A DNA stretch of 41,100 nucleotides from an uncultured Alphaproteobacteria bacterium. GTDB taxonomy: Bacteria; Pseudomonadota; Alphaproteobacteria; HIMB59; GCA-002718135. The notes beneath the pieces are model-generated. The model saw nothing but the letters and a program-made list of their open reading frames with translations, made no database searches and had not been told where the DNA came from. A program made the translations under genes and the position numbers. Positions 1-41,100 of this stretch are shown here, one piece after another. The stretch spans positions 1 through 41,100 of the forward strand of contig CACJEE010000009.1 of assembly GCA_902592345.1 (NCBI GenBank), read 5' to 3'. The stretch's first letter is position 1. Each line of letters starts with the position of its first letter.

Positions 1-316
1 GTTTAGATAAATTTCCTAGTTTTTCTTGATTTAATAAAGTTCCTGAAGGCGTAAGATATATCTTTTTAGACTCCTTGTTATGTTTTTCTGAAATAGACTT
101 TAGTGCCTTTTCAACTACATCTGGTCTTAAAACCATTCCTGGCCCACCACCAAAAGGCTCATCATCAATACTCATTCGATCATCGATCCCAAATTCATGA
201 AGATTTATAGTATCAATTTTAAAAATATTTTCCTTAAGAGCTTTGCCTATAACAGAATGTTCTAAAATTCCTGGAAACATTTCAGGATATGCTGTTAATA
301 TTTTTACATCAATCAT
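1..316 (-). CDS. trmD: tRNA (guanine37-N1)-methyltransferase TrmD, N-terminal part, cut by the window edge
   Basis: TrmD methylates G37 of tRNAs with SAM and prevents +1 frameshifting. The start codon at 316 opens [14 protein letters not shown], followed by the family motif FGGGPGMV (about residues 55-62) and YLTPSG (about 88-93), part of the SAM-binding trefoil-knot half. Only 105 residues lie inside the window; the family is about 230-250 residues. The gene overlaps the rimM stop by 8 bases, as expected for the rpsP-rimM-trmD operon. The missing C-terminal half is not to the left within view but appears fused to DapF at 2852-3829, so this reading frame may continue into foreign sequence (predicted: the C-terminal end of DapF) just outside the window. 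Identification is sure; completeness is unknown. Confidence 0.9.
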   Translation of the reverse strand, partial: MIDVKILTAYPEMFPGILEHSVIGKALKENIFKIDTINLHEFGIDDRMSIDDEPFGGGPGMVLRPDVVEKALKSISEKHNKESKKIYLTPSGTLLNQEKLGNLSK

Positions 317-821
317 AATTAATAATGCCTTTGATTGGATTTACTATTATTTTTTTATTTTCAATATTGACTGATAGAACATTTTCGTCATTTAAAGGAA
401 TATAAATATTATTTTCTTTATATATAGTTTCTATCAGGTCTCCGGCTCCAAAATTATCAACACTTATTACATTACCAATAAAGTTTCCATTTTCATGACT
501 AATTTTACAACCAATTAAATCATTAATATAATATTCGTTAGATTTGTTTTTAGGAAAATTTTCTTTGGTCACGAATATTTTTTGATTCTTTAAAAGTTCA
601 GCATCATCACGATTGTTACAATGAGATGGAAGTCCTACACATTTTTGATTTCGCATTTGAATAGAATCAAATTTCCATTCTATAGATTGATCATAATTAT
701 AATAATGATCAAGTGATTTAAAAATATCAAAGCTTGATGTTAATAAATTTATTTTAATTTCACCCTTTAACCCAATTGCAGAACCAAAAGTGCCAACATG
801 AACAAAGCTTGATTTGTTCAA
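309..821 (-). CDS. rimM: Ribosome maturation factor RimM
   Basis: RimM binds ribosomal protein S19 and helps assemble the head of the 30S subunit. The 170-aa product has the family layout: an N-terminal barrel beginning with the typical [16 protein letters not shown] (about residues 9-24) and a C-terminal PRC-barrel-like domain (from about residue 95, [10 protein letters not shown]), ending INYD. The length is normal. It overlaps rpsP by 4 bases upstream and trmD by 8 bases downstream, so the three are probably translated as one coupled unit. Identification rests on the N-terminal motif and on operon position. Confidence 0.9.
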
Positions 822-1273
822 TTTTTACTCGGTTTTTTTTTATCAGCTTCTGCTTCTACTGGTGCTTCTGCTTCTGCTGGTGCTTCTGCTGGTGCTTCTG
901 CTGGTGCTGGTGCTTCTGCTGGTTCTTTAGAACCTTCTTCTTTTTCTTTAGCAGCTGCTAATCTTTCTTGAGTCTTTTTCTTTGGTAAATGTTTTTTTGT
1001 TTTTTCAGTAATAACTGGTTTTTCAACTACACCTAAATTACTTAAAAATATAGTTACTCTATCCGAAGGTTGTGCTCCTTTTGCCATCCAGTCTTTAGCT
1101 TTTTCAACATCAATCTTTACTCTGTCCGGACTATCTTTTGGCAGCATAGGATTGTAAGTACCTAATTGATCAATGAATTTTCCATCTCTTGCACGTCTTG
1201 AATCTGCTACAACAATCCTATAAAAAGGTCTTTTTTTTGCTCCCCCTCTGGATAATCTTATTCTTACTGGCAT
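818..1273 (-). CDS. rpsP: 30S ribosomal protein S16 with an Ala/Glu/Pro-rich C-terminal tail
   Basis: S16 is a primary-binding protein of the small subunit. The first 80 or so residues are canonical: [20 protein letters not shown], then ADSRRARDG and LGTYNPM. At 151 aa the protein is much longer than the roughly 80-90 aa core. From about residue 90 it becomes lysine-rich and then an imperfect A-E-A-P-type repeat, ending in a basic KKKPSKN. A good ribosome-binding site (AAGGAAA on the minus strand, about 1278-1284) precedes the start. It lies 18 bases downstream of ffh and overlaps rimM by 4 bases. Extended S16 tails are known in Alphaproteobacteria; the tail here looks disordered. Confidence 0.97.
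845..925. repeat. Imperfect 12-base tandem repeat encoding the S16 tail
   Basis: On the plus strand the unit is close to GGTGCTTCTGCT, repeated with changes about six times. Read on the minus strand it encodes the A-E-A-P repeats of the rpsP tail. Such a short in-frame repeat can gain or lose units by slippage without breaking the gene, so tail length may vary between strains. That variation is inferred, not seen. Confidence 0.8.
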
Positions 1274-1291
1274 ACTATTTCCTTTCTTATT

Positions 1292-2656
1292 CTAGTTTAT
1301 TTTGGGCGGGAAGTTTCCTTGCAATTTTTGCATTAAATCATTAGGTATTCCACCCTTACCCATTGATTTCATTCTCTTCATCATTTTCTGTGATTGGAGA
1401 AACTGTTTTAAAAGTTTGTTTACATCTTGAACTTTAGTTCCAGATCCCTTTGAAATTCTAATTTTTCTTGAAGCCTTTATGAGGTTTGGATCGGATCTTT
1501 CCTGCTTAGTCATAGAATTAATGATTGCAATTTGATGATTTATTAGTCTGTCAGATATTTTATTTTCTGCCATCAATTTTTGTGCTTTAGAAACTCCAGG
1601 TAGCATAGATAAAATACCTGAAACGCCTCCCATTTTTCCCATTTGTTTTAACTGGTTTGCAAAATCATCTAAATCAAAATTGCCTTTTGACATTTTCTTT
1701 GCAAATGTTTCCATTTCATCTTGATCAATGTTCTCAGATGCTTTTTCAACAAGACTAACAATATCTCCCATTCCTAAAATTCGTTGAGCAATTCTTTCTG
1801 GGTGAAAAGATTCAAAATTTTCTATTTTTTCTCCAACTCCAATAAACTTTACTGGAGAGTTGGTTATTGACTTAATAGATAAAGCAGCTCCACCCCTACT
1901 ATCTCCATCAACTCGCGTAAGTATAGATCCTGTAATATTAACAGCTTCACTAAAACTTTTTGCCACATTAGCAGCGTCTTGTCCTGTAAGCGCATCTGCA
2001 ACTAATAAAGTTTCTTGAGGCTGAAAAGATTTTTCAATTTCAATTAATTCTTTCATCAAATCTTGATCAACTACTTGTCTTCCAGCAGTATCAAGAATTA
2101 CGACATCAATTAAATTTTTTTTAGCATATTCTAGAGTCTCACTAATTATTTGTTTTACAGATTTTAAATTATGACTAAAAAAATTGACTTGAACTTGTCC
2201 TGCAAGAATTTTTAATTGCTCTTGTGCTGCAGGTCTATAAATATCTGCTGAAGACAGCAAAACTTTTTTCTTAGAAGATTTTACTAAATGATTTGCAAGT
2301 TTTGCAACAGAAGTTGTTTTTCCTGATCCTTGAAGTCCACAAAATAAAATTTTTGTCATCTGAGAGGTAGGAATATTGAGCGGTTGGTTTTCAGATCCAA
2401 GAATATTTACTAACTCATCTTGAACAAGCTTGATGATCATCTGATCAGGCTTTATTGATTTTAACACCTCTTTACCTAAAATGCTTTCCTTAACTGTGCT
2501 AATAAAATCCTTCACAACTATTAAAGCAACATCTGCCTCTAAAAGAGCAATACGAATTTCTCGAAGGGTGGAGTCTAAGTCCGACTCTGATATAACTGCC
2601 TTGCCACGTATACCACGAACAATTTTTTCAAACTTATCATTCAATGTTTCAAACAT
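1292..2656 (-). CDS. ffh: Signal recognition particle protein Ffh (SRP54)
   Basis: Ffh binds the signal sequences of nascent membrane proteins and the SRP RNA, and docks on FtsY in a GTP-dependent way. The 454-aa product shows the N-domain (1-90), the G-domain with P-loop GLQGSGKTT (about 107-115), the RPAAQEQL motif (about 141-148), DTAGR (about 189-193) and the downstream TRVDGD motif, then the methionine-rich M-domain (about 300-454), which includes KMMKRMKSMGKGG for RNA binding. Length is normal. The start at 2656 has GGAG about five bases upstream. It heads the ffh-rpsP-rimM-trmD operon and is transcribed away from the dapF fragment at 2852. Confidence 0.98.
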   Translation of the reverse strand: MFETLNDKFEKIVRGIRGKAVISESDLDSTLREIRIALLEADVALIVVKDFISTVKESILGKEVLKSIKPDQMIIKLVQDELVNILGSENQPLNIPTSQMTKILFCGLQGSGKTTSVAKLANHLVKSSKKKVLLSSADIYRPAAQEQLKILAGQVQVNFFSHNLKSVKQIISETLEYAKKNLIDVVILDTAGRQVVDQDLMKELIEIEKSFQPQETLLVADALTGQDAANVAKSFSEAVNITGSILTRVDGDSRGGAALSIKSITNSPVKFIGVGEKIENFESFHPERIAQRILGMGDIVSLVEKASENIDQDEMETFAKKMSKGNFDLDDFANQLKQMGKMGGVSGILSMLPGVSKAQKLMAENKISDRLINHQIAIINSMTKQERSDPNLIKASRKIRISKGSGTKVQDVNKLLKQFLQSQKMMKRMKSMGKGGIPNDLMQKLQGNFPPKIN

Positions 2657-2665
2657 ATTTCTCCA

Positions 2666-2713
2666 ATAGCGTTGCTACACCAGGGCACGAAACTCGTGGG
2701 CTGATGTACCTAT
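2666..2713 (-). promoter_or_regulatory. Candidate hairpin in the ffh leader, next to its ribosome-binding site
   Basis: An 8-pair stem (2676-2683 with 2701-2708) carries a 2x2 C/C internal loop and a 5-pair apical stem (2686-2690 with 2694-2698) around a 3-base loop. Four more pairs (2666-2669 with 2710-2713) close the base. The one non-Watson-Crick position is G-U on the minus strand but C-A on the plus strand, so the fold suits an RNA read toward ffh. It ends one base from the ffh Shine-Dalgarno GGAG (2661-2664). It could be a translational control element. It lacks the GGAA-tetraloop tip of SRP RNA and I cannot assign it to a riboswitch class I know. Confidence 0.4.
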
Positions 2714-2851
2714 CACAATTGTAACAAGCTTTTTACTTTACAATTTAGGATTTGTAAGAACCCCTCTATTTATTGAGACTAATAAAGTCAAGGTTTCTTA
2801 AAATTTAAAAAATTTCCAGGATTTCTGGGTAAATTAAGGTATAGAGACTTT

Positions 2852-3829
2852 ATGCAAAAAATAGAATTTACAAAAATGCATGGTTTGGGAAATGATTTTG
2901 TTATCATTGATAGAAGATCAAAAAAAATTGAAATAAATGATAATTTAATTCAAAAATTAAGTGATCGCAGAACAGGCGCTGGTTGTGACCAACTAATTAC
3001 CATTAATACTGCAAAAAAAAACGATGTTGATGTTAGTATTGATATTTTTAATCCAGAAGGTGATAAAGCAGAAGCATGTGGAAATGGAACTAGGTGCGTT
3101 GCAAAAATTCTTTTTGATGAAAATAATAAAAAAGAAACTCTAAAAATTATTTCAGACGCAGGGACTTTAATAGCTAAAAAAGCTGGTGATAAAATTAGCG
3201 TTAATATGGGTAAGATGACAACTGACTGGAAAAAAATACCACTTACTAAAGAAATGGATACATTAAATATTCCAATTAATATTGAGGGTTTTGATAAAGG
3301 AGTTGCAGTAAATATAGGCAATCCTCATATTGTTTTTTATGGGAAATCAATTGAAAACATTGATTTAAATACAATAGGACCAATGATAGAAAAACATAAT
3401 TTTTTTCCAAATAAAACTAATGTTGAATTTATCGAAGTAGTAAATTTGAATACAATTAAAATGAAGGTTTGGGAAAGAGCAATAGATGTTTTGGGTTTTG
3501 AGGAAGTTAGTATAGGAAATTATGTCCTGGCTGGAGGAGAGATTGCAGCGCAAGTGTTACTTGAAGGTTGTATTCGTCTCATTCCTGGAGTATTAGGGCA
3601 TCCGGAAAGTTTATTAGAAGAGAGTTTTTCTAATAATCTTCTAGAGTATCCTCATTATACTAGACCTCAGGTCTGGGTGGACTCTCTAGGAAATAAACAT
3701 GATGTACCAGAAGTTTTAACATCAGGTCATCATAGTAATATAAAAAAATGGAGACTAAACAAGTCTATTGAAAAAACTAAAAATATTCGACCAGATATGT
3801 ATATTAATAAGGAACAAAAACAGGACTAG
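2852..3829 (+). CDS. Chimeric ORF: N-terminal diaminopimelate epimerase (DapF) joined in frame to the C-terminal half of TrmD
   Basis: Residues 1-209 are DapF (interconversion of LL- and meso-diaminopimelate in lysine and peptidoglycan synthesis): [12 protein letters not shown] near the start, the first catalytic cysteine C76 in EACGNGTRC, and the late motif MKVWER. DapF should continue with the G-x-x-x-T-x-A-C-G-[ST]-G segment holding the second catalytic cysteine; that is absent. From about residue 210 the protein is instead Trm[12 protein letters not shown] (220-230), [33 protein letters not shown] and the C-terminal RPDM. The joint falls at GAAAGAG (3473-3479), which can encode the E-R found in both families (WERG in DapF, DER in TrmD). 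Neither activity should be intact. The N-terminal half of TrmD lies on the minus strand at 1-316. It is a real inversion or an assembly/amplification chimera. Next gene rplS starts 2 bases after the stop. Confidence 0.88.
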
Positions 3830-3831
3830 AT

Positions 3832-4437
3832 ATGAGCAACTTATTGCAAACGTTTGAAAAAAAACAAATAGAAAAATTAACTGGAAAAAAACGTATTCCT
3901 ACTTTTCGTACCGGAGATACATTAAAGGTAACACTAAGAATTACTGAGGGTGATAAGTCGAGACTTCAAGCATTTGAGGGTATGTGTATTGCAAGAAAAA
4001 ATAATTCAGTAAACTCTAATTTTACAGTTAGAAAACTTTCTCATGGCGAGGGTGTTGAGAGAGTGTTTCCTTTATTTGGTCCAATGATTGAAAAAATTGA
4101 AGTCGTTCGTAAAGGAGATGTAAGAAGGGCTAAACTTTACTATTTAAGAGATAGAACTGGTAAGAAAGCTCGTATTGCTGATCGTGACAGGGGAGATGAG
4201 GCTGATCAATATGCAATGATTGAAGAAGATCCTGTTCAAGAATTAAATTCAAATGAGAGTGAGTCTTCAGTTGAAACAAAACAAGAAACAGCAAATGAAG
4301 TAAAAGAAGTTGAGGCTGTTCAAGATAAGCAACAAGATAAACAAGAAGAAGAATCTTCTGAAGAGCCTAAGTTAGAAGAAAAAAAAGAAGAGGCAACAGC
4401 AGAGGATGCTGAAAATAAAACGGATGAAAAATCCTAA
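3832..4437 (+). CDS. rplS: 50S ribosomal protein L19 with a long acidic C-terminal extension
   Basis: L19 sits at the 30S-50S interface. Residues 1-115 match the family: [20 protein letters not shown] (about 23-42), [24 protein letters not shown] and the C-terminal core motif [15 protein letters not shown]. The usual length is about 115-130 aa. Here 201 aa are reached through an extension from about residue 130 that is very rich in Glu, Gln and Lys and is probably disordered. It lies directly after the TrmD portion of the chimera, which is the normal trmD-rplS order, and overlaps leuC by 14 bases. Confidence 0.97.
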
Positions 4438-5827
4438 ACCTAAAACTCTATTTGATAAAATTTGGCATCATCACCTTGTTAACCAACAAGAAGATGGAAC
4501 ATGCCTTATATATATAGATCGTCATTTAGTTCATGAAGTAACAAGCCCACAAGCATTTGAGGGCTTAAGAGATAACAATAGAAAAGTTCATCGTCCTGAA
4601 AGCACATTTGCCGTTGCTGATCATAATGTCCCAACATCTGATAGGTCTAAAGGAATTGATAACGAAGAAAGTAGAATTCAAGTAGAGACACTTGAAAATA
4701 ATTGCAAAGAATTTGGAGTAACAATATTTCCTCTGCTAGATAGAAGACAAGGAATTGTACATATTGTTGGTCCAGAGCAAGGAATAACACAACCAGGTAT
4801 GACCATTGTTTGTGGGGATAGTCATACTGCTACACATGGCGCTTTTGGAGCACTAGCATTTGGTATAGGAACAAGTGAAGTTGAGCATGTTTTAGCAAGT
4901 CAAACTTTAATTCAACAACCTGCAAAAAATATGAAAATTTCAGTTAATGGAAATCTTAAACCTGGAGTGACAGCAAAAGATATAATACTTCATATTATAG
5001 GCTTGATTGGTACAGCTGGTGGCACAGGATATGTTATTGAATATGCAGGTGATGTAATTCATTCACTTAGTATGGAAGGTCGAATGACTATTTGCAATAT
5101 GAGTATAGAAGCAGGGGCTAGAGCAGGTTTGATTGCTCCTGACCAAACTACCTTTGATTATATTGAAGGGAGACCTTATGCTCCAAAAGGTCAAGACTGG
5201 GATAAGGCAATAGAGTTTTGGAAATCATTACCATCAGATGAAAATGCAAAATACGATAAAGAAATAAACATTAAAGCTGAAGAGATCTCACCACAAATTA
5301 CTTGGGGAACAAGTCCACAAGATGTAGTTCCAATTAATGGAAAGGTTCCCAACCCAGAAACTATTGAGGATCTTAATCGAAAAAAAGCTGTTGAGCGTTC
5401 ATTAGAATATATGGGTTTAGAGCCAGATCAAGAAATTGAAAAAATAAAAATTGATAAAGTATTTATTGGTTCTTGCACAAATGGAAGAATAGAAGATTTA
5501 AGAGAAGTTGCTAGAGTTGTTGAGGGAAAAAAAGTATCTGTTGATTCAATGATAGTTCCTGGATCTGGCTTGGTTAAAGAACAAGCTGAGAGCGAAGGTT
5601 TAGATAAAATTTTTATTGATGCAGGATTTGATTGGAGAGAACCTGGCTGCTCAATGTGTCTGGCAATGAATCCAGATCAACTAAAACCAAAAGAAAGATG
5701 TGCCTCAACATCAAATAGAAATTTTGAAGGAAGACAAGGTAGAGAAGGCAGAACTCATTTAGTAAGTCCTGTTATTGCTGCTGCTTCAGCAATTAAAGGA
5801 ACTTTTGCCCAAGAAAGTGATTTGTGA
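4424..5827 (+). CDS. leuC: 3-isopropylmalate dehydratase large subunit LeuC
   Basis: LeuC with LeuD isomerises 2-isopropylmalate to 3-isopropylmalate in leucine synthesis, using a [4Fe-4S] cluster. The 467-aa product shows TLFDKIW at the start, [39 protein letters not shown] and the cluster cysteines C351 (GSCTNGR), C409 and C412 (CSMCLAM). I chose the ATG at 4424 over an in-frame ATG at 4406 because homologues begin a few residues before TL[YF]DK and the total then matches the family length. The start lies inside the end of rplS (14-base overlap). leuD follows with a 1-base stop/start overlap. Confidence 0.97.
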
Positions 5828-6429
5828 TGGAAAAATTTGAAATATTAAAAGGGATTGCTGCTCCACTACCCATGATAAATGTTGATACAGATATGATCAT
5901 CCCAAAACAGTTTTTAAAAACAATTAAACGTTCAGGATTAGGTAAAAATCTTTTTCATGAACTTCGTTATGATATGCAAGGCAATATTAAAAATGATTTT
6001 GTTTTAAACTGGGATCCTTATAAACAAGCATCAGTTCTTATTACTGGAGATAATTTTGGTTGTGGATCAAGTAGAGAGCATGCGCCCTGGTCGCTTTTAG
6101 ATTTTGGCTTTAAATGTATTATTGCTCCAAGCTTTGCTGATATTTTTTATAACAATTGTTTTAAAAATGGAATTCTGCCAATTTATCTAAATCAAGATAA
6201 GGTCGACACTTTAATGGAGCAAGCAAATAATAAAAATACTTTAACTATAGACCTTAAAGAACAAAAAATTATTTCTGAAGATGGTAATTCAATTGATTTT
6301 GATATCGATGAATTTAGAAAAAAATGTTTATTAGAAGGTCTGGATGATATTGCTTTAACACTTCAAAAAAAAGAAAAAATAACTCAATACGAAAATAAGC
6401 TCAAATCATCACATCCGTGGATTATTTAA
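5827..6429 (+). CDS. leuD: 3-isopropylmalate dehydratase small subunit LeuD
   Basis: LeuD is the swivelling domain subunit of isopropylmalate isomerase. The 200-aa product has [19 protein letters not shown] near the start, [15 protein letters not shown] in the middle and [18 protein letters not shown], all typical. The ATG at 5827 overlaps the leuC stop in a TGATG arrangement; a GTG at 5824 would add one residue and is less likely. leuB starts on the base after its stop. Length is normal. Confidence 0.97.
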
Positions 6430-7542
6430 ATGAGTAATAAAAAAATTCTTGTTTTACCAGGTGACGGAATCGGTAATGAGGTTATGGCAGAAGTTCTTAA
6501 TATAATTGATTGGTTATCCAAAACTCGATCTATGTCATTTGATATATCTGAGAGATTAGTTGGGGGAAAAGCATATGATAAAGAGGGTGACTCTATAAGC
6601 GATTCAACTATGCAAGAAGCATTAGAATCAGATGCAGTTTTGTTTGGTGCAGTTGGAGGACCTCAATGGGATAATGTTGAAAGAGAAAAACGTCCTGAAG
6701 CAGCTCTTTTAAGATTAAGGAAAGAATTAGATTTGTTTGCTAATTTACGACCAGCCGTTGTTCTTGACGCTCTTTCCAAGTCTTCTTCTTTGAAATTAGA
6801 TTTAGTAAAAGGATTAGATATTTTAATAGTAAGAGAACTAACAAGTGGTGTGTATTTTGGTCAGCCAAGGGGAATTACCAAAATTAGTGATACAGAAAGC
6901 AAAGCAATTGATACTCAGGTTTATACTACATCAGAGATAGAAAGGGTTTCAAGAGTTGCATTTGAATTAGCAAAATTAAGAAGAAACAAAGTTTCATCAG
7001 CTGAGAAATCTAATGTTATGGAAACAGGGTTATTTTGGAGAAATATTGTTACTGATTTGCATAGAAATGAATATGCGTCGGTTGAGTTAGAGCACATATT
7101 AGCAGATAATTGTGCAATGCAACTTGTTAGGTACCCAAAACAATTTGATGTTATTCTTACAGACAATCTTTTTGGAGACTTGCTTAGTGATACTGCTGCT
7201 ATGTTAACAGGTTCACTTGGTATGCTTCCTTCAGCATCACTTGGACCAGTAAAAGCAAATGGTACTAGAGCAGCTATGTACGAACCAGTTCATGGAAGTG
7301 CTCCAGATATTGCTGGTCAATCAAAAGCTAACCCACTTGCTATGATTATGAGTTTTGCGATGATGCTTAAATATAGTTTTAATATGGAAGAAGATAGCAA
7401 ACTAATTGAAAAAGCTGTTCAAAATGTTTTGTTAAAAGGTCTAAGAACTGCTGATATTAAGGATGGAGCAGATGAAATTATTTCTACTACAGAAATGGGT
7501 GTTGCTGTTATAGAAGAGTTGAAAATTTTATCAGGAAATTAA
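6430..7542 (+). CDS. leuB: 3-isopropylmalate dehydrogenase LeuB
   Basis: LeuB oxidatively decarboxylates 3-isopropylmalate with NAD+ in leucine synthesis. The 370-aa product has [10 protein letters not shown] at the N-terminus, [21 protein letters not shown], the substrate-binding region [30 protein letters not shown] with metal-binding aspartates, and [13 protein letters not shown] near the C-terminus. It directly abuts leuD and asd with no spare bases, so leuC-leuD-leuB-asd is very probably one transcript. Length is normal. Confidence 0.97.
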
Positions 7543-8586
7543 ATGAGTCAAAAATATAATGTAGCAGTAGCAGGAGCTACAGGAGCAGTAGGAACGGAGA
7601 TTGTTCAAATTTTAGAACAAAGAGATTTTCCAATTGATAATTTATATTTACTTGCATCCTCAAAATCTAAAGGAAAAAAAATTGAATTTAAAGACAAGGA
7701 AATTTTAGTTGAAGATCTTGCAGAATTTGATTTTAAAAAAGCACACATAGGTTTATTTTCTCCAGGTGGAAAAATTTCTGCAGAATATGCACCTAAAGCT
7801 GCTGAAGCAGGTTGTATAGTTATTGATAATACATCGCATTTTCGAATGCAAAAAAATGTACCTCTAATAGTTCCTGAAGTAAATGCTAATGCGCTTGATG
7901 AATTTTTTCAAGATGAAAATAGAACAAATATTATTTCAAATCCTAATTGCTCAACAATACAAATGGTAGTTGCCTTAAAACCACTTCATGAAAAATCAAT
8001 TATAAACAGAGTTGTTGTGTCCACATATCAAGCAGTATCTGGTGCGGGAAAAACAGGTATGGATGAATTGTTTAATCAAACACAAAACGTTTATGCAAAC
8101 CAAGAATTAAAAAAAGAAAAGTTCACAAAGCAAATTGCATTTAATGCTATTCCACATATTGGAGCTTTTTTAGAAAATGGTAATACTGAAGAAGAACAAA
8201 AAATGATTGATGAGACAAAAAAAATCTTAGATGAAGGTATTAATGTCTCAGCTACATGTGTTAGAACTGCAGTCTTCATAGGTCACTCTGAATCAGTAAA
8301 TATTGAATTTGATTCTCCATTAGACGAAAAGGAAGCACGCGAAATTTTATCAAACTTTGATGGTATTTCTATCATTGATCATAGAAAAGATGAGGGATAT
8401 GTCACTCCAGTTGAAATTGCTGGTGAAGATAAAGTTTATGTAAGCCGAATAAGAAATGATAACTCAGTTGATAATGGATTAAATCTTTGGGTTGTATCCG
8501 ATAATCTTCGTAAAGGCGCAGCTCTAAATGCAGTTCAAATAGCAGAAATTGTGGTAAAAGATTATAATTCTTATTTATCTATTTAA
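7543..8586 (+). CDS. asd: Aspartate-semialdehyde dehydrogenase
   Basis: Asd reduces aspartyl phosphate to aspartate semialdehyde with NADPH, the branch point to lysine/diaminopimelate, threonine and methionine. The 347-aa product shows the nucleotide-binding GATGAVGTEI (about 11-20), VIDNTSHFRM, the catalytic cysteine C136 in SNPNCSTIQM, STYQAVSGAGK and the later NDNSVDNGLNLWVV. It is the last gene of the leuCDB-asd run; 31 bases of AT-rich sequence separate it from the oxygenase gene that follows. Confidence 0.97.
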   Translation: MSQKYNVAVAGATGAVGTEIVQILEQRDFPIDNLYLLASSKSKGKKIEFKDKEILVEDLAEFDFKKAHIGLFSPGGKISAEYAPKAAEAGCIVIDNTSHFRMQKNVPLIVPEVNANALDEFFQDENRTNIISNPNCSTIQMVVALKPLHEKSIINRVVVSTYQAVSGAGKTGMDELFNQTQNVYANQELKKEKFTKQIAFNAIPHIGAFLENGNTEEEQKMIDETKKILDEGINVSATCVRTAVFIGHSESVNIEFDSPLDEKEAREILSNFDGISIIDHRKDEGYVTPVEIAGEDKVYVSRIRNDNSVDNGLNLWVVSDNLRKGAALNAVQIAEIVVKDYNSYLSI

Positions 8587-8617
8587 GTTTTTAAAAATAA
8601 AAATATAATAACTAAAT

Positions 8618-9256
8618 ATGTCAAATGAAGTGAATTTAGAACTATCGATTGTAAGAGCATTTGGACCAACAATAGGTATTACCAATATTCCTGATTTAGT
8701 AATAAAAAAATTAAATGCGTTTGTAGATAATGAAGTTGATAAGAACCTAGAATTAGCGAAAAATCTTGATCATGGGAATAAACTTGCTGGTCAAGTTAAG
8801 CAAGAAATTGTGATTCCGAGAGAAATTATAGAGCCAGAATTATTTTCTTTTTTATTAAATGTTACTAAACATTTTGTAAAAACAGGAAGAGGAAAAGATA
8901 TAACAAAATTTGAAATTATTAATGCGTGGATTGTTAGACAGTTTGAAAATGAATATAATCCAATCCATTATCACAATGGTCATATTTCTGGTGCAGGATA
9001 TATAATGCTTCCAGATAGTTTTGGAGAGTCTATTCAAAAAACGAAAGTCAACAATGTTAACGGTCATATAAATTTTTCATATGGTGTAAGACAATTTATG
9101 AATAATGGTCATATAAGTTATAAACCTAAAATAGGTGATTTTTATATTTTTCCTAATTATCTCTATCATTCAGTGAATCCTTTTTTTGGACCTGGTGAAA
9201 GAAGATCAATTTCTTTTAACGCATTAATAGATGATAAGATTTATAATGTTTATTGA
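8618..9256 (+). CDS. Putative 2-oxoglutarate/Fe(II)-dependent oxygenase
   Basis: The 212-aa product resembles the small uncharacterised 2OG-Fe(II) oxygenase family (TIGR02466/PF13759 type). The segment NPIHYHNGHISGAGYIM (about residues 114-130) matches the family pattern P-x-H-x-H-x(4)-SG-x-x-Y and supplies the first iron ligand. YLYHSVNPFFGPGERRSISF near the C-terminus supplies the distal histidine and the arginine that binds 2-oxoglutarate. No signal peptide is seen. Substrate unknown. It may share the asd transcript (31-base gap) or use its own promoter in the AT-rich gap. Confidence 0.75.
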   Translation: MSNEVNLELSIVRAFGPTIGITNIPDLVIKKLNAFVDNEVDKNLELAKNLDHGNKLAGQVKQEIVIPREIIEPELFSFLLNVTKHFVKTGRGKDITKFEIINAWIVRQFENEYNPIHYHNGHISGAGYIMLPDSFGESIQKTKVNNVNGHINFSYGVRQFMNNGHISYKPKIGDFYIFPNYLYHSVNPFFGPGERRSISFNALIDDKIYNVY

Positions 9257-9329
9257 TTAATTTTTTTCTATAACTTTGGTATTTATAATAAATACATTAA
9301 TTTTCTAAATATTTTGTGTTCATTATTTT

Positions 9330-9404
9330 TGGTGGTCTCGTAGGGACTCGAACCCCAAATCCATGTTCCGAAGACACGTGTGATATCCATTTCACCACGA
9401 GACC
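9330..9404 (-). tRNA. tRNA-Arg (anticodon UCG)
   Basis: Read on the minus strand, a 7-bp acceptor stem GGTCTCG/CGAGACC (9398-9404 with 9334-9340) encloses a D arm, an anticodon stem CGTGT/ACATG with loop CTTCGGA, a 5-base variable loop and a T arm with TTCGAGT. The anticodon TCG reads CGN arginine codons, chiefly CGA and CGG. Discriminator A is followed by an encoded CCA (9330-9332). All arms pair, with G-U pairs in the anticodon and T stems. Flanks are AT-rich with no other gene. Confidence 0.95.
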
Positions 9405-9446
9405 AATTTTTATTATACATTATTTTTTTATTAATAAATTTGTAAA

Positions 9447-10007
9447 CTACCAAGAACTATCAGGTTGATTTAAGAAAGCTTCTTCTTCAGGTGTAGACTT
9501 ACGTTTTAAAATCTTATTTCTATGAGGATATCTCCCAAATTTTTTTATTGGTATTGTATGATCATTCCATGCTTTTTTAATTTTATCAAAATACTCAAAT
9601 GACTTTAAATAAGTATCAATAAGTTTATGCCCAAAGATATGATCGCTGATATCCTCACTATGAATAAGAGGCATTAAAAGAAAATGAATTTTATTTTGAT
9701 CTAATTCTTCAAGGTACCCTCTATCAACAGCCTCATTTACGATTAAGCGAGTTTTATAATCTTGTGCAAATGAAGCTGAACTGTCTCTATAAAGATTTCT
9801 AGAAAATTGATCTAAAAGTATTACTAGAGCAACACACTCCATCGCAGTATCTTGCCATTCATCATACTCATTATTAGTAGCCTTTTTAAGGTCTTCTAGA
9901 AATAATTTTTTAATTTTTTCATCATATTTAGCATCTTTTTTAAACCAATCTTCCATACTTGATTTAATAAACCAGAAATCTAAAATTGCTTTTGCTCTTT
10001 CATTCAT
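9447..10007 (-). CDS. DUF924 family protein
   Basis: The product is of the DUF924 family (TPR-like fold, function not established): AKAILDFWF at the N-terminus, W-F-K-K-D about 15 residues later, the strongly conserved LLDQFSRNLYRDS, and LLMPLIHSED. I use the ATG at 10007 (186 aa), which gives MNERAKAILDFWF as in homologues. Upstream in-frame starts reach 10061 but would overlap the divergent UDG gene start at 10039. It is alone on this strand, between the tRNA gene and the divergent operon. Confidence 0.8.
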   Translation of the reverse strand: MNERAKAILDFWFIKSSMEDWFKKDAKYDEKIKKLFLEDLKKATNNEYDEWQDTAMECVALVILLDQFSRNLYRDSSASFAQDYKTRLIVNEAVDRGYLEELDQNKIHFLLMPLIHSEDISDHIFGHKLIDTYLKSFEYFDKIKKAWNDHTIPIKKFGRYPHRNKILKRKSTPEEEAFLNQPDSSW

Positions 10008-10038
10008 ATGTGAGCTATAATATAGAAGACCAACCTTC

Positions 10039-10716
10039 ATGACATTAATTAAATTAAACAATAAAATTACTAAGTGCCGCCAGTGTGTGCGTTTAGTTAA
10101 TTTTCGTGAAAAAATTGCTACTGAAAAAAGACGACAATATATTAATCAACAATATTGGGGTAAACCAATCACTGGATACGGCGATATTAATTCTCAATTA
10201 CTTATGATTGGACTTGCACCAGCAGCACATGGGGGGAACAGAACAGGGAGAGTTTTTACAGGAGATAAGTCTGCTGATTTCTTGTTTAAATGTCTACATA
10301 AAGCAGGATTTGCAAATCAAAGCATTTCAATATCTAGGGATGATGGATTAAAGCTAAACAATCTTTATTTAACTACAGCATTAAAATGTGTTCCTCCAGA
10401 AGATAAGCCTAGGTCTGATGAATTAAAAATGTGTTTTAAGTTTTTTAAAGAAGAAATAAATTATTTAAAAAAAATAAATACTATTGTTGCTTTAGGAAAA
10501 ATTGCATTTGATGCATGTCTAAATTTTTATATGCAAGATTATAATTTAAAAAGAAAAGATTTTATATTTCATCATGGAGCCAAATATATTCTTCCAGATA
10601 AAAAATTTTTAATAGGTTCTTACCATCCAAGCCCCAGAAATGTAAATACTGGAAGAATAGATGAAAATAAAATGTTGAAATTATTAAAAAAAGTTCAGAA
10701 AGTTTTGGATAGATAA
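10039..10716 (+). CDS. Family 5 uracil-DNA glycosylase (UdgB type)
   Basis: This iron-sulfur uracil-DNA glycosylase removes uracil, and in some members other deaminated bases, from DNA. Motif 1, GLAPAAHGGNRTGRVFTGD (about residues 58-76), is the family 5 signature, with alanine where family 4 has an acidic residue. Motif 2 is YHPSPRNVNTGR near the C-terminus. Cysteines in CRQC (about 14-17), ALKC and a later cysteine (near ALGKIAFDAC) fit a [4Fe-4S] site. The 225-aa length is normal. It starts a chain of six overlapping or abutting genes; its stop overlaps the next start by one base. Confidence 0.88.
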   Translation: MTLIKLNNKITKCRQCVRLVNFREKIATEKRRQYINQQYWGKPITGYGDINSQLLMIGLAPAAHGGNRTGRVFTGDKSADFLFKCLHKAGFANQSISISRDDGLKLNNLYLTTALKCVPPEDKPRSDELKMCFKFFKEEINYLKKINTIVALGKIAFDACLNFYMQDYNLKRKDFIFHHGAKYILPDKKFLIGSYHPSPRNVNTGRIDENKMLKLLKKVQKVLDR

Positions 10717-10919
10717 TGCCCATAAGAAGCAAATCAAGTATTTATAAAAAATATTATGAAAGCATTGGTCAGGGATTATTATTTGGTCATGATAATCTTA
10801 ACTTCAAAACAGTAAATCTTCCAAAAAAACAACGTCTAACAAATCTCTGTAAAAAATTTGGTATAAAACTAATAATTCAAACTAATCAAAATTTATTAAA
10901 TGTAATTACAATTTCATAA
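10716..10919 (+). CDS. Small protein of unknown function (67 aa)
   Basis: I do not recognise this protein. It is basic (many Lys/Arg), has no membrane segment or signal peptide, and reads MPIRSKSSIYKKYYESIG at the start, with a central lysine-rich stretch. Its start overlaps the UDG stop in a TAATG arrangement, and its stop directly abuts the MFS start, so it sits without gap in a translationally coupled chain. That placement is the main reason to call it real. It could be a DNA- or RNA-binding accessory of the glycosylase, but nothing shows this. Confidence 0.6.
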   Translation: MPIRSKSSIYKKYYESIGQGLLFGHDNLNFKTVNLPKKQRLTNLCKKFGIKLIIQTNQNLLNVITIS

Positions 10920-12113
10920 ATGAAAAATTTTTTCTCCTATGATCCAAAGCTTTTGTTTTATGGATTCTTAATTGTTTTTTTTGCTAGTTATGGTCAAACT
11001 TTTTTTATATCTCTGTTTAATACTGATATCAGAGAATTTTATGTTTTATCAGATGGTGAATTTGGTTTTGTTTATGCTATCTCTACTTTATTTAGTTCAT
11101 TTATTCTTATTAGCTTTGCAAAATTAATTGATCATATAGATTTACGAACTTATTCATTAATAGTTACAATCGGACTTTTATTGGCATGCTTTGGTATGGT
11201 GATGTTAGTTGATCATGTTCTCTATCTTTTTTTAATAATTTTTATGCTTAGATTTTTTGGTCAAGGGGCGATGACTCACGCTGGAGAAACAACCATGGCC
11301 AGATATTTTGGAAAAAATAGAGGAAAAGCATTGTCTGTTGCGACCCTTGGGGGAATGACAGGAGTAATGTTTCTTCCCTACATAACTCTAAATTATTTTA
11401 AAAATATAGAAATAAGTCAGCTTTGGCTTTATGCCTCAATTTCAATTATATTATTTATTCCTTTTATTTTTTTGGCGTTATCAGATCAGAGAGCTAGACA
11501 TAATAAATTTGATCAAGAACTAATAAATGATCCCTTAAATTTAAAACTTCGCACGAGAGATATTATTAAAGATAAAAAATTTTATATCTATTTGCCTCTG
11601 TCTATAGCAGCGCCATTTATATCTACAGGGCTGATGTTTCATCAAATTTATATTTTTGGTCAAAAAGGATGGTCCTTAGAAATGTTAGGAAATGGCTATA
11701 TTTTATTTGGTTTTTTTTCAATACTTGGTCTTTTAATAGGAGGACCAATCATAGATAAATTTAATACTAAAAAAACTGCAATTACAGTTTTAGTACCTCT
11801 ATTATTATCAGTAATTATACTTCTCTTATTTGATAATGTATTTTTTTTAATGGCCTACATGTGTTTATATGGTCTTAATATGGGTATTAGTGCTCCATTC
11901 ATCGGATCATTATGGGCAGAAATATATGGAGTAAAAAGTTTGGGAACCGTTAAAGCATTGCTTCATGCGGGATCTGTATTTGCGAGTGCCTTTGGCCCCC
12001 TAGTATTTGGATACTTAATCGACTGGGGATTTGGAATTACAACCATTGCCACTATTAGTATAACTATAATAGTTGTTTCAACATCAGTTCCTATCTATAA
12101 AAAACTTCCATGA
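10920..12113 (+). CDS. Major facilitator superfamily transporter
   Basis: The 397-aa protein is hydrophobic throughout, with about 12 predicted membrane segments in two six-helix halves. The half-linker is polar (about residues 190-220, QRARHNKFDQELINDP). Family-like features include FGQGAMTHAGETTMARYFGKNRGKAL, written here in parts: FGQGAMTHAG then RYFGKNRGKAL, and GPIIDKFNTKK in the second half. These resemble the MFS members grouped with oxalate/formate and monocarboxylate antiporters, but the substrate cannot be read from sequence. It abuts the 67-aa gene and overlaps the 46-aa gene by 4 bases (ATGA). Confidence 0.85.
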   Translation: MKNFFSYDPKLLFYGFLIVFFASYGQTFFISLFNTDIREFYVLSDGEFGFVYAISTLFSSFILISFAKLIDHIDLRTYSLIVTIGLLLACFGMVMLVDHVLYLFLIIFMLRFFGQGAMTHAGETTMARYFGKNRGKALSVATLGGMTGVMFLPYITLNYFKNIEISQLWLYASISIILFIPFIFLALSDQRARHNKFDQELINDPLNLKLRTRDIIKDKKFYIYLPLSIAAPFISTGLMFHQIYIFGQKGWSLEMLGNGYILFGFFSILGLLIGGPIIDKFNTKKTAITVLVPLLLSVIILLLFDNVFFLMAYMCLYGLNMGISAPFIGSLWAEIYGVKSLGTVKALLHAGSVFASAFGPLVFGYLIDWGFGITTIATISITIIVVSTSVPIYKKLP

Positions 12114-12250
12114 CAGAAAAAGTAGCCAAAAGTATTAAATTTTTAATGGTAGAATATGAAAGATTGTTAAAAAAACAAAAAGATGGGAAGTTGTCAAAAT
12201 CTGAATTAGAAACATTAAATAGTTTAAAAAAATTTTTAGGAAAAAATTAA
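12110..12250 (+). CDS. Very small protein of unknown function (46 aa)
   Basis: The frame opens with ATG at 12110, overlapping the MFS stop as ATGA, and ends with TAA at 12248-12250, overlapping the next start as TAATG. It reads MTEKVAKSIKFLMVEYERLL, then a lysine-rich turn, KLSKSELETLNSLKKFLGKN; this looks like two short amphipathic helices. It is charged and soluble. I do not recognise it. Exact fit between two genes without a spare base argues for a real, coupled gene. It is short enough to be skipped by usual length cut-offs. Confidence 0.6.
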   Translation: MTEKVAKSIKFLMVEYERLLKKQKDGKLSKSELETLNSLKKFLGKN

Positions 12251-13293
12251 TGAGCTTTACTGTTCTTGATCATTATACAGGCTTTGTATCAAATAACTTT
12301 ATCAAAAAAGATAGCAATCAAGTTAATTTACTAAAGAAAATTTCTAATACCTGGGATCAATACAATAAAAACAAACTTTTTTTTTCTAAAAAGAAAAAAA
12401 TAGGCATTTATGTTTATGGTTTTGTTGGTACGGGTAAAACTTTTTTACTTAGTTTATTCTGCCAATATAGTAAGACTGGAAAGAAAATACATTTTAATCA
12501 CTTTATGAACAGTATTCATGAAGCTATTAATTCAAAAGAAAATATCAATAAAAATAAAAAACTAGAAATTTTCATTAAAGAATTCTGTAAAGATATTAAA
12601 ATTCTTTTTATTGATGAATTGCATATTTTTAATATAGTTGATGCTCTTCTTATTAGAAAAGTTTTTCTTCTTCTTGAAGAAAATAATATTTTCGTAATGA
12701 CCTCTTCAAATTTTAAGCCGGGTGATCTTTATAAAGATGGTTTGCAAAGGTCAGATTTTATAGCTTTTATAAAGCACATAAAAGAAAACTATGATGTGAT
12801 TGATGTTGACAGTGAAACTGATTACAGAAGGCTTGCTCTTAATCAATCAAAGACATATTTTACCCCTATTAACAGGGATACCGAAGAGGAATTTAATTTA
12901 CTTTTTAATCGGTTAGTCGATATTAATAATATAACTACTAAAAAAATTGAAGTTAAAAGTAGAGAAATAATTTTTACAAAATGTTCAGCAAATGTAGCTT
13001 ATTGCACTTTTGAATTTATTTGTAATACTAATCTTGCACACGAAGATTATGCAAGTATTGCAAAAGAATTTAAACTTATTTTTATTACAAAGGTTCCAAA
13101 AATGACAAATGATTACTCTGATCAATGTAGAAGATTTATAAACCTTATAGACATGCTTTATGAAAATAAGTGTTCAGTTGTTATTCTTGCCGAAAATCCT
13201 ATTTCTTCACTATGCCAAATTGCCAATCTTTCAAAAGAATTTCAGAGAACTGCAAGTAGATTATATGAAATGACTATCATACAAACATCATGA
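12250..13293 (+). CDS. zapE: AFG1/ZapE family P-loop ATPase
   Basis: ZapE (AFG1-like) is an ATPase linked to cell division in gamma-proteobacteria and to mitochondrial protein turnover in eukaryotes. The 347-aa product has Walker A GFVGTGKT (57-64), Walker B ILFIDEL (about 118-124), TSN as a sensor-1-like motif (after FVMT), and the family segment NFKPGDLYKDGLQRSDFIAF, where partners have P-x-x-LY-x-x-G-LQR-x-x-F. Walker B has isoleucine/aspartate spacing a little unlike the common CFDEF. Its start overlaps the 46-aa gene and its stop overlaps the hydrolase start by 4 bases. An afg1-like gene upstream of sdh/mdh/suc is common in Alphaproteobacteria. Confidence 0.85.
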   Translation: MSFTVLDHYTGFVSNNFIKKDSNQVNLLKKISNTWDQYNKNKLFFSKKKKIGIYVYGFVGTGKTFLLSLFCQYSKTGKKIHFNHFMNSIHEAINSKENINKNKKLEIFIKEFCKDIKILFIDELHIFNIVDALLIRKVFLLLEENNIFVMTSSNFKPGDLYKDGLQRSDFIAFIKHIKENYDVIDVDSETDYRRLALNQSKTYFTPINRDTEEEFNLLFNRLVDINNITTKKIEVKSREIIFTKCSANVAYCTFEFICNTNLAHEDYASIAKEFKLIFITKVPKMTNDYSDQCRRFINLIDMLYENKCSVVILAENPISSLCQIANLSKEFQRTASRLYEMTIIQTS

Positions 13294-14279
13294 AAAAATT
13301 ACTTTTAATATTATTACCTTCTATAATTTTTTTTATCTTCATTATTTATGGAGCAGTAGGTTTTTATGTTGCATATAGTATTCTTAAAATAGATCATACA
13401 TGCGGTTGGCATGAAAATTCAAAACCTAATACTTGGAGTACTAAAATTGATGCTCATGAATATACAAACTTATCAAGAAGTACATTAAGGTCTAATTTTC
13501 CTTCAAATAAATATCATCTTGACGAATGGAAAAATGTCTATTTTCCATCAAGAGAAAATGGAATTCAAATTAACGGATGGTTATTTAATTATTATGCAGA
13601 TAGCCCAGTTGTTATTGTTATTCATGGTCTTTTTCCAAATGGCAAATGCAAACCTGAATCAAACTTAATTGCAAGTTTACTAATACAGGAAGGTATTAAT
13701 GCCTTAACTATAGATTTACGTAACTATGGACAAAGTGATAGAGTGAGCGATTATGAAGACTTGGGCCTAAAATCTTACAACGATGTTTTGGGTGCATATG
13801 ATTTTTTAAAAAAAATTGGCTTTGAGAGTAACAGCATTGGCCTTCATGGTATTTCATTAGGCGCAGTTCCAGCAATTTTTGCTGCTAATGAAGAAAAAGA
13901 TATTAAAGCCATTTGGGCAGATAGTTCTTTAGCTGAATTTAGTATGGTGCTTAAAGATGAAATTGCTCGATATGGATTATCAATTGAGTTTGGGCCTGCT
14001 GTTAGTTTTTTTGGAAAGTTATTATCAGGTGTAGATCCTATTAATTTAAATCCTGCTAAAAAATTAACTAGTGATCAAAATTATTTTTTTACACATGGTG
14101 ACAAGGATCAAAGGATGCTGGTAAGACACTTTGATTATTTTAAAAATTATGCAGAGAAAAATAATATTCAATCTAAGTTTTGGTTAGCTGAAAATTCATA
14201 TCATGTAGATGGTATGTTTAAATACCCAGATGTATATGCAGAAAAAATGAAAGATTTCTTTGAGGATAATTTAAAATAA
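13290..14279 (+). CDS. Membrane-anchored alpha/beta hydrolase
   Basis: The 329-aa product begins with a hydrophobic segment (about residues 3-30) after MKK, probably a signal anchor with the catalytic domain outside the cytoplasm. The hydrolase domain shows VIVIHGLFPNG (oxyanion-hole HG), the nucleophile elbow GISLG with S189, a likely acid in HGDKDQR and a histidine in SYHVDGMF. This layout is that of serine esterase/lipase or BAAT-like hydrolases; the substrate is unknown. It is the last gene of the coupled chain beginning at 10039 and ends against the terminator of the minus-strand RNA. Confidence 0.78.
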   Translation: MKKLLLILLPSIIFFIFIIYGAVGFYVAYSILKIDHTCGWHENSKPNTWSTKIDAHEYTNLSRSTLRSNFPSNKYHLDEWKNVYFPSRENGIQINGWLFNYYADSPVVIVIHGLFPNGKCKPESNLIASLLIQEGINALTIDLRNYGQSDRVSDYEDLGLKSYNDVLGAYDFLKKIGFESNSIGLHGISLGAVPAIFAANEEKDIKAIWADSSLAEFSMVLKDEIARYGLSIEFGPAVSFFGKLLSGVDPINLNPAKKLTSDQNYFFTHGDKDQRMLVRHFDYFKNYAEKNNIQSKFWLAENSYHVDGMFKYPDVYAEKMKDFFEDNLK

Positions 14280-14420
14280 AAAAGTCGGACTGTCTTTGCT
14301 AGTTTGTACCTTGGCAGACACTTCTCTAGTAAAAAACTCGGTTATCATCAAACGGCGGGTAAGATGAAAACAATTTCTAGGCGTTCCTCCGAAGCAAAGA
14401 AAATGAGTTACAATCCGACT
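14278..14420 (-). ncRNA. Candidate structured small RNA of about 143 nt, 6S-like in outline
   Basis: On the minus strand an RNA from 14420 to 14278 would fold with its ends paired: eleven pairs (14410-14420 with 14283-14293, one G-U). A 10-base one-sided bulge follows, then seven pairs (14393-14399 with 14294-14300, CTTTGCT/AGCAAAG). Beyond a large internal loop is an apical arm (about CTAGAAA with TTTTTTACTAG, and TTTTCATC with GATGATAA). It ends in six U residues (14278-14283). A promoter with 17-base spacing ends 6 bases before the proposed 5' end. Closing stem, large central bubble and apical arm resemble 6S RNA, but I cannot confirm that family from sequence. There is no tmRNA tag, RNase P or SRP motif. 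Confidence 0.6.
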
Positions 14421-14426
14421 AAAACT

Positions 14427-14455
14427 AGATTACAATCAAAGGGCAAAAAATTCAA
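14427..14455 (-). promoter_or_regulatory. Sigma-70-type promoter of the candidate small RNA
   Basis: On the minus strand TTGAAT (14450-14455) and TAATCT (14427-14432) are separated by exactly 17 bases. The proposed RNA 5' end at 14420 is 7 bases after the -10 box. The spacer contains TTGCCCTTT, a 9-mer that recurs on the plus strand at 14552-14560 upstream of sdhC. Confidence 0.55.
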
Positions 14456-14521
14456 CTTTTAGAAGAAAATTTTGTTAATATTTTGTTGGATTCTATAGAA
14501 AAATTATTATTACAATCTAAT

Positions 14522-14542
14522 CTATCCACAGACTTATACACA
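14522..14542 (+). promoter_or_regulatory. Two tandem DnaA-box-like sites
   Basis: TTATACACA (14534-14542) matches the DnaA consensus TTATNCACA exactly. CTATCCACA (14522-14530) differs at the first base. They are in the same direction, 12 bases start to start. They could be DnaA-binding sites of an origin or a regulated promoter. A chance match in AT-rich DNA is possible. Confidence 0.35.
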
Positions 14543-14644
14543 TTAATAAAATTGCCCTTTTGTTATTGAGATTCAGGATTTTTTTTGAATTTCTGCAAAA
14601 AAAATATACTTAGAAGATATAAAGTTTCTGTTTTACTATATAAA

Positions 14645-15016
14645 ATGTCATTGAATCGCCCTTTATCCCCACACCTCTCTATTCATAAGAAAGTGTTAAC
14701 AGCAGTTTTCTCTATTTTTCATAGATTTACTGGTATCTGTCTTAGTCTAGGAGCCATCTTATTATCTGTTTGGATTATTCTCATTGCACTTGGCCCTTCT
14801 TTTTATTCTAAATTTCAGAGTTTAAGTTCTTTAATTTTTTTTAAAATATTCTTATTTCTTTGGACACTGACTATTTTTTATCATCTTTATAATGGAATCA
14901 GGTATTTGTTTTGGAGTTATGGCAAAATGATGAATCTAAGCATTGTGTACAAATCAGGTTACGTCGTGATAATTTTATCAATTTTATCGACAATGTTAGT
15001 TTGGTTTTCAATATGA
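14645..15016 (+). CDS. sdhC: Succinate dehydrogenase cytochrome b556 subunit
   Basis: SdhC anchors succinate dehydrogenase in the inner membrane and shares haem b and quinone binding with SdhD. The 123-aa product begins MSLNRPLSPHLSIHK, as in the family, with SIFHRFTG (serine and arginine near the quinone site) and three membrane segments. I chose the ATG at 14645; the longer frame from 14585 adds 20 residues with no match. The pattern YHLYNGIRYLFW keeps the first histidine, the usual haem ligand, but has tyrosine where many homologues have a second histidine (GIRH). It overlaps sdhD by 4 bases (ATGA). Confidence 0.95.
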   Translation: MSLNRPLSPHLSIHKKVLTAVFSIFHRFTGICLSLGAILLSVWIILIALGPSFYSKFQSLSSLIFFKIFLFLWTLTIFYHLYNGIRYLFWSYGKMMNLSIVYKSGYVVIILSILSTMLVWFSI

Positions 15017-15345
15017 AAAATTATGCGTCTAAATGGATAATGCAGCGATTAACTGCTTTAATATTAATACCCCTTACTTTTTGGTTTGTTTATCAATGTG
15101 TTATACTTTCAAGTTATGAATATGATCAAATTAGAACTTTTTTCTTTTCAAAAATAAACGCTTCGCTCTTTTTTATTCTGATAATGTCAATGCTTTATCA
15201 TGCAAAATTAGGCAATGATACTATAGTAGAGGATTATGTCACATCACATAATTTAAAAAAAATTACTAAATTAATTATAAGTATATTGACTTATACATCC
15301 ATGATTTTAACAACCATTTCTATTTTTTATATAATTAGTTCATGA
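15013..15345 (+). CDS. sdhD: Succinate dehydrogenase membrane anchor subunit
   Basis: The 110-aa product has three hydrophobic segments. It starts [18 protein letters not shown] and contains [19 protein letters not shown], where the histidine in YHAKLG is the expected haem or quinone-site residue of alphaproteobacterial SdhD. The ATG at 15013 lies in the sdhC stop as ATGA; a longer frame starting at 14911 would run inside sdhC and is rejected. It overlaps sdhA by 4 bases. Confidence 0.93.
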
Positions 15346-17135
15346 ATAAGGCTTATAAGGTAATAGATCATAATTATGATGTTGTTGTTGTGGGGGCAGG
15401 AGGATCTGGATTACGCTCAACTCTAGGTTCAGCAGAAGCTGGTTTAAAGACAGCATGTATCTCAAAGGTATTTCCAACTAGAAGTCATACAGTTGCAGCT
15501 CAAGGAGGTATTGGAGCAGCTCTTGGAAATATGGGTGACGACAATTGGAAATGGCATATGTATGACACTGTCAAAGGCTCTGACTGGTTGGGTGATCAAG
15601 ACGCTATAGAGTATTTATGTGCAAACGCTCCAGAAGCAGTAATTGAACTTGAAGAATATGGCATGCCATTTAGCAGAACTAACGATGGTAAAATATATCA
15701 AAGACCATTTGGTGGTCACTTAACTAATAATGGAGAAGGAGCTCCAGCGATGCGAGCATGTGCAGCAGCTGATAGAACAGGACACGCCTTGCTTCATACT
15801 CTCTATCAACAATCACTTAAACACAATGTAGAGTTTTTTATAGAATATTTTGTTTTAGATTTAGTCATGGATAAAGATGGAAATTGTAAAGGTGTTGTTG
15901 CTTGGTGTTTAGAGGATGGAACAATTCATCGTTTTTTATCTCATCAAACAGTTCTTGCTACAGGTGGATATGGCAGGGCATATCTTTCGTCTACAAGTGC
16001 ACATATTTGTACAGGTGATGGAAGTGCTATGGCTTTGAGACAAAATTTACCTTTATCTGATATGGAATTTATTCAATTTCACCCAACAGGTGTTTATGGC
16101 GCTGGTGTTTTAATTACTGAAGGAGCTAGGGGTGAAGGTGGATATTTAACAAATAGTGATGGTGAAAGATTTATGGAGCGATACGCACCGAATGCCAAAG
16201 ATCTAGCATCAAGAGATGTAGTCAGTCGTGCTATGACAATTGAGATAAATGAAAATAGGGGGTGTGGGGAAGATGCCGATCATGTTGTTTTACATTTAGA
16301 GCATATTGATGCCACTACTCTTCATAAAAGATTACCTGGAATTTCAGAAACTGCAAAAATTTTTGCAGGTGTAGATTTAACAAAAGAACCAATTCCTGTA
16401 TTACCGACTGTACATTACAATATGGGAGGCATTCCCACAAATCATAGGACTGAAGTTCTCCGCCCAACAGAAAATAATCCTGATAATATATGTGAAGGAT
16501 TATTAGCAGTTGGTGAAGCGGCATGTGTATCTGTACATGGAGCTAACCGTTTAGGAACAAACTCTTTAATTGATCTTGTCGTATTTGGAAAAGCCTCAAG
16601 TATTACAGCCAAAGAAAAAGTTAAACCTAACAGTAAGCCAGTTGATATTGATTCAAGCACAGTTGACCCAATATTAGATCGTTTTGATAAAATTCGATTT
16701 AACAAAGGGGATAGCTCAACCGGTGAAGTAAGAACTTCGATGCAAAAAGTTATGCAAGAAAAATGTGCTGTTTTCAGAACGAAAGAACTTATTTCAAAAG
16801 GTATTGAGGAATTTAGTCATATAGAAAGCTCAATGGATAACATAGATGTCAAAGATAAATCCATGATCTTTAACACAGACTTAACTGAGTCTCTTGAATT
16901 ACATAATTTATTGGCGCAATCAAAAGTTACTCTCCATTCCGCTTTAAATAGAACAGAAAGTAGAGGAGCACATGCAAGAGAAGATCATCAAGAAAGAGAT
17001 GACTCTAACTGGCTTGTTCATTCTTTATCATGGCTTGATAATAAAGGTGGTGTTAGAATGGGAACACGACCTGTAAATATGAATACCTTAACCAATCATG
17101 TTCAGCCTATTCCACCAAAGAAAAGAGTTTATTAA
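15342..17135 (+). CDS. sdhA: Succinate dehydrogenase flavoprotein subunit
   Basis: SdhA oxidises succinate to fumarate with covalently bound FAD. The 597-aa product has the Rossmann motif [12 protein letters not shown] (about 16-27), the flavin-attachment region [43 protein letters not shown] and the C-terminal FAD motif [14 protein letters not shown], then [13 protein letters not shown]. All are standard. Length is normal. It overlaps sdhD by 4 bases and is 2 bases from sdhB. Confidence 0.99.
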
Positions 17136-17137
17136 AG

Positions 17138-17932
17138 ATGGTTGAATTTACTTTACCTGCCAACTCAAAAGTACAACAAGGTATTGCTCATCCAGTGAAG
17201 AAAGTATCAAAAAAACCAAAGAAGGTTGTAATTTATCGTTGGAATCCTGAAGATCAAGACAATCCTCGTTTAGATAGTTATGAAATTGATTTAAGTAAAT
17301 GTGGCCCAATGGTTTTGGATGCTTTAATGAAAATAAAGAATGAAATTGACTCTTCATTAACCTTTAGAAGATCTTGCCGAGAGGGCGTTTGTGGTTCCTG
17401 TGCTATGAATATTGATGGGGTCAATACCTTAGCATGCTTAAAACCTATTGAAGAAGTAAACGGTGAGATTAGAATTTATCCACTTCCTCATATGCCTGTT
17501 GTCAAAGACTTAGTGCCTGACCTTAGTAAGGCTTACGAACAGTTAGCTTCTATTAAACCTTGGCTGCAACGCTCTAATGATAATTCTAATGCCGCGGTAA
17601 GCATTAGTGAGGAAAAAAAACAAACACCAAAAGATAGAGAAAAATTAGATGGTCAATGGGAATGTGTTTTATGCTTTTGTTGTACAACTGCATGTCCAAG
17701 CTATTGGTGGAATAGTGAAGAATATCTAGGGCCTGCAGTTTTAATGCAAGCAGCTAGATGGGTGAACGACTCTAGAGACTCTGAAAGAAAGAATAGATTG
17801 AAAGCAGTAAACGACAAAATGAAGCTATATCGTTGTCATTCGATTATGAATTGTACGCGCTCTTGTCCTAAAGGACTCAATCCTGCAAAAGCAATTGCAG
17901 ATTTAAAGAAGGCTATTGTTACAGAATTATAA
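17138..17932 (+). CDS. sdhB: Succinate dehydrogenase iron-sulfur subunit
   Basis: SdhB passes electrons from FAD to quinone through three Fe-S clusters. The 264-aa product has the [2Fe-2S] motif [16 protein letters not shown] with a following C, then the C-terminal cysteine sets [16 protein letters not shown] and [17 protein letters not shown] for the [4Fe-4S] and [3Fe-4S] clusters. Length is normal. It follows sdhA by 2 bases. mdh begins 18 bases after its stop. Confidence 0.99.
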
Positions 17933-18904
<972 letters not shown>

Positions 18905-18961
18905 GGGTTTAAAATATATAACGTCAGTATAAAGTAAGTGTTATTGTTTAAAGAGTAACCA

Positions 18962-20149
18962 ATGAATATTCACGAATACCAAGCTAAAGAAATTCTTAAA
19001 AATTTTGGACTACCTGTTCTTCAAGGTAAATCCTATAGTAAAAATCTCGATACACTTCATGCAGATATAGAAGACTTAAATGGCCCACCTTGGGTTGTAA
19101 AATCACAAATTCATGCTGGTGGAAGAGGTGCTGGACATTTTAAAAATTCTTTTAATGATAAAGGTGGTGTCCAAGTTGTTTTTGAAAAAAAAGATGTTCC
19201 TTCTATTGCACAATTAATGATGGGTAACGTGCTTGTAACAAAACAAACAGGTGAGGCAGGTAAAATAGTAAACCACATTTTTATTGAAGAAGGATGTGAT
19301 ATTGATAGAGAGTTTTATCTTAGTCTCCTGGTTGATAGAAATAGTTCTAAAATAATGATGATGATTTCTTCTGCTGGTGGTATGGATATTGAGGAAGTTG
19401 CGGTAACTAATCCTGAACAAATTATAAATATTCATTTTACAACATACAAAGATGTTTCTTTAGATGAAAGTTTACTGACAAAACTTGACATTACTAAAAA
19501 TCAACTTGATGATTTAACTTCTATTATCAATAAATTATTAAATACTTTTACTTCTATTGATGCATCAACAATTGAAATTAATCCGCTTGTTTTAAATAAG
19601 CAAGGAGGTTTTGTTGTGTTAGATGCAAAAATTAGCTTAGACGACAATGCACTTTTTCGACATCCTGAATTACTAGAATTAAAAGATTTAACAGAAGAAG
19701 ATCCTTTGGAGTTGCAAGCAGCAGAACATGATATGAATTATGTTAAGCTTGATGGATCAATTGGATGTATGGTTAATGGTGCTGGCTTAGCTATGGCGAC
19801 AATGGATATTATCAAACAATTTGGCGAAGAGCCTGCGAATTTTTTAGATTTAGGAGGCACAGCAAATAAAGATAGAGTCATAATGGGCTTTAAAATCATT
19901 CAATCGGATCCAAATGTTAAATCTATATTGATTAATATTTTTGGTGGCATCATACATTGTGATATGATTGCTAATGGAATTGTTGAGGCAGTAAAAGAAT
20001 TAGATTTTAAACTACCTTTAGTTGTTCGATTTCAAGGAACAAACTCAAGTGAGGGAAGAGATGTAATTAATAATTCTGATCTAAGATTAATTTCTATTGA
20101 TGATTTTACAGAAGCAGCGAAAAAAGTAGTGGATTTGGCTAAAGGATAA
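18962..20149 (+). CDS. sucC: Succinyl-CoA synthetase beta subunit
   Basis: SucC with SucD converts succinyl-CoA to succinate with NDP phosphorylation. The 395-aa ATP-grasp protein begins [19 protein letters not shown] and contains [34 protein letters not shown] and [16 protein letters not shown]. Length is normal. The 57-base gap from mdh is AT-rich and may hold a promoter; sucD follows after 2 bases. Confidence 0.98.
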
Positions 20150-20151
20150 TT

Positions 20152-21036
20152 ATGTCAATAATCATTGATAAAAATACTAAAGTTATATGCCAAGGATTTA
20201 CTGGATCACAAGGGACTTATCACTCTCAACAAGCTATTGATTATGGAACTCAAATGGTTGGAGGTGTAACTCCTGGAAAAGGAGGAACAACACATTTAGG
20301 TTTGCCTGTATTTAATACAGTTAAAGAAGCAAAAGATTATACACAAGCAGATGCAACGGTAATTTATGTTCCAGCTAAATTTGCAACACAAGCTATTCAT
20401 GAGGCATTAGATGCGAATATTAAAATTATTACCTGCATTACAGAGGGTATTCCTGTGCTTGATATGGTGGAGATAAAAAAAAGAATTATTGAACAAAAAA
20501 CCTATTTTATAGGACCTAATTGTCCTGGATTAGTGACACCTGGTGAATGCAAAATAGGAATTATGCCAGGTTTTATTCATAAACCAGGCAAAATAGGAAT
20601 AGTAAGCAGATCAGGCACGCTGACTTATGAAGCAGTATGGCAAACATCAGAAGTTGGACTTGGTCAGACAACCTGTGTTGGTATTGGTGGAGATCCAGTA
20701 CATGGAATGAATTTTATAGATTGTCTTGATTTGTTTTTAAAGGATGACGATACAAAAGGAATTTTAATGATAGGTGAAATAGGGGGAACAGCTGAAGAGG
20801 ATGCTGCAGAATTCATATCTAAATCAATAATAAAAAAACCGATGTCTGCATTTATTGCAGGTGTATCAGCCCCAAAAGGGAAGAGAATGGGTCATGCTGG
20901 GGCTATAATATCTGGTAATAAAGGAACCGCGCAATCAAAAATTGATGCGTTGCAATCAGCTAATATTGCTGTAGCACCCTCTCCTGCTAAAATGGGCGAA
21001 ACAATGTTATTAGAGATGCAAAAAGGGTATAATTAA
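20152..21036 (+). CDS. sucD: Succinyl-CoA synthetase alpha subunit
   Basis: SucD binds CoA and carries the phosphohistidine. The 294-aa product has [17 protein letters not shown] (about 13-29), [46 protein letters not shown] and GHAGAIISG with the active-site histidine H248. Length is normal. sucA begins 53 bases later. Confidence 0.98.
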
Positions 21037-21088
21037 ATTAGAAATCTAATAATACTTATAGAATATAATCAGTGTATAAACATAAAAA

Positions 21089-23986
21089 ATGAATGATAGT
21101 TTTTTAAATAGTGCTAATGCTCCATACGTAGCTGAACTTTACTTTAAGTATACTCAGAATCCTAAAAGTATTGATGAGAGTTGGAAGAGTTTTTTTTCTT
21201 CATTAAATGAAGATGAAATATCAATCATTGCAGATTTTGGGGGACCTGAGTGGAAGAAAAGAGACACAAATGTTATTAATGATATTTCTTTTGATAAAGT
21301 TATCCGTGCATCATCAGAGGTAGATTTTAATAGCTTTAAAACTTCTACTTTAGACTCAATACGTGCCCTTCGCTTAATTCGTGCCTACCGTATTAACGGC
21401 CATCTTATTGCTAATTTAGATCCACTTGAATTACATGAAAAAATTTATCATCCAGAATTAGACTACAAGTCATATGGTTTTAATGAAAATGATTTAGATA
21501 GAGAAATTTTCATTGATGGTAGTTTAGGTTTAGAAACAGCAAGTCTTAAAGAAATAATCAATATTTTAAATAAAACTTATGCATCTTCGATAGGTGTTGA
21601 GTTTTTACATATTCAATCAGTTGATCAAAAACAATGGGTACAAGCAAGAATAGAAGAAGCTTACAATAAAACTAATTTTACTAAACAGGGTAAGAAAGCA
21701 ATTTTTCAACGATTAGTTGAGTCAGAATTATTTGAACAATATTTAGATAAAAAATTTTTAGGAACCAAAAGATATGGAATTGTAGGCGGTGAATCTATGA
21801 TACCTGGCATTGAGCAAATGGTTAAACAATCTTGTTTGTTAGGAGTAGAGGATATTTATTTTGGAACAGCGCACAGAGGGAGATTAACATTATTATCTAC
21901 TGTCTTAGGGATGCCTTACAGAGGAATTTTATCTAAATTTCAAGGAGATTTAAATGATCCTAATGAAGTGTTAGGTTCAGGTGATGTCAAATATCATTTA
22001 GGTGTATCAAGTGATCGAGAGTTTGATGGAAAAAAAATACATTTATCTCTGACTCCGAACCCTTCACATCTTGAGGCAGTAGATCCAGTCGTAGTAGGTA
22101 AAGTAAGAGCAAAGCAAACTATAACAAAGGACAAAACCAATGATAAAGTTTTTGGAATTTTAATTCATGGTGATGCTGCTATGGCCGGACAGGGGATTGT
22201 TGCAGAAACATTTGCAATGTCACAACTTAGAGGATTCCGAACAGGGGGCACTATACATTTTGTTATAAATAACCAAATTGGTTTTACAACAACTCCTCAT
22301 TATGGACGCTCTGCCCCTTACTGCACAGAGATTGCTAAAATGGTTCAAGCCCCAATTTTTCATGTAAATGGTGATGATCCAGAAGCAGTAGTTCATGTAT
22401 GTAGATTGGCAGCAGAGTATAGAAATTTATTTAAAGAAGATGTTGTAGTTGATATGTTTTGTTACAGGCGATCAGGGCATAATGAAGCGGATGAACCAAT
22501 GTTTACTCAACCTTTAATGTATAAAAAAATTAAGAGTCATTTAACGACTCTTAATTTATATAAAGAACAATTACTTAGAGAAAAAGTATTAACTGAAGAA
22601 GAAGCAAAAAATAAAATTTCTGATTTTAAAAATTTTTTAGATAGTGAATTTGAGTTATCAAAATCTTATAAACCAAACAAAGCAGATTGGTTAGATGGAA
22701 CATGGACAGGAATAAAAATAGCATCCATTGATGCAAGACGAGGTAAAACTTCATCTACGGAAGAAGATATAAAGGCTTTGGCTAAAGAAATTCACTCTAT
22801 ACCTAAAAATTTTACTCCTCATAAAAGAATACAAAAAATTTATAATGAACGTCAAGAATCAATTAATGATGGCAAAAATATTGATTGGGCTACAGCAGAA
22901 GCTCTTGCGTTTGCAACATTACTTAAAGATGGCTATGGTGTTCGTCTTTCAGGACAAGATGTTGGGAGGGGAACTTTCAGTCATCGTCATGCTGTATTGT
23001 ATGATCAGGAGAATGAAAAAAGATTTGTTCCTCTTCGTCATTTTAGAAAAGAACAAGCACTGTTCGAAATTGTTGATAGTTTTTTATCTGAGTTTGGTGT
23101 TCTTGGCTTTGAATATGGTTATTCACAAGCAGATCCAAAAACATTAGTTATTTGGGAGGCTCAATTTGGCGATTTTTCCAATGGCGCCCAAACAATAATT
23201 GATCAATTCATCACTACCGGTGAAAGAAAATGGCTTAGAATGTCTGGTTTGACTTTATTATTACCACATGGTCATGAAGGGCAAGGTCCTGAGCATACAA
23301 GTTCACGATTAGAGCGTTTTTTACAAATGTGCGCAGAAGATAATATTCAAGTAGCAAACTGTACTAGTCCTGCAAACTATTTTCATATTTTACGAAGACA
23401 AATGATGAGAGATTTTCGGAAACCATTAGTGTTGATGACTCCTAAATCTACTCTTCGACACAAAGCCAACAGATCTGCATTGAAAGATTTTGTCAATGGC
23501 TCTACTTTTCACCGAGTACTTAGCAACCCAATTTCAGAAAATGAATATAAACCCATTAATCGTATTATATTTTGTTCAGGAAAAATTTATTTTGAATTAC
23601 AAGATCACATAAATGAACTAAAATTAAATAATGTTTATATAATTCGTTTAGAGCAATTGTACCCTTTTCCTTACGAAGCATTAAAACAAGGAATTAAAAA
23701 ATTTATTCATTGTGAATTAATCTGGTGTCAAGAAGAGCCAAAAAATATGGGAGCCTGGGAATTTATCGAAAAGAGACTTAAATCAGTATTGCATTTAGTA
23801 GGTGCTAAAAATGAATTGCATTTTATTGGAAGAAGAGCAGCCGCTTCTCCTGCTACTGGCGTATTTGATCGACATTTATCAAATCAAAAAAATATTATTC
23901 GCTTAGCAACTGAAGCAAAAATTGATGAAATTAAAAATGAAAAATCAGGGGTTTCTCTTGTTAAATATAAACTGCCAATTGAATAA
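21089..23986 (+). CDS. sucA: 2-oxoglutarate dehydrogenase E1 component
   Basis: SucA decarboxylates 2-oxoglutarate with thiamine diphosphate and passes the succinyl group to SucB. The 965-aa product shows the short N-terminal helix (APYVAELYFKY), LRLIRAYRINGHLIANLDPL, GTAHRGRLTLL, the ThDP region HGDAAMAGQGIVAET and FHVNGDDPEAV, YRRSGHNEADEP, and in the C-terminal half SGQDVGRGTFSHRHAV and LPHGHEGQGPEHTSSRLERF. Length is normal for the family. It lies in the sucCD-sucAB-lpd run with 33 bases to sucB. Confidence 0.99.
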   Translation: MNDSFLNSANAPYVAELYFKYTQNPKSIDESWKSFFSSLNEDEISIIADFGGPEWKKRDTNVINDISFDKVIRASSEVDFNSFKTSTLDSIRALRLIRAYRINGHLIANLDPLELHEKIYHPELDYKSYGFNENDLDREIFIDGSLGLETASLKEIINILNKTYASSIGVEFLHIQSVDQKQWVQARIEEAYNKTNFTKQGKKAIFQRLVESELFEQYLDKKFLGTKRYGIVGGESMIPGIEQMVKQSCLLGVEDIYFGTAHRGRLTLLSTVLGMPYRGILSKFQGDLNDPNEVLGSGDVKYHLGVSSDREFDGKKIHLSLTPNPSHLEAVDPVVVGKVRAKQTITKDKTNDKVFGILIHGDAAMAGQGIVAETFAMSQLRGFRTGGTIHFVINNQIGFTTTPHYGRSAPYCTEIAKMVQAPIFHVNGDDPEAVVHVCRLAAEYRNLFKEDVVVDMFCYRRSGHNEADEPMFTQPLMYKKIKSHLTTLNLYKEQLLREKVLTEEEAKNKISDFKNFLDSEFELSKSYKPNKADWLDGTWTGIKIASIDARRGKTSSTEEDIKALAKEIHSIPKNFTPHKRIQKIYNERQESINDGKNIDWATAEALAFATLLKDGYGVRLSGQDVGRGTFSHRHAVLYDQENEKRFVPLRHFRKEQALFEIVDSFLSEFGVLGFEYGYSQADPKTLVIWEAQFGDFSNGAQTIIDQFITTGERKWLRMSGLTLLLPHGHEGQGPEHTSSRLERFLQMCAEDNIQVANCTSPANYFHILRRQMMRDFRKPLVLMTPKSTLRHKANRSALKDFVNGSTFHRVLSNPISENEYKPINRIIFCSGKIYFELQDHINELKLNNVYIIRLEQLYPFPYEALKQGIKKFIHCELIWCQEEPKNMGAWEFIEKRLKSVLHLVGAKNELHFIGRRAAASPATGVFDRHLSNQKNIIRLATEAKIDEIKNEKSGVSLVKYKLPIE

Positions 23987-24019
23987 ACGAGTTAACATGT
24001 TAAATAGAAGATAAAAACT

Positions 24020-25216
24020 ATGGAGTTAATTGTACCAACCCTTGGCGAGTCTATAACAGAAGCAACTGTTTCTAAATGGTTAAAAAAAGTTGGCGAGTCA
24101 TTTGAAGCCGATGAACCTTTAGTTGAAATTGAAACAGATAAAATTACCGTAGAAGTTCCAGCGCCAAGTGCAGGTTCTATATCTGAAATAAAAGTTCATG
24201 AAGGTGCTGATGTTAATATTGGAGGAGTGCTTGCTCTTTTAGGAGATAAGAAAGATCAAAATGAATCTTCAACGCTAAAAAACCCTGTTACAAAAAAACC
24301 AGAAGAACAAGCAACGAATGAAGAACAAAAACAAAAAATAGTTTCAACTTCCAATAATGGGGAAAGTAATAAACTATCACCAGCAGTAAAAAAACTAATT
24401 AATGAAAATGATTTAGATTCAAATAAAATTATAGCATCAAGATCAGATGGCCGTTTAACTAAGAGCGATGTATTTAATTTTATGAATAACCCATCGACGA
24501 CTGACAAAACTTCAAAAGAAAGAGAAGAAGTAGTGAAGATGTCTAAGATCAGGAAAACAATTGCAATGAGATTAAAGGAATCTCAAAATACAGCAGCAAT
24601 TCTGACAACTTTTAATGAAGTTGATATGTCAGAGATAATGAAAGTTCGTGAAACAAAAAAAGAAGACTTTATGGAACGTTATAATGTAAAACTTGGCCTA
24701 ATGTCTTTTTTTGTCAAAGCTGTTGTTACAAGCCTTCAAGAATTTCCTGCTGTTAACGCTGAAATCCGTGAAGAAAATATTATTTATAAAAATCATTTTG
24801 ATATTGGTATTGCTGTTGGAACAGAAAAAGGTTTAGTTGTACCTGTTTTAAAAGATGCTGATATAATGACTTTTGGTGATATTGAGCAACAAATTGTTGA
24901 GCTTAGCTCAAAAGCAAAAGAAGGCACTTTAACAATGGATGATTTAACAGGTGGTACTTTTACTATTTCAAACGGCGGGGTATATGGTTCAATGTTAAGC
25001 ACACCAATAATTAACAGACCTCAATCAGGAATTTTAGGTATGCATAATATTCAGAAAAGGGCCGTGGTTGTTGATGATGAAATTGTTATTCGACCAATGA
25101 TGTATCTTGCGTTTAGTTATGATCACCGAATTATTGATGGAAAAGAGAGTGTTGGCTTTTTAATAAGTATTAAAAATTTATTGGAAAACCCATCAAAGTT
25201 AATTTTAGGGGTATAG
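24020..25216 (+). CDS. sucB: Dihydrolipoamide succinyltransferase, E2 component of 2-oxoglutarate dehydrogenase
   Basis: SucB transfers the succinyl group to CoA and forms the core of the complex. The 398-aa product has one lipoyl domain (1-78) with lysine in [12 protein letters not shown], a Lys/Glu/Gln-rich linker (about 79-115), a peripheral subunit-binding domain (about 118-155, LSPAVKKLI to GRLTKSDVF) and the catalytic domain, with [13 protein letters not shown] and the active-site [13 protein letters not shown]. It is 33 bases after sucA, and lpd starts on the base after its stop. Confidence 0.97.
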
Positions 25217-26614
25217 ATGGCAGATTTTGATTTAATTGTTATTGGAGCTGGGCCTGGAGGATATGTTGCGGCTATTAGAGCTTCACAATTAGGAATGAAA
25301 GTTGCCTGTGTTGAAAAGGAAAAAACACTCGGAGGTACTTGTTTAAATATTGGTTGTATTCCTTCAAAAGCTCTATTGAATTCATCAGAAAAATTTGCAG
25401 AAATATCAAAACATGCAGAAGAGCATGGGATCTCAACTGGAAAAGTTTCTCTAGATTTGGCAAAACTTATGCAACGTAAAAACAAAATTGTAAAACAATT
25501 AACTTCTGGAATTGGTTTTTTATTTAAAAAGAATAAAATTACTCACATAAAAGGATCTGCATCTTTTTTGGATACTAAAACAATAAAAGTCTCTTCCAGT
25601 GATGGAGAGAAAAATTATACAGCAAAAAATTATATTATTGCAACTGGATCTACTTCTATTGCTATTGATGCAATACCGATTGATGAAAAACAAATTGTTA
25701 CTTCAACAGGTGCATTAGCATTAGAGGCGGTACCCAAATCACTTCTTGTAATTGGTGGTGGTTATATAGGATTAGAGATGGGCTCTGTATGGAATAGACT
25801 TGGGTCTAAAGTTACAGTTGTGGAAGCGCTTGATAGAATAGTTCCAACAATGGATGAAGAGATTGCAACGGAGTTTATGAAATCTCTTAAAAAGCAAGGA
25901 TTAGAATTTAAACTTTCTCACAAAGTAATATCCACTACAGCAAGTAAGTCTGGCGTGGAAGTATCAATGGAGTCATCAGATAAAAAACAAATTACTGAAA
26001 AGTATGATGTTGTTTTAATGTCTGTTGGTCGTAAACCAAATACTGAAGGATTGAATTTAGAAGGTATTGGTGTCAAATTAAATGAAAAAAAATCCATTGA
26101 AATTAACAGTAAATTCAAAACAAACATTAAAGGAATTTTTGCGATTGGCGATGTAGTTCCAGGACCAATGTTAGCCCATAAAGCTGAAGAAGAGGGAGTA
26201 GCATGCGTGGAATTTATTAATGGTCAAAAGCCACATCTGAACTATGATATTATTCCTGCTATTGTTTATACTAATCCAGAAGTTGCCTCTGTTGGAAAAA
26301 CAGAGAGTCAACTTAAAGATGCAAAGATTGATTACAAGATTGGTAAATTTCCTTTTATGGCGAATGGGAGAGCATTAACAACTTCATCCCCAGAAGGTTT
26401 TGTTAAAATTTTAGCAGACTCTAAAACAGATGAACTATTAGGAGCTCATATTATAGGTCATGATGCTGGTCAGTTAATTGCAGAGATAGTAACAACTATG
26501 GAATTTGGTGGAAGCTCTGAAGATATTGCACGTATATGTCATGCACATCCAACTACAAGTGAAGCTGTTAAAGAGGCAGCGATGAATATTGTAGGAAGAG
26601 CTATTCATATTTAA
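25217..26614 (+). CDS. lpd: Dihydrolipoyl dehydrogenase, E3 component
   Basis: Lpd reoxidises dihydrolipoamide with NAD+ through FAD and a disulfide. The 465-aa product has VIGAGPGGYVAA (about 8-19), the redox pair C42 and C47 in GGTCLNIGCIPSKAL, VIGGGYIGLEMGSVW for NAD, AIGDVVPGPMLAHKAEEEG for FAD, and HAHPTTSEA with the catalytic histidine near the C-terminus. It completes the 2-oxoglutarate dehydrogenase set and ends the long sdh-mdh-suc run. No other lipoyl complex is nearby. Confidence 0.98.
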   Translation: MADFDLIVIGAGPGGYVAAIRASQLGMKVACVEKEKTLGGTCLNIGCIPSKALLNSSEKFAEISKHAEEHGISTGKVSLDLAKLMQRKNKIVKQLTSGIGFLFKKNKITHIKGSASFLDTKTIKVSSSDGEKNYTAKNYIIATGSTSIAIDAIPIDEKQIVTSTGALALEAVPKSLLVIGGGYIGLEMGSVWNRLGSKVTVVEALDRIVPTMDEEIATEFMKSLKKQGLEFKLSHKVISTTASKSGVEVSMESSDKKQITEKYDVVLMSVGRKPNTEGLNLEGIGVKLNEKKSIEINSKFKTNIKGIFAIGDVVPGPMLAHKAEEEGVACVEFINGQKPHLNYDIIPAIVYTNPEVASVGKTESQLKDAKIDYKIGKFPFMANGRALTTSSPEGFVKILADSKTDELLGAHIIGHDAGQLIAEIVTTMEFGGSSEDIARICHAHPTTSEAVKEAAMNIVGRAIHI

Positions 26615-26624
26615 CTCTCAATAC

Positions 26625-26648
26625 TTAATTTAAATTAATCTTTTTTTT
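26625..26648 (+). terminator. Weak candidate terminator after lpd
   Basis: A 14-base AT-only palindrome (26625-26638, TTAATTTAAATTAA) is followed two bases later by eight T residues. The stem has no G-C pair, so it is weak, but it lies in the 48-base space between the convergent lpd and MATE genes where a terminator is expected. Confidence 0.3.
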
Positions 26649-26662
26649 AATTTTTTACAATT

Positions 26663-27976
26663 TTATGGAAGCCGCTGATAAATTCTTGGTAAGAAATAGA
26701 ATAAAGATAATGCTCTCAAGACAAAAAAGATACAAAGTGATATCCATAAGCCTGTATTGCTAAAAGTATCTGCCAAGAAGATAGCACATACTATATAAAT
26801 ACTTACAGATACAATCATAGCATTACGCAATTCTTTTGTTTGTGAGGCTCCTACAAAAATACCATCAAATTGATAACAAAAGGAAGATACAAATGGAATT
26901 ATAACAATCCAATAAGAATATGAGAAACTTAAACTTTTAATATCAGGTAGATCAGTCATTATGGAGATGAAGTAACTTTTGCCTAAAAGGTATATGATAG
27001 AAATTAATAATCCTGTTGTTGCACTTAAGATAAATGAATTTTTAATTACATTAGTTAGTAATGATTTATTTTTGGAGCCAATAGAATAGCCAACAATTCC
27101 TTCTGTTGAAAAAGCATACGCATCTAAAATAAATGCTGATAGCATGATGAGATTTAGTAAAATAGTGTTGGCAGCCACCACATCTTCACTAATGGTGTTT
27201 CCTAAGTAGGTAAAAAAAATGAATGAAAATGTAAGGAGGGCTGATCTAATAAATATGTCTATGTTAATGCTAAATAATTTTTGAATTTCTTTTATATTAA
27301 ATATTTTTGCTACATTGATCTTAATTGATGTAAATTTTTGAAATTCATAGAATGTATAAGTCAAAAAAATTATAGCGGTAAGTGTCGATGATATTACTGT
27401 TCCAAGAGCAACACCTTTAACATCTAAGTTAAAGTAAACAACAAATACAACACTGAAAAAAATATTAGTGATTGAAAAAAAACCAATTGCAATGCTTGAT
27501 ATAGTTGTCTTTTGTAAACCAATAAACACCCCTGTTATTATAAAGATGCTTAATTCACCAAAAGAGGAGTAGATTCGCAATTTAAAATATTCTTTAAAGT
27601 ATTTTGCAGTTTGATCTGATAATTCAAAAATACTTAAGGCAATCGTAAATATGTACTTTTGGAAGATAACTAAGAGTAAGGAAATAAAAATAACAAAAGT
27701 AAGATTTCGAAAAACTAGACTAACAATCTCTTCATATTGTTCAGCGCCATGAGCCTGGGCTACCAAACCAACAGTACCCATTCGAAGAAAACCAAAACTC
27801 CAGAATATTAGGGAAAATATACTGGTTGCAATACTTGTAGCGGTTAGATAACTCGCATTATCTAGATTTCCCATTAAGCCTGTATCGACAATGGCTACTA
27901 AGGGAATTACTAGATTAGCAAAAAAAATTGGGATTGATAATTTTATAATATTATTAATTGAAGATTTTGAAGGCAT
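26663..27976 (-). CDS. MATE family multidrug efflux transporter (DinF-like)
   Basis: MATE proteins export drugs or metabolites in exchange for Na+ or H+. The 437-aa product is hydrophobic with about 12 membrane segments. It has the N-terminal family pattern KLSIPIFFANLVIPLVAIVD, then TGLMGNLDNASYLTATSIA and VGLVAQAHGAEQYEE, as in the DinF/NorM group. It stands alone on the minus strand, convergent with lpd and divergent from the hydrolase gene at 28044 across 67 bases. The substrate is unknown. Confidence 0.88.
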   Translation of the reverse strand: MPSKSSINNIIKLSIPIFFANLVIPLVAIVDTGLMGNLDNASYLTATSIATSIFSLIFWSFGFLRMGTVGLVAQAHGAEQYEEIVSLVFRNLTFVIFISLLLVIFQKYIFTIALSIFELSDQTAKYFKEYFKLRIYSSFGELSIFIITGVFIGLQKTTISSIAIGFFSITNIFFSVVFVVYFNLDVKGVALGTVISSTLTAIIFLTYTFYEFQKFTSIKINVAKIFNIKEIQKLFSINIDIFIRSALLTFSFIFFTYLGNTISEDVVAANTILLNLIMLSAFILDAYAFSTEGIVGYSIGSKNKSLLTNVIKNSFILSATTGLLISIIYLLGKSYFISIMTDLPDIKSLSFSYSYWIVIIPFVSSFCYQFDGIFVGASQTKELRNAMIVSVSIYIVCAIFLADTFSNTGLWISLCIFFVLRALSLFYFLPRIYQRLP

Positions 27977-28017
27977 GCTAGTCTTATTAACACTATATTT
28001 TATTATTTTTTTTTAAA

Positions 28018-28046
28018 CATAATAATTCATGATATGAATTATTATG
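28018..28046. promoter_or_regulatory. Perfect 13-base palindrome over the start codon of the secreted hydrolase gene
   Basis: CATAATAATTCAT (28018-28030) and ATGAATTATTATG (28034-28046) are exact reverse complements around the 3-base centre GAT. The last three bases are the ATG of the gene at 28044. It could be an operator for a dimeric regulator in the 67-base divergent gap with the MATE gene, or an RNA hairpin that hides the start codon. It is AT-rich, so chance is not excluded, but 13 of 13 pairs is unusual. Confidence 0.55.
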
Positions 28047-29012
28047 CTCAACTATTTAATTATTTTAATTCTTTCTATTTCTACTTATGTGTCTGCAAAA
28101 GAAACTAAGTTTGAAAAAAGACTTCAAAAGGATATAAAAAAACTTTCAAGAATTAGTGGATTTATAGATAATAATTTAAAACTATATGATGAAGAGGAAA
28201 TATCCGATAAAAAAAACACAATAGTTGTAATTTTCAACCATGGACAACAAGATGGGCAAAAAAAAGTTGAAAGATGTAATAAAGGGGCATCAGATGTTCC
28301 AGAATTTGTAAGGAATTTACATAATAAAAAGGTTAACGATTTAACAATAAAAATTTACCGTATGTGTTCAGGGGTGAGAGGTCTTAATGATCCTCAAATG
28401 GATAGAACACATAAAATGATTAAAAAGGATGAAAACACAAATGGGCTTCTTGAAGTAGTTGATTATGATGGAACAAGATTATTTGACAAAGTAAAACAAC
28501 ATCTCAGAAGACAAATTGTATTAGACAAAATTGATGAGCTAACTGAAAAGAATTTTTCAAATATTGTTCTAATGGGTCACTCTTGTGGAGCGTTTTTATC
28601 AATATATTTATCAGCACATTTTCCTGAAAAAATTAAAGCATCTATTGTTACAAATCCAGCATGTTATGGTGAAAATATTAACCCAAGAAATGTCATAGGG
28701 GATAGTAATACTTATTCAATATGGAAGGCATTACGAGATGACTGGGAGCAAACGATATCTAAATTTGCAGAAATTAATTCTCTAGCCTTTATTCATGATG
28801 AAGATCCATTTGAAAATACTGAGACTCTTTCTTTTTTAGGTAAAATTAATAAATTTAAAATGATCAACTATACTGATTTTGGATGTGAAAAAATGTTTGG
28901 TACAGATTTTCATAGTGCTCCAGTATATCCAGCAACAGATAATTGTTTTGCAAAATGGGAAGCTAAAAAAAATTATATAGTTAATTATCTAGAAGAAGTT
29001 TTTAAAAACTAA
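28044..29012 (+). CDS. Secreted alpha/beta hydrolase-like protein
   Basis: The 322-aa product has a signal peptide: a hydrophobic stretch (about 3-16) ending VSA before KE, with cleavage probable near residue 18. The mature part has VVIFNHGQQDG (about 61-71) at the usual oxyanion-hole position, VLMGHSCGAFLS with likely nucleophile S180, and DFHSAPVY near the C-terminus as a candidate for the catalytic histidine. Six or more cysteines in the mature protein fit disulfides in the periplasm. The family is unassigned; esterase or peptidase activity is inference. No clear Shine-Dalgarno site precedes the ATG, which lies inside the palindrome at 28018-28046. Confidence 0.7.
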   Translation: MLNYLIILILSISTYVSAKETKFEKRLQKDIKKLSRISGFIDNNLKLYDEEEISDKKNTIVVIFNHGQQDGQKKVERCNKGASDVPEFVRNLHNKKVNDLTIKIYRMCSGVRGLNDPQMDRTHKMIKKDENTNGLLEVVDYDGTRLFDKVKQHLRRQIVLDKIDELTEKNFSNIVLMGHSCGAFLSIYLSAHFPEKIKASIVTNPACYGENINPRNVIGDSNTYSIWKALRDDWEQTISKFAEINSLAFIHDEDPFENTETLSFLGKINKFKMINYTDFGCEKMFGTDFHSAPVYPATDNCFAKWEAKKNYIVNYLEEVFKN

Positions 29013-29016
29013 TTTT

Positions 29017-29223
29017 TTATATCGAGGATAAGCTCATTTTTGTTGAATATTTTTTTTTAGGAGCGTTTTTTATAACGGCCTGTCCACATCGCATTACTCC
29101 TCTTTTTTTATCAAATGTCATCTTTGGTTCACCATATAACTTCCATCCACTAGATAGTGCTTCTGTTACGCGGTGACAAAACTCTGACGTATCATCATCT
29201 GTAATAAATCTATAACCTTTCAT
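29017..29223 (-). CDS. DUF1737 domain small protein (68 aa)
   Basis: The protein matches the short DUF1737 pattern: Y-R-F-I-T-D-D-D, then F-x-x-x-V-x-x-x-L-x-x-GWKLYGEP (about 27-34) and the C-terminal GQAVIKN. The function of this domain is not known. It is the last gene of the minus-strand run starting at the transaldolase gene, 15 bases after the peptidase gene, and is convergent with the hydrolase gene at 28044 (4 bases apart). The start has AAGGAG upstream (about 29229-29234). Confidence 0.78.
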   Translation of the reverse strand: MKGYRFITDDDTSEFCHRVTEALSSGWKLYGEPKMTFDKKRGVMRCGQAVIKNAPKKKYSTKMSLSSI

Positions 29224-29238
29224 GTATGCTCCTTTTTA

Positions 29239-30561
29239 TCAATTAATTTTATCTAAGATTTTTAATTGTTCTTTTGATTTTAAATTAATAAATGTTTCAA
29301 ACTCTATAAGAAAATCATCATAACTCATATTAAAGTTTTTCCTAAAAGATTCTCTCCACCCTTGATGGATCTCTCCCTCTGCTCTTTTTTCTAATTCAAG
29401 TTCAGCGATATCCTCATAAAAATCATAGAAAACTTTTTGGTTAGACCCACTTAAAGAGGCAAGATACGCTGTGGCCCACATACCACCATCATATTCAAAG
29501 CCTTGATCACATTTACTGCGCAGTTTGATGGCATCTTCTTCCCTTTCCACATCTTTTAGTTTTATTCCTTTTTTTGCACATTTGCGAAAGGACTTCAGTG
29601 TTTGTTTCATAATTTTTTTATAATCAGCTAAATTATTTTTTCCAATTATGTAATAGCCAAAATATTCTGCCCCACCTTCTTCAATCCACATTGGCATATC
29701 ATCATTAAATTTATACTGGGCAATACCAAAACGTTTCTCGTCTTCAAAAAAAATTTTTTTCATATTTTGATGAACATGAAAATATTCATGTGCTACTATT
29801 TTTGCAACACTCCACGCTTCATTTTTATAACCCCTCCACCAACATTTATTACCCTCAATACTTCCTTTTAATGTTTCGGGTGAAAAATAGGCAGATGCTA
29901 CACATTCTTTGAACCATCTTTTGTTATCACCACCACCTACGTCTAAACATTCTTTATTGAAATCTTCCCCTCGATTTACTTCACACCAATTTTGAGCAAC
30001 TTTTTTTAGATTAGATTTTTTTTCATTCCAGATAATAACGTGAGTTTCCGCAATAGGTTTTTCACCAAGCTCAAGGTAGGAATATTCAAGGGTTTCCATG
30101 AATAAACTGTGGAGATCATCTGGAACTCCTTTATATTTTGGAAATATTATTTCTTCCTGCCCATACCAGTCAGGTGTTCTATATTCATATTCAACCATAT
30201 CGGCTGTATTGTCATATTCGCTCTCCCCTTCATCATTCGTAATAAAAGAAATATCTTTCCATAGAATTTTGTCATCAACAGCAAAGGGTTCACACTTACC
30301 TACAATATTATTTTCTTTCCTCCATTTTTCACAATTTTTAAAAGCTGCTTTTTTTGCGTTTTCTTCTGACTTTTTGCCAATAGCTATTCCATACTCGCAT
30401 TCGCCGTCACTTACGACTACAAACATGGAAGAGTGTTTATCCTTTGCCTCTTCTTGATATTCTTTATATGGTTCATCCATTATCCAACCACATATTTTTT
30501 CATTGGCATGAGATGATGAGTAAGAGAACAGTAAATAAATAATGAGAGCTATTAGCTTCAT
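29239..30561 (-). CDS. Secreted zinc metallopeptidase (gluzincin type) with an N-terminal DUF4189-like region
   Basis: The 440-aa product starts with a signal peptide (about 1-19, cleavage near SHA/NE). Residues about 45-105 look like the DUF4189 type: EYGIAIGKKSEENAKKAA followed by paired cysteines. The catalytic site is HEYFH (H258, E259, H262), followed about 33 residues later by WIEEGGAEYFGYY, where E295 would be the third zinc ligand of a gluzincin. Many cysteines suggest disulfides. It overlaps the DUF484 gene by 4 bases at its start (ATGA). The target is unknown; action in the periplasm or outside is likely. Confidence 0.78.
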   Translation of the reverse strand: MKLIALIIYLLFSYSSSHANEKICGWIMDEPYKEYQEEAKDKHSSMFVVVSDGECEYGIAIGKKSEENAKKAAFKNCEKWRKENNIVGKCEPFAVDDKILWKDISFITNDEGESEYDNTADMVEYEYRTPDWYGQEEIIFPKYKGVPDDLHSLFMETLEYSYLELGEKPIAETHVIIWNEKKSNLKKVAQNWCEVNRGEDFNKECLDVGGGDNKRWFKECVASAYFSPETLKGSIEGNKCWWRGYKNEAWSVAKIVAHEYFHVHQNMKKIFFEDEKRFGIAQYKFNDDMPMWIEEGGAEYFGYYIIGKNNLADYKKIMKQTLKSFRKCAKKGIKLKDVEREEDAIKLRSKCDQGFEYDGGMWATAYLASLSGSNQKVFYDFYEDIAELELEKRAEGEIHQGWRESFRKNFNMSYDDFLIEFETFINLKSKEQLKILDKIN

Positions 30562-31223
30562 ATTTGATGAATTTTAATTTCAATAATTTTTATTAAGTAT
30601 TCAATAAGATCAACTTGTTGATCAGGATTAAATTTATTGATATCTTTTGACCCCATAGCAACAATAAATATATCTTCCTGAAAATTAATTTTTAATAAAA
30701 TATAGGATTTTATTTGTGGTGATTTGTTAGGAAAAAACAATAACACACCTTTTGGATTTTGATTTAAGTTTGTTATTGCTTTGTCACGAAAATAACTTTT
30801 TGCTACGCGTGTATCTATTTTTTGAAACGCATTGATAACAACATTATTATTAGTACTAAAACAGTTAATATATTCACATCCAAGTAAGATTTTAAAATCA
30901 GATAAGATAACCTCAAATACTTTTTTTAATGACTTGCAATTTAATATTTTAATAGAGGATTTTAAAATTCTTTTTTGTGATTGCATATGGCTTTTGCCAG
31001 CAAGCAAAATCTGCGTCATCTGATTTTGTAAGTCAATATTTTCTTGATTGATTTTTTTATAGCGATAAACTTGAAGATCAATTACCTTGTCTGATTCCCT
31101 ATTTTTAATTGGAAATTGTAATTCTTTAAGAAGATCAGGGTGTTTTAAAAAAAAATTTTTATTTTTTTTAAGAAAATTTTTAACTAGCTCTTCAGGCGAA
31201 CTGTTATCGTCTTTTCTTTTCAT
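30558..31223 (-). CDS. DUF484 family protein
   Basis: DUF484 proteins have a short helical start and a GAF-like domain, and are often found beside xerC; function is unproven. The 221-aa product shows the family start EELVKNFLKKNKNFFLKHPDLL (read here as EELVKNFLKK then FFLKHPDLL, about 11-31), IDLQVYRYKKI, a coiled helix with QNQM, and a GAF-like part from about residue 90. It begins on the base after the transaldolase stop and its stop overlaps the peptidase start. xerC is not in the window. Confidence 0.82.
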   Translation of the reverse strand: MKRKDDNSSPEELVKNFLKKNKNFFLKHPDLLKELQFPIKNRESDKVIDLQVYRYKKINQENIDLQNQMTQILLAGKSHMQSQKRILKSSIKILNCKSLKKVFEVILSDFKILLGCEYINCFSTNNNVVINAFQKIDTRVAKSYFRDKAITNLNQNPKGVLLFFPNKSPQIKSYILLKINFQEDIFIVAMGSKDINKFNPDQQVDLIEYLIKIIEIKIHQI

Positions 31224-31883
31224 TTATTTTGGAAGGATGGATTGTCCTGTTTTTTTCCAATCATCTAAAAAGGCATTTAATCCCTTTTCAGTTAAAGGGT
31301 GATTATATAATTCATGAATAACTTTTGGTGGCAGTGTTGCTACATGAGCTCCAATTACTGCAGCATCAATTATGTGCTGTTGTGATCTTACAGAAGCAAC
31401 CAAAACTTCAGTATTAAAATCATAGTTCTCATATATATCAACAATATCCTCAATTAAATCCATTCCATTTTCGCCTAGATCATCCAACCTTCCAACAAAA
31501 GGAGAAATAAATGAGGCTCCTGCTTTTGCTGCTAATAAAGCTTGAGCGGCAGTAAAGCACAATGTGACATTAACCAAAATTTCTCTTTCTCGAAGTGTTT
31601 TACAAGTCCTTAAACCACTTGGTGTTAAAGGAACCTTAACCGCTACATTTTTGGCAAGAGAAGCTAAGTATTCACCTTCTTGCATCATAGTATCATAATC
31701 TGTTGCAGTAACTTCTGCACTAACAGGCCCTGATACAATAGAGCAAATAGCTTTTATAGTTTTAGCCATATCATCACCATTTTTAGCAATAAGAGATGGG
31801 TTTGTTGTCACGCCATTAACGAATCCAGTTGGGATAAGCTCTTCTATTTGCTTAATATCTGCTGTATCGACAAAAAATTTCAT
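31224..31883 (-). CDS. Transaldolase / fructose-6-phosphate aldolase family protein
   Basis: The 219-aa product is of the short transaldolase group (TalC/Fsa-like). It begins [16 protein letters not shown], with [13 protein letters not shown] (about 24-36), [16 protein letters not shown] containing the Schiff-base lysine, [19 protein letters not shown] and [12 protein letters not shown]. The group contains both transaldolases of the pentose phosphate pathway and fructose-6-phosphate aldolases. Similar alphaproteobacterial proteins sit next to priA and are usually annotated as transaldolase. It heads the minus-strand run to DUF1737 and is divergent from priA by 64 bases. Confidence 0.9.
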
Positions 31884-31947
31884 TGATTGCTGTATATCAT
31901 ATACGTGATATTTAAAAAGTTAAGATTATAAAAATTTATTATTGAAT

Positions 31948-33900
31948 ATGTATTATAACATTATTATTGCCAGACCTTTTGATAAAGTCTTTACCTATAA
32001 GCTAGATGATCAGTCTTTAGAAATAGGGCAAATTGTTATTGTCCCTTTTGGAAAAGCCATGGAAGTAGGAATGGTAATGGAGATTGACGTTAAAAAACCA
32101 GATTATAATATTAAAAAAATAGAATTTGTTATTAACGGTATAAAATTTAATGAAATAAACATTAAATTTTTAAAATGGGTAAGTGATTATACATTAGCTC
32201 CAATAGGATCGGTCTTAAAATTATTTACTATCAACAAAGATATTATTAGCTATCAGCGAGATACCAATGATCTTCCTGAGCCATCATTTAAATCAACTAT
32301 ATTAAATGATGAACAGGATAAAGCTAAAGTAGATATTTTAAAAATACAAGAACGCTCATACAAACCTATTGTATTAGAAGGAGTAACTGGTTCTGGAAAA
32401 ACAGAAGTTTATTTTGATTTAATTGAGCGTGAGATAAATGAATCAAAACAAATACTGATTATGGTACCAGAGATAAGCTTAACACCTCAATTAGAAAATC
32501 GGTTTAAAGAGAGGTTTGGATTAGAAATCAAGATTTGGCACTCTAAAATTACCCCCAAAAGAAGAAAGGAAATTTGGCACAAATGCTATGATGGTGAACC
32601 ATTAGTTGTTATTGGAGCACGATCAAGCCTTTTTCTACCTTTTAAAAATCTAGGATTAACAGTGATTGATGAAGAACATGATTCTTCATATAAGCAAGAG
32701 GATAGCATACGTTATCAAGCAAGAGATTTGGCAGTTGTAAAGGCAAATTATGAAAAAAGTAAATTGATACTTACTTCAGCAACACCTTCCCTTGAGACCA
32801 TAAATAATATTAATAATAAAAAGTATCATCATGTTTTTTTATCTAAACAATATTCAGGTTTGCCACTTCCCCAAATAAGTTTAGTTGATTTATCAAGGTA
32901 CAAGTTAGAAAAAAATCAATGGATATCTAGTGTTCTTAAAAATGAGATTGAAAATTGTTTATCCAATAAAGAACAGGCGTTAATTTTTTTAAACAGAAGA
33001 GGATACTCACCACTAAGCTTATGTGTAGAGTGTGGATATAGACATCAGTGCGCACAGTGTTCATCTTGGTTAGTTATGCACCAACAAAAAAAACGTCTTC
33101 TCTGCCATCAATGTGGTAGCATTGAAGAGATGTCTTTTAATTGTCCAAAGTGTTCTGCAAAAGATTCTATTAAATTTATTGGTCCAGGAGTGGAGAGAAT
33201 TGCTGAAGAGCTCACTCAATCTTTTTCTGACAAAGTAGTAAATGTGATGTCGAGTGATCTTATAAATTCACCAAAAAAAATAAAAGAATTAATTGATAAA
33301 TTTTCTAATAAAAAGATTGATATTATTGTCGCTACACAAATAATGGCCAAGGGTTATGATTTTCCTAACTTATCATTAGTAGGTGTGATTGATGCTGATG
33401 CTGGATTGTTTGGTGGAGACATGCGCGCAATAGAAAAGACTTATAACATGTTGCAACAAGTAAGTGGTAGAGCAGGGCGATCTCAACAAACAGGTAAGGT
33501 TATTATTCAAACATACTATCCAGAACAACCTATTATTAAATCTTTACAAGAAAGAGACAGAACTTCTTTCATCAAACAAGCCCTTATTGAGAGAGAACAA
33601 TTTAAAATACCACCCTTCGGTTTTATGACATCAATTATCATATCTGGTTCATCAAAAGGGAATGTTGAAAAAGTTTCACAGCAATTAGTTTATTATAGAA
33701 AATATTCAGAAGAATGTAATGTGCTTGGTCCAGTCGAAGCTCCTATTAATTTATTAAAAGGTCAGTTTAGATACAGAATACTTTTAAAAGGAAAAAGTAG
33801 GAAAAATTTAAATGTTTTTACCAAAAAAATGGTCAATTCAGTTAAAATACCCTCGGCTGTTAAAGTAATTATCGATGTTGATCCTTATACTTTTATGTGA
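31948..33900 (+). CDS. priA: Primosomal protein N' (replication restart helicase PriA)
   Basis: PriA binds stalled forks and reloads the replisome. The 650-aa product has the N-terminal fork-binding domain (IIIARPFDKVFTYKL, about 5-19), Walker A GVTGSGKTEV, the helicase box DEEHDSSYKQED, the zinc-binding cysteines in CVECGYRHQCAQC and CHQCG / CPKC, GPGVERIAEEL, ATQIMAKGYDFPNLSLVG and VSGRAGRS. I use the ATG at 31948; a TTG at 31942 adds two residues. It is shorter than E. coli PriA (732 aa) but shows every helicase motif. The priA-atpH order is common in Alphaproteobacteria. Confidence 0.97.
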   Translation: MYYNIIIARPFDKVFTYKLDDQSLEIGQIVIVPFGKAMEVGMVMEIDVKKPDYNIKKIEFVINGIKFNEINIKFLKWVSDYTLAPIGSVLKLFTINKDIISYQRDTNDLPEPSFKSTILNDEQDKAKVDILKIQERSYKPIVLEGVTGSGKTEVYFDLIEREINESKQILIMVPEISLTPQLENRFKERFGLEIKIWHSKITPKRRKEIWHKCYDGEPLVVIGARSSLFLPFKNLGLTVIDEEHDSSYKQEDSIRYQARDLAVVKANYEKSKLILTSATPSLETINNINNKKYHHVFLSKQYSGLPLPQISLVDLSRYKLEKNQWISSVLKNEIENCLSNKEQALIFLNRRGYSPLSLCVECGYRHQCAQCSSWLVMHQQKKRLLCHQCGSIEEMSFNCPKCSAKDSIKFIGPGVERIAEELTQSFSDKVVNVMSSDLINSPKKIKELIDKFSNKKIDIIVATQIMAKGYDFPNLSLVGVIDADAGLFGGDMRAIEKTYNMLQQVSGRAGRSQQTGKVIIQTYYPEQPIIKSLQERDRTSFIKQALIEREQFKIPPFGFMTSIIISGSSKGNVEKVSQQLVYYRKYSEECNVLGPVEAPINLLKGQFRYRILLKGKSRKNLNVFTKKMVNSVKIPSAVKVIIDVDPYTFM

Positions 33901-34021
33901 TTTATGCACAATTAGAGACTAAATATCAAAAATTACATATTTGACGCATAAACTGGGCGTTTACCTGCTTTTTCTGATATGTTAATAGCCTTTCACTAAT
34001 TTCCATACGGAGAATAAATTA

Positions 34022-34579
34022 ATGGCATCACAACTTGCATCTGGAGACCTAGTATCTGATAGATATGCTTCTGCTCTTTATGATTTAGCAACTGAAAAAA
34101 ATCTAATTGATCCTGTTTTAAATGACTTATCAAATTTAAAAAATATTTTGAAGGACAATAAAGAATTAAGTCTAGTCGTTAAAAGCCCTCTTATAACTTC
34201 CGTGGATAAACTTAATATATTTGAAAGTTTGTTAAAAAAAATAAATGCTAATGAGCTAACCAATACATTTATTAAAGTAATTGAAAAAAATAAAAGATTT
34301 TCTAACTTAGCATCTATCATCTCACAATTCATGAATATTAATTCACAAAAAAGAGGCGATATTCTTGCTGATATAACATCAGCTGGTAAATTAGATGATA
34401 ATCAAAAAACTAATATTACAAATCAGCTAAAAAGTATTTTAGGTGACAAATTATCATTATCATTTGATGTTGATAAAAATATTATGGGTGGACTAATTGT
34501 TAAAGTGGGATCAAAAATGATTGATACTTCACTGGCAAATAAAATAAATAAACTTAAAATCGCAATGAAGGGGGCGTAA
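34022..34579 (+). CDS. atpH: ATP synthase F1 delta subunit
   Basis: The delta subunit joins F1 to the peripheral stalk. The 185-aa product begins with the family helix [11 protein letters not shown] (about 13-23), a central region with [12 protein letters not shown], and the C-terminal signature [20 protein letters not shown] (about 159-178). A Shine-Dalgarno GGAG lies 10-13 bases upstream. The 121-base gap after priA probably holds the atp promoter; TTTACC (33960-33965) and TAATAG (33983-33988) with 17-base spacing is one weak candidate. The stop overlaps atpA as TAATG. Confidence 0.95.
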
Positions 34580-36114
34580 TGGAAATAAAAGCAGCTGAAA
34601 TTTCATCAGTAATAAAAGATCAGATTGCCAATTTTGAAACTAAAGCGGATGTAGCTGAAGTTGGAACAGTACTAAGTGTAGGAGATGGTATCGCTCGTGT
34701 ATATGGTCTTGATCAAGTACAAGCTGGTGAGATGGTGGAATTTCCAGGTGGAATCAAAGGTATGGCCCTTAATCTTGAAATGGATAATGTTGGTGTTTCA
34801 ATCTTTGGCGATGATACAGGTATTAAAGAAGGCGACACAGTAAAACGTACAGGTGAAATTGTTGATGTTCCTGTTGGAAAAGAATTATTAGGACGTGTTG
34901 TAGATGGTTTAGGAAATCCGATTGATGGTAAAGGGCCTATTCAATCTTCAGAAAAAAGAAGAATTGAATTAAAAGCCCCAGGAATAATTCCTCGTCAAGG
35001 CGTATCTGAACCTATGCAAACTGGAATAAAAGCGCTTGATGCTTTAGTTCCTGTTGGAAGAGGACAGCGTGAACTAATTATTGGAGATAGGCAAACTGGT
35101 AAAACAGCTGTTGCTATTGATACAATTCTTAACCAAAAGTCTGTTAATCAATCTAATAACGAAAAAGATAAGCTATATTGTATCTATGTAGCTATAGGTC
35201 AAAAAAGATCAACAGTTGCACAAATTGTTAAAACTCTTGAAGATAATGGGGCTATGGAATACACTATTGTAGTATCTGCTACTGCATCTGAACCAGCTCC
35301 CCTTCAATTCTTATCTGCTTACACAGGTTGTACAATGGGAGAATTCTTCAGAGATAACGGAATGCATGCTCTTATAGTTTATGATGATTTATCTAAACAA
35401 GCAGTTGCTTATAGACAAATGTCTTTGTTGTTAAGAAGACCTCCAGGACGTGAAGCATACCCTGGAGACGTTTTTTATATTCATAGTCGTTTACTTGAGA
35501 GAGCTGCTAAAATGAGTGATGAACACGGTGGTGGAAGTTTAACAGCCCTACCAATTATTGAAACGCAAGCAGGTGATTTATCAGCTTATATTCCAACAAA
35601 CGTAATTTCTATTACAGATGGCCAAATCTTCTTAGAGACTAACTTATTTTTTGCTGGGATTCGTCCAGCGATTAACGTTGGATTATCTGTTAGTCGTGTT
35701 GGTTCTGCAGCACAAACAAAGGCAATGAAAAAAATTGCTGGTCCAGTTAAACTGGAATTAGCTCAGTATCGTGAAATGGCAGCATTCGCACAGTTTGCAT
35801 CTGATTTAGATGCATCAACTAAGCAATTATTAGATCGTGGTGCAAGATTAGTTGAAATTTTAAAACAAGGACAATACTCTCCACTTACAGTATCTGAACA
35901 AGTAGTATCTATTTATGCAGGAGTTCGTGGCTATTTAGATAAGGTTGCTGTTAATGATGTTGTTCGTTTTGAAACGGAAGTTTTAAATGAAATAAGATCT
36001 AGTCACACTGATTTGTTAGAGGCTATTGCAAATGAAAAAGAATTATCAAAAGATAATGATGAAAAATTAAAATCTATCTTAGATAATCTTGTTGAAAAAT
36101 TTACGAGTAACTAA
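34579..36114 (+). CDS. atpA: ATP synthase F1 alpha subunit
   Basis: The non-catalytic nucleotide-binding subunit of F1. The 511-aa product has [17 protein letters not shown] (about 28-44), the P-loop [24 protein letters not shown], the alpha-type [20 protein letters not shown] (with [15 protein letters not shown] following) and the arginine-finger region [15 protein letters not shown]. Length is normal. It overlaps atpH by 1 base and precedes atpG by 3 bases. Confidence 0.99.
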
Positions 36115-36117
36115 TTA

Positions 36118-38446
<2,329 letters not shown>

Positions 38447-38447
<1 letters not shown>

Positions 38448-38845
38448 TGGCAACAATTTCATTTGATTTAGTTTCACCAGAAAATCTTATCTTTAATGAT
38501 GAGGTAGGAATGATTATTGTTCCAGGAAAGGATGGTGATTTTGGTGTTCTTCCTGGGCATAGTAAAGTAATGTCTTCATTGAGACCAGGTAGAGTAATGG
38601 TTTATGGTGAAGATAAAAACTTATTAAAAGCTTTTTTTGTATCTGGTGGATTTGCAGAAGTTAATCCTGAGAAATGTATTGTTCTTGCTGAGAGTGTAGA
38701 TGAAATCAATTCTATAGAAAAATCATTAATTGAAAAAGAAATTCAAAAACTTGAAGAGCAAGAAACAGATATTTCAAAAGAGCAGTTAAATATAGCTAAA
38801 GCAAAAATTGATGCTTTAGATTCTAATTATTATGAAAAAATATAA
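38447..38845 (+). CDS. atpC: ATP synthase F1 epsilon subunit
   Basis: The epsilon subunit sits at the foot of the rotor and can inhibit ATP hydrolysis. The 132-aa product has the beta-sandwich start FDLVSPENLIF (about 5-15), DGDFGVLPGHSKVMSSLRPG (about 30-49), FVSGGFAEVNPEKCIVLAE, and a C-terminal helical part from about residue 90. Length is normal. It ends the atpHAGDC operon. Its stop is 6 bases from the convergent enolase-superfamily gene. The Fo genes are not in the window, which is usual for Alphaproteobacteria. Confidence 0.97.
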
Positions 38846-38851
38846 ATTTTT

Positions 38852-39955
38852 TTAATTTATTACAAATTCAGGTTCACCTATTTTTGAAAAATCAATCTCC
38901 ACCCCTAAACCATAACTGTCAGAAGCCTTCATTTTCCCATCAATTCTTTTTGGTGAACCTTCTGTGTAACTAAAAGAATTGTAACTGTTAAAATCTGTAG
39001 AAGAAAATCTAAATTTTTCAGGAGTACTATGTGCTAAATGTGAGATTGCAGCTGTAGCAATATCACCACCCCATGAGTCTTCAATTGTCATAGGAGTTTT
39101 TAATTCTACACACAGGTCTCTTATTTGTTTACTTTTATATATTCCTCCAAGTTTACTAATTTTAAGGTTTATTATATCCATAGCCCCATCATCATAAGCT
39201 TGTAAGAAATTTTTCAATGAATCAATACTTTCATCAAGTATGAATGGGTTAGAAGTTTTTTTTCTAATTTCAACACAATCTCGATATGTCTCACATGGTT
39301 GTTCAATATACACATCTAAATTTTTTGTTTGCTTTACTACCTTTATAGCTTCATGACTTTTCCAACCTGTATTTGCATCTGCAACCAAAATATTTGTGTG
39401 ATCTAGTTCAGAACTTACACTTTTAATTCTTTCTATATCCTCTTGGTATATTCCACCTACTTTTAATTGAAATTTTGAATATCCTTCTTTTTTATACTCC
39501 ACTACTTTTTGCTTCATCATTTCTGGACTTTCTTGCGATATTGCTCTGTACAAATCAATCTGCTCACCAAATTTACCTCCTAAAAGTTTCCAAAGAGGCA
39601 TTTTATAATTTTTGCCAATTATATCCCAACATGCCATATCAATTGGCGATTTAACATAAGGATGTCCTTTTAGTTTTTTTTCCATTTCTAAATTTATATT
39701 AAAAATATCTGTTGGATCTTTTCCAATTAATGCTTTTCCAATCTCTAATATTCCTGAACGAACTCCTTTAGAATATGCAGGTAAATAGGATGATCCGAGA
39801 GTACATACCTCACCTAATCCTATAATATTATTGTCAGTCTCAAGCATAACTATTGAAGTATCAAATTTTTCTACATGATTATTATGAGCCCATTTGTATG
39901 AACCTTCTTTTAAAGGAATGTCTATTTTATATACTTTGATATTTTTAATCTTCAT
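38852..39955 (-). CDS. Enolase superfamily enzyme, mandelate racemase/muconate lactonising type
   Basis: These enzymes remove a proton next to a carboxylate, held by Mg2+. The 367-aa product has an N-terminal capping domain (1-130) and a barrel with K165 in FQLKVGG, metal ligands D193 (ADANTGW), E218 (YIEQPC) and D241 (ILDESI), and K265 in NLKISKLGG. The C-terminus holds SWGGDIATAAISHLA. The motifs resemble the group with hydroxyproline-betaine 2-epimerase and cis-3-hydroxyproline dehydratase, but specificity cannot be read here. It follows the methyltransferase gene by 11 bases on the minus strand and is probably in the same transcript. Confidence 0.82.
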   Translation of the reverse strand: MKIKNIKVYKIDIPLKEGSYKWAHNNHVEKFDTSIVMLETDNNIIGLGEVCTLGSSYLPAYSKGVRSGILEIGKALIGKDPTDIFNINLEMEKKLKGHPYVKSPIDMACWDIIGKNYKMPLWKLLGGKFGEQIDLYRAISQESPEMMKQKVVEYKKEGYSKFQLKVGGIYQEDIERIKSVSSELDHTNILVADANTGWKSHEAIKVVKQTKNLDVYIEQPCETYRDCVEIRKKTSNPFILDESIDSLKNFLQAYDDGAMDIINLKISKLGGIYKSKQIRDLCVELKTPMTIEDSWGGDIATAAISHLAHSTPEKFRFSSTDFNSYNSFSYTEGSPKRIDGKMKASDSYGLGVEIDFSKIGEPEFVIN

Positions 39956-39966
39956 TTAGAAAAAAA

Positions 39967-40725
39967 TTAAGGTTGCGCAGTATATATAGGAGGATTAAAC
40001 TGACCTTTTTCAGTTTCTATATTTTTCTTAATCAAAGTAAAACTATTTTGCATTATTTTATTTGGCTCAAGAAAAGACATTATTTCAACACTGCTGTCAT
40101 TTATATATTTAAGTTTTAGTTCAGCTAACCAAAGTCTGTGCATAGCATTGGTTAAAGTTGAATGCACCATAATGTATCCACCATGATTGTTAATTCTTTC
40201 AAAATAAAATTTAAAAATAATTGGAAGTGCTGCGCCAGCTCCAAAATCTAAAAAAACAAAATCTAGTGGTAAATAATTTGAAACCATTTCATTAATTTTT
40301 TGCAGATCCATTCCATCAGCTTCTACAAAATCAATATATTTATCAAGATGCAGTTTTTTTATAGCATTATCAACAGGCCTAGCAGTATCATGTTTTTCTT
40401 TAGAAAAATTATCTACAATTATTAATTTTGAATCAGCACTAAATTGATAATCTTTATTTAACAATCTATGTCTTCTTTCCCAATCTGGGTCGATTTTTTG
40501 TTCATTTATAAGTTTAGCATCAAAATTATTTTCTTCTTCAATCTCCTTAAGGGCCTGAGCAAAAAAAATACTTGTATAACCAGCTCCGATTTCTAGGATA
40601 TTTTTTGGTCTAATTGTTTTTATTGTTGAGTAAATAAATGGTCCAACATTTTCAGTTACTATATTTGAAAAATTTTCATCTAAGGCATTTTTTAAATCTT
40701 CATTATAAAAATTAGTAAAATGCAT
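39967..40725 (-). CDS. SAM-dependent methyltransferase, class I
   Basis: The 252-aa product has the class I motif I ILEIGAGYTSIFFAQAL (about 43-59), an acidic end of strand 2 in KLIIVDNFS, a DGMDL-type motif (VEADGMDL) and FVFLDFGAGAALP for motif II. The shape is that of the O-methyltransferase-like or Methyltransf_24 group. The substrate is unknown. It lies 1 base after the CmoA-like gene and 11 bases before the enolase-superfamily gene, so the three probably act together. Confidence 0.72.
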   Translation of the reverse strand: MHFTNFYNEDLKNALDENFSNIVTENVGPFIYSTIKTIRPKNILEIGAGYTSIFFAQALKEIEEENNFDAKLINEQKIDPDWERRHRLLNKDYQFSADSKLIIVDNFSKEKHDTARPVDNAIKKLHLDKYIDFVEADGMDLQKINEMVSNYLPLDFVFLDFGAGAALPIIFKFYFERINNHGGYIMVHSTLTNAMHRLWLAELKLKYINDSSVEIMSFLEPNKIMQNSFTLIKKNIETEKGQFNPPIYTAQP

Positions 40726-40726
40726 A

Positions 40727-41100
40727 TTATTTTACACAGAGGTATCCTTCAAAAGGACCCCATTTAAAAAAATTATAAATAGACTTAAAACCACATGCCT
40801 TAAATAGTTCAATATTATTTTTTGAAGTACTAGAACGCATTACTGAGCGTAATGATATAGATTTTTTAATCACTTCCTCGGGAGAATACTCGTTATCAAA
40901 TTTAAAATCATTATAAATACCTGAAAAAATATCCTGGGAATATGAGTCTGCCATAAGTGTTTTTTCAAAAACAATCATAGCACCACTTTTAATTAATTGT
41001 TTATATATTTTTTTTATAAGCACTTTTTTTTCTTCATCAGTCATAAACTGTAATACATAGTGAATGATTGCCAGGTTACATTTTTTAAAATTGTATTGAC
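40727..41100 (-). CDS. CmoA-like SAM-dependent enzyme, C-terminal part, cut by the window edge
   Basis: The frame is open to the right edge: upstream of an ATG at 41044 it continues NLAIIHYVLQF, which corresponds to the CmoA segment LNFTLQF, so the gene starts outside the window. The visible part follows CmoA (carboxy-SAM synthase) almost to its end: L-x-x-KIYKQLIKSGAMIVFEKT, YNDFKFDNEYSPEEV, SLRSVM, KACGFKS and the C-terminal WGPFEGYLCVK. Where E. coli CmoA has DFKRANGYS, with the arginine recalled as contacting the carboxylate of carboxy-SAM, this protein has phenylalanine. It may therefore be an ordinary methyltransferase with a CmoA-like fold. It is followed after 1 base by a second methyltransferase. 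Confidence 0.72.
   Translation of the reverse strand, partial: QYNFKKCNLAIIHYVLQFMTDEEKKVLIKKIYKQLIKSGAMIVFEKTLMADSYSQDIFSGIYNDFKFDNEYSPEEVIKKSISLRSVMRSSTSKNNIELFKACGFKSIYNFFKWGPFEGYLCVK

Follow-up and report, generated by a model that had tools for sequence, protein, structure and literature searches.

The closest described counterparts of the arrangement reported here are the chimeric sequences that arise during MDA. In the 2007 study by Lasken and Stockwell (PMC1855051), 406 of 475 MDA chimeras were inverted and in 337 of these 406 the joined segments lay less than 10 kb apart, with both segment orders about equally frequent. Two or more complementary bases, up to a maximum of 21, were present in 76.8% of all chimeras, and complementary bases accompanied 93.5% of the inverted chimeras spanning less than 10 kb. 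For the GORG-Tropics workflow, the relevant section of PMC11247762 gives a misassembly rate of 1.5 per 100 kb on three benchmark cultures, a rate at which, by our own arithmetic, about 20 misassemblies would be ordinary for an assembly of the size considered here. This assembly, of an uncultured alphaproteobacterium, comprises 1,331,731 bases in 62 contigs and is 75.97% complete. The window analysed is the whole of one of its contigs, C9 (positions 1-41,100), which holds no sequence to the left of base 1.

Near the left end of the window lies a 325-residue open reading frame (2852-3829, plus strand) in which the N-terminal part of DapF passes, within a single frame, into the second part of TrmD. 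An earlier, sequence-only reading had described DapF residues 1-209 as joined in frame to TrmD, and profile searches bear this out: the DapF model TIGR00652 matches residues 4-209 (profile positions 1-206 of 270) and the TrmD model TIGR00088 matches residues 208-323 (profile positions 117-227 of 233). The same reading had placed the remaining TrmD half on the minus strand at 1-316, and the minus-strand frame at 2-316 does match positions 3-101 of TIGR00088, corresponding to the first 105 residues of TrmD. As it had further proposed, ffh, rpsP and rimM lie between the two trmD pieces (Table 1); judged by the gene order of relatives, these three genes (309..2656, minus strand) are inverted relative to rplS. 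Functional DapF possesses two catalytic cysteine motifs. The second of these, already reported as missing, is absent after the WER residues of the fused frame and in the relatives inspected directly follows WERG; by this measure the frame does not encode a functional DapF. At the DNA level, positions 2786-3479 are 94% identical to the relative L036.

Table 1. Coordinates of the features around the dapF-trmD joint in the window
Feature	Position	Strand	Basis
dapF, first 209 codons, to the joint	2852..3479	+	TIGR00652, residues 4-209
Joint AAAGAG, common to dapF and trmD	3474..3479	+	Overlap of the alignments to L036 dapF and L037 trmD
trmD, second part	3474..3829	+	TIGR00088, profile 117-227; L037 is the closest relative
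trmD, codons 1-105, truncated at the contig start	1..316	-	TIGR00088, profile 3-101
rimM	309-821	-	NCBIfam match, intact frame
rpsP	818-1273	-	NCBIfam match, intact frame
ffh	1292-2656	-	NCBIfam match, intact frame
rplS, usual gene 3' of trmD	3832-4437	+	TIGR01024; order in relatives

That the contig is an MDA (or WGA-X variant) chimera from a single marine cell, and records neither a gene fusion nor a living inversion, is in our judgement very probable. The gene order of related genomes was established by scanning named genomes for ffh, which identified 341 relatives, the best 80 loci being kept; the status of dapF and trmD in these was judged by motif and length limits. In 77 of the 78 loci with a recognised dapF the gene is full length, retains the second cysteine motif and lies divergently to ffh, as the sequence-only reading had required of the order before the event when it called for a search of related genomes. 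Only L107 and L109 have no recognised dapF. Similarly, trmD was recognised in 57 of the 80 loci and is full length on the ffh strand in 56 of them, most of the loci in which it was not recognised ending before trmD. The sole exception to both counts is L045, considered below. In a second, overlapping set of genomes from the same genus and the same order, the strands of DapF and TrmD matches were compared: where both fall on one contig they occupy opposite strands in 19/20 same-genus genomes (the exception being G034) and in 21/21 same-order genomes, and in five further same-genus genomes the two matches are on different contigs. Read from these relatives, the order before the event is dapF(-) ffh(+) rpsP rimM trmD(+) rplS leuC.

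Three further observations concern the relatives themselves. One genome (G024:C2:364-701, near the contig start) has a match to the second half of trmD with a single internal TAA, for which a frameshift or an error is possible. The rpsP product, both in the window (818-1273) and in related loci, ends in an Ala-Glu-Pro repeat tail of variable length, which in L045 resembles the tail of rplS. Finally, in 15 of the 80 loci the contig ends within rpsP or shortly beyond it, and assembly apparently tends to break at this gene.

At the joint, the window tracks the dapF of L036 through position 3479 and the trmD of L037 from position 3474, so that six bases, AAAGAG, are common to both. A seven-base match, GAAAGAG, had been proposed; this was one base too long, since the preceding base is C in the trmD of 11/11 relatives measured, and G in dapF. 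AAAGAG itself occurs in the trmD of 8 of the 11. The match length of six takes the trmD of relatives as a stand-in, the strain's own trmD base at that site being absent from the contig, as are about 45 bases of trmD between its two halves. The joint shares several properties with the inverted class of MDA chimeras as presented in PMC1855051: the second segment is inverted with respect to the genomic orientation given by the relatives' order, the two joint ends are about 3.5 kb apart (3474 + 45 bases), within the 10 kb typical of that class, and the six complementary bases, again with the relatives' trmD standing in, fall within the range of 2-21. The chimeras of Lasken and Stockwell differ in that they were individual 454 reads obtained from one E. 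coli cell, whereas the joint in the window lies on the main contig path and is in frame.

The position of the contig start provides a further line of evidence. When projected onto related trmD genes, it lies exactly 45 bases from the joint in 11/11 measurable relatives, these being the loci of the 80 that passed the alignment thresholds. In its single-cell mode, SPAdes uses by default a k of up to 55. A branch of the assembly graph at the joint, combined with the removal of 100 bases from each contig end, gives an offset of 45 for k=55, and of 79, 67 and 23 for k=21, 33 and 77, respectively; the trmD edge would end 55 bases past the start of the joint, and after trimming the contig would stop 45 bases short of that start. 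The fit to 45 was noticed first, and the trimming was confirmed afterwards in the single-cell workflow of PMC5519541, which specifies SPAdes v3.0.0 with --careful --sc, trimming of 100 bases per contig end and retention of contigs over 2000 bases. The last four contigs of the assembly, which seem to be numbered by size, are 2033-2213 bases long and fit such a 2,000-base cut-off. Contig ends occur in the assembly at 9.3e-5 per base, which makes it unlikely that one should fall at exactly 45 bases by chance. The offset thus suggests that normal trmD was also present in the reads, as the other arm of the branch. Workflows published elsewhere differ from this one, a point against the argument from the offset. 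That of PMC7490370, for which the corresponding passage gives trimming of 200 bases and a k of up to 95, predicts 105 bases and was rejected; the passage on assembly in PMC10224968 describes no end trimming.

A second inverted joint was found in L045, which is contig 12 of AG-447-O15 (CACJRY010000012.1, region 6900-9900; also represented as G034:C12 and L007). Here, with the dapF of L036 as a stand-in, dapF runs in frame into rplS, inverted, at TTGAAAAA, and a second joint leads from the repeat tail of rplS into the similar repeat tail of rpsP. The resulting 440-codon open frame includes one undetermined residue, and the 440-residue frame of G034 is equal to it. From this sequence comparison L045 is read as a second, putative chimera. 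Contig ends were scanned for cases in which the continuation found in a relative lies within the same contig, and among the 45 testable of 49 ends (80 loci and the window) an inverted self-match was present at two only, the left end of the window and the right end of L045. In the window this match starts at base 46 of the relative's continuation. The contig ends of L066, L076, L086, L087 and L093 gave direct matches only, reflecting short end repeats, and control ends, which were ends of sequence stretches and not contig ends, gave no match in the 85 tested of 113. L045 and the window are alike in that the same operon is involved, dapF is inverted onto a gene on the trmD side and the continuation of a contig end lies inverted in the contig. 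They differ in that L045 joins dapF to rplS, has the additional joint between the rplS and rpsP tails and does not show a clean offset of 45. The offset there, determined via L042, is 20; since it falls in a repeat of strain-variable length, this value speaks neither for nor against the 45-base rule. That one operon should carry two distinct inverted joints in related genomes is better explained by an artefact than by two inversions, each independent and lethal.

Profile searches of the contigs of the assembly found no second DapF match beyond the frame at 2852-3829 and no TrmD match beyond the two pieces on C9. The other side of dapF is represented by C28 (8164-12484), which carries the genes that neighbour dapF in relatives, read as mtaB-like and ftsY. 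As a candidate carrier of the dapF remainder this contig was rejected: it runs out 463 bases beyond the joint, within the gene next after dapF in the relatives' order. On C5, a match of 33 bases was regarded as fortuitous. The distance of C28 counts against a chimera, under which the same branch predicts that the dapF remainder should begin 45 bases past the joint. The remainder could have formed a short contig dropped by the 2000-base cut-off, or could fall in a coverage gap. A reciprocal joint, from the start of trmD into the end of dapF, was not found in the assembly, its site falling in the unassembled gap.

Natural DapF-TrmD fusions were sought among 5.8 billion proteins, where 7880 of the 8000 candidates scored were accepted. 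None of the 120 matches listed of these 7880 is such a fusion, query coverage being at most 66%, and a full fusion should have ranked above those listed; the window's own protein is likewise absent among them. The 78 dapF loci also contain no DapF-TrmD fusion. A natural fusion family should be present in more than one genome, and neither the 120 matches listed of 7880 nor the 78 dapF loci provide a further member. No paper describing a DapF-TrmD fusion was found in a limited literature search.

Several alternatives to an amplification chimera were weighed. A real balanced inversion, with its ends inside dapF and trmD and two reciprocal chimeric genes left behind, is very improbable, even though one such event turns the relatives' order into exactly that of the window; the earlier claim that a single inversion accounts for the order, given divergent dapF and ffh, is upheld by derivation from the relatives. 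The site of its second joint is also unassembled, lying 45 bases from the C9 start and 463 from the C28 end, as an inversion would permit. However, dapF and trmD are usually essential, and both would have been broken in a genome whose assembly yields no other match to either, nor does an inversion offer any reason for the contig to break off at this distance of 45 bases. Plain decay, as judged by synonymous and non-synonymous codon changes, is also not seen in any part: against L037, the second part of trmD has 106 identical codons, 11 synonymous and 1 non-synonymous, and the first part 85, 14 and 6, while dapF has 173, 18 and 16 against L036, counts that are weak evidence. Less probable still is a living marine alphaproteobacterium that carries this balanced inversion, produces a DapF-TrmD hybrid protein and has been freed from both normal enzymes.

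Ranking below both of these is a pure assembly error involving no chimeric molecule. Misjoins do occur in assembly, and the position of the contig end itself suggests a graph branch at the joint, but the six common bases are far below a 55-base overlap and no N is present within 1-5200; we infer that such an error is less likely than a chimeric molecule. The least probable of all is a genuine fusion or duplication in a genome that also has intact copies of dapF and trmD at other sites. Such copies could be missing from an assembly that is about 76% complete, yet no second match to either gene was detected in it, no such fusion is among the 120 matches listed of 7880 proteins and the plain arrangement prevails in the relatives (77/78 for dapF and 56/57 for trmD). 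The view already taken in the sequence-only reading, that an amplification or assembly chimera is likelier than a living rearrangement, is supported by the divergent dapF of these 77 loci and by the 45-base distance between contig start and joint.

An amplification chimera of this kind could have formed as follows. A strand being copied by phi29 leftwards through ffh into dapF would lose its template, and its 3' end would re-anneal in trmD with a displaced strand lying close by, using the AAAGAG match. Following this putative strand switch, the re-annealed strand would be extended through the second part of trmD, rplS and leuC, and the assembler would take the chimeric path, breaking the normal trmD path off at the joint. 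The open frame across the joint would be a one-in-three accident; that both joints, in the window and in L045, are in frame counts against a chimera. A single-cell amplification source for the assembly is suggested by its closest relatives, mostly AG-numbered records titled uncultured Alphaproteobacteria, which we take to be single-cell genomes, and by its contig sizes, which agree with a single-cell workflow. Against such an origin, many of the relatives' titles, including that of L045, bear the prefix 'MAG:'. Among the relatives, L044, L048, L050, L107 and L109 are plainly metagenome bins.

An artefactual joint would carry no biological meaning in itself, and its value would be practical. 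The continuation of a contig in relatives, when found inverted within the same contig, as at 2 of the 45 ends, is a sign of a chimera that can be recognised without reads; where 100 bases have been trimmed from contig ends, the offset of the chimera may even be exact. The case also shows a route by which invented fusions of essential genes can enter public genomes.
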